A DNA stretch of 64,000 nucleotides from Rhodospirillales bacterium (GTDB lineage Bacteria; Pseudomonadota; Alphaproteobacteria; Rhodospirillales_A; JACZKS01): the NCBI GenBank assembly GCA_018648445.1, contig JABGRG010000001.1, positions 1 to 64,000 on the forward strand, written 5' to 3'. The notes below the pieces were generated by a model. That model was not told where the DNA came from. It saw only the letters and a program-made list of their open reading frames with translations, and made no database searches. Both the position numbers and the translations under genes were made by a program. Shown here in pieces: positions 1 through 64,000 of the stretch. Position 1 is the first letter of the stretch. Each line of letters begins with the position of its first letter.

Positions 1-1
1 G

Positions 2-499
2 CCGGGAAGACCCGGCGCAATTGTGGCAATCAAAAGGGTTTTCGCCGATGAACTTTTGGGAACGGCCGAGCAGTTTTCCTTCTTTACCCCTCCAGAAGCC
101 GTCTTCCTAAAAGAACGTGTTTACTACAACACGCCCCGAGCGGCATCCGTTCTGGTTCCCGGTACGCCAATCCTCTTTTACGAGTCATCTGGCGGTGGAG
201 GTCGGAAGGGTATCGTTGCCGTGGGGCGGGTCACGGAATCCCACGTGTTAACCAGTGATCAAGTAAGTTCTGATACAAAACGGAGAGGCGTTCTTGATTC
301 CAAAACGCTGAAAAATATCGGTCGAAGCAAAACTAAACTCGTAACAGCCTTTGATAACATTATGGCTTTCAAGAAACCTGTTTCCTTGCACCGACTCCGT
401 GAAATAGGATGTGCTGACGGAGCGAATTTTATAACCGCAAAACGGTTTGAGCCCCACCATATGAGAATTATCGTGCACGAGGGGCTGAAGAATGGATAA
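2..499 (+). CDS. 5'-truncated protein with a PUA/EVE/ASCH-like C-terminal region (possible GNAT fusion)
   Basis: The frame is open to the left edge, so the gene probably begins outside the window; a GTG at 23 could start a 158-residue version. The segment around residues 45-75 of that version (PILFYESSG, then GIVAVGRVTE) looks like the beta strands of a PUA-like (EVE/ASCH) nucleic-acid-binding fold. The first residues ending in AIKRV could be the last strand of an acetyltransferase domain. It overlaps the next gene by 8 bases, which suggests translational coupling. Base composition is visibly poorer in GC than the genes from 1.8 kb onward. The fold call is a reading by eye. No catalytic residue can be named and the function is unknown. 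Confidence 0.45.
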   Translation, partial: PGRPGAIVAIKRVFADELLGTAEQFSFFTPPEAVFLKERVYYNTPRAASVLVPGTPILFYESSGGGGRKGIVAVGRVTESHVLTSDQVSSDTKRRGVLDSKTLKNIGRSKTKLVTAFDNIMAFKKPVSLHRLREIGCADGANFITAKRFEPHHMRIIVHEGLKNG

Positions 500-935
500 C
501 CCAGGGGACATATTGATTTCTGTGGAAGAAAGGCATGCATGGAACATGCTCGCCGGAAACAAATCCGTAGAGTTAAGGCGTCGGCAGCTAAACATCTCGA
601 CTGGTACTCGTGTCTGGGTATACAGCAAGCTTCCTAGAGGACAAATTCAAGCGGTGGCCATTGTCGATGAAGTGATTGCGGATACCCCTAAGGATATTTG
701 GAACCGTTATGGCTTGCGAAGCGCCATATCCAAAAGCGAGTTCGATGCCTATTTCGCGGGCACAGAAACTGGATATGCTATCGTTTTCCAGGAGGTTAGG
801 CCATTGGCGCCCATTCTAAACCTTTCGTCAATCCGAGATAATTTTTCCAATTTCCAACCTCCTCAATTCTTCAAACGACTTACCAACGGAAGCCCTGAAC
901 TTACTTTCTTCCAAACGGCCCTTGCGACAAAGTAG
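492..935 (+). CDS. ASCH-domain (PUA-like) protein
   Basis: This 147-residue protein opens with the pattern ILISVEERHAWNMLAGNKSVELRRR, typical of ASCH proteins (an ILISV strand, a helix ending in AGNKSVELRR, then a basic run). Next come a strand with VWVYSKLPRGQIQAVAIVDEV and an aromatic helix containing DAYFAGTETGYAI. ASCH domains are PUA-like and are thought to bind RNA or modified nucleosides; some are hydrolases acting on modified cytidine. The start ATG lies inside the end of the preceding gene (ATGGATAA), so the two are probably one transcript. GC is low relative to the main backbone, consistent with an accessory region. The molecular target cannot be read from sequence. Confidence 0.65.
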   Translation: MDNPGDILISVEERHAWNMLAGNKSVELRRRQLNISTGTRVWVYSKLPRGQIQAVAIVDEVIADTPKDIWNRYGLRSAISKSEFDAYFAGTETGYAIVFQEVRPLAPILNLSSIRDNFSNFQPPQFFKRLTNGSPELTFFQTALATK

Positions 936-1208
936 CAGTCTGTCGGCACGTCTTCTAGCTCCCACACCCTCCCGCAATTTCGGTAGTCGTTTCAAAAAAC
1001 CCCGCCAAACCGCCGTGATTAAAGGAACCGAGGCCCTTTGCACGCACAGCCAGAGCCCAGCCTTCCCCTGTGAACCGCGTCCAAGCGCCACGCAGGCTGC
1101 GCTCCCGCTTGGTCGCTAGTCGGTCGCTGCGCGGACCGAAGGGCTTGTTGTCATGGGTCTCGCGTGAATTCGGTGTTTACACTGGGGCAAATGTTCCCGT
1201 TTTACCCC
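936..1208. other. Non-coding spacer
   Basis: No convincing gene is visible between the ASCH gene and the promoter of the terminase-like gene. Short frames cross it on both strands but lack family features or good ribosome binding sites. A weak hairpin (CGGTC and GACCG around 1120-1137) is present without a T-run. No tRNA-like cloverleaf or attachment-site repeat was recognised. Confidence 0.5.
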
Positions 1209-1242
1209 TTGACATTCTCCTGAAAAAGGGATATTATCCCTT
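1209..1242 (+). promoter_or_regulatory. Sigma70-type promoter with a palindrome over the -10 box
   Basis: TTGACA at 1209-1214 and TATTAT at 1232-1237 are separated by exactly 17 bases, the best sigma70-type match noticed in the window. The -10 lies inside a perfect palindrome at 1226-1242 (AAGGGATA, one central T, TATCCCTT). A protein bound there would block polymerase, so the palindrome is a candidate operator. The predicted transcript starts near 1245 and leads into the terminase-like gene at 1281. Confidence 0.65.
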
Positions 1243-1280
1243 CTCAATCATCTTTTGTCCCAGACAGCAGGAGAAATACC

Positions 1281-1718
1281 ATGTCGCGAGGAGTTAATGG
1301 GTTGTCGCATCGGCAGGAGCGGTTTTGCCGGGCTTATGTGGAGTGGGGGTGTGCGGCTGTGGCGGCGCGCAGTGCGCGGTATGCGCCGCGGTGGTCGGCC
1401 AATCATGGGTATCGGTTGTTGAAGCAGCCGCGCATTCGGGGCCGCATTGCCGAAATTCAGGCGGAGATTGCGCGGGACGCCTGCCGCCATGGCGACGTGT
1501 TGCTGGGCAAGCTGGAGATGGTGTACCGGCGGGCCTTGCAGGACCGCAGTTTCTATGCCGCCGCGCGGGCCGTGGATTTACAGGCCAAGCTGGCGGTTCA
1601 GTTCGCCCGTGCCGGTAATGGCGCGGCGGCTGGGCAGATATCCGGGCCGGGTCTCGCCGTCCAACCCCTTGAAATTCCCCAGAAATTCGCGGAAATGACG
1701 AGTTTTGACGAGCAATGA
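1281..1718 (+). CDS. Phage-type terminase small subunit homologue, orphan
   Basis: The 145-residue product begins LSHRQERFCRAYVEWGCAAVAARSA and continues with RLLKQPRIRGRIAEIQAEI. This is the N-terminal helix-turn-helix pattern of the terminase small subunit family, which recognises phage DNA at the start of packaging. A ribosome binding site (AGGAG near 1269) precedes the ATG. No large terminase, portal, capsid or integrase gene lies next to it: ASCH-type genes are upstream and a chromosomal response regulator is downstream. It is therefore either a prophage remnant or a domesticated DNA-binding protein. The strong palindromic promoter argues that it is expressed and controlled. The middle and C-terminal parts (about residues 65-145) show no recognised domain. 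Confidence 0.7.
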   Translation: MSRGVNGLSHRQERFCRAYVEWGCAAVAARSARYAPRWSANHGYRLLKQPRIRGRIAEIQAEIARDACRHGDVLLGKLEMVYRRALQDRSFYAAARAVDLQAKLAVQFARAGNGAAAGQISGPGLAVQPLEIPQKFAEMTSFDEQ

Positions 1719-1846
1719 CGATGAATTGCGCGGCGCTCAATCCGACAAATCGGCGAACAGCGTTCCCTGCCAAGGACTTACGCGGATTTGGGCGCGAACC
1801 CGCAAGGACGGAAAATCGTCATTACGGACGCCTGCATCGCCCGATG

Positions 1847-2548
1847 CTATTCGACGGTCGCCGCGATCAGGCGGTATCCGCCCGGTTCGGTCACCAGGAT
1901 GCGCGCGTTGGACGGGTCGGCCTCGATTTTCTGGCGCAGGCGGTAGACGTGGGTTTCCAGCGTGTGCGTCGTGACGCCCGCGTTGTAGCCCCACACCTCG
2001 TCGAGCAGCACGTCGCGGCCGATGACCTTGTCGCCGGTGCGGTACAGGTATTTGAGGATGGCGGCTTCCTTGTCGGTGAGCCTGATCTTCTTATTCTTTT
2101 CCTCGTCCAGCAGCATCTTGGCGCTGGGCTGGAAGGTGTAGGGGCCGATGGTAAAGACCGCGTCGTCGCTGCGTTCGTGCTGGCGGATGTGGGCGCGCAG
2201 GCGGGCCAGCAAAACCCCCAGGCGGAACGGCTTGGTGATGTAGTCGTTGGCCCCCGAATCGAGACCCAGGATGGTGTCGGCGTCGGTGTCGGCCCCGGTC
2301 AGCATGATGATGGGCGATTTCACGCCCGAGCGGCGCATGAGGCGGCAGACCTCGCGCCCGTCCATGTCGGGCAGGCCCACGTCGAGGATGATGATGTCGA
2401 AGTAATCCGCCTTGGTGCGTTCCAGCGCTTCGGCGGCGGTGGTAATGCAGACGGTGCTGAATTCCTCGTGCAGCTGCAACTGCTCGGCCAGCATTTGAAG
2501 AAGAACTTCGTCGTCATCGACAATCAGAATGCGCTTGCCGCTGCTCAT
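1847..2548 (-). CDS. OmpR-family two-component response regulator
   Basis: The 233-residue protein has a CheY-like receiver (residues 6-120) followed by a winged-helix DNA-binding domain (about 130-228). The acidic pocket is D11-D13, the phospho-acceptor is D56 in IIILDVGLP, the switch residue is T84 and the conserved lysine is K106 in KPF. The effector half shows LTDKEAAILKYL and THTLETHVYRLRQKIE, typical OmpR/PhoB recognition-helix sequence. The frame is open 34 codons further upstream, but the family start matches the ATG at 2548, preceded by AGGGGGGTG. No histidine kinase is adjacent, so the partner is elsewhere. It is divergent from ribA. The regulon cannot be inferred. Confidence 0.9.
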   Translation of the reverse strand: MSSGKRILIVDDDEVLLQMLAEQLQLHEEFSTVCITTAAEALERTKADYFDIIILDVGLPDMDGREVCRLMRRSGVKSPIIMLTGADTDADTILGLDSGANDYITKPFRLGVLLARLRAHIRQHERSDDAVFTIGPYTFQPSAKMLLDEEKNKKIRLTDKEAAILKYLYRTGDKVIGRDVLLDEVWGYNAGVTTHTLETHVYRLRQKIEADPSNARILVTEPGGYRLIAATVE

Positions 2549-2764
2549 GATCACCCCCCTCCGGGTGTGGGTCCGTCCCGGGCCGAAGCCGCGGGAATTG
2601 ACGCCCGACCTTTCTATCATATATTTCCGGAAGAACATGTTGAATTTCAAGGGCTAAACGTAGAGCCCCCATTCGCCGCTTTCGCAGGCCAGGGTTTGGC
2701 GGTATGGTCCGCCGCGACGCTGGCCCACTTGAGAAGTGCCAGATCAATAAGAGAACCGAACCCG

Positions 2765-3913
2765 ATGCCGCACCGTTACCAGACCGCACCCATGCCTGCC
2801 TCGCGCGAACCGGCTTCGCTCTTGTCGGTGGATCGCGCCGTGGCCGAGCTGCGCCGCGGGCGCATGGTCGCCGTGCGCGCGGCGGGCGGCGAAACGGCGC
2901 TGGTATTGGCCAGTGAAGCGGCCACGCCCGAGGCGCTCGATAAGCTCGGCGAGTTAAGCGGCGGGGATTTCGTGCTGGCCATCACGGCGCGCCGGGCCGA
3001 GGTTCTGGGCCTGGTGAAAAGCGAGGCCCAGGTTGTGGCGCTCACCCCCGGCGGTGAAATCAGTGCCGAGACCCTTCGCGATATCGCCGATCCGCTCACC
3101 GAGTTGCCCACCACGGACAGTTCCCAATTTGAAATTGCGGAAGCCGCACGGTACGGCTGCGCTAGCGCGGGCGTCGGTCTGGCCAAGGTGGCGCGCCTGC
3201 TCCCGGCGGCCCTGTGCGCTGCCATCCTCGACCCCGAGGCCGATGATCTGGACGCCTGGGCGGCACGCCATGATCTGTTCGTGGTCGATGCGGGCGATGT
3301 GTTTCAGTACGAATACACCACGGCGCGCACGCTCAAAATGGTTAGCGAGGCGCGGGTTCCGCTGGACGGCGCCGAAAACACCCGCATCATCGCATTCCGT
3401 CCGGTGGACGGCGGGCTGGAACATCTGGCCGTGCTGATCGGCGAACCGGGCGCTGACGCCCCGGTGCTGACGCGCCTGCATTCCGAATGCTTCACCGGTG
3501 ATCTGCTGGGCAGCCTGCGCTGCGATTGCGGCGAACAGCTTCGCGCGGCCATCGAAGCCATCGGCAAGGAGGGCTGCGGCGCGCTGTTGTATCTGGCTCA
3601 GGAAGGGCGCGGTATCGGTCTGGTCAACAAATTGCGCGCCTATGAGCTGCAGGACCAGGGGTTCGATACCATCGAGGCCAACGAGCAGCTGGGCTTCGAT
3701 GCCGACGAACGGGTCTACCTGCCCGCCGCCCAGATGCTGCGCACCCTGGGCATCGAAAGCGTGCGTTTGCTGACCAACAATCCGGACAAGGTCGAGGCGC
3801 TGGCACGCTGCGGCGTCGAGGTCGCCGAACGGGTTTCGCACCGCTTCCCGTCCAACCGCCACAACGAGACCTATCTGCGCACCAAGCAGATCCGCAGCGG
3901 CCATCTTTTCTAG
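2765..3913 (+). CDS. ribA: GTP cyclohydrolase II with a degenerate RibB-like N-terminal domain
   Basis: The 382-residue enzyme would convert GTP to the diaminopyrimidine that begins riboflavin synthesis. The C-terminal half (about 195-382) is a canonical cyclohydrolase II: zinc ligands C242, C253 and C255 in SECFTGDLLGSLRCDCGEQL, the segment QEGRGIGL, and a C-terminal NPDK/HNETYLRTK region. The first 190 residues resemble the DHBP synthase (RibB) fold, but the usual acidic catalytic motifs are not evident, as in other alphaproteobacterial RibA proteins, so this part is probably non-catalytic. The ATG at 2765 was chosen because the open frame further upstream runs antisense through the response regulator gene. 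Confidence 0.93.
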   Translation: MPHRYQTAPMPASREPASLLSVDRAVAELRRGRMVAVRAAGGETALVLASEAATPEALDKLGELSGGDFVLAITARRAEVLGLVKSEAQVVALTPGGEISAETLRDIADPLTELPTTDSSQFEIAEAARYGCASAGVGLAKVARLLPAALCAAILDPEADDLDAWAARHDLFVVDAGDVFQYEYTTARTLKMVSEARVPLDGAENTRIIAFRPVDGGLEHLAVLIGEPGADAPVLTRLHSECFTGDLLGSLRCDCGEQLRAAIEAIGKEGCGALLYLAQEGRGIGLVNKLRAYELQDQGFDTIEANEQLGFDADERVYLPAAQMLRTLGIESVRLLTNNPDKVEALARCGVEVAERVSHRFPSNRHNETYLRTKQIRSGHLF

Positions 3914-4026
3914 GTTGCGGCCCGGCAATTCCTTCCACGTGGGCAGATCGGGCCGGGCTTCGCCACACGCAACCCATTGATAATAAACGTTTTCGCTGCT
4001 GGCACGGGGATTGCAACGTCACCCCC

Positions 4027-4053
4027 GGGACAGACAGTGCGGGACAGACAGTG
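4027..4053 (+). repeat. Tandem 14-base direct repeat in a gene leader
   Basis: GGGACAGACAGTG occurs at 4027-4039 and again at 4041-4053, separated by a single base, just upstream of the ATG at 4065. The repeat ends 11 bases before the start codon, so it lies in the probable ribosome-binding region. Confidence 0.7.
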
Positions 4054-4064
4054 GCGAAAGCAAA

Positions 4065-4838
4065 ATGACCACCACCGAAATCAGACCGTTGATGCCGCCC
4101 GAGACCGCCGCCGAGATCGCAAAGGCGGGTGCCAAGGCAGGCGACAACGAGGCGTTCCAGGCCTTCGGCGAGGACGGCTTCACCTTTGCCGACTTCATCG
4201 ACATCATCAATCCGTTGCAGCACATCCCCGTTGTCGCCACCATCTACCGCGCCATGACCGGCGATGACATCGACCCCGGCTCACGGGTCGCGGGCGGCGC
4301 GCTGTTCGGCGGCCCCGTCGGCGCCGTGGCCGCCACCTTCAACGCCTTTCTCGACGAAACCACCGGCAAGGACGTCGGCGAACACGTACTGGCCTTTTTC
4401 GATGGCGGCGAACCCCAGCAAGCCCCCCTCACCGTTGCCTCTACCCCGGGCAATGGTGCGGGTGCGGGCCTTCCGGACCTCGGCATGCTCGCCCCGCTGC
4501 CCGCAGCAGCCATTGCGCCCGAACCGAAACTGACCGTCACGCGGCCTCGCGCGCCCATCGACCGGGCTCCCATTGAGCTATCCGCGCTGAGCCCGCTTTC
4601 CCCGGCGGCCTCGTCGCTGGCCGTTCTGGATCTGGGCGCGCTGCCCACGTTCGACGATGGCCCGGCCGACGAGCAAGAAGAGCCCAACGCGCAGCCCCAG
4701 GCCCAGCCCGGGGGCGCGGTGGCGCCGGAGGGCGGCTGGTTCACCGAAACCATGCTGTCGGCCTTGCAGAAATACGAAACCTCGGCCCGGCTGGTCGAAG
4801 CAAACATCGCCCAGCCCGCACCCAGCGCCACCTATTAG
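4065..4838 (+). CDS. Conserved-looking protein of unknown function
   Basis: The predicted product is 257 residues from the ATG at 4065; an in-frame ATG at 4011 is less likely because the start would precede the tandem repeat. Residues 1-105 look folded, with a hydrophobic glycine-rich stretch near residue 70-90 (AGGALFGGPVGAVAATF) that could be a helix hairpin or a membrane-associated segment. Residues 110-230 are rich in proline, alanine and glutamine and probably disordered. There is no signal peptide. It sits between ribA and an L,D-transpeptidase-like gene on the same strand. I do not recognise the family. Confidence 0.6.
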   Translation: MTTTEIRPLMPPETAAEIAKAGAKAGDNEAFQAFGEDGFTFADFIDIINPLQHIPVVATIYRAMTGDDIDPGSRVAGGALFGGPVGAVAATFNAFLDETTGKDVGEHVLAFFDGGEPQQAPLTVASTPGNGAGAGLPDLGMLAPLPAAAIAPEPKLTVTRPRAPIDRAPIELSALSPLSPAASSLAVLDLGALPTFDDGPADEQEEPNAQPQAQPGGAVAPEGGWFTETMLSALQKYETSARLVEANIAQPAPSATY

Positions 4839-4856
4839 CGCATCATGTAGAGCATC

Positions 4857-5360
4857 ATGGAAATTTACGTTCAGCCCGATGGTTTCATCCAGTGGAAAGA
4901 CAGGCGCGCGCGCTGCGCCCTGGGCCGCTCGGGCGTGACCCTGAACAAACACGAAGGCGACGGCGCAACGCCCGCCGGACGGTTCGCCCTGCGCGAGGTC
5001 ATGTTTCGCGCCGACCGAATGGAACCGCCGCCCCCGCCGTTACTCTGCCGCCCCATCGCGCGCGACATGGGCTGGTCAGACGATCCGGCCGACACGGAAT
5101 ACAACAAGCTGGTCTTTCTGCCGCATGCTGGCGGACACGAAGAACTTTGGCGCGAGGACGGGATCTACGACATCATCGTCGTCCTCGGATACAACGACCA
5201 CCCGCCGAAACCAAATCTGGGCAGCGCAATATTCATGCACATCGCCAAGCCCGATTATTCGCCAACCGAAGGATGCGTGGCGCTGGCCAAGGACGATTTG
5301 CTCGCCTTGTTGGCCGATTGCGAAACCGAAACCTACTTATCCGTCACTGCGCCGGTTTAA
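4857..5360 (+). CDS. L,D-transpeptidase (YkuD-type) family protein
   Basis: The 167-residue protein carries the YkuD-type active-site pattern: a histidine in FMHIAKP and the nucleophile cysteine in TEGCVAL, about 15 residues apart. Upstream are the family strands around GRSGVTLNKHEGDGATPAGRF. These enzymes form 3-3 peptidoglycan cross-links or attach proteins to peptidoglycan. No signal peptide is visible, so export and a cell-wall role are not proven; cytoplasmic-looking members of this subfamily are common in alphaproteobacteria. The 3' end overlaps the convergent YggS gene by 17 bases. Confidence 0.82.
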   Translation: MEIYVQPDGFIQWKDRRARCALGRSGVTLNKHEGDGATPAGRFALREVMFRADRMEPPPPPLLCRPIARDMGWSDDPADTEYNKLVFLPHAGGHEELWREDGIYDIIVVLGYNDHPPKPNLGSAIFMHIAKPDYSPTEGCVALAKDDLLALLADCETETYLSVTAPV

Positions 5361-6048
5361 AGGGCGCTCGGGCACCGAAAATGGCCGTCCCCACGCGAAC
5401 GTGGGTGGCCCCGAAACGGATCGCCGTCTCGAAGTCGCCGGTCATTCCCATGCTGATTTTTTCAAGACCGTTGCGCCGCGCCATTTCCGCCAAAAGGGCA
5501 AAATGAAATGCCGGTTCGTCGTCGAACGGCGGAATGCACATGAGCCCGGCGACCGGCAATTCGTAATCCTTGCGGCACATTTCCACAAATTCGTCGATCC
5601 GGGCGGGAAGGATACCCGCCTTCTGCGGCTCCTCGCCCGTATTCACCTGAATCAGACAATCGACCACACGCCCCGTTGCGGCCATTTCATCGACAAGGCC
5701 GCGCACCAGTTTTTCGCGATCCACCGTCTCGATAACATCGCACAAGGCAACGGCCCGCTTGAGCTTGTTGCGCTGCAACGGACCAACCAGATGAAGCTGG
5801 ACGTCCGCATGATCGGCCTTGATCGCAGGCCATTTGCTCTCGACCTCCTGCACCCGGTTTTCGCCAAACACCTTATGACCGGCGCCGATTGCGGCGCGAA
5901 TAAGCTCGTCCGGCTTGGTTTTGCTGATGGCGACGAGCTCAATCGTTTGCGGATCGCGCCCGGCCTCGGCGGCGGCCTGCGCAATTCGGTCGTTGACGGC
6001 GGCGATGTTTGTTGCGATTTCCGTTTCGCTGGTCATGTGCGATACCAT
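5344..6048 (-). CDS. yggS: YggS-family pyridoxal-phosphate homeostasis protein
   Basis: The 234-residue product is a single-domain fold-type III PLP barrel. The cofactor lysine lies in ELVAISKTKP. Other family marks are GENRVQE, HLVGPLQRNK, VNTGEEPQKAG, the SMGMTGDFETAIRFGATHVRVGTAIFG phosphate-binding region and a CIPP segment. YggS proteins buffer PLP and affect amino-acid homeostasis; they have no known catalytic reaction. The first ATG (6048) has GAGG a few bases upstream; a second ATG at 6036 is possible. Confidence 0.93.
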   Translation of the reverse strand: MVSHMTSETEIATNIAAVNDRIAQAAAEAGRDPQTIELVAISKTKPDELIRAAIGAGHKVFGENRVQEVESKWPAIKADHADVQLHLVGPLQRNKLKRAVALCDVIETVDREKLVRGLVDEMAATGRVVDCLIQVNTGEEPQKAGILPARIDEFVEMCRKDYELPVAGLMCIPPFDDEPAFHFALLAEMARRNGLEKISMGMTGDFETAIRFGATHVRVGTAIFGARAPFKPAQ

Positions 6049-6074
6049 AGATCCTCAGAAGGGAAGGTTGGAGA

Positions 6075-6698
6075 GTGCGCGGAAACCTAGCAGATGAAAT
6101 CAGACGGTTCAAACCCGCCGGAGGGGCGCTGCCGTCCGTGATACTGGTGACCGACAGCGTCCGCCTTCCCGATCCTCGCGTGGCGGTACGCAAACTCGCT
6201 CCGGGAAGTGCCGTCATCCTGCGCCACTACGATCATCCCGAGCGGGCGGCCCTCGCCCGCGATTTGGCGGAAATCTGCCGCCAACGCCGAATCAAATTGT
6301 TGATCGCCGGGGATTGGCGTCTGGCGGTCGCGGTGGGCGCTGCGGGCGTGCATTTACCGGAAAGAATGACCCGGCGTGGCCCCATCGCCTGGGGCGCGTC
6401 AGCGGCTAAAAAACCGGAATTCCTTGTGACGGCGGCCGCACATTCACGAGCGGCGATAGAGCGGGCGGCGCGAAGCGGTTGCGACGCCGTTCTTCTCTCA
6501 CCGGTATTTCAGACCGCCAGCCATCCGGGCGCGAAAGCATTGGGTCCGCTGCGCTTTGCCCTGTGGTGTCGGAATTCCCGTGTTCCGATTTATGCGCTGG
6601 GGGGAATTGACGCGAAAACGGCACGTCGCCTAAAGGACAGCGGATTTGCGGGAATAGCTGCCATCGGAGCCCTTGCCGGGGTTCCGACAACCCTGTAA
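6075..6698 (+). CDS. Thiamine phosphate synthase family protein
   Basis: The 207-residue protein has the TIM-barrel pattern of ThiE/TenI: VILVTDSVRLPDP near the start, LLIAGDWRLAVAVGAAGVHLPE in the middle, then DAVLLSPVFQTASHPGAKALGP and a final YALGGIDAKTARRLKDSGFAGIAAIGAL. ThiE joins the pyrimidine and thiazole halves of thiamine. The HLPE segment replaces the usual HLGQ, and overall similarity looks divergent, so it may be a TenI-like paralogue. The start is GTG, preceded by GGAGA. It is divergent from yggS with about 26 bases between the starts. Confidence 0.75.
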   Translation: MRGNLADEIRRFKPAGGALPSVILVTDSVRLPDPRVAVRKLAPGSAVILRHYDHPERAALARDLAEICRQRRIKLLIAGDWRLAVAVGAAGVHLPERMTRRGPIAWGASAAKKPEFLVTAAAHSRAAIERAARSGCDAVLLSPVFQTASHPGAKALGPLRFALWCRNSRVPIYALGGIDAKTARRLKDSGFAGIAAIGALAGVPTTL

Positions 6699-6735
6699 AC
6701 CCGCAAAACTGAATTTCACGGCGCGTTGAGGTGTT

Positions 6736-8757
6736 ATGGCAAAAAAAACGTTTGGGATGTCGGGTCCGGGCTCGATAAAGGCGAGCTTGGGCAATCAAGC
6801 TTTCCTTGGCAAGAGCCTGTTGGGGCCAGCTCCCGCCGAGACCAGGGCGGCGTTCGCCGAAGCAGTTCGTTTCCACCGCGAGGGACGCCTGAAAGACGCC
6901 GAGACCCGAGCCCGCCAGGTGCTCGCGAGGGAGCCCGATCACCCTGACGCCGCCTATCTGCTCGGCCTTGTCGCCATGCGAACGGGCCACGTGGAGGAGG
7001 CCATCGGTTTGATTGCCAAGGCCATCGAAGGAAAACGGGGCGTTGCCGAGTTCCATGTCAATCTGGGCGGTGCCCTGCTGGCGTCGGGTAGGGTTGAAAG
7101 CGCCATTCAAAGCCTGAGAACCGCCATTGATATAGACCCCGAGACGGCCGGCGCACGGCTTCACTTGGGCGCCGCCCTGCTGCAACGAGGCGAGCTTGAC
7201 GAAGCGGTTCCGCTCCTTCGGGAAGCTGCGCGCTTGGCGGCCGGGCACGCGGGCGCTCGCATGAACCTTGGAAGCGCGCTAATGGAGCTTGGCGAGAGCG
7301 AAGCCGCGCTGGCTGAGTTCGATGCCGCGCTGGCCATCGGGGCGGACGGCGCACCCTTGCATTTCAATCGTGCGCGGCTGCTGGACCGCCTGGGACGCGA
7401 GCGTGAGGCCGTCGCCGCCTTTGAACGCTCCATTGAACTGGACGATAGCCTGGCCCCGGCCCACAACGATTTGGCCCGCGTCCTCAACCGCCGCGGCCGT
7501 CGTGAAGAAGCGGAAATTCACGCCCGTAAAGCCATTTCCCTGGCGCCGAAGAACCCTGACTTCCGACTGAATTATGGTGACATCCTGGTCGCGTTGGGAC
7601 GATCCAGCGAAGCCCTGACCTGTTTCGAGAGCTTGGAGCAGGAATTCCCCGAACTTGCCCAAGCCTACCTGCGGCACGCGAAGGTGTTTCAGGATAGGGG
7701 CGACCTCGAACGCGCGCGCGGCGTTATCGACACCCTGCGCCACATCGACCCCAACATGGCCCTTGTCTTCCACCGTCTTGCGGCAGACCCAGGCGTGAAC
7801 TTCACAGACGACGAATTGGCGGAAATCGCATCATTCGTTGAAAATGACCAATCAGATGAAACCGTCGTCGCCGAGCTGTGTTTCGATATGGGCGGCGTTT
7901 TGGAGCGGCGCGGACGATACGACGACGCTTTCCCGTACTACGTTCGCGCCAACAAAATCGTCAATGCGGCCTGCGACTACGACCCGCAATCGGTCCGTGA
8001 AACCACCACTCGCCTCATATCCACTTTCGATGCGGACTTTTTCGAGGCCCGCCGGAAGGATGGCATGGCCGATGATCGGCCCGTCTTTATTGTTGGCATG
8101 CCCTGTTCGGGAACGGAACGGATCGAGGAGATCATTGCGCGCCACCGCTGGGCGGGAAACGCCGGGGAAACGAAAGACTTTGCGATATTGGAACGTGAGT
8201 TGCCGGAAATGCTGGGCAGCGAAGGTTTGCAATATCCCGCCTGCGTCGATCAGCTGGATCGGAATAAGGTGCAACGTTTGGCTGGTATTTATTTAAACCG
8301 AATGTCGCGAACATTCCCGCAGTACCGGCGGTTCATCGATGCGACGCCCGATAATTTCCGGCGCTTGGGTCTGATCGCATTTTTGTTCCCGCGCGCGCGA
8401 ATTATTCATTGCCGACGCAGCCCGATGGAAATCTGCTTTTCGATTTTCGCACAGGGGTTCGACGCGGGTCATGCATATGCCTATGACATGGATAATCTTT
8501 CCCATTTTTTTGGGGAATATCAGCGCTTGATGGATCATTGGCGGCAGGTATGCCCGACTCCCGTTCTTGATGTGGCGTACGAGGAATTGGTTGCCCATCC
8601 GGAAGAAAATACCCGGCAAATGCTGGATTTCTGCGGCCTGGATGAGGACGACGACTGCTTTGCGTTCGGTCAAGCCGAGACTTCGGGAAGTGCTTATGCG
8701 CCGTCACGATGGAAGCCCTTCGAAGGCCAACTTCAACGTCTGAAAAAGGCGCTTTAG
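6736..8757 (+). CDS. TPR-repeat sulfotransferase-family protein
   Basis: The 673-residue protein is modular. Roughly residues 35-370 form about ten tetratricopeptide repeats, with recurring patterns such as PDAAYLLGLVAMRTG and FRLNYGDILVALGR. Residues 445-670 resemble a sulfotransferase: PVFIVGMPCSGTERIEEII is the phosphosulfate-binding loop, FIDATPDNFRRLG the following strand and helix, and ARIIHCRRSPMEICFS the 3'-phosphate loop. Such proteins may transfer sulfate from PAPS to proteins or glycans. The loop is altered: family members usually have PRSGTT where this one has PCSGTE, so catalysis is uncertain. No signal peptide is seen. Confidence 0.82.
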   Translation: MAKKTFGMSGPGSIKASLGNQAFLGKSLLGPAPAETRAAFAEAVRFHREGRLKDAETRARQVLAREPDHPDAAYLLGLVAMRTGHVEEAIGLIAKAIEGKRGVAEFHVNLGGALLASGRVESAIQSLRTAIDIDPETAGARLHLGAALLQRGELDEAVPLLREAARLAAGHAGARMNLGSALMELGESEAALAEFDAALAIGADGAPLHFNRARLLDRLGREREAVAAFERSIELDDSLAPAHNDLARVLNRRGRREEAEIHARKAISLAPKNPDFRLNYGDILVALGRSSEALTCFESLEQEFPELAQAYLRHAKVFQDRGDLERARGVIDTLRHIDPNMALVFHRLAADPGVNFTDDELAEIASFVENDQSDETVVAELCFDMGGVLERRGRYDDAFPYYVRANKIVNAACDYDPQSVRETTTRLISTFDADFFEARRKDGMADDRPVFIVGMPCSGTERIEEIIARHRWAGNAGETKDFAILERELPEMLGSEGLQYPACVDQLDRNKVQRLAGIYLNRMSRTFPQYRRFIDATPDNFRRLGLIAFLFPRARIIHCRRSPMEICFSIFAQGFDAGHAYAYDMDNLSHFFGEYQRLMDHWRQVCPTPVLDVAYEELVAHPEENTRQMLDFCGLDEDDDCFAFGQAETSGSAYAPSRWKPFEGQLQRLKKAL

Positions 8758-8867
8758 CGGCCTCCGCGCAACAATTTGTTTTGACCAGCCTGGAATCCGC
8801 GCGCTTTCTCTGTGTGGCAAAAAAAGCACGCGTTGTTAAAAATGTTACACAGAGGTCCTCGAAACTG

Positions 8868-8896
8868 TTGCCAATGAAGGGTTTTCGCGGTTTTAT
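8868..8896 (+). promoter_or_regulatory. Candidate promoter for the porin gene
   Basis: TTGCCA at 8868-8873 and TTTTAT at 8891-8896 are 17 bases apart in the 253-base gap before the porin. This would give a leader of about 110 bases. The match is moderate and other weak elements exist in the gap. Confidence 0.35.
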
Positions 8897-9010
8897 GCCT
8901 GCGGTTTCTTCGTGGACACCTGAAATGGTCATCAAGATCAGGATTGGGGACGCGGAGAATTCAGGGGTAAACAAGGGGCTGAAATCAGCCTGAAACTTTA
9001 AGGATAGAGA

Positions 9011-10114
9011 ATGATGAAAAAGATTCTTCTTGGAACGACCGCCATCGTCGGTACCGCCCTTTTGGTCGGCCCGGCCCTCGCCGAAGCCCCCAAGCTGGGC
9101 ATGTCCGGTAACGTGAAATTCGAAGCCTCCTTCGTCGATCAGGACCCGGTCTCCGCGACGGCGTCGGCCTACACCCGTGGTTACAAGTTCTCCGTCGATG
9201 ATGCGGAAATCGTCTTCAAAGCCAGCTCGACCGCCGACAACGGCCTCGAGTACGGCGCGAAGATCGAGTACGAATTCGAAGCGGGCTCCACCGACGAAGC
9301 CATGATCTGGCTCGAAGGCGACTGGGGCACTCTGAACCTCGGCAACGAAGACGGCGCCGAAGACGCCATGAAAGTTGGCGGTTACAGCCTTCTGACCGCC
9401 GCCGGCGGTTACGACGGTGAAAACTTCTTCACCAACAGCTCGGGCGCCATCACCGGTCCGTCCTTCACGGGCGACTCCAGCGACGCCAACAAGATCACCT
9501 ACTACAGCCCGTCCATGAGCGGCTTCCGTGTGGGCGCCAGCTTCACCCCGGATACGGGTGCCAACTTTGACGATCAGCTGTCCGACGACGACGGCGACCA
9601 AGAGACCCATTTCGGCGTTGGCGCCGAATATAAGGGCGACTTTGATCAAGTTGGTGTGCAGGCCAGTGTCCGTTACATCGCGGCCGCTTACGAATCCAAT
9701 GATGACGACGGTGCGACCACCGAACAGAACGACGTCAGCAGCATTGGCCTCGGCGCCAAGGTTACTTTCGGCGACTTCGCGGTTGCAGCCGGTTATCACA
9801 ACAACGGCGACAGCGGCATCACCCAGGCCAACGATACCCTCGGCCTCGATGCCGGCGAATGGTACGACGTTGCGGCTTCGTACTCTGCTGGTGCGATTAA
9901 GGTCGCTGCTGGTTACTTCCACTCTGAAATCCAGAATGCGGCGACGACCAGCGCCGAAGCCGACATGTTCACGGTTGGTGGTAACTACAATGTGGCCGAC
10001 GGCCTCGACGTTTACGGCGAATTCAACTACGTCGAACTCGAAGACGGCACCACTGCCACGCTTAACGATAACGAAGTCACCACGGTTATCGTTGGCACGA
10101 AAGTCAGCTTCTAA
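9011..10114 (+). CDS. Outer-membrane porin
   Basis: The 367-residue protein starts with a Sec signal peptide (MMKKILLGTTAIVGTALLVG) and a probable cleavage after PALA. The mature part is acidic and glycine-, alanine- and threonine-rich with alternating hydrophobic strands, for example YGAKIEYEFEAGS and FRVGASFTPDTG, and it ends in an aromatic residue (VGTKVSF), the usual C-terminal signature of beta-barrel proteins for BAM recognition. Length and composition fit a general 16-stranded porin for small-solute diffusion. Two ATGs are adjacent (9011 and 9014). A strong terminator follows directly, so it is probably a monocistronic, highly expressed unit. Substrate specificity cannot be read. Confidence 0.88.
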   Translation: MMKKILLGTTAIVGTALLVGPALAEAPKLGMSGNVKFEASFVDQDPVSATASAYTRGYKFSVDDAEIVFKASSTADNGLEYGAKIEYEFEAGSTDEAMIWLEGDWGTLNLGNEDGAEDAMKVGGYSLLTAAGGYDGENFFTNSSGAITGPSFTGDSSDANKITYYSPSMSGFRVGASFTPDTGANFDDQLSDDDGDQETHFGVGAEYKGDFDQVGVQASVRYIAAAYESNDDDGATTEQNDVSSIGLGAKVTFGDFAVAAGYHNNGDSGITQANDTLGLDAGEWYDVAASYSAGAIKVAAGYFHSEIQNAATTSAEADMFTVGGNYNVADGLDVYGEFNYVELEDGTTATLNDNEVTTVIVGTKVSF

Positions 10115-10143
10115 GCAGAATTCCTGACTTAGTTGTTGGGGAG

Positions 10144-10177
10144 GGGCGGCGCATTGGCGTCGCCCTTTCTTTTTTTT
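10144..10177 (+). terminator. Rho-independent terminator of the porin gene
   Basis: GGGCGGCGC at 10144-10152 pairs with GCGTCGCCC at 10157-10165 with one wobble pair and a four-base loop. It is followed by a T-rich tract up to 10177. It lies 30 bases after the porin stop codon. Confidence 0.9.
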
Positions 10178-10239
10178 GCGCCGAATTCCGCGCGTAAAGC
10201 GCTGGAAGTTGGAAAACGATTTCGAGTATAGTCGCGCCC

Positions 10240-10782
10240 ATGAAACGATTAATTACAAAATTGGCTCTACTGGCTGCGGCGCTGGCCGTGGTCGGCGTTA
10301 CGGCCTCCTGTTCGGGCGTCAAGACCGAGCGCACCACTCAGGAAAGCATCGAGACCGTCGAAGAAAAGCGTAAACGGGCGGGCGGTAAGCTTTTTGGCGA
10401 TGACGCGCTTACCCTCGGCGGGCCCGAGAGACCTGCCGACGGGGCGGGCGGCGGTGGCATCGGGGTGAATTCGTATTTGTGGCGCGCGTCGCTGGATACG
10501 GTTCTGTTTATGCCGGTGAATTCGGCCGATCCCTTTGGCGGCGTTATCATCACCGACTGGCATACGCCACAGGACGCTCCCCCGGAAGAACGCTTCAAGC
10601 TGAACATTTATATTCTCGGGCGCGCCCTTCGGGCCGACGGCGTAAGGGTGGCGGTTTTCAGGCAGGTCAAAGACGGGCCGTCGTGGCGCGACGCGCGGGT
10701 ATCCGGAGATGTCGGCACCAAGATCGAAGACGCGATTTTGATGAAGGCACGGCAACTGCGGCACGAGACGCTGGATCAATAG
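10240..10782 (+). CDS. DUF3576 lipoprotein
   Basis: The 180-residue product has a lipoprotein signal: a basic start MKRLITK, a hydrophobic core and the lipobox TASC, with Cys24 as the lipidated residue. The mature region contains [33 protein letters not shown], which I recognise as DUF3576, a family of alphaproteobacterial envelope lipoproteins usually encoded next to leuS and lptE. The same neighbourhood is present here, leuS beginning about 50 bases downstream. An outer-membrane assembly role is plausible from context but unproven. Confidence 0.85.
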
Positions 10783-10832
10783 CCCGTACAGACCACCCCA
10801 TCCAAACACTCCCTGCACGTGAAGAAGAGATG

Positions 10833-13397
10833 ATGGCTCGCTATAATTTCAAAAAAACAGAAGCGAAGTGGCAGAAAACGTGGGACGAGCACGGTTGTTT
10901 CGAGGTTTCCGAAGACCCGTCCAGACCCAAATATTACGTGCTGGAAATGTTTCCGTATCCGTCCGGGCGCATTCACATGGGCCATGTGCGCAATTACACG
11001 CTGGGCGATTTGGTCGCTCGCTACAAACGGGCGCGCGGGTTCAACGTGTTGCACCCCATGGGGTGGGACGCCTTTGGTCTTCCGGCGGAAAACGCCGCCA
11101 TTCAGAATAACGTTCCACCCGCCCAATGGACCCGGCACAATATTGCGACCATGCGCGAACAACTAAAAAGCATGGGCCTTTCCTATGACTGGTCGCGCGA
11201 ACTGGCCACCTGCGATCCCGAGTACTACCGCCACGAACAAAAGATGTTTCTCGATTTTCTGAAGGCGGGCCTCGCTTACCGCCGGGAATCGTGGGTCAAT
11301 TGGGACCCGGTGGAGCAAACGGTTCTGGCCAACGAGCAGGTGATTGACGGCAAGGGCTGGCGTTCGGGCGAACCGGTTGAGAAGCGGCAGCTGAGCCAAT
11401 GGTTTCTGCGCATCACGCATTATGCCGACGACCTTCTGGACGCCCTGAAGGATTTGGAGCGCTGGCCTGATCGGGTCCGCCTGATGCAGGAAAACTGGAT
11501 CGGTCGGTCCGAAGGCGCGCGAATGTTCTTCGAACTAAAAGACCGGGATGACCGGCTGGAGGTTTATACCACCCGCCAGGACACCATTTTTGGCGCGTCT
11601 TTCTGCGCCATCGCCGCCAACCATCCGATCGCGCGGGAACTGGCCACGGATAATCCGGCGCTGGCCGAGTTTATTGCCGAATGTAACCGCCTGGGCACCA
11701 GTGAGGTGGCCATCGAGACCGCTGAAAAGCTGGGGTTCGATACCGGCATCAAAGCCCTGCATCCGTTTGAGGATGGCAAGGAGTTGCCCATTTTCGTTGC
11801 CAATTTCGTATTGATGGAATATGGCACCGGGGCCATTTTCGGCTGCCCCGGTCACGACCAGCGGGATCTGGACTTCGCTCGCAAATATGGTTTGGATGTG
11901 GTTCCGGTTGTTGCCCCGGAAGGAACGAAGGCCGCCGATTTCGTCATTGAAAACGAGGCCTACACGGGCGAAGGGCTGCATATCAATTCGTCGTTTCTGG
12001 ATGGCACGACCATTGAGGCGGCCAAGGATGAAATTGCCGCCCGCCTTAAAGCCAAGGATGCGGGCGAAAAAGCCATCAACTATCGGTTGCGTGACTGGGG
12101 TGTTTCCCGGCAGCGCTATTGGGGCTGCCCCATTCCCATCATTCACTGCGACGATTGTGGGGCGGTTCCTGTCCCCGAGGCGGATCTTCCGGTGGTCCTT
12201 CCCGAAGATGTTACCGTCGACGGCCAGGGTAACGCACTGGATACGCACCCCGCGTGGAAACATGTGGATTGCCCGCAGTGCGGGAAGGCGGCGGTGCGCG
12301 AAACCGATACGTTTGACACTTTTTTTGAATCGTCATGGTATTTTGACCGGTTTTGCTCCACCCGCAGCGACACCGCCTTTGCGCGCAACGCGGTGGACTA
12401 TTGGATGCCGGTGGATCAGTACATCGGTGGCATCGAACACGCCGTTCTCCATTTACTGTATTCGCGCTTTTTCACTCGCGCGCTGAAGGATTGCGGCTAT
12501 CTATCAGCCGCGGAGCCCTTCGCTGGGTTGATGACCCAAGGCATGGTTTGCCACCAGACCTTCCGCGACGAAGCGGGGGGGTGGGTTCTGCCCACGGATG
12601 TACGGGTCGCCGACGATGGTTCGGCGGTTCATGCGACGACCGGCGAGGCAATCGCCGTGGGGCGCTCGGAAAAGATGAGCAAGTCCAAGCGCAACGTGGT
12701 TGATCCGGAGGAAATACTCGCATCCTATGGAGCGGACACGGCGCGCTTGTTCATGCTTTCCGACAGCCCGCCCAAACACGACCTGGATTGGACCGATGCG
12801 GGCGTTGACGGGGCCTGGCGGTATATCAATCGGCTGTGGCGTCTGATTGGCGAGCCGGCTTCGGAGATTTGTCCGTGTGATTCGCCTGAGCCAAATTCGA
12901 TTTCGGCGCCGGCCGAGAGCATTCGCCGCGCCGTTCACAAAACAATCGCCGCAGTGTCGGACGACCTTGAGCGCTTCCATTTTAATAAAGCGGTTGCCCG
13001 CATTCGCGAGCTGACCAACCAACTGGAATCGTTTGATTCGGACAAGGACGGTGGCCCTTGGGTCATGCGCTTTGGCTGCGAGTCGGTGGTGAAACTGATC
13101 GGTCCGATGATGCCGCATTTAGCGGAGGAATTATGGCAACGGCTGGGCCACCAAGGCCTGTTGGTCGACGCCGGCTGGCCAGAATTTGATTCCGCTTTTC
13201 TTGAGGAAACGAGTGTCACGATTGCCGTTCAGGTGAATGGCAAACTTCGTGGTACCATAGATGTCCCGAAAGACTCGGTTAAGGGCGACGTCGAGACAGC
13301 AGCGCTGGCCCTTTCCAATGTTGTCTCGGCTATGAGTGGGAAGACACCGAGAAAAGTGATCGTCGTTCCCAATAGGATTGTCAATGTGGTGGTATAG
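10833..13397 (+). CDS. leuS: Leucyl-tRNA synthetase
   Basis: The 854-residue class I synthetase charges tRNA-Leu. The HIGH-type motif is HMGH in [15 protein letters not shown] at about residue 47, and the KMSKS motif occurs as EKMSKSKRN at about residue 613. Between them lies the editing domain ([12 protein letters not shown] and [16 protein letters not shown]). The anticodon-binding domain follows, and the C-terminal segment ends [12 protein letters not shown] and [18 protein letters not shown]. Length is normal for bacterial LeuRS. Two ATGs are adjacent at 10830 and 10833; the second sits better relative to the purine-rich GAAGAAG. The open frame continues upstream through the DUF3576 gene, but that extension is not family sequence. 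Confidence 0.97.
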
Positions 13398-13908
13398 AAT
13401 CGCTACGGGTCTGGTGGCAGCGGCAATGGTCGCCGCTTGTGGATTTCAACCGCTTTATGTGGGAGGCAAATCCGGCCCCATTGCCACGGAGTTGGGGTCC
13501 ATTAAAATTGATCGTATTGCGGACCGCATGGGGCAACAGTTGCGCAATGAGTTACTGGATAAGTTAACTCCCTATGGCCAGCAAGCGTCGGCGAAATACG
13601 GGCTTAAGGTAACTGTGAGCGAGGGCCGTTCCGGGCTTGCCGTAAAGAAAAGCGAGATTGCGACTCGGGCCAATCTTCAAGTCAACGCGACTTTTTTCTT
13701 AACTGACCGCGCCTCCGCTCGCAGGCTTTTTAGTGGCACCAGTCGGTCCGTTGCGAGCTTCAATATTTTAAGTTCAAGTTTCTCGTCTCTGATCACGGAA
13801 AAGGACGCTCGGGACCGTGCCATTCGCGAAGTGGCCAGCGATATTCAGAGTCGCCTTTCCGCCTATTTTCAGCTTTCTCCCGAAGCAAGACGCCAAGCGT
13901 TGCCGTGA
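13384..13908 (+). CDS. lptE: LPS-assembly lipoprotein LptE
   Basis: The 174-residue protein starts inside the 3' end of leuS. It has a short signal with lipobox AAAMVAAC directly followed by GFQPLYV, the hallmark start of mature LptE. The remainder ([20 protein letters not shown] and [20 protein letters not shown]) fits the family. LptE plugs the LptD barrel in the outer membrane and assists LPS export. A TTG six bases upstream is an alternative start. It is translationally coupled to leuS and holA. Confidence 0.9.
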
Positions 13909-14936
13909 AGATCACCGGGGCCAGGATCGAAGCATTCCTGCGGAACCCGGATCCGAAAAGCGTTGCTGTCCTTGTGTTTGGTCCTGACCGGGGACTCGTT
14001 CGCGAACGTGGGGCGACCATTGCCCGCGCGGTGGTCGATGATCCGGCGGACCCTTTCCGGGTGGTTGAACTTTCGGGCGGCAGCCTGAAGTCCGACCCGG
14101 CGCGGTTGGGGGACGAGGCGGCGGCGGTTCCTTTCGGCGGTGGCCGGAAATTGATCCGGATTTCTGAAGTGGGGGATGATCTCACCCAGGTGTTTTCTGC
14201 CTTTCTGGAGCTGGCGCGAAACGATGGAGCGTTCGTTCTGGTTCAAGCGGCGGAACTTTCCGGTCGCTCGAAACTGCGAAAGTTGTTTGAGGGAGCGAAA
14301 AACGCTGGCGCCATAGCGTGTTATGCCGATGATGCGCGAAACCTCCGGGGCGTGATTGCCGAGACCTTGAAGGGGCACGGGCTAACCGCGACCCGGGATG
14401 CCATGGCGTTCCTTGCCGAAAACCTCGGGTCCGACCGCGAGGTTACCCGGGCGGAGCTTGACAAACTGGCCCTTTACAAGGGGGACCCGGGCGAGATTTC
14501 CCTGGATGACGCGATCGCCTGTGTGGGCGATAGCGGGGCGACATCGCTTGACGCGGTGGTCTTCGCGACGGGCGAAGGCGACGCCCGGGGACTGGAAAGT
14601 GCTTTGCGCCGGGTGTGGGGCGAGGGCGCGTCGCCGGTCTCCGTTCTTCGGGTCGTAACGCGTCATTTCCAACGGTTGCACTTTGTCGCGGCCCAGATGG
14701 CGGGGGGGCGGACCCTTGATCAGTCCGTTTCGAGCCTTCGGCCGCCGGTTATTTTCTTGCGGGCGGGTTCTTTTAAGAATCAGGCGCGAGCGTGGACGCC
14801 CGACCGGCTGGCGCGCGCTATGGAATTGCTGCTTGGGGCGGAAATTGATTGTAAATCGACGGGCATTCCCAGCGAGGCCGTTTGCAGCCGCGCGCTTCTT
14901 CGGATTGCCCAGGCTGGGGCGTCCAGACGGCGTTAA
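13905..14936 (+). CDS. holA: DNA polymerase III delta subunit
   Basis: The 343-residue protein is the clamp-loader subunit that opens the beta sliding clamp. Family patterns include VLVFGPDRGLVRERG near the start, FGGGRKLIRI at about residue 75, and LSGRSKLRKLFE, a non-functional AAA+ fold typical of delta. A helical C-terminal domain follows, with VLRVVTRHFQRLHFVAAQM. The start is GTG and overlaps the lptE stop by four bases (GTGA). leuS-lptE-holA is a recurrent alphaproteobacterial operon. Confidence 0.93.
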   Translation: MKITGARIEAFLRNPDPKSVAVLVFGPDRGLVRERGATIARAVVDDPADPFRVVELSGGSLKSDPARLGDEAAAVPFGGGRKLIRISEVGDDLTQVFSAFLELARNDGAFVLVQAAELSGRSKLRKLFEGAKNAGAIACYADDARNLRGVIAETLKGHGLTATRDAMAFLAENLGSDREVTRAELDKLALYKGDPGEISLDDAIACVGDSGATSLDAVVFATGEGDARGLESALRRVWGEGASPVSVLRVVTRHFQRLHFVAAQMAGGRTLDQSVSSLRPPVIFLRAGSFKNQARAWTPDRLARAMELLLGAEIDCKSTGIPSEAVCSRALLRIAQAGASRRR

Positions 14937-14996
14937 CCGCGATAATTTTCGCGCTCAACTGAATTGGCACTCAGCACTTCCGAAAAAAGACGGGGG

Positions 14997-16709
14997 CTAT
15001 TCCTCGGCGGCCGGATCCTTCGGGTCTAGGGGATCCTCGTCGTCGTCGATCAGAAAATCATCGGCTGATAGGTCGCCTGTCGGGGTGCCATCGGTTGGGA
15101 TGTCGTTAAGACCCAGTCCTTCGGCGATGCCCGAGAGCAAGGCCGCGGCGTCCGCTTCCGAAAGCTCGACGGCGAAGTCGTCGTCGGGCAGATCGTCTTC
15201 GTCACCTTCGGGCGCTCCGTCTGGTGAAAGGGGATTCTCCTCGGCAACGTCCGCATCCCCGGATTGTTCTTCGGCAACGGGCATTTCATCCGCAGGATCG
15301 GCATCGGAGGTTTCGCCGTCCGATAGTTCCGCGTCAGCAAGCATTTTGTCGATCTCGTCAGCGTCCGGTGAAATTGCGGCCGACTCATCAATTTCCTCGG
15401 GAGCGTCAGCGCCGGGTTCGGCGTCGGTTCCTGGCGTTGAGTCACTCGCGGCGGTATCATTGATTTCCGGGGCATCGGCAATGTCGGCTGTTATTTGGTC
15501 GATGGCGTCGGCGTCAAATTCATCGGCATTGGCCAGAATATCGTCGATGGCTTGGGATGTCGCCGCATAGGCCTCTTCGCGATCGTCGGGCGAACCGGCT
15601 TCGCCTTTTCCCTTGTCGGCGAGAATATTGGCGATTGCGGCCGAGGTATCGGCAAAGCTAAGGGATGCACCATCCTCGGAATAGAATTCCAAAGCCTCGT
15701 CCGCAGCCTCCAGCGCGGCCGCGTCATCCACGGCGCCGTCCTCGCCATCAATTTCCCGGGGTTCCTCGCCGGGTTCTCCGTCCGCTCCGGTCCACACGCC
15801 GCCGCCGTCAGCCCCTTCGAGGTTCATGTTGAACGTGCCAAGGGCACCCTGGCTTAAGCGGAACAATATATCGTCCAACTGCTCAAGCGACTGATATTGG
15901 ATGGTCATGGTTCCACGATCGCCACGAAACGCGATGCCGACTTTCAAGCCGAGCATGTTGGCCAGTTCGTTTTCCAAGGCCACGGTGTCGGCGTCTTTTG
16001 CCGGCTCGGCGCGCGGGCGGGCGGGCCGCTGTTCCTTTTGGACGAGCTTTTCCGTTTGACGGACGTTGAGACCGCGGCGGGCCACGGCGCGGGCCAAAGC
16101 CGCCGGGTCGTCCGCGTTAAGCAGCGCGCGTGCGTGTCCGGCGGTCAGCGCACCTTGTTCGATCATGCTTTTGACCGGATCGGGTAGATTCAGAAGCCGC
16201 ATTGTATTGGCGACGTGGCTGCGGCTTTTGCCAAGCGATGCCGCCAACTCGGCCTGGGTATAGGCGAATTCGTCCTTGAGGCGCTGAAAACCGTGGGCTT
16301 CGTCCAGGGCCGAAAGATCTTCGCGCTGCAGATTTTCAATGAGCGCGATTTCAAGCGCTTCGCTGTCTTCCAGCTGCTTGAGGATAACCGGGACCTCGTG
16401 AACCTGCGCCAATTGCGCGGCGCGCCAGCGGCGTTCGCCGGCGATGATCTCGTATCGGTCCGGGGCGGCCGGGTCGGCTCTGACCAGGAGGGGCTGGAGC
16501 ACACCCTTGTCGGCGATGGACTGGGCCAACTCGCGCAAGGGTTCGTCGTCCACCGTCTGGCGGGGCTGGAAGCGGCCCGGCGTCAGGAATTCGACAGGGA
16601 GCCGCCTGATCTCATGGGGCCCTTGTGCAACTGCATCGGTCCCGTCTTCTTCGCCAAGAAGAGCGGAAAGCCCGCGTCCGAGATTTCTTTTCTTGCCTTC
16701 GTTGGCCAT
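14997..16709 (-). CDS. parB: Chromosome-partitioning protein ParB with a long acidic C-terminal extension
   Basis: The protein is 570 residues, about twice the usual ParB length. Residues 1-295 are a complete ParB: the N-terminal RNLGRGLSALLGE, the CTPase motifs GERRWRAA (91-98) and ENLQRED (126-132), the helix-turn-helix TQAELAASLGKSRSHVANTMRLLNL (151-175) and a C-terminal dimerisation domain ending LGTFNMNLE near 298. Residues 300-570 are extremely acidic and low in complexity. They carry repeated short hydrophobic motifs: AIANILADK (358-366), AIDDILANA (387-395) and EIDKMLADA (452-460). The ATG shares one base with the parA stop. Earlier in-frame codons lie inside parA and were rejected. 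Confidence 0.95.
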   Translation of the reverse strand: MANEGKKRNLGRGLSALLGEEDGTDAVAQGPHEIRRLPVEFLTPGRFQPRQTVDDEPLRELAQSIADKGVLQPLLVRADPAAPDRYEIIAGERRWRAAQLAQVHEVPVILKQLEDSEALEIALIENLQREDLSALDEAHGFQRLKDEFAYTQAELAASLGKSRSHVANTMRLLNLPDPVKSMIEQGALTAGHARALLNADDPAALARAVARRGLNVRQTEKLVQKEQRPARPRAEPAKDADTVALENELANMLGLKVGIAFRGDRGTMTIQYQSLEQLDDILFRLSQGALGTFNMNLEGADGGGVWTGADGEPGEEPREIDGEDGAVDDAAALEAADEALEFYSEDGASLSFADTSAAIANILADKGKGEAGSPDDREEAYAATSQAIDDILANADEFDADAIDQITADIADAPEINDTAASDSTPGTDAEPGADAPEEIDESAAISPDADEIDKMLADAELSDGETSDADPADEMPVAEEQSGDADVAEENPLSPDGAPEGDEDDLPDDDFAVELSEADAAALLSGIAEGLGLNDIPTDGTPTGDLSADDFLIDDDEDPLDPKDPAAEE

Positions 16710-17521
16710 TAGGCTGCCTCCACCAGGCGTTCGCGACGGATGACTTCGCTGGCCAGATTCAAATACGCCTGCGAGCCCGTGCACTTCATATCGTAAACCA
16801 GAACCGGCCGTCCGTGGGACGGTGCTTCGGAAACGCGAACGTTACGGGGGATCACCGTATTATATACCTTGTCGCCGAAGTGCTCGCGGACATCCTGGGC
16901 GACCATACCCGAAAGGTTGTTGCGGCGGTCGAACATGGTTAACACGATGCCCTGGATTTCAAGGCCGGGATTGAAGGCCCGCTTGACCCGCTCAATGGTC
17001 TTGATCAGGTGGCTGACCCCTTCAAGGGCGAAAAATTCGCACTGCAGCGGAACCAAAACGGCCTGCGATGCGACCAGAGCATTGATGGTCAGCAGTCCCA
17101 ACGCGGGCGGGCAATCGATCAGGATAAAATCGAACCCCGTCGCGCCCGCTTCCAGGGCTTCGCGAAGGCAATATTCACGCTGCTCTTCATTGACCAGCTC
17201 GATCTCGGCTCCCGCCAGATCGCTTCCGGCGGGAATGACCTCGAGACCGGGTATTTCCGTTTTCTGGGCCGCCTCCAGCGGCGTCGTGCCGCCGCTGAGC
17301 AGGTGGTAGCTGTCCACCTCCCGCGCGCTGCGCGCGATGCCCAAGCCGGTGCTGGCGTTGCCCTGGGGATCAAGGTCGATCAACAGCACCCGCTTGCGGA
17401 TTGCTGCCAGCGCTGTGGCCAGATTGATCGCGGTGGTGGTTTTTCCGACGCCGCCTTTTTGGTTTGCGATGGCGATTATGCGGGGCGAATCTGCTGAATT
17501 CAGTGGGATTTCAGGATTCAT
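16709..17521 (-). CDS. parA: Chromosome-partitioning ATPase ParA
   Basis: The 270-residue protein has the deviant Walker A motif KGGVGKTTT at residues 22-30, then LLIDLDPQGNAS, FILIDCPPALGLLT and GIVLTMFDRRNNLS, all diagnostic of chromosomal ParA/Soj. It uses ATP-dependent DNA binding to move ParB-parS complexes. The ATG at 17521 overlaps the end of rsmG by 11 bases; a TTG at 17533 with GGAAGAAA just upstream is an alternative. Gene order mnmE-mnmG-rsmG-parA-parB is conserved near many bacterial origins. Confidence 0.96.
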   Translation of the reverse strand: MNPEIPLNSADSPRIIAIANQKGGVGKTTTAINLATALAAIRKRVLLIDLDPQGNASTGLGIARSAREVDSYHLLSGGTTPLEAAQKTEIPGLEVIPAGSDLAGAEIELVNEEQREYCLREALEAGATGFDFILIDCPPALGLLTINALVASQAVLVPLQCEFFALEGVSHLIKTIERVKRAFNPGLEIQGIVLTMFDRRNNLSGMVAQDVREHFGDKVYNTVIPRNVRVSEAPSHGRPVLVYDMKCTGSQAYLNLASEVIRRERLVEAA

Positions 17522-18158
17522 TACGGCGCCCAATTTCTTCCAGTTTCAGGATTTCGGCCTGCGAATCGGTCAAACTTCTGATCCGCGTGACTTGCATAAT
17601 CCATTTTTTTTGCGATTCCGTCAATTCTTCTTGTGCATTTCGGCCCTTGGAAAAGAGGCAAATTGACCCTTTTTTGAGGAAAGGTCGTGCATATTCCACT
17701 AGCGAAACGAGCGGTGCGCAGGCCCGGGCGGTGACCACATCAGCGGAAATCGGCGATGTTTTTTCAATTCGTGTCCGGTGAATTTCCACTGTCGTCCCGG
17801 TCGCCCGGGCGGCTTCCTGAAGAAATGCGCACTTTCGACCGTCGCTTTCCACCAGGTGAACCCCGGGAACACCGAGGATGGCAAGCACCAGTGCCGGGAA
17901 CCCCGCGCCACTGCCCAGATCGACCAGGGTTCTCGCCGATACCGGGATCAACGGATGGAGCTGCGCCGAGTCCAGCATATGGCGGCGCCACAGATCATCA
18001 AGGGTCGCTTTCCCAACGAGATTGATGCGGCGCTGCCATTTGATGAGAAGATCCGCGTAGGCCGAAAGGCGCTCCATCACCGGAATGGATGCGCCGGTTG
18101 CCGCGCGGAATTCTTCGGGAGAAAGGGGCGGTGTCGGGAGTGTCATTTTCTTCGCCAT
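17511..18158 (-). CDS. rsmG: 16S rRNA (guanine-N7) methyltransferase RsmG
   Basis: The 215-residue protein has the SAM-binding pattern LVDLGSGAGFPALVLAI followed by VHLVESDGRKCAFLQEAAR, and later VVTARACAPLVSLVEYA and FSKGRNAQEELTES. It methylates G527 of 16S rRNA (E. coli numbering). The N-terminal INLVGKATLDDLWRRHMLDSAQL is characteristic of GidB. A parS site lies 12 bases upstream of its start. Confidence 0.95.
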   Translation of the reverse strand: MAKKMTLPTPPLSPEEFRAATGASIPVMERLSAYADLLIKWQRRINLVGKATLDDLWRRHMLDSAQLHPLIPVSARTLVDLGSGAGFPALVLAILGVPGVHLVESDGRKCAFLQEAARATGTTVEIHRTRIEKTSPISADVVTARACAPLVSLVEYARPFLKKGSICLFSKGRNAQEELTESQKKWIMQVTRIRSLTDSQAEILKLEEIGRRNES

Positions 18159-18170
18159 CCTTCATGGGGA

Positions 18171-18186
18171 TGTTTCACGTGAAACA
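18171..18186. other. parS: parS centromere site 1
   Basis: TGTTTCACGTGAAACA is a perfect match to the 16-base bacterial parS consensus and a perfect palindrome. It lies between rsmG and mnmG, 1.5 kb from parB. ParB would nucleate here and spread. Confidence 0.96.
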
Positions 18187-18195
18187 TGTTGACGA

Positions 18196-20061
18196 TCAGG
18201 CGACCGCTTTTTCCCCGCGCCGCCGCACATGGGCCAGAAGCAGAGTTAACGCCGCCGGGGTAACGCCGGAAATGCGCGCCGCCTGTCCCAGGGTGGCGGG
18301 CCGCACGTGCATCAGCTTGTCTCGCACTTCATTGGAAAGTCCGTTGATCCCTGCGTAATCAAGATCGCCGGCCAATGCCAGGTGCTCGTCCCGGCGGAAG
18401 GCGGCGATGTCGGCGCGTTGCCGTTCCAGATAGGGCGCGTATAGGGCCTCGATTTCCAACTGGGCCCCGATGTCTTCTTCGACGCCGCCCATCTCCGGCC
18501 AGATGGCCGCCAGCTGCCCACAATCGACCTCCGGTTGGCTGAGCAGATCATAAGCCGTGCGGGCCACGCCATCGCGGTTGACCTCGATCCCCTGTTTCGC
18601 CAGGGCGCTGGGCGAGACCGAAAGCGCCGCGAGGCGTCCCCGCCACTTTTCCAGCAGATCCCTCTTGGTTCCAAACGCCGCTTCACGCCCTTGCCCAACA
18701 CACCCCAGCTCGATGCCTTTCGGGGTCAGGCGCTGATCGGCGTTATCGGCGCGAAGAAGCAAGCGATATTCCGCCCGCGAGGTGAACATGCGATAGGGCT
18801 CCGCCGTTCCCCGGGTCACCAGGTCATCGATCATCACGCCGATGAAACCCTCGGCCCGATCAAACGCCACGCCGTCCGACCCGCCCGCCCGGCGCGCCGC
18901 ATTCAGGCCAGCAACCAGGCCCTGCCCGGCGGCTTCCTCGTAGCCCGTCGTCCCATTGATTTGCCCGGCGAAAAACAGGCCCGCCGCGCGCTTGGTCTCC
19001 AGGGTCGGATAGAGTTCGCGCGGGTCGACAAAATCGTACTCGATGGCGTACCCGGGCTGGATCATCGTGGCCCGCTCCAACCCCGGTATGGTTTTGACCA
19101 TGGCCTCCTGCACATCCTTGGGCAGGGAGGTCGAGATGCCGTTGGGATACACCGTCGGGTCGTCCAACCCCTCGGGCTCCAGGAAAATCTGATGCCGGGT
19201 GCGATCGGCAAACCGCACCACCTTGTCCTCGATGCTGGGACAGTAGCGCGGCCCGGTCCCTTCGATCTGCCCCGAATACAGGGGGGCCCGGTCAAGGTTC
19301 GCGCGGATCAGTTCGTGGGTCGCCGGGGTCGTCTCGGTCAAATAGCAATCCACCTGCGGCGTATGGATGGCCCCGGTCAAATAGGAAAAGGGAACCGGCG
19401 GGTCGTCGGGCGGTTGCGCCATCAGTGCGCTCCACGCGATGGTCCGTCCGTCGAGACGCGGCGGCGTCCCGGTCTTCAGCCGACCCAGGGCAAAGCCAAG
19501 CCGCCGGAAGGTGTAGGAGAGCCCAATGGCCGGTGGGTCGCCAACCCGCCCCGCCGGGTATTGAACTTCACCGACGTGGATCATGCCGCGCAGGAAGGTC
19601 CCGGTGGTAATGACCACGGCCCCCGCCGCGATGTCCTTACCCTCGCCCGTGCGCACACCGCGCACCGCGCCAGAGGCATCGAACAAGAGATCCTCGGCCG
19701 CCGCCTCAAGAACATCCAGACCCGCCTGGTCGGCGATCAGTTCACCCACGGCCTTGCGGTAAAGTTTCCGGTCGGCCTGCGCCCTGGGCCCGCGAACCGC
19801 CGGACCTTTGCTGCGGTTGAGAATGCGAAATTGAATCCCCGCGCGGTCGGCGGCCCGGCCCATGATCCCGTCCAGCGCGTCAACCTCGCGCACCAACTGG
19901 CCCTTGGCCAATCCACCAATGGCGGGGTTACATGACATCTCGCCGAGCCGGTCGCGCCGATGGGTGACCAGAAGGGTACTCGCCCCCACGCGCGCCGACG
20001 CCGCAGCCGCCTCGGCCCCGGCGTGTCCGCCGCCCACAACGATGACATCATAAGAATTCAT
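18196..20061 (-). CDS. mnmG: tRNA uridine 5-carboxymethylaminomethyl modification enzyme MnmG
   Basis: The 621-residue FAD enzyme works with MnmE to modify the wobble uridine of several tRNAs. The FAD-binding motif [14 protein letters not shown] is at the N-terminus. Other family signatures are [65 protein letters not shown] and [14 protein letters not shown]. The MnmG-specific C-terminal domain ends with [19 protein letters not shown]. The ATG at 20061 matches the family start; a longer frame upstream is not family-like. A perfect parS lies on each side of the gene. Confidence 0.97.
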
Positions 20062-20185
20062 GGTTCGGAAATTAGGGATGCCGCGGGACCCTGTCAAACG
20101 CTCCCGCGCGCTGCCCGCAAGATTCTCGCAATTTTCGCTATTTTATCGCGCATTTGGCAAAAATGAATCCCAAACGGCCATTCCG

Positions 20186-20201
20186 TGTTTCACGTGAAAC
20201 A
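20186..20201. other. parS: parS centromere site 2
   Basis: A second perfect TGTTTCACGTGAAACA. On the minus strand it begins at the very next base after the mnmE stop codon. The two parS sites are about 2.0 kb apart. Confidence 0.96.
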
Positions 20202-21551
20202 TTATTTTCCGATACAGAAGTCCCTGAAGATCACGTCCAGAAGATCTTCCACATCGACTCCACCGGTTATGCGCCCCAGCGCCCGCGTTGCCAGCCGCAG
20301 GTCTTCGGCCATCAATTCGGAACTGCTGCTCCCCTTTCCGCCGCCTTCGAGAAAACGATCCAGAGCCGCCGCGCATTCCCCCAGTGCCTCGCGGTGCCGC
20401 GCCCGTGTCATGGCCGGGGCCCCGGTGGCCGGAAAGCGATCAACGACCGCCTTACTCAGCACGCCCTCCAACCGATTGATCCCCTCGCCCGACAGAGCCG
20501 AGACACCCAGCGCCGTCCGACCCGCAATCATCGGCGGCCCCTCCGGCCTCGCCACATCCACCTTATTGAGGACCACCACGCTCTCACCATCGATCAAGTC
20601 CAGGGCGCGCGCATCGCACTCGGGCCAAACCGTTGCATCGAAAACAACCAGCCTGATGTCCGCTTCCACGGCCCGCTTGGTTGCCCGGCGAACACCCTCG
20701 CTTTCGATGGCGTCACCACCCTCGCGCAGCCCCGCCGTATCCGCCACGATCACCGGATAGCCGCCAAGATCAAGCCGTACCTCGATCACGTCGCGGGTGG
20801 TTCCGGCTGTCTCTGAAACAATCGCCGCGTCGCGCCGCGCCAGCAGGTTCAGCAAACTTGACTTGCCCGCATTCGGCGGCCCGACAATGGCCACATGAAC
20901 GCCCCCGCGCAACCGCTCGCCCCGCCCGTCATCGGCCAGATGAGCGGCCACCTCGCGCGCCACCCCACCGACCTCACGGCGCACGTCATCCATCAGGTTC
21001 GCGGGCAATTCCTCATCGGAAAAGTCAATGGTGGCTTCCAGGTGGGCCAGCGAACCAACAAGCCGTTGCCGCCATCCGTCGTAAAGATCGCGCAAACCAC
21101 CGCCCATCTGATGAAGCGCCTGGCGCCGTTGCGCCGCCGTCTCCGCCGCCACCAAATCGGCCAGCCCCTCGGCTGCCGTCAGATCCATCTTATTGTTCTC
21201 GAAAGCCCGCCGCGTGAACTCACCCGGCTCGGCGAGGCGCAACCCCTCCATGCCTCCCAGGGCATCGAGGACCCCCGCCACCACGGCCCGTCCGCCATGA
21301 ACGTGAAACTCGACCACATCCTCGCCGGTGAAACTGCGGGGTCTGGAAAACAACACGGCAAGCGCATCATCCAGCGCCTCGCCGCTTTCCGGATGCCGCA
21401 AGGTCACCCTGTGCAATACCCGCGTCGTCAACGGATCGCGCACACCCAACGCACGCACCGCTTCCGATGCGCCGTTACCCGACATTCGAATGACCGCGAC
21501 CCCCGCCGGCGCCCCGCCTGATGCGAGGGCATAAATGGTTCCTGTTTTCAT
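20202..21551 (-). CDS. mnmE: tRNA modification GTPase MnmE
   Basis: The 449-residue protein has the N-terminal folate-binding domain (TIYALASGGAPAGVAVIRMSG, RSFTGEDVVEFHVHGG and GEFTRRAFENNKMDL). The inserted G domain has a P-loop GPPNAGKSS (224-232), ETAGTTRD, DTAGLRE and NKVD. It ends with the family C-terminal FCIGK, whose cysteine is at residue 446. It is the partner of MnmG for wobble-uridine modification. Its stop codon abuts the second parS. Confidence 0.97.
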   Translation of the reverse strand: MKTGTIYALASGGAPAGVAVIRMSGNGASEAVRALGVRDPLTTRVLHRVTLRHPESGEALDDALAVLFSRPRSFTGEDVVEFHVHGGRAVVAGVLDALGGMEGLRLAEPGEFTRRAFENNKMDLTAAEGLADLVAAETAAQRRQALHQMGGGLRDLYDGWRQRLVGSLAHLEATIDFSDEELPANLMDDVRREVGGVAREVAAHLADDGRGERLRGGVHVAIVGPPNAGKSSLLNLLARRDAAIVSETAGTTRDVIEVRLDLGGYPVIVADTAGLREGGDAIESEGVRRATKRAVEADIRLVVFDATVWPECDARALDLIDGESVVVLNKVDVARPEGPPMIAGRTALGVSALSGEGINRLEGVLSKAVVDRFPATGAPAMTRARHREALGECAAALDRFLEGGGKGSSSSELMAEDLRLATRALGRITGGVDVEDLLDVIFRDFCIGK

Positions 21552-21619
21552 TTCCTTCCCGTAACGGCTTTCATCACATTCCCTGCGCTTCTCCGCCGAT
21601 ACACCTTATCTTGTGGTTC

Positions 21620-21961
21620 CTATTCATCCCGCCCCAACATCAAGCGTCCAACGGGTTCCCCGCCTTGAATATGCGAGCCCAGGATTTCATCGATGTCGCT
21701 GCGGTTTTCCGCCCTGTACCATATCCCTTCCGGGTAAACCACCATCGTCGGCCCCAACTCGCAGCGATCCAGACAGCCCGACGAATTGATGCGAACATCG
21801 CCCAAGCCCAAGGTTTTGGCTTTGGCCTTCATGTAATTTCGCAACCCCAAACCGCCGCGCCCCTTGCAGCAGCCCCGTGCGTTGCCCTCGGGCCGTTCGT
21901 TGACGCAACAAAAAACATGATGGCGATAAAACGGCTTCTGTCCACTTTCCTGAGCGGCCAC
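21620..21961 (-). CDS. Thioredoxin-like 2Fe-2S ferredoxin-family protein
   Basis: The 113-residue protein contains FYRHHVFCCVNERPEGNARGCC at the N-terminus and INSSGCLDRCELGPTMVVYPEGIWY in the second half. The spaced cysteines match the thioredoxin-like 2Fe-2S ferredoxin pattern seen in NuoE-like and Shethna-type small proteins. It is probably a soluble electron carrier; the partner cannot be inferred. It is encoded upstream of mnmE on the same strand, with about 70 bases between the genes. Confidence 0.8.
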   Translation of the reverse strand: MAAQESGQKPFYRHHVFCCVNERPEGNARGCCKGRGGLGLRNYMKAKAKTLGLGDVRINSSGCLDRCELGPTMVVYPEGIWYRAENRSDIDEILGSHIQGGEPVGRLMLGRDE

Positions 21962-22110
21962 GTCCAGCCCTTTCTTCTATACTTGCCGCGCGACCTCTGG
22001 TTCCCACGTTGAAAACCTTGTCCCCGGCCACAATCTAACTTGGGATCGTGTCCCCTCGGGACAATCCCCCGATGGACAATACTTTACCGCAAAAAGAAAA
22101 AGCCCAAACA

Positions 22111-24174
<2,064 letters not shown>

Positions 24175-24184
24175 TCTCGCATCC

Positions 24185-24658
24185 ATGCCGTACCAATGCT
24201 TTTCCAGCCCCGTCGGTCCGCTGAGCGTCTTCGAGGAAGAAGACGCCATCGTCGCCATCGAATGGGGCCGCGCGCCGGACCCCCGGAAAACGCCGCTCCT
24301 TGCCGAAGCCCGCCGCCAACTGGATGCCTATTTCGACGGCGCGCTTCAGTCCTTCGACCTGGCCCTAGCGCCGCGCGGAACCGCCCATCAAAAGGCCGTG
24401 TGGAACGCCATGTTGCGAATACCCTACGGAGAGGTGCAGACCTACGGCGAGATTGCCACGGAAATCGGTTCCGCCCCGCGCGCCGTTGGCGGCGCCTGCG
24501 GCGCCAATCCCATTCCCATCATTATCCCCTGCCACCGCGTCGTCGGTGGCGGCGGCCGCCTGACCGGCTATTCCGGCTTCGGCGGCCTTGATACAAAACG
24601 CGCGCTGTTGCGACTGGAAGACGCGCCCATACCATCACTCGAGGGAGATCGAAGATGA
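24185..24658 (+). CDS. ogt: Methylated-DNA--protein-cysteine methyltransferase
   Basis: The 157-residue protein has the active-site motif PIIIPCHRVVGGGGRLTGYSGG-like, in which the cysteine of PCHRV accepts the alkyl group from O6-alkylguanine. RIPYGEVQTYGEIATEIGSAPRAVGGACGANP is the DNA-binding helix-turn-helix with the arginine finger. The N-terminal 75 residues form the usual small non-catalytic domain. It overlaps the following oxidoreductase gene by four bases (ATGA). The open frame extends upstream into the DUF255 gene, but family length supports this start. Confidence 0.93.
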   Translation: MPYQCFSSPVGPLSVFEEEDAIVAIEWGRAPDPRKTPLLAEARRQLDAYFDGALQSFDLALAPRGTAHQKAVWNAMLRIPYGEVQTYGEIATEIGSAPRAVGGACGANPIPIIIPCHRVVGGGGRLTGYSGFGGLDTKRALLRLEDAPIPSLEGDRR

Positions 24659-25632
24659 CAAAAGCCATCCAAGTCAACCAATACGGCGGACCCGAGGTTC
24701 TGGAGTGGAATGACGTCGCCCTCGGCGACCCCGGCCCCGGCGAGGCGCGCGTCCGCCATACCGCTGTCGGCCTCAATTTCATCGACACCTACATGCGAAC
24801 CGGCCTTTATCCGTTGCCCGGTTTTCCCAGCGGCATTGGTTTGGAGGGCGCGGGCATTGTCGAAGCCGTGGGCGAAGGCGTCACCGACGTCAAGGTCGGC
24901 GGGCGGGTCGCTTATGCGGGCGGACCTCCGGGGGCCTATAGCGAGGCCCGCGTGATGCCCGTCGGCCGTCTCATCCCCATCCCCCACGCCATCGAAGACC
25001 AGACGGCGGCCGCCATGATGCTCAAGGGAATGACCGCCCAGTATCTGTTGCGCCAGACCTACGTGGTCAAAGCGGGCGACACCATCCTTACCCACGCGGC
25101 AGCGGGCGGTGTCGGCCTGATCCTGTGCCAATGGGCAAAACACCTGGGCGCCACGGTCATCGGAACCGTGGGTTCCGACGAAAAAGCCGAACTGGCCAAG
25201 GCCAACGGCTGCGACCATCCCATCATCTATACCCGCGAAAACTTCACCGAGCGAGTCCGCGAGATCACCGACGGCAAGGGTGTTCCCGTGGTTTATGATT
25301 CCGTCGGCGCGGCCACGTGGGAAGGCTCGCTCGATTGCCTGCAGCCCCGTGGCCTGATGGTCAGTTTCGGCAACGCGTCCGGCAAGGTCGAGCCGGTCGA
25401 ACCGGTCACCCTTTCGGCCAAGGGGTCTTTGTTCCTGACCCGCCCGACGCTCATTCACTATACGGCCACGCGGGCAGAACTGTTGGCCACCGCAGGCGAT
25501 CTGTTCGATGTGGTCGGCCCCGGCCACGTGAAAATTTCCGTCAACCAGACGTATGATCTGGCCGACGCGGCACAGTCGCACCGCGACCTTGAGGGGCGCA
25601 AAACCACGGGGTCAACCGTGCTTCTGACGTAA
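24655..25632 (+). CDS. qor: NADPH:quinone oxidoreductase, zinc-independent MDR family
   Basis: The 325-residue protein matches quinone oxidoreductase (zeta-crystallin type): GLNFIDTYMRTGLYP, GLEGAGIVEAVGEGV, the nucleotide-binding AAAGGVGLILCQWAKHLGATVIGTVGS and a C-terminal HRDLEGRKTTGSTVL. The zinc-ligand pattern of classical alcohol dehydrogenases is absent, as expected. It is translationally coupled to the upstream ogt gene and followed by a strong terminator. Confidence 0.93.
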   Translation: MTKAIQVNQYGGPEVLEWNDVALGDPGPGEARVRHTAVGLNFIDTYMRTGLYPLPGFPSGIGLEGAGIVEAVGEGVTDVKVGGRVAYAGGPPGAYSEARVMPVGRLIPIPHAIEDQTAAAMMLKGMTAQYLLRQTYVVKAGDTILTHAAAGGVGLILCQWAKHLGATVIGTVGSDEKAELAKANGCDHPIIYTRENFTERVREITDGKGVPVVYDSVGAATWEGSLDCLQPRGLMVSFGNASGKVEPVEPVTLSAKGSLFLTRPTLIHYTATRAELLATAGDLFDVVGPGHVKISVNQTYDLADAAQSHRDLEGRKTTGSTVLLT

Positions 25633-25653
25633 CCGACGCCAATCCCCAAACGA

Positions 25654-25694
25654 AAACGGCGCGCTCCGGAAGGATGCGCGCCGTTTGTTTTTTT
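25654..25694 (+). terminator. Rho-independent terminator after qor
   Basis: An 11-base perfect stem (AAACGGCGCGC at 25654-25664 with GCGCGCCGTTT at 25676-25686), an 11-base loop and a run of seven T residues. The convergent rho gene ends 11 bases further on. Read in the other direction the hairpin has only four T residues, so termination is mainly for the plus strand. Confidence 0.92.
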
Positions 25695-25704
25695 CGTCCC
25701 GCGA

Positions 25705-26961
<1,257 letters not shown>

Positions 26962-27141
26962 ATCTGGTCGTTTCTTCTGACCGGGAAAAGGGAGCGCTTA
27001 GGTGGGGAGAGCATGAAAACCGGAAGTCGACACTAGGTGGCTTCACGAAAAGAATTCGACGCTTCGGGCGATTACGCCTTCATGCCCGCACGAAATTTGG
27101 AGAAATACCAAGGGCGTGTCCCACCCTTTGCAATACCAAAA

Positions 27142-27170
27142 GCATTAACCAAATGGCACTGACCTGTCAA
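27142..27170 (-). promoter_or_regulatory. Candidate promoter of rho
   Basis: On the minus strand TTGACA (27170-27165) and TAATGC (27147-27142) are separated by 17 bases. The predicted start near 27136 gives rho a leader of about 175 bases. Confidence 0.55.
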
Positions 27171-27201
27171 ACAAAGATTTGCCCGAAGATTTACCGGGCC
27201 C

Positions 27202-28173
27202 CTACTTGGCGTCCCCAACCAGCCTCGCGAGCCCCTCGATAAACTTCGGGTGGCACCCCACCGCAGGAACCCGAACGTATTCCGGCAGGCCCAAATCGGC
27301 GGCGACCTTCCGATATTCAATATCAAGCTCCACCAAGGTTTCCGAGTGCTCTGAAACAAAGGCGATGGGAACGACGACGACGCCCACGCCGTCTTGCGCC
27401 GCGCGCTTCAGCTCATCCTCGATGGACGGCCCAATCCATTCCAGCGGCCCAACCCGACTTTGGTAGCAAACCACCCAACCGGGCTCCGCCTCCCCGGTGG
27501 CGGCAATGATCGCCCCGATGACCGCATTGGCCGTCTCGCCGATCTGCGCGGGGTAGGGGTCTCCCTTATCGACCACCCGCTTGGGCAAACCGTGGGCTGA
27601 AAACAAAATCCGCACGGCTGAGCATTTTTCAGCGGCCTCCCGCAAACCCTTCAAAACCAACTCGGCCTGCGCTTCAATCAATCCTTCCTCGGTCGGATAG
27701 CAACAAATCTCCCGGCTGGGTGCGGCCAGCTTCGCAGCGGCCGCAGCGCGTCGCCAATCCTTCAGCGAAGACGCGGTGGTGGTGGTCGAATACTGCGGAT
27801 AGAGCGGCAGAAGAACCACTTCATCGGGCCCAAAATCATGGACCAGCAGTGCGGTCTCGTCGCTCATGGGATGCCAATAGCGCATGGAAACGAAAACGCG
27901 CACCGTATCGCCGCCTTGCGAAAGTCGGGTTTCCAATGCGCTGGCTTGATCGCGCGTAAGACCCAACAACGGTGACCCGCCGCCGATATTTTCGTAGATT
28001 TCCCGCGCCAACGGGGCGCGCCGCCGCGATATCACGCGCGCCAGGACCGGCCGCAGTGGCCACGCTAACCCTATGATCGCCGGGTCGTTGAACAGATTGA
28101 AAAGAAAGGGTTCGACCGACTCGGGCCGGTCCGGGCCACCCAGGTTGAACAAGACAACGGCGATCCTGGACAT
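27202..28173 (-). CDS. hemH: Ferrochelatase
   Basis: The 323-residue enzyme inserts ferrous iron into protoporphyrin IX. Motifs include VLFNLGGPDRPESVEPFL at the N-terminus, VFVSMRYWHPM, LLPLYPQYSTTTTAS, ILFSAHGLPKRVVDKGDPY, whose SAHG histidine is the metal-accepting catalytic residue, and PIAFVSEHSETLVELDIEY. The ATG at 28173 follows the hemE stop by four bases, so hemE-hemH form one transcript. A short GC hairpin (27181-27199) lies just beyond the stop but has no strong T-run. Confidence 0.96.
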   Translation of the reverse strand: MSRIAVVLFNLGGPDRPESVEPFLFNLFNDPAIIGLAWPLRPVLARVISRRRAPLAREIYENIGGGSPLLGLTRDQASALETRLSQGGDTVRVFVSMRYWHPMSDETALLVHDFGPDEVVLLPLYPQYSTTTTASSLKDWRRAAAAAKLAAPSREICCYPTEEGLIEAQAELVLKGLREAAEKCSAVRILFSAHGLPKRVVDKGDPYPAQIGETANAVIGAIIAATGEAEPGWVVCYQSRVGPLEWIGPSIEDELKRAAQDGVGVVVVPIAFVSEHSETLVELDIEYRKVAADLGLPEYVRVPAVGCHPKFIEGLARLVGDAK

Positions 28174-28177
28174 GGCC

Positions 28178-29221
28178 CTACAACGCGCGCCAGGAGGTGA
28201 TTTGCCGCGCCAGTTCGATGACGTTTTCGACCGGCGTCTGCGGAACCACGCCATGGCCCAGATTAAAGACGAACGGTCCCTTGCCGAAAGCGTCGAGAAT
28301 CTCCGCCGCCGCGGATTTCATCTTTTCACCCCCCTCAACAACAAGAAGCGGATCAAGGTTTCCCTGGATGGTGCACATTTTTTGCAAATTATTTGCCGCG
28401 AACCCCAAATCAAGTTCACTGTCTATACCCACGCCATCGACGCCCGTTTCGGTCACATACGCCGGGTACAAATTTTCAGCCCCGCGCGGAAAACCGATAA
28501 ACGGAATATGGGGATATCTCGCCCGGACTTTTTCGATGATCGTCCTTGTCGGCGCAATAACCAGCCGGCGGAATTGGTCTTCATTCAAAGCGCCTGCCCA
28601 GGTATCAAACAATTGCAGCGCTTCGGCCCCATTGGCCACCTGTTCAATCAGATAAGCCGCCGTGGCATTGACCAAGATTTCCATTAGCCGGGCAAAACCA
28701 GCCTGATCTTCGGTATCCCAACCCAGCGCCCGTGAAAAATCCGTTTTGCCGCGTCCTTCCACCATGTAGGTGGCCACTGTCCACGGCGACCCGGCAAATC
28801 CGATCAACGCGGTTTTTTCGGGTATCTCGGCAGCAAGACGGCGCACGGTTTCGAACACCGGCGTCAAATGATCACACACACCCTCGGAATTCAGGCGCCC
28901 CAAATCATCGTTTCCCCGCAGCCGTTCCAATACCGGTCCCTCGCCCTCGCGGAACTCAACCGTTTGTCCCAAGGCGTCGGGTATGACCAGAATATCGCAA
29001 AATAGGATAGCGGCGTCGGGACTGAAACGGCGCAGCGGCTGAAGGGTTGCTTCGACCGACAGATCCGGGGTGTAGCAAAATTCGAGGAAATTACGCGCGG
29101 TCGTTCGCAGTTCCCGATATTCCGGGAGATAGCGCCCTGCCTGACGCATGAACCAGAAAGGTGGCGTTGCCAGCGCTTCGCCTTGAAGGGCCTGAAGGAA
29201 CGGTTTGGATGGTTCGGTCAT
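28178..29221 (-). CDS. hemE: Uroporphyrinogen decarboxylase
   Basis: The 347-residue enzyme decarboxylates uroporphyrinogen III to coproporphyrinogen III. Family signatures are PPFWFMRQAGRYLPEYRELR (substrate-binding arginines), PDAAILFCDILVIPDALGQTVEF, GFAGSPWTVATYMVEG, FDTWAGAL and FNLGHGVVPQTPVENV. The ATG at 29221 matches the family start and has AAAGGGAAAA upstream; 17 further open codons are not family-like. The gene faces away from the putative origin. Confidence 0.97.
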   Translation of the reverse strand: MTEPSKPFLQALQGEALATPPFWFMRQAGRYLPEYRELRTTARNFLEFCYTPDLSVEATLQPLRRFSPDAAILFCDILVIPDALGQTVEFREGEGPVLERLRGNDDLGRLNSEGVCDHLTPVFETVRRLAAEIPEKTALIGFAGSPWTVATYMVEGRGKTDFSRALGWDTEDQAGFARLMEILVNATAAYLIEQVANGAEALQLFDTWAGALNEDQFRRLVIAPTRTIIEKVRARYPHIPFIGFPRGAENLYPAYVTETGVDGVGIDSELDLGFAANNLQKMCTIQGNLDPLLVVEGGEKMKSAAAEILDAFGKGPFVFNLGHGVVPQTPVENVIELARQITSWRAL

Positions 29222-29621
29222 GCGTAATTTTCCCTTTGAAGAACACATCTTATCCATACCCCCCCTAAACAAGAATATTTTTTAAAAGAATCTTGTAGTT
29301 GTTGTTGGGGCCATGAGTCCTGGGGATTAATGGTGGTCCACAATCCATCCCCAGAAGCGCCCGCACCCGGCGTGTTTTCGACGTCGACGGGAAAACCCTG
29401 TTGATGGCGCCGACGCACCGACCGAACGTGGCGCACCGACTCCAAATTCGGAAAAGCGGGAATAGCGGGGACAGAAAATCTCCCGGATCAGGCCCTTCGC
29501 GTTTTACAGATCGGCGGATAACATTTCTATTTGTGTCCGCACCGGTGTAAAAAAGATTGCGTAACAAGAGTAGATTTCGAAGTCGGGTAAATCGGAGGGG
29601 GTTTATCCCCAGGATTCGAAA
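29222..29621. other. oriC: Candidate chromosomal replication origin (oriC)
   Basis: This is a 400-base gap between divergent hemE and ppsR. The Caulobacter origin lies in the gap between the same two orthologues. Words close to the DnaA box TTATCCACA are TTATCCATA (29250-29258), TGGTCCACA (29334-29342) and TTATCCCCA (29603-29611). Three copies of ATCCCCA in either orientation (29321-29327, 29347-29353, 29605-29611) resemble the weak TCCCCA DnaA sites described in Caulobacter. An AT-rich patch at 29271-29292 could be the unwinding element. A 33-base palindrome (29321-29353), a second inverted repeat (GTTTTC/GAAAAC, 29374-29396) and a CGCACCGAC direct repeat (29414, 29432) add to the structure. 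No TTAA-N7-TTAA CtrA site was seen. Confidence 0.65.
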
Positions 29622-30464
29622 ATGGTTCGCCAAAAGGGCATTCAGAATAAAACCGTGAACGTGCACATCGTATCGGACTCCACCGGCGAGACCGCAACTT
29701 CGGTCGCCCGCGCGTGTCTGGCTCAATTCGACCGCGTGGTTTGGATCGAGCATATCTGGCCTATGGTCCGCAAGAAAACCCAACTGAAAGAAATTTTGGC
29801 GGGCATCCGGAAAAACCCGGGTATCGTCATTTACACCCTGGTAAACCGGGAAATTCAGGAGCGCCTGGAAGAAGACTGCCGGCAGATGCAGGTTCCGTGC
29901 GTGCCGGTTCTCGATCCGGTTTTGGAAATGATGCACTCGTATCTGGGCGCGCCGGGCAAACCGCGGCCGGGCCGCCAACACGAGATGGATTCCGAATATT
30001 TTGCCCGCATAGAGGCGGTGCATTTCGTGTTGCGTCACGACGACGGCAAACACCCCATTGATTTTGATGAGGCCGACGTGGTTATCGCCGGCGTTTCACG
30101 AACGCTGAAAACGCCGACGTGTATTTATCTGGCCAACCGCGGCATCAAGGCGGCCAATATTCCGATCGTTCCCGGCGTGCCGATACCGCCCGAGGTGTTG
30201 AAGGAAGGCGCGCCGCTGGTCGTGGGTTTGACCAAAGACCCTAAGCGTCTGGTCCAAATTCGCCGCAACCGGCTGAAAATGCTGAACCGCGACGACGATA
30301 CCGATTACGCCGATATCGACACGGTTTCCGAGGAAGTTCGTACCGCCCGCGAGATTTTCAAGGCCCACAAGTGGCCGGTGATCGATGTGACCCGCAAGTC
30401 GGTTGAAGAGGTGGCCGCAACAATCATGCAACTCCACAAAAAACGGAAGGACGCGCAGCTTTAG
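29622..30464 (+). CDS. ppsR: Pyruvate, phosphate dikinase / PEP synthase regulatory protein
   Basis: The 280-residue protein belongs to the DUF299 family, bifunctional kinase/phosphorylases that switch PPDK or PEP synthase on and off. Seen motifs are VHIVSDSTGETATSVARA at the N-terminus, FVLRHDDGKHP, and the P-loop-like GVSRTLKTPTCIYLANRGIKAANIPIVPG. GLTKDPKRLVQIRRNRL follows. It corresponds to the first gene beside the Caulobacter and Rickettsia origins, which supports the origin call for the upstream gap. Confidence 0.95.
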   Translation: MVRQKGIQNKTVNVHIVSDSTGETATSVARACLAQFDRVVWIEHIWPMVRKKTQLKEILAGIRKNPGIVIYTLVNREIQERLEEDCRQMQVPCVPVLDPVLEMMHSYLGAPGKPRPGRQHEMDSEYFARIEAVHFVLRHDDGKHPIDFDEADVVIAGVSRTLKTPTCIYLANRGIKAANIPIVPGVPIPPEVLKEGAPLVVGLTKDPKRLVQIRRNRLKMLNRDDDTDYADIDTVSEEVRTAREIFKAHKWPVIDVTRKSVEEVAATIMQLHKKRKDAQL

Positions 30465-30477
30465 CGCAGACCTAACC

Positions 30478-31080
30478 ATGCGCAGATCACGCCTTGTCCT
30501 GGCCTCGGCAAGCGCTACCCGCGCCCGACTGCTCTCGGCTGCGGGAATCGAGTTCGAATGTGATCCCGCCGATGTGGACGAGGCCGCCATCAAAATCGAT
30601 CTGGAACGGACCGGGGCGGGTGCTGCGGACGTGGCGCACGCCCTTTGCGCCGCCAAGGCCATGGCTGTCAGCGAACGTCACCCGGATGCTTACGTAATCG
30701 GCGCCGATCAAATTTTGGAACATGGCGGGCAAAAGTTCGACAAGGCGTCCAGCCTCGACGATGCCCGCCGCCAGTTACAGGCCTTGCGCGGCCGAACCCA
30801 TAGCCTTGTGTGCGGCGTTTGCGCCGTGCACGAGCGCCGCCTGACTTGGCGGCATGAGGCGACGGCGCGCCTCGAAATGCGCGATTTCAGCGATGAATTT
30901 CTCGACGCATACCTGATCCGGGCCGAGGATGCCTGCCGCAATTCGGTCGGGGCCTACTATGTGGAAGGGCTGGGCGCGCAGTTATTTGCACGTATCGACG
31001 GCGATCACTTCACCATTCAGGGATTGCCCATGCTGGCTTTGATGGATTTCTTGCGCCGCGAAGGGCTACTTGCGTCATGA
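30478..31080 (+). CDS. maf: Maf-family nucleotide pyrophosphatase
   Basis: The 200-residue protein has the Maf patterns RLVLASASATRARLLSAAGIEFE at the start, AMAVSERHPDAYVIGADQILEHGG in the middle, and RNSVGAYYVEGLGAQLFARIDGDHFTIQGLPM near the end. Maf proteins hydrolyse non-canonical or modified nucleoside triphosphates. The usual final EGLG and GDH segments are intact. It lies 13 bases after ppsR, in the same conserved order seen near other alphaproteobacterial origins. Confidence 0.92.
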   Translation: MRRSRLVLASASATRARLLSAAGIEFECDPADVDEAAIKIDLERTGAGAADVAHALCAAKAMAVSERHPDAYVIGADQILEHGGQKFDKASSLDDARRQLQALRGRTHSLVCGVCAVHERRLTWRHEATARLEMRDFSDEFLDAYLIRAEDACRNSVGAYYVEGLGAQLFARIDGDHFTIQGLPMLALMDFLRREGLLAS

Positions 31081-31105
31081 GGGAACGGCCCCGGGAAGAA
31101 CGGCT

Positions 31106-31702
31106 ATGGTGATACTTGGGCTGACCGGTTCAATCGGCATGGGCAAGACGGTGGCCGCCGGGATGTTCCGGCAGCTGGGTGTGCCGGTGCATGACGCCGA
31201 TGCGTTCGTTCACAAGGCGTTAGCTGAAAATCGTGACGTAATCCGACAGGTCGGGAACTTGTTCGCGGGTATCGCGGGGAGCGGAAAAATCGATCGTATC
31301 GCCCTGGGCGCACGGGTATTTGGCGACGACGAAGCCCTGGCTGCCCTGGAGGCGATTCTCCATCCGGCGGTTCAGCGCGATCAGGCGGCGTTCATCGGGC
31401 GCGCCGCTTGCCGCAGGGAACGGCTGGTCGTCCTTGATATTCCGCTCCTGTTCGAGACCGGCGCCGAGCTTGATTGCGATTTCACGGCGGTTGTCACCGC
31501 GCCGCCCTGCATTCAAAGGGGCCGGGTCCTGCGCCGTCCCGGAATGACGCCGGAAAAACTGGGAAATATTCTGTCCCGCCAGATGCCGGACGCCGAAAAG
31601 ACACGGCGCGCCGATTTTGTCATCCGTTCCGGCCTGGGACGGCGTGCGGCCTTGCGCGAGGTGCGGCAAATCGTCACATTGTTGCGCCCCGGCCTCAACT
31701 GA
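31106..31702 (+). CDS. coaE: Dephospho-CoA kinase
   Basis: The 198-residue enzyme performs the last step of CoA synthesis. The P-loop is [11 protein letters not shown] at the N-terminus, followed by [40 protein letters not shown] and [17 protein letters not shown]. Note that aroE, usually between maf and coaE in alphaproteobacteria, is absent. ATG 31106 gives the family start; open codons before it overlap maf. Confidence 0.95.
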
Positions 31703-31721
31703 AATCAACCGACGGAACCCC

Positions 31722-32390
31722 ATGCGCGAAATTGCTCTCGATACCGAAACGACCGGCCTTGACCCAAACTCCGGCGACCGCATTGTCGAAATTGGGGCGG
31801 TGGAGTTGATCAATCATCTGCCCACCGGCGAAACCTATCAGGTTTACATCAATCCGCAGCGCGATATGCCGGAAGAGGCCTTCGCGGTGCACGGGCTGTC
31901 GGACGAATTCCTGGCCGACAAGCCGGTATTCGCTGATGTGGCGGATGGATTTCTGGATTTCGTTAGCGACGGCGATCTGGTGATCCACAACGCCGAATTC
32001 GACATGAAGTTCCTGAAGTACGAGTTCGGCTTGCTGGATAAACCGGCCCTGTCGGCCAATCGCGTGATCGATACGCTCAGCATTGCGCGGCGCAAATTTC
32101 CGGGCTCACCCGCCAATCTTGACGCCCTGTGCCGCCGTTTCCAAATCGATCTTTCGGACCGCTCGCTGCACGGCGCGCTGAAAGACGCCAAGCTGCTAAG
32201 CGAAGTTTATCTGGAGCTCATCGGTGGCCGCCAAGCCGACCTGGCGCTTGCGCGGGATGCGCAAAGCCCGGTGGCGGCACAGGAAGGCGTGCGCAATCAG
32301 CGCGTCGCCCGTCCCCACGCGCCCAGCGCTGAGGAAGAGGCCCGGCACGCGGCCTTCCTGAAAAAACTGAAAAACCCGCTTTGGGATTAA
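31722..32390 (+). CDS. dnaQ: DNA polymerase III epsilon subunit (proofreading exonuclease)
   Basis: The 222-residue 3'-5' exonuclease has the DnaQ motifs [27 protein letters not shown] (Exo I), [16 protein letters not shown] (Exo II) and [19 protein letters not shown], whose HxxxxD is Exo III. The C-terminal region ([13 protein letters not shown]) is the short tail that binds the polymerase subunit. It overlaps the convergent secB by four bases. Confidence 0.95.
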
Positions 32391-32884
32391 GCCTCTTCGG
32401 CCTGCGCTGCGGCCGCTTGCTGTGCGAGCTGGTTCTGGAACATCCCGACAAAATCCACCGGGGCCAGCATCAGCGGCGGGAAGCCGCCGTCGCGGGTCGC
32501 GTCGGCAACGATGTTGCGGGCGAACGGGAACAACAGGCGCGGGCATTCGATCAAAAGGATCGGCTGTAGGGTTTCCTGGGGCCCGGTCACCGTAAACAGT
32601 CCGCCGTAAGACAGCTCGCAAACGAAGGCTGCGGTCTCTTTGACGTCGCATTGGGCGTGGATGGTCAGGACCACCTCATACATATCACCCTCTACCGGAT
32701 CGGCCTTGACGTCGATATTCACCGTGATGTCAGGCTGCGAATCCTGCTGGGCTGCGTAGACAGCGGGCGCGCCGGGGACTTCAAAGGAAAGGTCCTTGAC
32801 GTACTGCGCGACGACCGCAAGCGTCGGGGCTGCATTTTCTTCGGTGGTGGCGGCGGTTTCGTCGGGCGTGCCGTTGGCGTTCAT
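32387..32884 (-). CDS. secB: Protein-export chaperone SecB
   Basis: The 165-residue protein holds preproteins unfolded for SecA. Family patterns are [59 protein letters not shown] and [40 protein letters not shown]. The N-terminal 20 residues and the alanine-rich C-terminus are variable. Its position beside dnaQ is the usual alphaproteobacterial order. Confidence 0.96.
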
Positions 32885-32951
32885 CTTTATGATCTCCGTT
32901 TCTGGATAATTTTGGCGTGGCTACCATAGTCGCGCCCCGCTGGCAACAACC

Positions 32952-33464
32952 CTAACGGTCGTCGCGTTGCCATGGGCTTTCGTTTTTTTCAGAGGGCGGG
33001 CTATCTGTGCCATCCCCGACCTCTTCGAATTCGCCCTCGATGACCGACGGGTCCCGGTCCGGCGTATTGCCCGGGCCGAAGCCGCCCGCCTGAACGTTCA
33101 CGCGGCCCGAGGATTCCAGATAACGGCCAACAAGGCCGCGAAAACCGGCGCGAAAGGCGGGCACGAACAAAAGAAATCCGAAGGCGTCGGTGACGAAACC
33201 CGGCGTCAGCAACAAGGCCCCGGCCAGCAACAGGCAAAGCCCATCGAAAACCTCGGCCATGGGAAAGCGGCCGACGGCGAGATGTTGTTGAGCGCGGGCC
33301 AGGGTCGAAAACCCCTGGTGGCGCAAAAGCCCGGTTCCGATAACGGCGGTCAGAACCACCACCGCCAGCGTCGGAACAAGCCCCAGCCAGCCGCCCACCT
33401 CGATAAAAACGGCGATTTCGATGATCGGAACACCGATCATTAGGATAAGAAGAATTAGACCCAT
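32952..33464 (-). CDS. fxsA: FxsA-family membrane protein
   Basis: The 170-residue protein begins with LILLILMIGVPIIEIAVFIEVGGWLGLVPTLAVVVLTAVIGTGLLRHQG and has a third hydrophobic segment at about residues 70-90 (GLCLLLAGALLLTPGFVTDAFGFLLF). This is the FxsA pattern: an inner-membrane protein with three or four helices, reported to relieve phage T7 exclusion when overproduced in E. coli. The C-terminal 50 residues are hydrophilic. The adjacent divergent gene encodes a Tim44-like protein, a conserved pairing. Confidence 0.92.
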   Translation of the reverse strand: MGLILLILMIGVPIIEIAVFIEVGGWLGLVPTLAVVVLTAVIGTGLLRHQGFSTLARAQQHLAVGRFPMAEVFDGLCLLLAGALLLTPGFVTDAFGFLLFVPAFRAGFRGLVGRYLESSGRVNVQAGGFGPGNTPDRDPSVIEGEFEEVGDGTDSPPSEKNESPWQRDDR

Positions 33465-33637
33465 GCTTGCCCTGAAACGATTATCGGATTATCTACATTC
33501 TAGATGGTGGTTCGCCAATCATACCCGAAGGCGCAAAACAGGTCACATTTCGCGCGCTCGGAGTTTTGTGCGTCCCATCGTATTTAAACCACGAGAACCC
33601 GGCGGTCCAGCCGGGATGAATTGTCGGGAAAGCGATT

Positions 33638-34360
33638 ATGGGTAACGGCATCCAGTTTCTAGACATTATTTTCTTCGCCCTGATCGCGGCATTTCTTGTT
33701 CTCAGGCTGCGAAACGTCCTGGGTAAGCGCGACGGGCATCAACGCGACCAGAACGACCAGAACGACCCGTTCAACCTCGGCCGGCCGCCGCAGGCGGGAA
33801 ACGAAAACGTCGTATCGCTCCCCGAGCGTGAGGATTCCGGCGCCTTTGAAGAACTCGTCAATTCCCGGATCGGCGACGAGGACGCCGCCGAGATCGACCA
33901 GCAAGATCCGCTGGCGGTGGGCCTGACCCAGATCATGCGGGCCGACAAGAGTTTCGAGGTTGAGGATTTCCTGGTTGGCGCGCGCACGGCTTTCGAAATG
34001 ATCATCGGCGGTTTTGCCTCTGGCGATACCGATATGCTACAGGCCTTGCTCAGCCGTGAAGTTTACGGAAATTTCGCCGAAGCCATCGCCAAACGCGAAG
34101 ATGCCGACGAATCCCTGGAAACACTGATCAGCGCCATCCGCGTTTCCGAAATGGTCGAAGCCTACATGGAAGGGGCGACGGCCTATGTCACCGTCAAGTT
34201 CGTCAGCGATCAAACCAAAGTGACCCGCAATGCCGAAGGCAAGATCATCGACGGTGATCCACAGGAAAGCACCGAGGTCACCGACTTCTGGACCTTCGCC
34301 CACAACACCCGGGCACGCGATCCGAACTGGACCCTCGTGGCGACGGGAAGCCTTGATTGA
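33638..34360 (+). CDS. Tim44/TimA-family protein
   Basis: The 240-residue protein starts with a single transmembrane helix (FLDIIFFALIAAFLVLRLRNVLGKR) and a charged linker. The C-terminal Tim44-like domain contains FLVGARTAFEMIIGGFASGDTDMLQALLSREVYGNFAEAI and EVTDFWTFAHNTRARDPNWTLVATGS. Bacterial TimA relatives are membrane-anchored and related to mitochondrial import motor Tim44; the bacterial role is unclear. Its end overlaps the mltA start by eight bases. Confidence 0.9.
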   Translation: MGNGIQFLDIIFFALIAAFLVLRLRNVLGKRDGHQRDQNDQNDPFNLGRPPQAGNENVVSLPEREDSGAFEELVNSRIGDEDAAEIDQQDPLAVGLTQIMRADKSFEVEDFLVGARTAFEMIIGGFASGDTDMLQALLSREVYGNFAEAIAKREDADESLETLISAIRVSEMVEAYMEGATAYVTVKFVSDQTKVTRNAEGKIIDGDPQESTEVTDFWTFAHNTRARDPNWTLVATGSLD

Positions 34361-35537
34361 TCCCCTGAAAAAGCTGATTGCCCTGGGGTCGGTCCTGGGG
34401 ACGGCCCTGGCCGCCCTTTCGGCTTGCGGTTTTGTTGAAATTGGCGAATTCACCGGTTTTGGTGAAAAACCGACGGTCCTGCCCCAAACGCCTGCGGGCC
34501 TGACCCTGAGCGCGGTCGAGTTCACGGATCTTCCCGGCTGGACCGCCGAACGCCACGCGCAAGTCCTTCCGGCCATTCTGAAATCGTGCTCGCGCATCGG
34601 CAAAATGCCCATGAACAAAGCATGGGGGCCGGGCAACGTGGCCGGACTGGCTGCCGACTGGCGCAAGCCCTGCGCCGCGGCCCTAAGGGTTCAGCCCGGA
34701 AACGGCGCGGCGGCGCGCTATTATATCGAATCGCGGTTCGACGCGTTTCTGGCTGCGGCGGGCGAAACCCCCGACGGTCTTTTCACCGGGTATTACGAGG
34801 CCGAATTGACCGGCTCGCGCAGGGAGTCAGCGCGCTTCCAGGTTCCCATATACGCGCCGCCGCCGGATTTGAAGGCCGTCAAGGAGCGTTCCGGCGGGCG
34901 TTATCTTTCGCGCAACGACATTTTTGCAGGCGCATTGCGCAACAAGGGTCTCGAGGTGATGTGGGTCGATGATCCGGTGGACGCCTTTTTCCTGCATGTT
35001 CAGGGGTCGGGCCGTGTCGCCATGACGGAAGGAAACGTCGTGCGTGTCGGTTACGCTGGCGACAACGGCCACAAATACGCTTCCATCGGCCGCGAACTGA
35101 TCGCGCGGGGCATTATTCCCAGAGAAAAGCTGTCCATGCAGTCGATCCGCGCCTGGATCACCGCCAACCCGACCCAGGGCAGCAACCTGATGGCCCACAA
35201 TCCGCGCTATATCTTCTTTCGTGAACTGGCGGGCAGGGACGGACCGATCGGGGCCGAGGGCGTGGCCCTGACGCCGGAACGGAGCCTCGCCGTGGATCGG
35301 GCCTTTCTGCCGCTGGGCGTCCCGCTTTGGGTGACGACCATCGATCCTTTGAATCCCAACAAGGCGTTCAACCGGCTGATGGTGGCCCAGGATACGGGCA
35401 GCGCTATAAAGGGGCCGGTGCGCGGCGACATCTTCTTCGGGTTCGGCGACGAAGCAGCGCGCCGGGCGGGAAACATGAAAGCCAAGGGCCGCTATTACCT
35501 GTTGCTGCCCAAGAAGACGCAAATTCCGATATCGTGA
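34353..35537 (+). CDS. mltA: Membrane-bound lytic murein transglycosylase A
   Basis: The 394-residue protein cleaves peptidoglycan glycan strands. A lipoprotein signal is present (KKLIALGSVLGTALAALSAC, lipobox LSAC). MltA hallmarks are ESRFDAFLAAAGETPDGLFTGYYEAEL, VMWVDDPVDAFFLHVQGSGRV, TANPTQGSNLMAHNPRYIFFREL, AVDRAFLPLGVPLWV, AQDTGSAIKGPVRGDIFFGFGDEAARRAG. The catalytic aspartate is in QDTGSAIKGPVRGD. The start is taken as TTG at 34353, with GGGAAG three bases upstream; no ATG is available nearby. It overlaps the Tim44-like gene. Confidence 0.9.
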   Translation: MIDPLKKLIALGSVLGTALAALSACGFVEIGEFTGFGEKPTVLPQTPAGLTLSAVEFTDLPGWTAERHAQVLPAILKSCSRIGKMPMNKAWGPGNVAGLAADWRKPCAAALRVQPGNGAAARYYIESRFDAFLAAAGETPDGLFTGYYEAELTGSRRESARFQVPIYAPPPDLKAVKERSGGRYLSRNDIFAGALRNKGLEVMWVDDPVDAFFLHVQGSGRVAMTEGNVVRVGYAGDNGHKYASIGRELIARGIIPREKLSMQSIRAWITANPTQGSNLMAHNPRYIFFRELAGRDGPIGAEGVALTPERSLAVDRAFLPLGVPLWVTTIDPLNPNKAFNRLMVAQDTGSAIKGPVRGDIFFGFGDEAARRAGNMKAKGRYYLLLPKKTQIPIS

Positions 35538-35590
35538 ACCTTCCCCGGAATTGATTGCCAAAATTTGATCGGGAAGGCATTGTGCCCGCC

Positions 35591-36355
35591 ATGTCTGAAC
35601 GCGCGCCTCACGTCGGTTTTTTCGTCACCTGTCTGGTCGATCTCATGCGGCCCAGCGTGGGCTTTGCGGCGATCAAATTGATGGAAGACGCAGGGTGCCG
35701 GGTGAGCGTTCCGCGCGCCCAGACCTGCTGCGGCCAGCCCGCCTATAATTCGGGCGACCGGGCCGACGCCGCCGACATCGCCAAACGGGTAATCGCCGAG
35801 TTTGAAGGCTTCGATTACGTGGTGCTGCCGTCGGGTTCGTGCGCGGGCATGATCCGCAAGCACTACCCCGAACTGTTCGCCGCCGATCCGAAATGGCAGA
35901 AACGCGCCGAAGAACTGTCCGCCAAAACCTTTGAGCTGACCGCTTTTCTGGTCGATGTTCTGGGGGTCGCGAATGTTGCGGGCACGTATGGCGGCACGGC
36001 CACCTATCACGATTCGTGCTCGGGCCTGCGCGAACTGGGCATCAAGGCACAGCCGCGCGCCCTGCTGGCGGGTGTCGACGGACTGGCCCTGGTGGAAGCC
36101 GAAAAATCCGAGGTCTGCTGCGGTTTCGGCGGCAGTTTCTGCGTCAAGTATCCGGATATTTCGGGGGCCATGGTCGACGCCAAGGCCGACGACATCATGG
36201 CCACCGGCGCCGATATGGTGCTGGCCGGTGACATGGGGTGCCTGCTGAACATCGCGGGCCGCCTGTCGGCCAAGGGTTCGGCCATCGAGGTCCGCCACGT
36301 GGCCGAGGTTTTGGCCGGAATTGGCGATTGCCCGGCCATCAGCAGGCGGGATTAG
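35591..36355 (+). CDS. lutA: Lactate utilisation Fe-S oxidoreductase LutA
   Basis: The 254-residue protein has two CCG domains: VPRAQTCCGQPAYNSG and YHDSCSGLRELGIKAQPRALL...EVCCGFGGSFCVKYP. Cysteines in these motifs bind an iron-sulfur cluster, as in LutA/YkgE and heterodisulfide-reductase subunits. With LutB and LutC it forms the L-lactate dehydrogenase system. The ATG at 35591 follows a GCC-rich region; an upstream GTG or ATG is less likely. The three lut genes are contiguous. Confidence 0.92.
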   Translation: MSERAPHVGFFVTCLVDLMRPSVGFAAIKLMEDAGCRVSVPRAQTCCGQPAYNSGDRADAADIAKRVIAEFEGFDYVVLPSGSCAGMIRKHYPELFAADPKWQKRAEELSAKTFELTAFLVDVLGVANVAGTYGGTATYHDSCSGLRELGIKAQPRALLAGVDGLALVEAEKSEVCCGFGGSFCVKYPDISGAMVDAKADDIMATGADMVLAGDMGCLLNIAGRLSAKGSAIEVRHVAEVLAGIGDCPAISRRD

Positions 36356-36359
36356 GCCG

Positions 36360-37751
36360 ATGGAACCGACCAGCGGAAAATTTACGCAAAACGCGCGCCG
36401 GGCCATCGGTGACCAACGATTGCAGGCCGCGCTGGCCAACTTCACCACGACATTCCCCAAAAAACGCCTGGACGTTATCGGCAGGCTGCCCGAGTTTGAC
36501 GCCCTTCGCGATGAAGGCGTGGCCATTAAGACGCATGTGCAGGCCAATCTGGAATTCTATCTGGCGCGTTTCGAGGAACGCGTGAGCGAGCAGGGCGGGA
36601 CCGTGCACTGGTGCCGGGACGCCAGCGAGGCCCGCGAAACCATTCTTGGCCTGTGCCGGGCGGCCAACGCCAAAACGGTCACCAAAAGCAAATCCATGAT
36701 TGGCGAGGAAATCGCCATCAACGAACATCTTGAGGCAGCCGGCATTGAGGCCGTGGAAACCGATCTGGGCGAATACATCATTCAGATCCGGGGCGAATCC
36801 CCCAGCCACATTCTGGTTCCCGCCATCCATCTGACGGGCCCGGACATCGCCGACACCTTCAAGGACAAGCACGCGGAGTTGCCCGCGAACCGAGATTTGA
36901 GCGAACCCGAGGCCATTTTGCGCGAGGCCCGCGCCGTGCTGCGCGAGAAATTCCTGACCGCCGATGTGGGCTTGAGCGGGGCCAACATGCTGATTGCCGA
37001 AACCGGCTCGGCGGTGGTCGTCACCAACGAGGGCAACGCCGATCTGGTGATGAATTTGCCCAAAACGCACATCGTTCTGGCCAGTATCGAAAAGGTGATG
37101 CCGACGCTGGAAGACGCCGCCACCATCCTTCGCCTTCTGGCCCGTTCGGCCACCGGTCAGGACATCACCGCCTACACCACCTTCGCAAGCGGTCCGGCGC
37201 GCGAAGGTGAAACCGACGGCCCGCAGGATTTTCACGTGGTGTTGCTGGACAACGGGCGTACCGAGATGCTGGCCAATGATTTTACGGACATGCTGGGCTG
37301 CATTCGCTGCGGGGCGTGCCTGAACCATTGCCCGGTCTACGCCACGGTTGGCGGGCATGCCTACGGCTGGGTTTATTCCGGCCCCATGGGCAAGGTGCTG
37401 ACGCCCGACCTGCTGGGCGCGCACAAGGCCGCCGATCTTCCCAATGCGTCCACCTTCTGCGGCAAGTGCGAAGAAATCTGCCCCATGCGCATTCCCTTGC
37501 CGCGCATGATGCGCCATTGGCGCGAACGTCAGTTCATGGAAGGCAAGGGGGCGGCGGCCAAGGGCAAATCCGGGCTCAAACTGTGGGCGTGGATGGCCAA
37601 AAGGCCCGCTCTGTACCGAATGGCTGCATCGGCGGCGGCGGGATTTTTGGGTCTGTTGGGCAAAGGAAAGGGTCGGATTGGGCGGCTACCCGTGCCCGAG
37701 GGCCGGACCTTCCAGGCCCAATACCGTGAAAACGCAGGAGAAGACCAATGA
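36360..37751 (+). CDS. lutB: Lactate utilisation iron-sulfur protein LutB
   Basis: The 463-residue protein has an N-terminal LUD domain (KTVTKSKSMIGEEIAINEHLEAAGIEAVETDLGEYIIQI, GANMLIAETGSAVVVTNEGNADLV) and two ferredoxin-type clusters: CIRCGACLNHCPVYATVGG and FCGKCEEICPMRIPLPRMM. The C-terminal part (KLWAWMAKRPALYRMAASAAAGFLGLLGKGKG) is hydrophobic. It transfers electrons between the lactate-oxidising complex and the chain. The start lies four bases past the lutA stop. Confidence 0.94.
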   Translation: MEPTSGKFTQNARRAIGDQRLQAALANFTTTFPKKRLDVIGRLPEFDALRDEGVAIKTHVQANLEFYLARFEERVSEQGGTVHWCRDASEARETILGLCRAANAKTVTKSKSMIGEEIAINEHLEAAGIEAVETDLGEYIIQIRGESPSHILVPAIHLTGPDIADTFKDKHAELPANRDLSEPEAILREARAVLREKFLTADVGLSGANMLIAETGSAVVVTNEGNADLVMNLPKTHIVLASIEKVMPTLEDAATILRLLARSATGQDITAYTTFASGPAREGETDGPQDFHVVLLDNGRTEMLANDFTDMLGCIRCGACLNHCPVYATVGGHAYGWVYSGPMGKVLTPDLLGAHKAADLPNASTFCGKCEEICPMRIPLPRMMRHWRERQFMEGKGAAAKGKSGLKLWAWMAKRPALYRMAASAAAGFLGLLGKGKGRIGRLPVPEGRTFQAQYRENAGEDQ

Positions 37752-38404
37752 ACGGCGCGCGGGAAGACATCCTGAGCGCCATCCGCCGTGCCGCAGTGGC
37801 TCCCGACGGAGACCCCGCGGCCCGCATGGCCGATCCCCGGCCCAATTTGGTTCCGGCGCGCGGCCAGGGAACACCCGACGAGCTGTTGGCGCGCTTTTTA
37901 TCCGAAGCCGACGCCGCCGGGGGGACGTTTACGCAACTGGCGTCGCGCGACGAAATACCGGCTGCCGCCGAAGGGTATCTGGCGGCCAATAACCAGCCCC
38001 TGGAAATCAAGGCCGCACCGGGCCTCAAGAACATTACGTGGACGCAACAATCCCTGCTTACCGTGGATTTCGGGCGGGCCGAGGGGGCCGACCACGTCGG
38101 TATTACCGAAGCCTTCGCCGGGATCGCCGAAACCGGGACGCTGATGGTTCTGTCGGGTGCCGAAAACCCGGCAAGCCTCAATTTTCTGCCCGATACGCAC
38201 CTGGTGGTGCTGGATACGTCCAGGATCGTCGGCGCGTATGAGGACGGCTGGGCGCTGCTGCGTGGCGAAAACGGCAAAACCGGCTTCATGCCGCGCATGG
38301 TCAACTGGATTACCGGGCCGTCCCGCTCGGCCGATATCGAACTGATCCTTCTTTTGGGCGTGCACGGGCCGCGCCGGCTGCATATTCTTCTGATCGATGG
38401 TTAA
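37748..38404 (+). CDS. lutC: Lactate utilisation protein LutC
   Basis: The 218-residue LUD-domain protein completes lutABC. It has GITEAFAGIAETGTLMVLSGAENPASLNFLPDTHLVVLDTSRIV and ends HGPRRLHILLIDG, typical of LutC/YkgG. ATGA overlap with lutB and an 8-base overlap with smr indicate one transcript. Confidence 0.92.
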   Translation: MNGAREDILSAIRRAAVAPDGDPAARMADPRPNLVPARGQGTPDELLARFLSEADAAGGTFTQLASRDEIPAAAEGYLAANNQPLEIKAAPGLKNITWTQQSLLTVDFGRAEGADHVGITEAFAGIAETGTLMVLSGAENPASLNFLPDTHLVVLDTSRIVGAYEDGWALLRGENGKTGFMPRMVNWITGPSRSADIELILLLGVHGPRRLHILLIDG

Positions 38405-38963
38405 AAAAGGCACAGATGGGCGAAGCGGCCTCAGCCGCGAGGATGCCGAGTTGTGGCGGTTCGTCACGGAAAGCATTGAAGCGCTTCCGGGCCGCGCCGT
38501 CCTGATGCCCGCCGACGCGCCGGAAAGCGAAATTTCGCGCCGCGTTCGGCAAATGAGAAAACACGTCAATCCCCTGCCCATGCCGCGCCCGGTAACGGCC
38601 GCCGATTTGCCGGAAATTACCCGGGGTCAGACGGCGGGCGTGGACAAAAGAACGGCGCAGCGTATGCGGCGCGGCAAAATGCCCATCGAGGGCCGCATCG
38701 ATCTGCACGGCCTGACCCAGGAAGAAGCCTACCGGGCGCTTTCTTCGTTTCTGGCCGGATCGCAAAGGGCCGGGCGGCGTTGCGTTCTGGTGGTGACCGG
38801 CAAGGGCGCCAGGCCGGGCGGCGGAACCGGCGTATTGCGCGCCAACGTTCCACACTGGCTGAACCAGCCACCTAACCGGGCGCGCGTTATTACGTTTTCG
38901 CACGCCATCCAAAAGGACGGCGGTTCGGGCGCGCTTTATGTACTGCTCAGGCGCGCAAGATAA
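38397..38963 (+). CDS. Smr-domain protein
   Basis: The 188-residue protein has a C-terminal Smr domain: GRIDLHGLTQEEAYRALSSFLAGSQRAGRRCVLVVTGKGARPGGGTGVLRANVPHWL. The DLHGLTQEEA and GKG/GVLR motifs are the classic Smr nuclease signature seen in MutS2 C-termini and stand-alone YdaL-type proteins. The N-terminal 90 residues are charged and variable. The role may be nucleic-acid nicking, but no substrate is evident. Confidence 0.9.
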   Translation: MVKKGTDGRSGLSREDAELWRFVTESIEALPGRAVLMPADAPESEISRRVRQMRKHVNPLPMPRPVTAADLPEITRGQTAGVDKRTAQRMRRGKMPIEGRIDLHGLTQEEAYRALSSFLAGSQRAGRRCVLVVTGKGARPGGGTGVLRANVPHWLNQPPNRARVITFSHAIQKDGGSGALYVLLRRAR

Positions 38964-38978
38964 AGGGAAATCAATGAG

Positions 38979-39359
38979 ATGACCCCGTTTGGTGAACGTG
39001 TGCGTGAACTTCGCGAAGTCCAAAGCATGGCGCAAAAAGACATGGCGGCGGCGCTGGGTGTATCACCCGCCTATTTGTCGGCGCTGGAACACGGCAAGCG
39101 GGGCCGCCCCGGCTCGGGTCTGGTCATGCAGATTTGCGCGCTGTTCGACCTGATCTGGGACGAGGCCGAGGATCTGAAGCGTCTGGCCGACCTGTCCCAC
39201 CCGCGCGTTGTGGTGGACACAGCGGGCCTCAGCCCCAAAGCCACCGAACTGGCAAACTTATTGTCCGAAAACATCGGCGAAATGGACGAAGACACCATCG
39301 ACTGGGTCTTGGCCGAAATCCGCACCCGCAAACTGCCGCCCAAGGGCCCCGCTTATTAG
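38979..39359 (+). CDS. XRE-family helix-turn-helix transcriptional regulator
   Basis: The 126-residue protein starts with GERVRELREVQSMAQKDMAAALGVSPAYLSALEHGKRGRPGSGLVMQICALF, a clear Cro/CI-type helix-turn-helix. The second half is helical (SPKATELANLLSENIGEMDEDTIDWVLAEIRTRK) and probably mediates dimerisation. It follows smr by 15 bases and overlaps the broken methyltransferase by four bases. The target is unknown. Confidence 0.88.
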   Translation: MTPFGERVRELREVQSMAQKDMAAALGVSPAYLSALEHGKRGRPGSGLVMQICALFDLIWDEAEDLKRLADLSHPRVVVDTAGLSPKATELANLLSENIGEMDEDTIDWVLAEIRTRKLPPKGPAY

Positions 39360-40063
39360 CCCTGTTCGTTGTCGGCCTTGGGCCGTAATACCGCGATCAT
39401 ATTGGCGCCCCAAAGGGGCGGGGGGTCCGTGATGACCTGGTCCAGCACGCTATGGACAAGAGCGTCAACAATACGCCGAACTCGACTCCCGTGCCGCACC
39501 GAAAGCTGCGCCAATGTCTCGAATCCCGCGGCCTGGGCCAGATGCAACAAGCTACCGGGGCCGTAGGTGGCTTTGTGGGTCAGGTCACCGAACTGATATT
39601 GGAGCCCCCAGGGAGAGGCCGCATTGGGCACGCGAAGCACAACCAAACCACCTGGGGTAAGGAGATCGCGCAGCGCGTTCAGCAACTTGCAGCCCTCGCC
39701 ACGTGAGAAATGTTCGAACACATCAAGCAGCACGATCCGGTCATAACGGCGCTCGCTGGCCTCGACGATTTGCTAGATGTCGCCGATGGTGACGTGCCCG
39801 GCGATTTCGGCCGGCATGAACTCAACGGCCTAGGCGTCGGCATCCACACCGGAAAAATCGGATATGCCTTTGGCTTGAAGATAAGCCAGAAACAGCCCGG
39901 TGCCGCAGCCGAGCTCAAGAACGGAATGCCCCGGCTCCACCTGTGCTGGTCGCCAGAACTGTTCGTCGAAATTGCGCATATGCTTGGGCCGCACGACCGC
40001 CGGAACGTAGGTTCTGTGGGCGTCATAGACCCGATAAAAATCTTCCGGCGCTTCAAATTCCAT
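39356..40063 (-). pseudogene. SAM-dependent methyltransferase gene with two in-frame TAG codons
   Basis: The frame from the ATG at 40063 reads as one SAM methyltransferase of about 235 residues, interrupted by TAG at 39832-39830 and TAG at 39775-39773. Segment 1 (about 77 residues) has VLELGCGTGLFLAYLQAKGISDFSGVDAD, the SAM-binding motif I. The middle piece is AVEFMPAEIAGHVTIGDI, and segment 3 has YDRIVLLDVFEHFSRGEGCKLLNALRDLLTPGGLVVLRVPN, motifs II and III. All three are in the same frame, so no insertion or deletion is needed. Both stops could come from CAG to TAG changes. TAG is an ordinary stop elsewhere (for example ribA and ppsR), which argues for a pseudogene or sequence error over recoding. 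Confidence 0.85.
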
Positions 40064-40098
40064 CGGTGGGCTCGCTTTCGTTCGGGAAAAGCCGATCC

Positions 40099-41412
40099 TC
40101 AGAGAATAAACTTGCCCAGATCCGTGTCCTTGGCCAGCGGGGCGACTTTCTCGTTAACAAAGGCGGCGTCGATGGTGATGGCGTCGCCGGAGCGCTCGGA
40201 AGCATCGAAGCTGATTTCCTCGACCAGTTTTTCCATGACCGTTTGCAGGCGCCGCGCGCCGATGTTCTCGACCCCGGTGTTGATCTCGGCGGCCAGATCG
40301 GCGATTTGCTCGATGGCGTTGTCGGTAAACGTCAGCGTGACTTCCTCGACTCCCATGAGCGCGGTGTACTGCTTGATTAATGACGCTTCGGGCTCGGTCA
40401 GGATTCTGACGAAATCGTCGCGGGTTAGCGCCTTAAGTTCAACCCGGATGGGAAGACGGCCCTGCAATTCGGGAAGCATGTCGGCGGGTTTCGACATGTG
40501 AAACGCGCCGGATGCAATAAACAAAATATGATCGGTTTGCACAGCGCCGTACTTGGTCGACACCGTAGTGCCTTCGATCAGCGGCAGAAGGTCGCGCTGT
40601 ACGCCTTCGCGTGACACATCGGCTCCGTGCCGATCAGCCTTAGCGGTAATTTTGTCGATCTCGTCCAAAAAGACGATGCCGTTGTTTTCCACCATGTCGA
40701 TGGCTTCCTTGACCACCTTGTCCTCGTCCAGCAGCTTGTCGCTTTCCTCAGCCATTAGGACTTCGTAGGATTCCGTAACCGTCATCTTCTTGGGCTTGGT
40801 GCGCCCACCGCCGAACGCTTTGCCCAGCATGTCGTTCAGATTGACCATGCCCATCTGCGAGCCGGGCATTCCGGGGATGTCCATGGTGGGCAGGCCGATT
40901 CCGCCGGCGTCGCTGACATGGATTTCGATTTCCTTGTCGCCCAGCTGGCCTTCGCGCAGCATCTTGCGGAATTTCTCGCGCGTTTCCTTGCTGGCGTTTT
41001 CGCCGACCAGGGCGTCGACCACGCGTTCCTCGGCCTGCAGTTCGGCCTTGGCCGTGACCTGTTTGCGCATGCGTTCGCGGATCATATGGATGGCGATTTC
41101 CATCAAATCGCGGACGATCTGTTCGACGTCGCGGCCCACGTAACCGACCTCGGTGAACTTGGTCGCCTCGATCTTGACGAACGGAGCCTGGGCCAACTTG
41201 GCCAGACGGCGCGAGATCTCGGTCTTGCCGACGCCGGTGGGGCCGATCATCAAAATATTTTTTGGCAGGACCTCTTCGCGCAGGTCCTCGTCCAGTTGCT
41301 GACGTCGCCAGCGGTTGCGAAGCGCAATGGCGACGGCGCGCTTGGCGTCGTCCTGACCAACGATGAAACGATCAAGCTCGGAAACGATTTCGCGGGGGGT
41401 GAAACTGGTCAT
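40099..41412 (-). CDS. hslU: ATP-dependent protease ATPase subunit HslU
   Basis: The 437-residue AAA+ ATPase unfolds substrates for HslV. It has [36 protein letters not shown], Walker [12 protein letters not shown], the pore loop GYVGRDVE, Walker B FLDEIDKI and the sensor IASGAFH. It ends with LGKFIL, the C-terminal tail that inserts into HslV. The ATG shares ATGA with the hslV stop. Confidence 0.97.
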
Positions 41413-41957
41413 AAGGCCTCGATAACGATGTTGGTGTTGGTGTAGATGCAAATTCCGGCGGCGATTTCCAAGGATCGCCGGGCGATGGCCTCGGCGTCCA
41501 GATCGTCACGGTCCATCAGAGCGCGGGCTGCGGCCAGCGCGTAATTGCCGCCCGAACCGATGGCGATCAGGCCGTCCTCGGGTTCCAGAACGTCGCCGGT
41601 GCCGGTCAGAACGAGGGATACGTTCTTGTCGGCCACCGCCATCATGGCTTCCAGACGGCGCAGGTACCGGTCCGTGCGCCAGTCCTTGGCCATTTCAACG
41701 CAGGCCCGGGCCAGCTGGGCCGGGTATTGTTCGAGCCGCCCTTCGAGGCGCTCGAACAGGGCAAACGCATCGGCGGTCGCGCCCGCGAAACCGGCAATCA
41801 CCTTGCCTTCACCCAGGCGGCGCACCTTGATGGCGTTGGATTTGATGACCGTCTGGCCCAGGCTGACCTGACCGTCACCGGCGATCACCACGTCCTCGCC
41901 CTTGCGCACGCACAGGACCGTGGTGCCGTACCAGGTGTTCGGATCTTTGTGTGACAT
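41409..41957 (-). CDS. hslV: ATP-dependent protease peptidase subunit HslV
   Basis: The 182-residue protease subunit contains [26 protein letters not shown]; processing before the first Thr of TTVL exposes the catalytic threonine. [33 protein letters not shown] and the [38 protein letters not shown] segment confirm the family. The ATG at 41957 has AGGAGAATCT upstream. A perfect 13-base hairpin stands between it and the next minus-strand gene upstream. Confidence 0.97.
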
Positions 41958-42061
41958 AGATTCTCCTGGGCCTCCCCTGCGTCCCCACAGCGCCCATCGG
42001 GCGCTAAAAAGCGGCGCAAAGGCGCGCCGCCGACAAAACTCGTTCGGTGCTGATGATTTAT

Positions 42062-42096
42062 GCCGGTGGCCGGGCCCCGTCAACCCGGCCACCGGC
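42062..42096. terminator. Long perfect hairpin, possible terminator
   Basis: GCCGGTGGCCGGG (42062-42074) pairs perfectly with CCCGGCCACCGGC (42084-42096) around a nine-base loop. No T-run follows on either strand, so it could be a Rho-assisted terminator or mRNA stabiliser for the protease-lipoprotein gene that ends at 42114. Confidence 0.5.
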
Positions 42097-42113
42097 GATA
42101 AGGTGTTTCGGCG

Positions 42114-43460
42114 TCAGTCTTTGATAACCAATCCGCGGGTATCGTCGATACTGACATTCAGCTTGTCGAGAGCGTCATAGATCGGAATGAAGTAGTTCAT
42201 CCCGATGGAACCGCCGCCGCCCGATTTGATGCCAGCATAGGAAACCCCAACGATATTTCCGCGCGCGTCCAACAGAGCGCCACCACTATTTCCTCCTTGG
42301 GTATCAACGTCGGCCTGAATATTCTCCAATCCGTATCTGTTGTTGGTGAATTTGCTGACGATGCCCTTGGTCACCGTTCCGGCGTATCGTTTCTTCAAGG
42401 GCGAGCCAATGGCATAGACCTCTTCCGTAATCTTAAGCGGCTCCATGCGAAGCGGCAGGGGCATATGGCCGCCTTTCTCCACCTGAATGATGGCCACGTC
42501 GCGTTCGGGATGCTTGCGTATGACTTCGCCCAAGACCTTGCGCCCTGTCACCAGTCGGACTCGCAGCAATTCCCTTCCTTCCACCACATGATGGTTGGTG
42601 GCGATCAGCGTCGGCGAAATGAAAAACCCAGATCCATGGCTTCCGCCCGATTCGATCGTCACGACCGACCGCCGGATGCGGTCAATACTGTCGGTAATGG
42701 TGGTTTCATAAAGCGGGAAAAGCGGGATCAGAAGTTCCGTATTTTTGACGTCGGTAATGTCAGCGATGTTCGCGGGTTTCTTTTTTAGCAGGGCGACCAG
42801 TTTTTCGTCGGAGGTAAAATTTGCCGCCGCCTCTGCGAAGGCTTCATTGACAAGTGATATTTCTCCATCGGGCACGGCATTTTTTATCGATACCGATCCG
42901 GCGGTTTTCGCCTTGTAGACGACCTTTTCGTCGAATAACGAGTACACCTGCCAAGTTACCGTCAGGGAGGCGGAACCGCTCTGCTTTGGGGTTAAAACAC
43001 TCCCCGCGAGGTAGATGAAGGGTCTGTAATCGCAAATGTTCATGCGGATATCTTCAATCTGGCCGCCGATCAGATATTCCGGTTCGACATCATCGCGCTT
43101 CACACCCGCAAACAGGTCGTCCGGATCTCCAACAACGTTGAAGTTGGCGCCATCGAACTGTTCGAAAAAAATGTCCTCGAATTCAGTGTTTTTCATGAGG
43201 AGACGCCCACGGTTCCAATAAACATTGCCATGGTGCGGAATACAGCCAAAAGGATCGTACTTATAACTTCCGATTACCGTTCCGCGGCGCATCTTGACGC
43301 CGACCCGGTTCAATTTAATTGGCGCCAACTCGCTTCGATCGTCAATGTATACAGGGGCCTTCTCGGGGACATTGGCCACCTGAACCGTCTGACACCCGGA
43401 AAGAACGGCAAGCAAAACGAAAGAAGCCGCCAATCCGGCGGTGCGCGCGAAACCTGACAT
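42114..43460 (-). CDS. Trypsin-like serine protease lipoprotein
   Basis: The 448-residue protein has a lipoprotein signal peptide ending in LSGC (Cys23). Residues 24-250 form an N-terminal region with several conserved-looking strands (RVGVKMRRGTVIG, EYLIGGQIEDIRMNICDYRPF, LTVTWQVYS) that I do not recognise. Residues 260-430 are a trypsin-type domain with His291 in TNHHVV, Asp321 in RDVAII and Ser392 in GGNSGGALL, a full catalytic triad. There is no PDZ domain, unlike HtrA/DegP. It is likely a periplasmic, membrane-anchored protease. Confidence 0.85.
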   Translation of the reverse strand: MSGFARTAGLAASFVLLAVLSGCQTVQVANVPEKAPVYIDDRSELAPIKLNRVGVKMRRGTVIGSYKYDPFGCIPHHGNVYWNRGRLLMKNTEFEDIFFEQFDGANFNVVGDPDDLFAGVKRDDVEPEYLIGGQIEDIRMNICDYRPFIYLAGSVLTPKQSGSASLTVTWQVYSLFDEKVVYKAKTAGSVSIKNAVPDGEISLVNEAFAEAAANFTSDEKLVALLKKKPANIADITDVKNTELLIPLFPLYETTITDSIDRIRRSVVTIESGGSHGSGFFISPTLIATNHHVVEGRELLRVRLVTGRKVLGEVIRKHPERDVAIIQVEKGGHMPLPLRMEPLKITEEVYAIGSPLKKRYAGTVTKGIVSKFTNNRYGLENIQADVDTQGGNSGGALLDARGNIVGVSYAGIKSGGGGSIGMNYFIPIYDALDKLNVSIDDTRGLVIKD

Positions 43461-43642
43461 AGACACGTTCCTCCCCCAAACGTTCCGGTAGTTTTTTTCA
43501 TCATACCAACGCAAGGGTTGTATCGAAAGAGAAAATTCGGACCGATTGCGGCCACTCAGCAACCTTTCGATTTTGTTTTGTTCCTGTTAAAAGGGCCTGC
43601 AAGTTGCCATGTAGGGCTGAAAAGCCTCTGGGGAGGGCCGAA

Positions 43643-44242
43643 ATGCGTCAGGCGAGCGTCGAGCGCAAGACAAACGAAACCCGAATATCCGCCTCCGTCG
43701 ATCTGGACGGAACCGGTCGCTATGACATTTCGACCGGCATCGGCTTTCTCGATCACATGATCGAGCAACTGGCGCGCCATAGCCTGATCGACATCGACTT
43801 GAAGGCCGAGGGCGATCTGCACATTGATTTCCACCACACCACCGAGGACGCCGGTATCGTTATCGGTTCGGCGATCAGTCAGGCGTTGGGCGAACGCAAG
43901 GGTATCGCGCGCTATGGCTCGGCCATCGCGCCCATGGACGAGGCGCTCTCGCGCGTGGCGCTGGACGCCTCCAACCGCCCCTATCTGGTGTGGAAGGTGG
44001 AATTCGTGCGCGACAAGCTGGGCGAAATGGATACCGAGCTGTTCAAGGAATGGTTCCAGGCTTTCGCCCAGGCCGCGGGCCTGACCCTGCACGCCGAAAA
44101 TTTTTACGGCGAAAACAACCACCATATCGCGGAATCCCTGTTCAAGGCCCTGGCCCGGGCCATGCGTCAGTCGGTGGAAGCCGATCCGCGTAAAGGCGAC
44201 GCCGTGCCTTCCACCAAGGGGGTTCTGGGCGGCTCCCTGTAA
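43643..44242 (+). CDS. hisB: Imidazoleglycerol-phosphate dehydratase
   Basis: The 199-residue enzyme carries the HisB duplications: [50 protein letters not shown], then [56 protein letters not shown]. The DFHHTTED and NNHHIAES histidine clusters bind manganese. It lacks the N-terminal phosphatase domain found in enterobacterial HisB, as is normal in alphaproteobacteria. The ATG at 43643 follows GGGGAGGG. Confidence 0.96.
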
Positions 44243-44280
44243 TGCGGCTCCCTGTGACGTCCTTGTGAATTTGAGTGGAT

Positions 44281-44667
44281 ATGCGGGTTTATAGCGTACA
44301 TTTTCGCAGCGGTTTTGGCGGTCCGGACTTCGCCCTCATCAAAGAGGGGTTTTGCTGGCCGGCCTTTTTGCTTAGTGCGTTGTGGGCGCTGTGGCATCGC
44401 ATGTGGTGGGTCGCGGCGGGGCTTGTCGTGGTCTCCGTCGCCATTGGGTCGGCGGGCGCATTGTTGGGGCTGGATCCCCTGAGCGATGCGGCCCTGTCTC
44501 TGGCCACCGCTCTGATCGTCGGTTTTTTCGCCAATGATATGCGGCGCCTCGTGCTGGAACGGCGCGGGTATTCAAACGAGGGCGTGGTGCTGGGCGACAA
44601 CGAAGATGGCGCGTTGGAAAGGTTTTTGGCGAATTCGCCAGTGATGATGGGAGTATTTCGGGCGTGA
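44281..44667 (+). CDS. DUF2628 membrane protein
   Basis: The 128-residue protein has two or three transmembrane helices: [41 protein letters not shown], and [16 protein letters not shown]. The GYSNEG segment after it and the location between hisB and hisH fit DUF2628, a frequent inhabitant of alphaproteobacterial his clusters. It overlaps hisH by four bases. Function is unknown. GTG 44275 is an alternative start. Confidence 0.85.
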
Positions 44668-45323
44668 GCGTGGCGATCATCGACTATGGATCGGGCAACC
44701 TGCGGTCCGCGGGCAAGGCTTTCGAACGGGTTATTGGCGAGGCCGGGCGCGAAGACGCGGTCGTCGTCACCGCCGACGCGCAAGTGGTGCGCCGGGCCGA
44801 TCATATCGTTTTGCCCGGCGTCGGCGCATTCGCCGATTGCATGGCGGGGCTGACGGCGGTGCCGGGAATGATTGACGCCCTGAACGAGGCGGTACTGGAT
44901 AAGGGCCGCCCCTTCTTGGGCATATGCGTCGGCATGCAATTGATGGCCGAGGTTGGCCGCGAATACGGCGATCACCAAGGCCTGGGCTGGATTTCCGGCG
45001 AGGTGGTGGCGATGAAGCCCGCAGAATCCGACCAAAGTGGACCCAGCCTGAAAATTCCCCACATGGGATGGAATGAACTGCGCATTTGCCAAGCCGGTCA
45101 CCCGGTTCTAAAGGGGATTGAGCCCGGCGCCCACGCCTATTTCGTTCATTCCTACGCCATGAATTGCCAAAAGGCCGATCAGGTCTTGGCCGATGTCGAT
45201 TACGCCGGGCAGGTCACCGCCATGGTGGGCCGCGACAACATGGTGGGCACCCAGTTCCATCCCGAAAAAAGCCAGCGCACGGGCCTTCGCCTGATCTCCA
45301 ACTTCCTCGCCTGGAAACCGTAA
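44664..45323 (+). CDS. hisH: Imidazole glycerol phosphate synthase, glutaminase subunit
   Basis: The 219-residue glutamine amidotransferase has [28 protein letters not shown], the nucleophile in [12 protein letters not shown], and [18 protein letters not shown], whose His-Glu completes the catalytic triad. It supplies ammonia to HisF. It starts at GTG 44664 within the end of the DUF2628 gene. Confidence 0.95.
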
Positions 45324-46051
45324 TGAATTTCCTACCCGCTATCGATTTGAAGGACGGCCAATGCGTCCGCCTGGTTCAAGGCGACATGGACCGCTCAACC
45401 GTATTCGGCGACGATCCTGCCGCTCGGGCCCGCATTTTCGCCGACGCCGGATGCACGTGGCTGCATATGGTGGATCTGAACGGGGCCTTTGCGGGACGCC
45501 CGGTCAACGCCGACGCGGTTCGCGCCGTACTGGCCGCAGTTGACATGAAGGTGGAGCTGGGCGGCGGTATCCGAGACATGAAGACGATTGCCGCGTGGCT
45601 GGAAGCGGGCGTCACACGGGTTATTCTGGGAACGATCGCGCTGCGCGATCCGGCCCTGGTTAGGCAGGCCTGCAAGGAGTTTCCGGGCCGTGTTGCCGTG
45701 GGCATTGACGCACGCGACGGCTTTGTGGCGGTGGAGGGCTGGTCCGAAGTTTCGGAAATGAAGGCGGTGGATATGGCGCGCGCCTTTGCCGACGCCGGTG
45801 TCGCCGCCATCATTTATACCGACATCTCCCGCGACGGGGCCATGCAGGGCCCAAACACGGCAGCGACCCTTGAATTGGCCAAGGCGGTGCCGACACCGAT
45901 CATCGTATCGGGCGGGGTCTCTTCCATGGCCGACCTCGAAGCCGTCAAACAGGCGGGCGAAGGGATTTTCGAAGGGGTGATCAGCGGCCGCGCGGTTTAT
46001 GACGGGCGCATCGACCCGGCGGCCGCCGTCGCCTTGCTGGAAGGTTCTTAG
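45323..46051 (+). CDS. hisA: ProFAR isomerase HisA
   Basis: The 242-residue TIM barrel has FLPAIDLKDGQCVRLVQGDM, HMVDLNGAFAGRPVN, VELGGGIRDM, VAVGIDARDGFVAVEGWSE and YTDISRDGAMQGPN. It catalyses the Amadori rearrangement of ProFAR in histidine synthesis. Its ATG shares one base with the hisH stop TAA. It is followed closely by hisF. Confidence 0.96.
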   Translation: MNFLPAIDLKDGQCVRLVQGDMDRSTVFGDDPAARARIFADAGCTWLHMVDLNGAFAGRPVNADAVRAVLAAVDMKVELGGGIRDMKTIAAWLEAGVTRVILGTIALRDPALVRQACKEFPGRVAVGIDARDGFVAVEGWSEVSEMKAVDMARAFADAGVAAIIYTDISRDGAMQGPNTAATLELAKAVPTPIIVSGGVSSMADLEAVKQAGEGIFEGVISGRAVYDGRIDPAAAVALLEGS

Positions 46052-46054
46052 ACA

Positions 46055-46816
46055 ATGTTGAAGGTTCGCATCATTCCTTGCCTGGACGTGGAAGGCGGGC
46101 GTGTGGTCAAGGGGGTCAACTTCGTTGATCTGGTGGACGCGGGCGATCCCGTCGAACAGGCGACCATTTACGACCGCGAAGGAGCCGACGAGCTAACCTT
46201 CCTGGACATCACCGCCAGCCACGAGAACCGCGACACCATTCTGGATGTGGTGGGCCGCACGGCCGAGCGTTGCTTTATGCCCCTGACCGTGGGCGGCGGT
46301 ATCCGCACCCTGGATGACATCCGCAAACTGTTGCTGGCCGGGGCTGACAAGGTTTCCATCAACACGGCGTCCGTCCACAACCCCGATTTCGTGCGCGAAG
46401 CGGCGGAAAAGTTCGGCAGCCAGTGCATCGTCGTTTCGGTCGACGCGAAACAGGTCGGAACGGGTTTTGAGATATTCACCCACGGCGGACGCAAGCCCAC
46501 GGGCATCGAGGCCATCGGCTGGTCGGAACGTATGGTGGAATTGGGTGCGGGCGAGATTCTGCTGACTTCCATGGACCGCGACGGAACCAAAATCGGCTTC
46601 AACCTGCCGCTGACCCGCGCCATCTCGGATGCCGTGTCGGTGCCGGTTATCGCGTCGGGCGGGGTCGGCACGCTGGATCACATGGTTGAAGGCGTCACCG
46701 AAGGCCACGCGTCCGCCGTGCTGGCGGCCTCGATTTTCCATTTTGGAACCTTTACCATTGCGCAAACCAAAGCCCACATGCGCGCCGCCGGGGTTGCTGT
46801 GCGAGAAGATGTGTAA
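46055..46816 (+). CDS. hisF: Imidazole glycerol phosphate synthase cyclase subunit
   Basis: The 253-residue TIM barrel has [99 protein letters not shown] and [16 protein letters not shown]. It closes the imidazole ring using ammonia from HisH. hisB-DUF2628-hisH-hisA-hisF form a tight array; hisE, often next in alphaproteobacteria, is missing from this position. Confidence 0.97.
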
Positions 46817-46858
46817 TAACAAGGGGTTGCCCGAATAAATTAAAGCAGGGGACGAATA

Positions 46859-47218
46859 ATGGCATATGATCAGGACAATATTTTCGCCAAGATCCTCCGT
46901 GGGGAAATTCCCGTCGACAAGATTTACGAGGACGGCTTCGCCATGGCCTTTCCCGACATCGACCCCCAGGCCCCCACCCATGTGCTGATCATTCCCACCG
47001 GCCCCTACGAATCGCTGGACGACTTCGCAAAAAACGCGACGGTGGCGGAAATCGCCGGTTTCTGGCGCGCCGTGGGCGCTATTGGCCGCCAGTTGGGCGT
47101 CGACGAAACCGGCTACCGCACGCTGGCCAACACCGGCCCCGACGCCCATCAGGAAGTCATGCACTTCCACGTCCACCTGTTTGCGGGCAAGAAACTGGGA
47201 CCGATGCTGGTCCGCTAG
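46859..47218 (+). CDS. hinT: HIT-family (HinT-like) nucleotide hydrolase
   Basis: The 119-residue protein has DNIFAKILRGEIPVDKIYEDG, VLIIPTGPYESLDDF, GYRTLANTGPDAHQEVMHFHVHLFAGKKLGP. The HFHVHLF triad (HxHxH) is the catalytic centre of the histidine-triad hydrolases, which remove AMP or lysyl groups from adenylates. It lies 43 bases after hisF. Confidence 0.95.
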   Translation: MAYDQDNIFAKILRGEIPVDKIYEDGFAMAFPDIDPQAPTHVLIIPTGPYESLDDFAKNATVAEIAGFWRAVGAIGRQLGVDETGYRTLANTGPDAHQEVMHFHVHLFAGKKLGPMLVR

Positions 47219-47238
47219 GCGACCGAGGCGGCGCGGTT

Positions 47239-47868
47239 ATGGAGTTCCTCCCGAATATATTGACGGTTCTGGGCGTTTGGGCCGTGGTTGTCATGAGCCC
47301 CGGCCCAAATTTTCTGGCGACCACCCACCATGCACTGTCGCGTTCGCGCGCCTCCGGCGTGGCTTGCGCCATGGGCGTCGCCGTGGGAACGGCCGTCTGG
47401 GCAGCCTCGGCGGTGTTCGGCATCGCCCTGGTTCTGGAAAAAGCAAGCTGGGCCTATGACACCGTTCGGATCGCGGGTGCGCTATATCTCATTTTCTTTG
47501 GCGCGAAGGCTCTTTTTCGTTCGTCTTCATCCGCCGCGTCCTCCATACCACCGGAGCAGAAGGAGCGGGCGGGGGGCTTGCTGCGCAGCTTTCGAACGGG
47601 AGTGCTGGTCGATCTCAGTAATCCGAAGGCCGCGACCTTCTTCACCAGCCTGTTCGTTGTGATGCTGCCCGCCGAAGCTCCGCTTTGGATCAATCTGGCG
47701 ACCGTCGCCGCCGTCGTCGCCATATCCGCCGCATGGTACGCGCTGGCCGCGTTCATTGTGTCCATGCCCCCGGTGGCAAGGATTTACCGGCGCGCCCAGG
47801 GCTGGATCGACCGGCTGTCCGGCGGCCTTTTTATCTTTTTTGGTGGCAGATTACTGCTGGGCCGCTAG
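47239..47868 (+). CDS. LysE/RhtB-family amino-acid exporter
   Basis: The 209-residue protein has about six hydrophobic segments, with the family start VVVMSPGPNFLATTHHALSRSRASGVACAMGVAVGTAVW and the internal FRTGVLVDLSNPKAATFFTSLF. These are the usual RhtB/LysE patterns for export of amino acids such as homoserine, threonine or lysine. The substrate is not deducible. Its 3' end overlaps the convergent hydrolase by 18 bases. Confidence 0.9.
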   Translation: MEFLPNILTVLGVWAVVVMSPGPNFLATTHHALSRSRASGVACAMGVAVGTAVWAASAVFGIALVLEKASWAYDTVRIAGALYLIFFGAKALFRSSSSAASSIPPEQKERAGGLLRSFRTGVLVDLSNPKAATFFTSLFVVMLPAEAPLWINLATVAAVVAISAAWYALAAFIVSMPPVARIYRRAQGWIDRLSGGLFIFFGGRLLLGR

Positions 47869-48858
47869 GCCGGGCCCATCCAGAAACGCGCAGGTGCGGC
47901 GTTCCGCATAGTATTCGCCGCCGTCTGAAAACGTAACGAAGCCAACATGGCCGCCGTGTGGCGGCGTTTCCAAAAACAGGCTTGGGTTGGCGGTCGCTTC
48001 CGCGCGCGGAAAACATTCGGGAGCGAGCAGGGGGTCGTCGGCGGCGGACAGAATCAGGCTGGGCACGCGCACGGCGGGCAAAAACGGCTTGCAGCTTGCA
48101 AGACGGTAATACTCCGCCGATCCGGCAAACCCGTGCATGGGGGCTGTGTAGCGTTCGTCGAACTCATCGAAGGTGGAAATGGCGTCCAGCCCCGATACGT
48201 CCAGCTCGTTTCGAAACCGTTCCGATTTATTCCAGACTTTGCGGCGCAGGCTGCGCAGCAGGTATTCTGTGTAAATGCGATTTTGCGCGCGCCTCATGAC
48301 CCGGGCTGTGGCGGTGAGATCACAGGGAGCGGAAATCGTGACGGCACGGGTGACCTGCGGCGGCACGAAACCGGGATTTTCGCCCAGATATTTAAGAATT
48401 TGATTGCCGCCGATGGAAAACCCCACCAGCGCCACCTCGATATCGGTGTATCTGTTCAACGCGTGGCTCAGGACATGGCGCAAGTCCTCGGTGAAACCGC
48501 TGTGATAACTGGCCAGAAGGCGGTTCTCCGCACCGCCGCAGCCGCGCATGTTCCACGCCAGAACGTCCCACCCCCGCCGATTGAGCGCCGCCACCATTCC
48601 CAACACATACTTTCGCTGCGAATGACCTTCCAGCCCGTGTGAGATTATGGCCAGACGGGGGGCTAGACGGTGCGCACGCTGTTGTTCGTTACAGCTATGC
48701 CAGTCCAGATCAAGGAAATCCCCGTCCGGCGTTTCGATGCGTTCGGTCCGCGGACGCGTGGCGGCGACTTTGCGAAACAGGACCGGAAAAAGGGTTTGAA
48801 CATGACCGCTGCGCAGAAAAAAAGGCGACGCGTAGTCGGATGAGGATATAATCGGCAT
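47851..48858 (-). CDS. yheT: YheT-family alpha/beta hydrolase
   Basis: The 335-residue protein has FFLRSGHVQTLFP, a YheT start pattern, then IISHGLEGHSQRKYVLGMVAALNRRGWDVLAWNMRGCGGAENRL. The nucleophile elbow is VALVGFSIGGNQILKYLGE (G-x-S-x-G). The probable histidine is in HGGHVGFV and the acid in SAADDPLL. Substrates of the family are unknown. ATG 48858 matches the family start; 16 earlier codons are not family-like. Confidence 0.9.
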   Translation of the reverse strand: MPIISSSDYASPFFLRSGHVQTLFPVLFRKVAATRPRTERIETPDGDFLDLDWHSCNEQQRAHRLAPRLAIISHGLEGHSQRKYVLGMVAALNRRGWDVLAWNMRGCGGAENRLLASYHSGFTEDLRHVLSHALNRYTDIEVALVGFSIGGNQILKYLGENPGFVPPQVTRAVTISAPCDLTATARVMRRAQNRIYTEYLLRSLRRKVWNKSERFRNELDVSGLDAISTFDEFDERYTAPMHGFAGSAEYYRLASCKPFLPAVRVPSLILSAADDPLLAPECFPRAEATANPSLFLETPPHGGHVGFVTFSDGGEYYAERRTCAFLDGPGLAAQQ

Positions 48859-48991
48859 GATCGTTGCGTAATCCCTTTGGCGCTGCGTGTCAAAACCCGT
48901 TACCAAAAGCGGGCTGTATCAAGCGGGTCTTCGCCTGCGCAATTTACGTCGCGAAATGAGAAAAAAGCATAGATAGGACGGGGTAAACATT

Positions 48992-49237
48992 ATGAGGAAG
49001 ACACTGGTTTATGCCTTTATCGCCATGTTTTTCACGGCCATGACAACCTTCGCACTGCCGACCGATTCCTTCGCCAAGGGACCGAAGGCGGACAAGGAAG
49101 CGGCCAAGGAATGCAAAGACATCGCCGATCCGACCAAGAAGGACGAATGCGTCAAGAGCGCCGGGAAAAAAGACAAGAAAGACAAAAAGGATAAGAAGGA
49201 CAAGAAGGCGAAAAAGGACAAAAAGGGCAAGAAATAG
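48992..49237 (+). CDS. Small exported lysine-rich protein
   Basis: The 81-residue product has a Sec signal peptide (MRKTLVYAFIAMFFTAMTTFALP, likely cleavage near ADSFA-type residue 28) and a mature part of about 53 residues. The last 27 residues are almost only lysine with aspartate, alanine and glycine, in repeated KDK/KKD units. Two cysteines (ECKDIADPTKKDEC) could form a disulfide. It is too short for function prediction; a role in binding nucleic acid, LPS or membrane is conceivable by charge. Confidence 0.65.
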   Translation: MRKTLVYAFIAMFFTAMTTFALPTDSFAKGPKADKEAAKECKDIADPTKKDECVKSAGKKDKKDKKDKKDKKAKKDKKGKK

Positions 49238-49273
49238 ACCGGGCGGGATGTCTCGGCCTGCGGTCCATTTTTT
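49237..49273 (+). terminator. Possible terminator after the lysine-rich gene
   Basis: GACCG (49237-49241) can pair with CGGTC (49261-49265), with an imperfect inner stem, followed two bases later by six T residues (49268-49273). The stem is bulged, so this is a weak call. Confidence 0.35.
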
Positions 49274-49301
49274 AACCAGATGAATTCAAGGACAAAGACG
49301 A

Positions 49302-49472
49302 ATGAACATTCTGCGCATTATCATTGCCATTTTTCTGCCCCCCGTGGCGGCGTTTCTGACTGTCGGCATTGGCTTGCACTTCTGGCTGAACCTTATCCTG
49401 ACACTTTGTTTTTTCGTGCCGGGCATGATCCACGCGCTGTGGCTGGTGGTTAAGAAAGCCGGGGACGACTAA
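49302..49472 (+). CDS. Pmp3/YqaE-family small membrane protein
   Basis: This 56-residue product is MNILRIIIAIFLPPVAAF followed by LTVGIGLHFWLNLILTLCFFVPGMIHALWLVVKKAGDD. The FLPP motif in the first helix and FVPGMIHALWLV in the second are the Pmp3/YqaE (UPF0057) signature. The two-helix protein is known in yeast and plants to modulate membrane potential and ion homeostasis. The start ATG has GGACAAAGACGA upstream. It lies between the lysine-rich gene and the diguanylate cyclase and is short enough to be missed by many gene finders. Confidence 0.9.
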   Translation: MNILRIIIAIFLPPVAAFLTVGIGLHFWLNLILTLCFFVPGMIHALWLVVKKAGDD

Positions 49473-49592
49473 CCCTTCCGTTTTGGCCCCTTCATTTCTA
49501 CAATCTTCCAAATTGGGTCAGATTCGTGGCATAAACCCGCGAACGAAAATGCGGGAACTTCGGGGCGTCCGGAAAAGGTTCGAAAAATCAGT

Positions 49593-51032
49593 ATGTCGAA
49601 CGATGGAAAGCGGTTTGTCGCCATTCTCGGCGCTCTCATTCTGGCCGGGTTTCTGGCGACCAGTCTGGTTAGCTATTTCGTAGCGCGCGACTCGCTGACC
49701 GATCAGATCGCCGAAAGCACCCTGCCGCTGACCAGCAATAATATTTTCTCGGAAATTCAGCGCGATCTTTTGCGCCCCGTTTTTATCTCCTCGCTCATGG
49801 CCCAGGATACTTTCGTTCGGGATTGGGCCCTGAATGGAGAGAAAGAACCCGATCAGATCGTGCGCTATCTCAAGGAAATCCAGGACCGCTACAAAACCGT
49901 CACAAGTTTCTTTGTCTCCGATCGTTCGCATAAGTACTACCACGCGGGCGGCGTGCATCGCCGGGTGGCGGCGGACAACCCCCGTGATGCGTGGTACTTC
50001 CGCGTTCGCGACATAGCCGGGGATTACGAAATCAACGTGGATCCCGACGAGATCAACAAGGACGCGGTCACGGTCTTCATTAATCATAAGGTCTACGATT
50101 ACGCGGGCCGGTATATCGGCGCCACGGGCGTGGGCTTGGGGGTTACGGCCGTCAAGGAATTGCTGGAGACCTTCCGGCAACGCTTTGGCCGGATGGTCTA
50201 CTTCGTTGACCTGGAAGGCAACGTCACCCTGCATGGCGCCGATTTCGACAGACCGGGGAACATTCGCGATCGCGAGGGATTGGCGGCGGTTGCAACGCAG
50301 CTTCTGGGATCGCCCGAGGGGTCGTTTTCCTACAGGAACGATGGCCGGACCTTTTATCTCAACAGCCGCCTTGTCCCCGAATTCCATTGGATTCTGATTG
50401 TCGAGCAGGACGGGGCGTCGACCGGGGAGTCAATTCTGCAGACCCTGCTTGCCAATCTCGCCATCTGCCTGGTCATCACTGCGGTTGTTATCATGATCGC
50501 CATTTATACCGTTCGCGGGTATCAGAGGCGTCTTGAGGACATGGCGACCACGGACAAGTTGACCGGTTTGGCCAACCGACAGTTGCTTGACGTGGTACTC
50601 GACCAAAATCTGAAATCCGTGAAACGATCGGGCAGCCCACTTTCCATGGTCATTTTCGACATCGACCATTTCAAATCGGTCAACGACCAGCACGGGCATG
50701 TGGTTGGTGACGCGGTGATCAAAAACATCGCTCATATCGCCGGCCAGTGTGTTCGCGAATCGGATTTCCTTTATCGCTGGGGCGGCGAGGAATTTCTGGC
50801 CGTGCTCCCCGAATGTTCCGCCGATCAGGCGCGCGGATTTGCCGAGAGAATCCGCAGAAAAGTCGAGGTGACGGTCAGTCATTGCGGCGACACCAATGTT
50901 TCCGTCACGGTCAGTCTGGGGGTTGCGCAAGTGGGCGAAGGCGAAACAGCCAACAAATTGATCAAGCGCACTGACAAAGCCCTTTTCGCCGCCAAAGAGG
51001 CCGGTCGCAACCGCGTCTTGGTGGCGGAATAG
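49593..51032 (+). CDS. Membrane diguanylate cyclase with extracellular sensor domain
   Basis: The 479-residue protein has one N-terminal transmembrane helix (about 9-31), a periplasmic dCache-like sensor (about 35-280), and a second helix (about 285-308). The C-terminal GGDEF domain (320-479) has MATTDKLTGLANRQ, VIFDIDHFKSVNDQHGHVVGDAVI and the active site RWGGEEF at about residue 396. The RxxD pattern RESD sits five residues before GGEEF, so product inhibition by cyclic di-GMP is likely. It makes cyclic di-GMP in response to a periplasmic ligand. The catalytic signature is intact. Confidence 0.95.
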   Translation: MSNDGKRFVAILGALILAGFLATSLVSYFVARDSLTDQIAESTLPLTSNNIFSEIQRDLLRPVFISSLMAQDTFVRDWALNGEKEPDQIVRYLKEIQDRYKTVTSFFVSDRSHKYYHAGGVHRRVAADNPRDAWYFRVRDIAGDYEINVDPDEINKDAVTVFINHKVYDYAGRYIGATGVGLGVTAVKELLETFRQRFGRMVYFVDLEGNVTLHGADFDRPGNIRDREGLAAVATQLLGSPEGSFSYRNDGRTFYLNSRLVPEFHWILIVEQDGASTGESILQTLLANLAICLVITAVVIMIAIYTVRGYQRRLEDMATTDKLTGLANRQLLDVVLDQNLKSVKRSGSPLSMVIFDIDHFKSVNDQHGHVVGDAVIKNIAHIAGQCVRESDFLYRWGGEEFLAVLPECSADQARGFAERIRRKVEVTVSHCGDTNVSVTVSLGVAQVGEGETANKLIKRTDKALFAAKEAGRNRVLVAE

Positions 51033-51033
51033 G

Positions 51034-52507
51034 TTACGTTCCCATCAAAACGGCGCTGCGTCCGGGCACGACGCGGCGGTATGAAAGGGCTTCGGCGATG
51101 TGCAGGCGGGTCACGCCGTCACTTCCGTCGAGATCGGCCAGGGTTCGTGCGACCCGTAAAACCCGGTGGTAGCCGCGCGCCGTGATGCGCAGCCGTCCGG
51201 CGGCTTCGGCCAGAAGAGCTTGCCCCGCAGAATCGGGAGCGGCGACGCTTTCCAGCAATTTCCCGTCGGCTTCGGCGTTGGTGCGCACCGGGCGGCCCGA
51301 CACTTCAATCCCTGCGTAGCGGGCCTTCTGCACACTCCTCGCAGTATTGACGCGCGCGGCGATATCGGCGCTGTTTTCGGCGGGCGGCGGCAGGGACAGA
51401 TCGGCCGGATTGACCGCGGGCACTTCCACATGCAGATCGATGCGATCAAACAGCGGCCCGGAAATTTTGGACTGATAATCGACGGCGCATTTGGGGGCGC
51501 GGTTGCAGGCCTGGGCGGGGTCATCCAGATAGCCGCAGCGGCACGGGTTCATGGCCGCGACAAGCTGAAAGCGGGCCGGATATGTGACATGCGCGTTGGC
51601 ACGCGCCACACTGGCGCGCCCGGTTTCAATGGGCCAGCGACACCTCGCCCGGCCGCACCCGATGGCCGCCGCCGACCAGGGCTGGCAACGACGCCGAATG
51701 GTGCGGATCGCGAAACGGCCTGCGCCGGATCAGCCCGTCCTCGGGGATGTCGCCCGCCAGACTGTGGATCATGCTGACTTCCAGCGCTTCGACCGCGTCG
51801 AGCGGCGGCAACAGCCCCGGCAGGCGCGACGCCAGCATGGATTTGCCCGCGCCCGGCGGTCCCACCATCAGCATGTTATGACCACCGGCCGCCGCGATTT
51901 CCAGCGCGCGCTTGGCGGTTTCCTGCCCCTTGATATCCGCCATGTCGGGATAGATTACGTGATCGGCGGCCAGTTTGGCCTCGGGCGCGCCGATCAGTTG
52001 AGTTCCCTTGAAGTGGTTGATCAGGGCCAGAAGATGGTGGGGCGCCAAAACCGTCAGATCGCCCGCCCAGGCCGCTTCCCCGCCTTGTGAAGCGGGACAG
52101 ATCAAGCCGCGATCATTGGCGTTGGCATGAATGGCGGCGGGCAACACGCCGGAAACCGGGGCCAGCGCTCCGTCCAGCGCCAACTCGCCCAAGGCGCAAT
52201 AGCCTTCGATCTCGTCGGCGGGCACCGCCCCCATGACGGCCAAAACGCCCAAGGCAATGGGCAAATCGAAATGCCCGCCTTCCTTCAACAGGTCGGCGGG
52301 CGAAAGATTTACGGTAATGCGTTTGGGCGGCAGCGCCAGGCCCAGTGAATTCAACGCCGCGCGAACCCGCTCGCGGCTTTCGGCGACGGCCTTGTCGGGC
52401 AAACCGACGATGGTGAAGGCGGGCAAGCCGGATGCCATTTGCACCTGGACATCCACGTCCAACACATCAATTCCCGAGAACGCCACCGACCCGACACGCG
52501 CGACCAA
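51034..52507 (-). pseudogene. comM: YifB/ComM AAA+ ATPase gene with an internal deletion
   Basis: The first part (52507-51626, about 293 codons) has the N-terminal ComM domain, Walker A VGPPGAGKS and HHSASLPALVGGGHRVRPGEVSLAH, then a frameshift stop TGA. The second part (51609-51034) resumes with ARANAHVTYPARFQLVAAMNPCRCGYLDDPAQACNRAPK and the C-terminal domain. In intact family members NGVLFLDELPEF and the following segment up to ETGR lie between SLAH and this point; about 71 bases are missing there. The lost part includes Walker B. The junction is at 51628/51629. Either a deletion or an assembly error. Confidence 0.88.
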
Positions 52508-52579
52508 AGGTTGAGACCCCTTCTTCTGTTGTCGCCGATCATAGGGGTCAAACGGCGCGGCGTGAAGGGGTTCGGCGTA

Positions 52580-53551
52580 TTACTTTTGCGGTTCTTTATC
52601 CCGCGTCGCCGCAAACCGCCGTTCGATGGCGTCCCAGAGGGTGGATTCGAGGCAGACGTTGTCGTAGCGGTTGATTTCCTGCAAGCCGGTGGGTGAGGTC
52701 ACGTTGATTTCGGTGAGGTAGTCGCCGATGACGTCGATGCCGACGAAGATTTGGCCCATTTCGCGCAAGGCCGGGCCGATGGCGGCGCAGATTTCGGCGT
52801 CGCGCGCGCTCAGAACTTCCTTCACCGCCTTGCCGCCCACATGCATGTTTGAGCGCGCCTCGCCCGCCTGTGGGATGCGCAGGATGACGCCGACGGCCTC
52901 GCCGTCCACCAGAATGATGCGCTTGTCGCCTTCGCGCACTTCGGGGATGTAGGCCTGGATCATCAAGGGTTCGCGCGACGTGCCTTCGAACATTTCAATG
53001 AGGGAATTGAGGTTCTCGTCGTCGGGCGTCACGTGAAATACGCCCGCGCCACCGTTGCCATACAACGGCTTGACGATGATGTCCTTGTGTTCGGCGCGAA
53101 AGTCATTAATGGCCGCGCGGTCCGACGTAATCAGGGTCGGCGGCAACAGTTCCGGAAAGTCCAGCATAAACAGCTTCTCCGGTGCGTTGCGGACCTCAGC
53201 GGGATCGTTGACCACCAGGGTTTGCGGGTGAATGCGCTCCAGCAAATGGGTGGTGGTGATGTACGAGAGATCAAAGGGCGGGTCCTGACGCAAAAGCACC
53301 ACGTCGGCATCCGCCCCAAGATCGAGCGGGACCGGATCGCCCAGTTCGAAATGATCGCCATATTTACGCCGGACCTTCAGGCTTTGCGCGCGCGCCGTCA
53401 GGCGGCCGGCCTGAAAGGCCAGATCCCTGGGCTGGTAATAAAACAGCCGGTGGCCGCGCGCTTGCGCTTCAAGGGCCAGAACGAAGGTGCTGTCGGCATC
53501 GATGTCGATGCCGTCGATGGGGTCCATCTGAATGGCGACCGTCAAGGTCAT
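52580..53551 (-). CDS. gshB: Glutathione synthetase
   Basis: The 323-residue ATP-grasp enzyme joins gamma-glutamylcysteine and glycine. Family patterns are [141 protein letters not shown]. Length is standard. Upstream on the same strand are the SirB1-type and BON genes. Confidence 0.97.
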
Positions 53552-53579
53552 TAAATCTGTTCCTCGGTTGTTAGCTTGC

Positions 53580-54419
53580 TTAGTTAATTAGGCTTTTCAT
53601 TTCTTGCAAGAGGGCCTGGGCTTCGCGGCGGCTGGTGGGGTCGGCATCGTATTTAAGATACTCCTCCAGCGCCGCCACCGCTGCCGAGCAATTGCCCAGC
53701 CGCGCATTGATCAAACCCGATTCACGCCACGGATCGGCGACCATCGGCGCAAAAAGAGCAATGGTTTCAATGGTTTCCAAGGCCTTCTTCATGCGGCCTG
53801 CGCGAATCAGCCGAACCTTTATATTGTTTTGTAATCGAAACAAAATAGCGCGCTTGGACATGGGCGCATACCCGCCCGGCGTCAATTCGGCGTCCAGCCC
53901 TTCGGCCGCCTTTAGAAGCGCGCGCAGGTCCGCCGGTTCGAGCACTCGGCAACCGTCCGCCGGGTCGAGCACGGCCCGTTCGCCGTCCTTTTCCATACGA
54001 ATCAGGAAGCGCGCCGGGAAATCAAGGCCGACCATATTCCAGCCCAGAACCTCGGCCACGTGCAGATGGATAATGCCCAGCGCCACCGGCAGGCCGCGGC
54101 GCGCATCAATGACCCGCATCAGGTTGGCGGCATCCAGGTCCTCGAAGGTTTCTTCCTCGCAGCCGTATCCATAGCGCCGCGTCAGCACGTGCGACAGGGC
54201 TTGCACCTGATCGCCCAGATCGCTTGTCCCGCGGGCGCTGCCCGCATAGGTGCCGACCTCGGTGGAAATTTTGGCCAGATGCCGGTGATAGGGTTCAAGG
54301 CTGGCGCGAGGCCGTCTGGCGGAAGCCAGCAGTAGCGCGGTCTCCGCCAGATCGATCTCGTCATCGGCCAACGCGCCGATTGCGCTCAGACTTTTGCGAG
54401 TTTTAGCCGGAAGTCTCAC
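53580..54419 (-). CDS. SirB1/transglutaminase-like TPR protein
   Basis: The 279-residue protein has the SirB1 domain: [69 protein letters not shown], followed by TPR-like helices ([36 protein letters not shown]). The family is of unknown biochemical role; the usual transglutaminase cysteine is not clear. It lies 10 bases after the BON lipoprotein gene in the gshB cluster. Confidence 0.85.
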
Positions 54420-54429
54420 ACTGGAAGCC

Positions 54430-55023
54430 TCACGAAGGTCCCTTCACCCGGACATGGCTGATAACGTTCTTCACGTAGTCAATCTCGCGGGCGTGCGCCA
54501 ATACGCGATCCAGTTCGGCCTGTGATTGGGCGATTCCGATAATGTAGACGGTGCCGTTCACGGTTTCGAACACGTAGTTCACCGCCATAATGTCCCTGTT
54601 GAAGGTGATCTGTGTTTTTAGCTGCGCCGTGATCCAGGAATCCTTGGCCAGAACGACCGCGCCGCCACCGGCCAACTGGATTTCATTCAGCACCTCGCGA
54701 ACCCCGCTTACGGTCCAGGCGAGCTTCACGGCATCGGCGCGCATTTGCTCGCTTGAAGCGATACCGGTCAACAGGGCACGACCTTCGTAGACCTCCACGC
54801 CGATCTTGACGGGAAGCATCTGATCTTTTTCGAGGTAAGACCCCAGAATCGATGCCTCGATTTTCAGATCCGTGGCCGCGCCCTCAATGCCGCGATCCGA
54901 ATAGGCGGCGACGCCCGCCGTCGCGCCCGCGCCGACCACGACGCCGGTGCAACCCTGAAGGCCCATTGCGGCTGCTAAGACGAGAACGAACCCTAATGCC
55001 GCCGCGCTTGACGATCGTTTCAT
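54430..55023 (-). CDS. BON-domain outer-membrane lipoprotein
   Basis: The 197-residue protein has a lipoprotein signal (LQGC lipobox, Cys25) and two BON domains (about residues 50-115 and 125-190; VGVEVYEGRALLTGIASSEQMRADAVKLAWTVSGVREVLNEIQL, FETVNGTVYIIGIAQSQAELDRVLAHAREIDYVKNVISHV). It resembles DolP/YraP-type proteins that guard outer-membrane integrity. It lies beside yraN, rsmI and lppC-type genes, a neighbourhood that also occurs in gammaproteobacteria. Confidence 0.88.
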   Translation of the reverse strand: MKRSSSAAALGFVLVLAAAMGLQGCTGVVVGAGATAGVAAYSDRGIEGAATDLKIEASILGSYLEKDQMLPVKIGVEVYEGRALLTGIASSEQMRADAVKLAWTVSGVREVLNEIQLAGGGAVVLAKDSWITAQLKTQITFNRDIMAVNYVFETVNGTVYIIGIAQSQAELDRVLAHAREIDYVKNVISHVRVKGPS

Positions 55024-55113
55024 GTGTTTGACTCCTTAAATTCCAACAGGGATCGGGGTCCCGTATCGAGCGCATTCTAATCGCGGTTGCCGTTTGCCGG
55101 AAGAGGGAAGCGT

Positions 55114-55488
55114 TCAATCGGGCCGCCAGGCGTCGACGATGTGGCGCGGGACTTGCCACGGCGTTACCAAAATGACGTCAAAGCGCATGGAAAGTTCGGC
55201 CAGATGCGGATAACGGGCGATGAAGGCCAGAGCGGCCCGCGTTATGCGCCGGCGCTGGTTTGGCCCCAGAGCGTCGGCGGCTGCAATAGCGTCGGCCCGT
55301 GCCTTGACTTCAACAAACGCGATCAAGGAACCGCGCCGCGCCACGATATCAATCTCGCCCACCGGGGTTTTGTGGCGCGCCGCCAGAATGCGATACCCTT
55401 TCACGCGCAAGTATCCGGCGGCCAAACGTTCGGCGAAGCGCCCGAATCGCCATGCGTGTTGGCGCTTGGAGGTCGGTTTGGCCGGCAT
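55114..55488 (-). CDS. yraN: YraN-family endonuclease-like protein (UPF0102)
   Basis: The 124-residue product has RFGRFAERLAAGYLRVKGYRILAARHKTPVGEIDIVARRGSLIAFVEVKAR, where GEIDIVAR and FVEVKAR form the restriction-enzyme-like nuclease core. The rest (ITRAALAFIARYPHLAELSMRFDVILV) is typical of UPF0102. The ATG shares one base with the rsmI stop. Function is unknown; a nuclease role is inferred from the fold. Confidence 0.92.
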   Translation of the reverse strand: MPAKPTSKRQHAWRFGRFAERLAAGYLRVKGYRILAARHKTPVGEIDIVARRGSLIAFVEVKARADAIAAADALGPNQRRRITRAALAFIARYPHLAELSMRFDVILVTPWQVPRHIVDAWRPD

Positions 55489-56408
55489 CAATGCGTTTCC
55501 GTCAAAGCGAGCGCGCGGGCGTAGACATCGCGCTTGGACCACCCGGCGCTCAGCGAAACAAGAGCGGCGGCGTCGCGCACGCGGTTCGTTTTCAAGGCCT
55601 CAATCAGGGCGTCGTCGACTTCTTCGGGCGAATATTTCCGCGCCTCAGCGCTTGGCGGCGCGACGACCAGCGTCACCTCGCCCTTGGGCGGGCCGGAGGC
55701 GGCGAAATGTTCGGCCAGTTCGCCAAGGGGGGCGCGCCGCACTTCTTCGAACATTTTGGTCAGTTCGCGGGCCATGGCGGCATGGCGCGGCCCCAGAACC
55801 TCGGCCATGTCGGCCAGTGAAGCGGCCAGCCGCTTGGGGCTTTCCAGAAACACCAGGGTCGCCGGAACGTTTGCCACTTTGGCCAGTGCCTTTTTGCGCG
55901 GTCCCGTCTTGGGGGGCAGAAAACCGGCGAACATGAAGCGGTCCGTGGGCAGGCCCGACAGCTGCAGGGCGGTCAGCACCGAGGATGCGCCGGGGGCTGC
56001 CGTCACCGGAATCCCTTCCGCAATGCATTCGCGGACCAGCGTGAAACCGGGATCGGACACCATGGGCGTGCCTGCGTCCGACACCAACGCCACGCTTTCG
56101 CCATTTTTCAGTCGCTTGATAAGGGCGGGCCGAACCTTGTCCGCGTTGTGCTCGTGATAGGGCGTCAGTTTGGCGGAAATGCCGTGCAACGCGAACAGTT
56201 TGGCGGTTACGCGGGTGTCTTCGCAGGCCACCGTATGGGCGCTGCGAAGGACATCGAGAGCCCGCAAGGTGATGTCGGCGGCGTTGCCGATAGGGGTGGC
56301 GACAAGAACCAGACCCACGGGCGGCGAAACCGACCGTTTACTAAGGGGCGCGCTGTCGATAGGCTCAGGCCCGGCTTCGGCCCCAGGATGAACTGAATGC
56401 GGAGGCAT
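55488..56408 (-). CDS. rsmI: 16S rRNA 2'-O-ribose C1402 methyltransferase RsmI
   Basis: The 306-residue protein has GLVLVATPIGNAADITLRALDVLRSAHTVACEDTRVTAKLFALHGI, HEHNADKVRPALIKRLKNGESVALVSDAGTPMVSDPGFTLVRECI, PVTAAPGASSVLTALQLSGLP and FAGFLPPKTGPRKKAL, all RsmI hallmarks. The start at 56408 leaves only 11 bases to the divergent lipoprotein gene. Upstream open codons, including an ATG at 56465, lie over that gene and were not used. Confidence 0.95.
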   Translation of the reverse strand: MPPHSVHPGAEAGPEPIDSAPLSKRSVSPPVGLVLVATPIGNAADITLRALDVLRSAHTVACEDTRVTAKLFALHGISAKLTPYHEHNADKVRPALIKRLKNGESVALVSDAGTPMVSDPGFTLVRECIAEGIPVTAAPGASSVLTALQLSGLPTDRFMFAGFLPPKTGPRKKALAKVANVPATLVFLESPKRLAASLADMAEVLGPRHAAMARELTKMFEEVRRAPLGELAEHFAASGPPKGEVTLVVAPPSAEARKYSPEEVDDALIEALKTNRVRDAAALVSLSAGWSKRDVYARALALTETH

Positions 56409-56419
56409 TGCGCCGGGCG

Positions 56420-57901
56420 ATGTTTGGTCTGTTTCGTGTAACGAACTTTTTCGTTTCCGTGCCATTGGTGGCCGCCGCGCTGTTGTTGGTGGCCTGTGAG
56501 TCTTCACGATTGACGCCGTGGAGGCAAGGCGAGATCGGCCCGCCGATCTTGGCGGCTCCCGCGCCACCGGCCAAAGACAGTGAAATACCGTCATCGGCGG
56601 GCGTATCGCAAGGCTCGGGTGCAGCGGGCGCGACCAGCCAACAGGCGGCATTGCCGCCGGATGCGACGGGCGTTCCGTCACTGGCTCCGCTTTTGAACCG
56701 GCCCGGCGTGGCCGCGCCCATACCCAGCGCGGGCAGCTTCACGCCTTCGCTTCTGCCGCCCGCCGAGGTTCCCCGCGTGGGCGTTCTGCTGCCATTGACG
56801 GGACCGCAGGCGGCCATCGGCAAAAGCATGTTGAACGCGGCGCAGCTTGCGCTGTTCGATTTTGCCGGCGACCGGTTCGAGTTGGTCGTTCACGACACCG
56901 AAGGATCGCCCGACGGCGCGGCTCAGGCCATGGCCATGGCCATTGGCGACGGCGCATCCCTGGTATTGGGGCCGCTGCTGGCCCCCTCGGTGCGCGCGGT
57001 CAGCCCGGCGGCGCGGGCGGCGGGCGTTCCTGTTATCGCCTTTTCGTCCGATCATTCGGTGGCCGGAGACGGCGTTTTCACCATGGGCTTTTTCCCCGAC
57101 GCCGAGGTCCGCCGGGTGGTCGCCTACGCGCGTTCGCGCGGCGTGACGCGATTCGCCGCCATGGTGCCGGATGACGCCTACGGCTCAAGGGTTATCGATT
57201 CCCTGCGCGCCGCGGTCGATGCCGCGGGCGGCGTGGTGGCGCGCATCCAGTTCTACGATCCCCACACGCAGGATTTCGCCTCCTCGGTGCGTCAACTGGC
57301 CCGCTACGAGTCGCGCCGCACTGCGCTGGAGCGGCAACGGGCCGAACTTGAAGCACGCGGCGACGAGATTTCAAAGCGCGCGCTGGAGCGGCTGGAAAAT
57401 CTGCAAACCTATGGCGATCTTCCCTTCGAGGCCCTGTTGATCGCCGGTGGCGGCAAGCGCCTGCAAGCCATCGGCGCCCACCTGCCGTTTTTCGACATCG
57501 ACCCCAAGCGGGTGCGTATGCTGGGTACCGGACAATGGGACGTGGCCGGTATTGGCGCCGAACCGGCCCTTCTGGGTGGATGGTTCGCGGCACCCACGCC
57601 AACCGCGCGCATCGATTTCGAGGAGAAATACATCGCCGTTTACGGCGAAAAGCCGTTCCGTCTGGCCACACTCGCTTACGATGCCACGGCGCTGGCCGCC
57701 GTGTTGGCGGGGGCTGACGAAGGGCCGCAATTCGGCCTCGATTCCCTGACCCGCCAAACCGGTTTCTTCGGACGGGACGGCATTTTTCGCTTCAAGCCCG
57801 AAGGTCTGGCCGAACGGGGACTGGCCGTGCTGGAGGTGGAGCGGCGCGGTTTCCGGGTCATCGACAGCGCCCCCGAAGCCTTCCCCCAGGCCATGTTCTA
57901 G
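56420..57901 (+). CDS. LppC-type periplasmic-binding lipoprotein (penicillin-binding-protein activator family)
   Basis: The 493-residue protein has a lipoprotein signal ending in VAC (Cys24). After a proline- and alanine-rich linker it has the type-1 periplasmic-binding fold: VGVLLPLTGPQAAIGKSMLNAAQLALFDFAGDRFELVVHDTEGSPDG, SLVLGPLLAPSVRAVSPAARAAGVPVIAFSSDHSVAGDGVFTMGFFPDAEVRRVVAYA. It lacks a TPR region of the E. coli LpoA kind. A role in activating penicillin-binding proteins is inferred only from its context with rsmI and yraN. It is divergent from rsmI. Confidence 0.82.
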   Translation: MFGLFRVTNFFVSVPLVAAALLLVACESSRLTPWRQGEIGPPILAAPAPPAKDSEIPSSAGVSQGSGAAGATSQQAALPPDATGVPSLAPLLNRPGVAAPIPSAGSFTPSLLPPAEVPRVGVLLPLTGPQAAIGKSMLNAAQLALFDFAGDRFELVVHDTEGSPDGAAQAMAMAIGDGASLVLGPLLAPSVRAVSPAARAAGVPVIAFSSDHSVAGDGVFTMGFFPDAEVRRVVAYARSRGVTRFAAMVPDDAYGSRVIDSLRAAVDAAGGVVARIQFYDPHTQDFASSVRQLARYESRRTALERQRAELEARGDEISKRALERLENLQTYGDLPFEALLIAGGGKRLQAIGAHLPFFDIDPKRVRMLGTGQWDVAGIGAEPALLGGWFAAPTPTARIDFEEKYIAVYGEKPFRLATLAYDATALAAVLAGADEGPQFGLDSLTRQTGFFGRDGIFRFKPEGLAERGLAVLEVERRGFRVIDSAPEAFPQAMF

Positions 57902-59022
57902 GCGAGCAAGCGGGACAAAACAGCGTTTAGCCGTTGGCGGCCCGCGGGCGTGGCGCGCAGGCGGGCGGCATCTCTTTCCATAAACCCCGCGCGGACAAGT
58001 TCGTTCACGGCGTCCTGATCGATCACGTCGTCGAGACCCAATGCGCAACGGTCCTTGAAGCGTGCACGGTCGATCCCTTCGGCTGTGCGCAGCCCAGACA
58101 GCAGCAACTCCTCGGCCCTTTCTGTGGGGCTCAGGGTGCGGCGTTCCGACGTGCCGTGTCCCTCTTTTTCAACGGCTTCCAGCCATTTGGCAGGGTCGCG
58201 GATCTGGCGGATGGCGTCGGTGACGAAGGCTTTGCTGAGCCGCCCATGCGCGCCGGGGCCGACGCCCACGTAGTCATCGCCCCGCCAGGTGGCCAGATTG
58301 TGGCGGCATTCATGACCCGGCAGGGCGTGGTTGGATATTTCATAGGCCGGAAGCCCGGCCAGAACGTCCTGTGTCGCTTCATACATGGTGGCCGCCGTGT
58401 CTTCCGGGGCACCTTCGATGCCATCGGAAAAAAAGCGTGTTCCGGGCTCGACGGTCAACTGGTAGGCCGACAGGTGGGACGGCGCGAACTCCAAAGCCAG
58501 CGCCAGTTCGGCGCGCCATTGCGCAACCGTCTGGAGGGGCCGCGCATAGATCAGATCGAAGGAAAAGCGCGGAAAAATCCGGGCCGCCAGTTCGATGGCC
58601 TCGCGTGCTTCGCGGGCCGAATGGGTGCGCCCCAGAAAACCAAGGGCTGCGTCCTCGAAGGATTGAACGCCCAGCGACAACCGATTGACGCCCGCGTCGC
58701 GAAACTCCCTGAACCGCCCGGCCTCGCTGGATGTGGGGTTGGCTTCAAGTGTGATCTGGGCATCATCCGACAAGTTATTGATATTGTTAATAATCCCGGC
58801 GACGGTTTCGGGTTCCATCAGCGATGGGGTGCCGCCGCCGAAGAAAATACTGCCCGCGGGCCGGTTTTTTGTTTCGTTTTCGAAATGACCAAGCTCGCGA
58901 ATCAGCGCCTTGTGCCAGCGGGCGTGGTCAATCGCGTCCGATTCGTGGCTGTTGAAGTCGCAATAGGGGCACTTCGATTTGCAAAACGGCCAGTGGACGT
59001 AGACGGCGAGGTTTTCGCTCAT
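57898..59022 (-). CDS. hemW: Radical SAM heme chaperone HemW
   Basis: The 374-residue protein has the radical SAM motif WPFCKSKCPYCDFNSHES, followed by IFFGGGTPSLMEPETV, RLSLGVQSFEDAALGFLGRTHSAREA, LDLIYARPLQT-like FSFDLIYARPLQTVAQW, and HNLATWRGDDYVGVGPGAHG. HemW-type proteins deliver heme rather than acting as coproporphyrinogen oxidase. It overlaps the convergent LppC-type gene by four bases and follows the rdgB fusion by seven bases. Confidence 0.93.
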   Translation of the reverse strand: MSENLAVYVHWPFCKSKCPYCDFNSHESDAIDHARWHKALIRELGHFENETKNRPAGSIFFGGGTPSLMEPETVAGIINNINNLSDDAQITLEANPTSSEAGRFREFRDAGVNRLSLGVQSFEDAALGFLGRTHSAREAREAIELAARIFPRFSFDLIYARPLQTVAQWRAELALALEFAPSHLSAYQLTVEPGTRFFSDGIEGAPEDTAATMYEATQDVLAGLPAYEISNHALPGHECRHNLATWRGDDYVGVGPGAHGRLSKAFVTDAIRQIRDPAKWLEAVEKEGHGTSERRTLSPTERAEELLLSGLRTAEGIDRARFKDRCALGLDDVIDQDAVNELVRAGFMERDAARLRATPAGRQRLNAVLSRLLA

Positions 59023-59029
59023 GGCGAGG

Positions 59030-59980
59030 CTAGCCGCCGAAACAGGCGGCCACGAGCTTGCCAAAAGCGTCCGCCCGGTGGCTCATGGAATGCTTTTTGG
59101 CCGGGTCCATCTCGCCGAAGGTGATGTCCTGCCCGTCGGCGAGGAACATGGGGTCGTATCCGAAGCCCTGATCGCCCCTTGGCGGCCAGACAAGCGTCCC
59201 GTGAACGGTTCCCTCGAAGGTTTCAAGATGCCCGTCGGGCCAGCACAGCGCCAGCGTCGCCGCGAAATGCGCGCTGCGGTCCTCTTTGTTTTCAAGGGCT
59301 TCGTTGACCTTGCTCATGGCCAGCATGAAATCGCGCTGCGGTCCCGCCCAGCGCGCCGAATAGATGCCGGGCTCGCCATTCAGGGCATGGACCACAAGCC
59401 CCGAGTCGTCGGCCAGCGCCGGAAGACCGGTCGCATTGGCCGCCGCTTCCGCCTTGATCACGGCGTTCTCAACAAAAGTCACGCCGGTTTCCTCGGGATC
59501 ATCCAGCCCCAGTTCCCCCGCCGACACCACTTCGACACCAAACGGCGCCAGCAAATCCCCGATTTCCCGCACTTTTCCGGCGTTGTGGCTGGCGATGATG
59601 AGCTTTTTTTTGTCGAATTTCCGTGGCAATTCCGTCGTCGCTCCCTCAAAAAGTTTGTTCCACAGTGACGATTTACCCTTCGCCATCCTCCGCCCGGCAA
59701 AGAAAAACAAAAGCAAACTGGCCACGAAGATGATGAAATACACTACAAGATCTTTCGGCCCAACGTAGGTTCCCCAGCCTCGAATGGTATTTGGTACAAA
59801 ACCTCCGAATAGAAATAGAGCGAATGCCAGCGTCCAGAGAAGTCGGCTTCCCCGCCTCTGACGGTTTTTCTTAGATTTAAGATCGGTCAGGTCGATCAAC
59901 AAACTGCAGAGAGCGAGGATTGCAAATGCAACGATGATGGGCCACTGGAAAGTCTTGGTCCACTCCAGATATGCTTCCAT
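59030..59980 (-). CDS. rdgB: RdgB nucleoside-triphosphate pyrophosphatase fused to a membrane domain
   Basis: The 316-residue product has a C-terminal RdgB/HAM1 pyrophosphatase (residues 121-316) with [57 protein letters not shown] and [11 protein letters not shown]. RdgB removes dITP and XTP from nucleotide pools. The first 100 residues have three hydrophobic helices (about 13-31, 47-63, 77-95). Preferred start: ATG 59980, after GGAGGGGAG. The frame is continuous, with no stop. The 59690-59980 stretch is less GC-rich than its neighbours, suggesting insertion. A TTG at 59629 would give an ordinary RdgB of 199 residues. Confidence 0.85.
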
Positions 59981-60017
59981 CTCCCCTCCGTAACCATTTG
60001 CAATCAAATAATAAACG

Positions 60018-60737
60018 TCACTCCACCCCCAGCGCCTTGCGCTGCACGGCGACCATCTCGCCTGTTCCCTTGCGGGCCAGTTCCAGAAGTTGGGTCAATT
60101 GGGCGTCGGTCATGGGTTCGGCTTCGGCGGTGGCTTGTATTTCAATGATGGTGCCGCTGCCCGTGAGCACAAAATTGGCGTCCGTTTCGGCGACGCTGTC
60201 TTCCTCGTAATCCAGATCGAGAACGGCCTGACCCTTGAAAACCCCGCTTGAGACCGCCGCTACCTCGTCTTTCAGCGGCATTTCCGATAATAGCCCAAGG
60301 GAAACCAGTTTATCGAATGCCATATACAAGGCCACGTACGCCCCGGTGATGGACGCGGTGCGCGTTCCGCCGTCGGCCTGTAAAACGTCGCAATCGACGC
60401 GGATCTGCATCTCGTTGATGGCTTTGAGATTTGTGATGGTGCGTAAAGAACGCCCGATAAGCCGTTGAATCTCCTGCGTTCGGCCCGATTGCTTTCCGCG
60501 CGCGGCCTCGCGGTCCATGCGTGTGTTGGTGGCCCGGGGCAGCATGCCGTACTCGGCCGTGACCCAGCCCTTGCCGGTTCCCTTCAGCCAGCGCGGCACC
60601 CGTTGCTCGACGGTGGCGGTGCACAGCACGTGAGTATCGCCCAGACGCACCAGACACGACCCCTCGGCGTGTTTGCTGACGCCGGTTTCCAGGGAGATTT
60701 CACGAAGTTGATCATTGGAACGGCCCGAAGGTCTCAT
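60018..60737 (-). CDS. rph: Ribonuclease PH
   Basis: The 239-residue 3'-5' exoribonuclease trims tRNA 3' ends. Patterns are [111 protein letters not shown] and the C-terminal [18 protein letters not shown]. The family start matches ATG 60737; nine earlier codons are not conserved. It is upstream of the rdgB fusion, the normal order rph-rdgB-hemW. Confidence 0.96.
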
Positions 60738-60837
60738 TTTCTTGTCTTTCGCTTGTTTTTGCATGTTTCGCAGTTGCCGGACCCTAGCGCGCGGGGCCGC
60801 GCGCGTAAAGGCTTTGGCCGAAATCGAGCGGCGCGCG

Positions 60838-60866
60838 TTGACGCAGGCGGGAACGCTAACTAAATT
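60838..60866 (+). promoter_or_regulatory. Candidate promoter of hrcA
   Basis: TTGACG (60838-60843) and TAAATT (60861-60866) are 17 bases apart, 30 bases before the GTG of hrcA. No CIRCE element (the HrcA operator TTAGCACTC-N9-GAGTGCTAA) was seen here. Confidence 0.4.
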
Positions 60867-60895
60867 CCCCCGTGCAAAACCCCAAGTAACACCTT

Positions 60896-61939
60896 GTGAA
60901 AAGAATGATTACGGAATTTAGCGACCGGACGCGGGACATCTTCCGCCATATCGTCGACGCCTACATGGAAACGGGCGAACCGGTGGGTTCGCGCACGGTT
61001 TCCAAGCTGCTCGATATGTCGCTGTCGCCGGCGACCATTCGCAATGTCATGGCCGACCTGGAAGATGCGGGCCTGTTGTTTTCGCCCCACGCATCCGCCG
61101 GAAGGCTGCCCACGGAAGCGGGCCTGAAGCTGTTCGTCGACGGCCTATTGGAAGTCGGTAACCTGACGGCGGATGAACGCCGCGACATCGAAGGCCTGTG
61201 CGCGGCTGCCGGTCAGAGCGTTGACGGAATGATGGAACAGATTTCCACCACACTGTCGGGTCTTTCGGGATGCGCCGGACTGGTGCTGGCCCCCAAGACC
61301 AGCAGCCCGTTACGGCATATCGAATTTGTCTATCTCAGCCCGGGCCGCGCCCTGGTCGTGCTGGTGGCCGAGAACGGCGTGGTCGAGAACCGCATTATCG
61401 AAACGCCCCGCACATTGTCGCCCTCGGCATTGGTCGAAGCCACCAACTATCTGAGCGCGCGCTTGGTCGGGCGCACTCTTGGCGAAGCCAACGACGAGAT
61501 CATTTCTGAGCTGGAAGCCCACAACGCCGAACTGGATCAGTTGACGGAACGCGTGGTCGAGGCCGGGCTGGCGACGTGGGCCGGACACGAGAGCGAACGC
61601 CGCTTGATCGTGCGCGGGCGCGCCAATTTGTTGGACGACGTTACGGCCGCCGCCGACCTTGAACGCATTCGCGGCCTGTTCAAGGCCCTGGAAACCAAGG
61701 ACGCCATGCTCAAAATGATCTCGCTGGCCGATACGGCTGAAGGCGTGCAGATCTTCATCGGCTCGGACAGCCAGTTGTTCGGCCTGTCCGGGTGCTCCAT
61801 GATCGTCGGTTCCTATCAGAACAGCCAAAACCACGTTTTGGGGGCCATCGGCGTCATCGGCCCCACGCGTATGGACTACGCGCGCATCATTCCCATGGTG
61901 GATTTCACCGCCAAACTAATTGGCCGGATCATCGGCTAG
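60896..61939 (+). CDS. hrcA: Heat-inducible transcriptional repressor HrcA
   Basis: The 347-residue repressor has an N-terminal winged helix: [77 protein letters not shown], then the HrcA-specific dimer domain ([26 protein letters not shown]) and the final [46 protein letters not shown]. It normally represses groESL via CIRCE. The first codon is GTG 60896; ATG 60905 is a possible alternative. It leads directly into grpE. Confidence 0.96.
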
Positions 61940-62011
61940 AGCAAATCCCGAGCTGATGGAACATCAGCGACGACGTATTTGCGTTAAAAGCAAACAGACG
62001 GAAAAGAAGAA

Positions 62012-62803
62012 ATGGCGAAGAAAAGTACCAAAACTCCTGACGAAATGCCTGAAACCGAGGCCGAAGAAATTATCGAGCAGCCGGAAAACCCGTGGAACAA
62101 CGTCAAGGCGACAGCGCCGGGCGAAGAAGACACGGAAGCCGATGACGCCGAATCCGAAGTTGAAGCGGAAGAAGCGGCCCCCGACCCGTTGGCGCGCGTC
62201 GCCGAGCTTGAAGCCGAAACGGCTGAACTGAAAGACAAGCTGCTGCGCGCCCTGGCCGAGACCGAAAACGTGCGCCGCCGCGCCCTGCGCGACCGGCAGG
62301 ACGCCGCGAAATACGGCATCGCCAATTTCGCCCGCGAAATGCTGAGTGTGGCCGACAATCTGCGCCGCGCTCTCGATCATGTGGACGCGGACGTCCGCAA
62401 GGAAAACGAAGCCATCGAAAATCTGGCCGCCGGTGTGGAAATGACCGAACGCGCCATGCTGGACGCCCTGGAACGGTTCGGCGTCAAACCCATCGAGGCC
62501 ATGGGCCAGAAATTCGACCACAATTTCCACGAAGCCATGTTCGAAGCTCCCGATCCGAGCCAGCCTTCCGGTACCGTCATTCAGGAATTGGAAAAAGGCT
62601 ACATGCTGGCCGAACGCCTTCTGCGCCCGGCGCGGGTCGGCGTTTCCAAGGGCGGCCCTGCCGCCGCTGCCGTAGAAGAACCGGCCGAGCCTGCCGAAGA
62701 AAAAGCCACCGACAAGGAACAGCGGGCCGCCTACGAAAAGCAATCCGATGCGCAAAGCGAATCGGCTGATGCCAAAGGCGGTCAGCTGGACGAAGAGCTA
62801 TAG
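62012..62803 (+). CDS. grpE: Nucleotide exchange factor GrpE
   Basis: The 263-residue DnaK cochaperone has an acidic N-terminal 60 residues, then the long helix region (ARVAELEAETAELKDKLLRALAETENVRRRALRDRQDAAKYGIANFAREMLSVADNLRRALDH) and the beta domain ERFGVKPIEAMGQKFDHNFHEAMFEAPDPSQPSGTVIQELEKGYMLAERLLRPARVGVSKG. The C-terminal 50 residues are an unusually long acidic and alanine-rich tail. It ends two bases before the convergent DUF1848 gene. Confidence 0.95.
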   Translation: MAKKSTKTPDEMPETEAEEIIEQPENPWNNVKATAPGEEDTEADDAESEVEAEEAAPDPLARVAELEAETAELKDKLLRALAETENVRRRALRDRQDAAKYGIANFAREMLSVADNLRRALDHVDADVRKENEAIENLAAGVEMTERAMLDALERFGVKPIEAMGQKFDHNFHEAMFEAPDPSQPSGTVIQELEKGYMLAERLLRPARVGVSKGGPAAAAVEEPAEPAEEKATDKEQRAAYEKQSDAQSESADAKGGQLDEEL

Positions 62804-62804
62804 G

Positions 62805-63689
62805 CTAACCGGAAGGCGCGAACAAAAACTCCCCGGCCGGATCGTGGGCGGCGAAGCGCCTTTTGGCGCGGGCCTTATCACTCACGGCGTAACAATAGGC
62901 GCAGCCGTGGGGGCAGGTGTCGTAGTCGCCGATGTCGCGCGACGCGTGGCAGGCGCAGGTTTTGCGGTGCGGTTTGCGTTTGGCGGCAAGGGGCCGTCCG
63001 GCGACGTCGGACAAGCGGCCCGCGTCAATGCAGCTTGCTTCGGCCATTCCTTCGGCCAAAAGCTCGGGCTGGCCGCATAGCGTCGCGGCGATACTGTGAT
63101 CGGCGGCGATTGCAGCCAGCTCGGTCAGCAAAACCGTTTTTTCCTCAGCGGTTGGGTCCGACCATTCAAACGCGCCGGTTCGGGCTGCCGCCGCCATGTT
63201 GCGGGCGGTCTTGCGGTAGGGCTGGACAACGGAAACGACCACTTCGTCCGCCACGCCCTCAAGCGCATCCGCCAGCCGGGCGAAATTCTCGCGATGCCAA
63301 TGGGCGGGGGTCAGCGAGGACAGCACGATGGGGTCATAGCGCCACACGCCCGCGCGCGAACCGTAAGCGTTGGCGATCTCGCGAAGATGGGAAATCGCCA
63401 TTTCGGGTCGGACGGTCGCCGCGTCAAGACTGCGCGGATATCCGGTGATCGTGTACTGCACAACGAACGGAAAGCCCAAGGCATTGACGGCCTCCAGCGC
63501 GCCCATGAACGGCCCCGAATTGCGCGTCCAGAAAACGAACCCGTCCACCGCGTCGCGCGTTAGGGGAACGGTGTAAACGTGTCCGCCATACGGGTTGACC
63601 ATGCGGCAAAAGCCGGCACCTATGCGGCGCATGAACCAGTCGCCGTAAAAAGCGGGAATATCGGTCTTGTAGGAGGCCGAGATAATCAT
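62805..63689 (-). CDS. DUF1848 family protein
   Basis: The 294-residue protein has IISASYKTDIPAFYGDWFMRRIGAGFCRMVNPYGG, the DUF1848 start, and DGFVFWTRNSGPFM, QYTITGYPRSLD and WRYDPIVLSS. Near the C-terminus a cluster of cysteines (CACHASRDIGDYDTCPHGCAYCYA) suggests an iron-sulfur cluster. The family is uncharacterised, though its cysteine pattern recalls radical-SAM-like repair enzymes. It lies on the opposite strand between grpE and dnaK. Confidence 0.88.
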   Translation of the reverse strand: MIISASYKTDIPAFYGDWFMRRIGAGFCRMVNPYGGHVYTVPLTRDAVDGFVFWTRNSGPFMGALEAVNALGFPFVVQYTITGYPRSLDAATVRPEMAISHLREIANAYGSRAGVWRYDPIVLSSLTPAHWHRENFARLADALEGVADEVVVSVVQPYRKTARNMAAAARTGAFEWSDPTAEEKTVLLTELAAIAADHSIAATLCGQPELLAEGMAEASCIDAGRLSDVAGRPLAAKRKPHRKTCACHASRDIGDYDTCPHGCAYCYAVSDKARAKRRFAAHDPAGEFLFAPSG

Positions 63690-63739
63690 GTTTGTCGCCG
63701 CTCATTCGAAATTAGGTAAAAACCTTTGTCCGCGAACGG

Positions 63740-63768
63740 TTGCGCGTGTCAATCAACCGACATATATA
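63740..63768 (+). promoter_or_regulatory. Candidate promoter upstream of dnaK
   Basis: TTGCGC (63740-63745) and TATATA (63763-63768) are separated by 17 bases. The predicted transcript starts near 63775, 100 bases before the dnaK ATG. A match to the RpoH consensus is not clear. Confidence 0.5.
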
Positions 63769-63769
63769 A

Positions 63770-64000
<231 letters not shown>

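Follow-up and report, generated by a model that had tools for sequence, protein, structure and literature searches.

The intergenic gap between the divergent genes hemE and ppsR is very probably the chromosomal replication origin (oriC) of an uncultured alphaproteobacterium, as predicted from the sequence of a 64-kb window (the whole stretch of DNA that was analysed; Table 1). A first-pass annotation had placed oriC here, and the gene pair, DnaA boxes, low duplex stability, skew and an unwinding module all agreed with that placement. Within the gap, a run of five TNG units probably acts as DnaA-trios, to judge from its sequence. Sequence order, conservation, skew, stability and a residue change in relatives were observed directly. 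To the earlier annotation the analysis added the TNG run (29293-29307), the skew switch, four GANTC sites and the conservation of the element order.

Table 1. Features of the predicted origin and its surroundings (positions in the 64-kb window)
Feature	Position	Strand	Remark
perfect parS palindrome	18171..18186	.	11.0 kb left of gap
perfect parS palindrome	20186..20201	.	9.0 kb left of gap
hemE, left flank	28178..29221	-	TIGR01464, 382.6 bits (NCBIfam model)
oriC (predicted), hemE-ppsR intergenic gap	29222..29621	+	400 bases
DnaA-box-like site TTATCCATA	29250..29258	+	left of AT-rich stretch; 1 mismatch to TTATCCACA
candidate duplex unwinding element	29265..29304	.	least stable 40 bp of window; nearest-neighbour energies, rank 1/63,961
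GANTC (CcrM-type) site	29288..29292	.	in AT-rich stretch
five DnaA-trio-like units TTG TAG TTG TTG TTG	29293..29307	+	3'-GNT-5' read away from boxes
GC-rich spacer	29308..29320	+	13 nt
further GANTC sites	29315, 29438, 29613		
DnaA box TAATCCCCA (top strand TGGGGATTA)	29321..29329	-	putative anchor box of unwinding module; 2 mismatches
weak DnaA-box-like site TGGTCCACA	29334..29342	+	2 mismatches to TTATCCACA
ATCCCCA word, candidate weak DnaA site	29347..29353	+	
weak DnaA-box-like site TTATCCGCC	29513..29521	-	2 mismatches
DnaA box TTATCCCCA	29603..29611	+	ppsR end, inverted relative to 29321-29329; 1 mismatch
ppsR (COG1806/DUF299), right flank	29622..30464	+	PRK05339, 342.7 bits (NCBIfam model)

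Gene context and conservation

The claimed divergent arrangement of hemE and ppsR was borne out by matches to TIGR01464 and PRK05339 on the minus and plus strands, respectively. The proven origin of Caulobacter sits at the same hemE/COG1806 pair, and the origins of Caulobacter crescentus and Rickettsia prowazekii are like the window in flanking genes, DnaA boxes and an AT-rich stretch (PMC1914354; here and below, statements from cited papers cover the portions available).

Relatives were searched with an alignment of 42 of 120 listed homologues, and the best 80 of 595 ppsR loci were used; a scan of genome contigs with the single protein gave two pattern matches and no relative. hemE was divergent beside ppsR in 71 of these best 80 loci, the aligned ends of the two proteins being 264 to 793 nt apart, and at the other nine no hemE was found in the sampled DNA, some of which ended at a contig edge. 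A side-by-side comparison of the gaps showed an ordered core near hemE, in which an AT-rich stretch and a TNG run are followed, after a spacer, by an inverted DnaA box that ends GGGGATT.

A profile built from 18 relatives, with the window excluded, matched 29245-29339 at 28.6 bits (E 9.9e-7), while its best score was 7.1 bits on 30 shuffled windows and 6.7 bits on 300 shuffled gaps. Among the matches listed, the first one outside the gaps and ppsR-upstream regions had an E value of 0.062. The seeds had been picked for runs of at least three T[AGT]G units followed by GGGGAT[TC], by which a middle C was barred, and only searches that allowed any of the four letters were therefore used for the tallies of middle bases given below. 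Four loci in which hemE was not found (L026, L043, L058 and L059) were also matched by the profile upstream of ppsR, with E values from 3e-4 to 9.9.

Duplex stability and strand skew

Nowhere in the 64-kb window was the duplex less stable than in the AT-rich patch pointed out in the first-pass annotation, whether measured over 25, 40 or 60 bp. For the skew, 61 open reading frames were picked by length and codon composition, free of annotation, and third-position skew was calculated for the plus strand with correction for gene strand. The cumulative curve reached its minimum between hemE (frame centre 28724) and ppsR (frame centre 30042). Of the breakpoints tried every 500 bases, the best fell at 29000-30000 with a side effect of +0.102, and the permutation p at the gap breakpoint was 0.0086 in the 64-kb window.

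A contig of 687,776 bases from Thalassobaculum fulvum (G018), with the gap at 204,878 and dnaA at 34,740, was sampled with 20 stretches of 20 kb, about one per 34 kb. Of the first 7 stretches, the last of which held the gap, 6 had negative skew, and of the 13 that followed 12 had positive skew. The first-pass annotation had named a skew minimum next to dnaA as evidence that would speak against the gap. In this one sampled relative none was seen: around dnaA, 170 kb from the gap, no lasting switch occurred and nearby values were -0.004, -0.022, +0.006 and -0.023. The same sampling in Novosphingobium gave a skew too noisy to be read. dnaA is described as not conserved near the origin in Rhodospirillales (PMC8116508).

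DnaA boxes and inverted repeats

The three near matches to the DnaA box proposed at 29250, 29334 and 29603 were present, with 1, 2 and 1 mismatches to TTATCCACA. Three sites in the gap were within one mismatch of TTATCC[AC]CA (shuffled mean 0.19, reached by 0 of 300 shuffles) and six were within two (shuffled mean 2.4, reached by 4 of 300). The first-pass annotation gives TCCCCA as the letters of the weak DnaA sites at the Caulobacter origin. Weak DnaA sites, named W-boxes, are also described for Caulobacter (PMC10797057). Counting both strands, the three ATCCCCA words reported for the gap were recovered, against a shuffled mean of 0.11 and a maximum of 2; for boxes and words alike, the nulls were dinucleotide shuffles of the gap itself. 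The inverted repeats likewise proved real, pairing 29315-29330 with 29602-29617 and 29320-29336 with 29338-29354.

A plus-strand box was found within the last 120 nt in 46 of 72 gaps, and the last fifth of the gaps held 47 forward sites versus 13 inverted ones. The window has ten sites with at most one mismatch to TTATCCACA, of which six fall in 29250-34263 (29250, 29603, 31981, 32901, 33489 and 34255), and a comparably box-rich 5.1-kb stretch appeared in 0 of 25 shuffles. This cluster possibly represents DnaA-titrating or regulatory sites beside the origin.

The putative unwinding module

The published basal unwinding system (BUS) consists of a DnaA box followed, at most 16 bp away, by at least three trios 3'-NAN-5' on the 5' tail from the box, with the spacer peaking at 10-13 bp (PMC8287927). 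The end bases of a trio may vary and the middle must be A (PMC6727663). Thermotoga maritima has three TAG units (PMC10316083). In the window, the minus-strand box at 29321 lies 13 nt from the repeats in the correct polarity, within the 16 bp of the published definition. The window shares with the B. subtilis BUS a box, a 13-nt spacer, AT-rich DNA and trinucleotides repeated in tandem on a single strand, 5' of the box, whereas its middle base is A in only one of five units and the conserved letters are T and G. With the published rule (3'-NAN-5', at least three units), no module was found on the plus strand of the window, where T.G found five units.

Runs of at least four TNG units were present in 15 of 72 gaps on the ppsR-sense strand and in 0 of 72 on the other (shuffled mean 0.5, maximum 3). 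When trinucleotide classes were compared with two letters fixed (48 classes), T.G and its phase twins were by far the most enriched, occurring in 15-16 gaps on one strand and 0 on the other, against 0.2-0.4 in shuffles. The NAN class, found in 50 and 56 of 72 gaps on the two strands, was little above its shuffled value of 40.5 and was not strand-specific. The NAN rule also matched once on the opposite strand of the window, starting from the box at 29250-29258 and reaching, across a 16-nt spacer, three A-rich units within the AT-rich patch. This candidate was set aside as a weak rival of little weight, such matches being found in 24 and 26 of 72 gaps per strand.

Residue 187 of DnaA and the middle base

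The B. subtilis structure shows Asn187 holding the middle adenine, Arg202 and Glu228 the guanine, and Asn196 the thymine; in B. subtilis cells a middle A or C works, and G or T is poor (PMC10721633). These residues were typed by alignment to 8BTG combined with an ungapped motif count. T. maritima DnaA also has Asn at 187 in the alignment, and E. coli DnaA has Gln. Alphaproteobacterial DnaA carried Lys202 in 49 of 49 typed genomes, and Glu was present at 228 in 21 of 25 rows, the other four being one residue shorter there. Where B. subtilis has Asn187, most typed relatives of the window had Tyr (39 of 49 genomes, the others being Val in 3, Asn and Trp in 2 each, and Phe, Ile and Ala in 1 each). 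A class-wide draw in which 37 of 40 loci were typed gave Tyr 33, Phe 3 and Leu 1. Most Alphaproteobacteria may lack Asn187 and carry Tyr, or Phe, Val, Ile, Trp, Ala or Leu, at this position, and the DnaA of the window organism itself would have Tyr187.

Both Asn187 cases among the 49 were Reyranella. From its order, 41 genomes were searched for ppsR, 30 were sampled and DnaA was typed in 29 of the 30, giving 28 Asn187 and one Tyr. Inside the order Asn187 was found in 30 of 31 typed genomes, and outside it in 0 of 84. On a tree of 81 DnaA proteins, built with the motif itself removed, the state Asn versus the rest changed once.

Only positions 1 and 3 of each unit counted in the choice of five-unit blocks, and a score of at least 8 of 10 was required. 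Blocks of this score were found on 3 of 113 reverse strands and in 3 to 10 per 102 shuffled gaps. In Asn187 genomes a block was present in 25 of 30 gaps, and its middle bases were A 106, C 7, T 10 and G 2. The other typed genomes had a block in 36 of 55 gaps with A 72, T 66, G 42 and C 0, and untyped gaps, the window included, in 11 of 28 with A 19, T 19, G 17 and C 0. At this score a middle C was confined to Asn187: it occurred in 7 of the 125 Asn187 units, and in none of the 180 units from typed non-Asn gaps or the 55 from untyped ones. All five units had A or C in 16 of 25 blocks with Asn187 and in 0 of 36 without it; for the inner three units, the counts were 73 of 75 in the Asn187 order and 42 of 108 in other typed genomes. 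The one Tyr187 genome of Reyranella's order (G061) reads TGG TAG TGG TAG TAG. A unit-level Fisher test of the contrast gave 4e-18, for units that are not independent and stem from one evolutionary event.

Gaps with no TNG block at a score of at least 8 numbered 5 of 30 in the Asn187 group and 19 of 55 in the other typed genomes. The five Asn187 gaps (G074, G070, G088, G079 and G062) showed purine-rich NAG-like repeats by eye. Two Rhizobium loci (L067 and L079) had no TNG block at score 8 and have Trp187, and their unwinding module looks replaced or strongly diverged. A score of 7 was dropped as too loose, since it was also passed by 12 of 55 reverse strands in the non-Asn group, 6 of 28 in the untyped group and 1 of 30 in the Asn187 group; at that score the non-Asn group had 17 middle C among 240 units, in a group where those 12 of 55 reverse strands passed too.

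Residue 187 may well set the middle-base rule. It is further suggested, tentatively, that the single-strand code of DnaA was rewritten within one class: most members without Asn187 would read 3'-GNT-5' by its outer letters, and a nested order, whose repeats are of the Bacillus type with middle A or C, would have gained Asn187. The Asn187 contrast is one event on the tree, and the link between residue and code is therefore put forward as a hypothesis only. The single change of residue state on the 81-protein tree would also suit a history in which the freedom of the middle base and the loss of Asn187 are unrelated, and set the Asn187 order apart from the rest simply through descent. This history is possible if somewhat doubtful, as the letters fit B. 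subtilis biochemistry, where A and C are tolerated with Asn187 and G and T are poor (PMC10721633), and a middle C at the block threshold was restricted to Asn187 genomes. The Asn187 order (the order of G024; L182-L211), with gaps of 320-511 nt, had a forward box at the ppsR end in 0 of 30, and its origins therefore differ in other ways too.

Proposed mechanism and comparison with E. coli oriC

DnaA would bind and open the strands at the gap as follows. DnaA-ATP would anchor on the inverted box at 29321-29329 and its weak neighbours, and its filament would run to the left across the 13-nt spacer and along the top strand, where it would capture the TNG units at 29293-29307, holding the G and T of each. 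The AT-rich DNA at 29265-29304 would melt, and the helicase would be loaded there. The units would be read by T and G, and the middle base is proposed to be free because Asn187, its reader in B. subtilis, is Tyr in most typed relatives. The oppositely oriented box at 29603-29611 may mark or close the other end of the origin, as R4 does in E. coli.

The layout of E. coli oriC is like that of the window, with a duplex unwinding element, an inverted box and a forward box at the far end. In the E. coli sequence used here (L111) the inverted box is at 202-210 and the forward box at 382-390, which we take to be R1 and R4, respectively. Both origins have methylation sites in the unwinding region, GATC in E. 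coli and GANTC in the window. The window differs in its flanking genes, in having no exact IHF site and in its trinucleotide periodicity. TTGT in the unwound strand is common to both (PMC10316083).

The presence of TTGT, an E. coli single-strand motif (PMC10316083), in the TNG run would also suit an oriC whose repeats are not DnaA-trios, in which AT-rich melting is combined with contacts of the TTGT/TTATT type as in E. coli, or in which the trios in use lie on the opposite strand and are read from box 29250. The Gln of E. coli DnaA at position 187, the 19 of 55 typed non-Asn relatives without a clear run and the NAN match from box 29250 also point this way. Such an arrangement is nevertheless rather unlikely, given the three-base periodicity of the run, its strict strand bias (15 versus 0 of 72 gaps), its constant place in the order of elements next to the inverted box, the switch to canonical trios seen in the Asn187 order and the lack of strand bias of NAN matches in the 72 gaps.

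Regulatory sites and parS

CtrA sites (TTAA-N7-TTAA), which are found in Caulobacter, had been reported as missing, and none was present in the gap even with one mismatch allowed. An exact IHF site (WATCAANNNNTTR) was not found in the gap either, exact matches only being searched, so that the window differs from the Caulobacter and Rickettsia origins in both respects. The origins of E. ruminantium and of one Wolbachia strain lack CtrA sites too (PMC1914354). Their absence from the window's gap is no surprise, because loss of ctrA did not impair growth in Rhodospirillum centenum and Magnetospirillum magneticum (PMC8116508).

The gap contained four GANTC sites, versus 0.68 expected from the density in the window, and 229 were counted across the 72 gaps versus 143 in shuffles. 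GANTCTT within the first 260 nt on the hemE side was found in 26 of 72 gaps, versus 5.2 in shuffles, a recurrence reminiscent of GATC in the 13-mers of E. coli. GATC was not enriched (48 of 72 gaps, versus 52.8 in shuffles). GANTC is enriched and one site is inside the AT-rich stretch, and therefore CcrM methylation timing (for CcrM and GANTC, see PMC8116508) is a possible candidate to replace control by CtrA. The gaps of the order of G024 (L182-L211) were rich in GANTC as well, with 146 versus 62 in shuffles.

A parS cluster had been described about 9 kb from the gap; the distance held, with perfect sites at 9.0 and 11.0 kb, and the cluster amounts to two sites. DnaA boxes can take part in gene regulation. 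That the gap, lying between two divergent gene starts, is a shared promoter region only, with its boxes serving transcriptional control, is highly improbable in view of the skew minimum, the least stable DNA of the 64 kb, parS 9 kb off, the unwinding module and the proven Caulobacter origin at the same gene pair (PMC1914354).

Meaning for Alphaproteobacteria

In relatives with a clear block and no Asn187 (36 of 55), the unit ends were largely kept and the middle varied, contrary to the printed rule. The published module search uses 3'-NAN-5' (PMC8287927), and a literature search covering mainly open-access papers turned up no alphaproteobacterial trios described as free in the middle base. If the proposed code is true, standard searches would overlook the unwinding site, or put it in the wrong place, across much of the Alphaproteobacteria, and the residue that sets the code could be tested by a single amino-acid change. 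The B. subtilis trio (TAG) and the E. coli single-strand motif (TTGT) would then be alternative readings of one repeat, and the Asn187 order would be a natural swap experiment on origin recognition.
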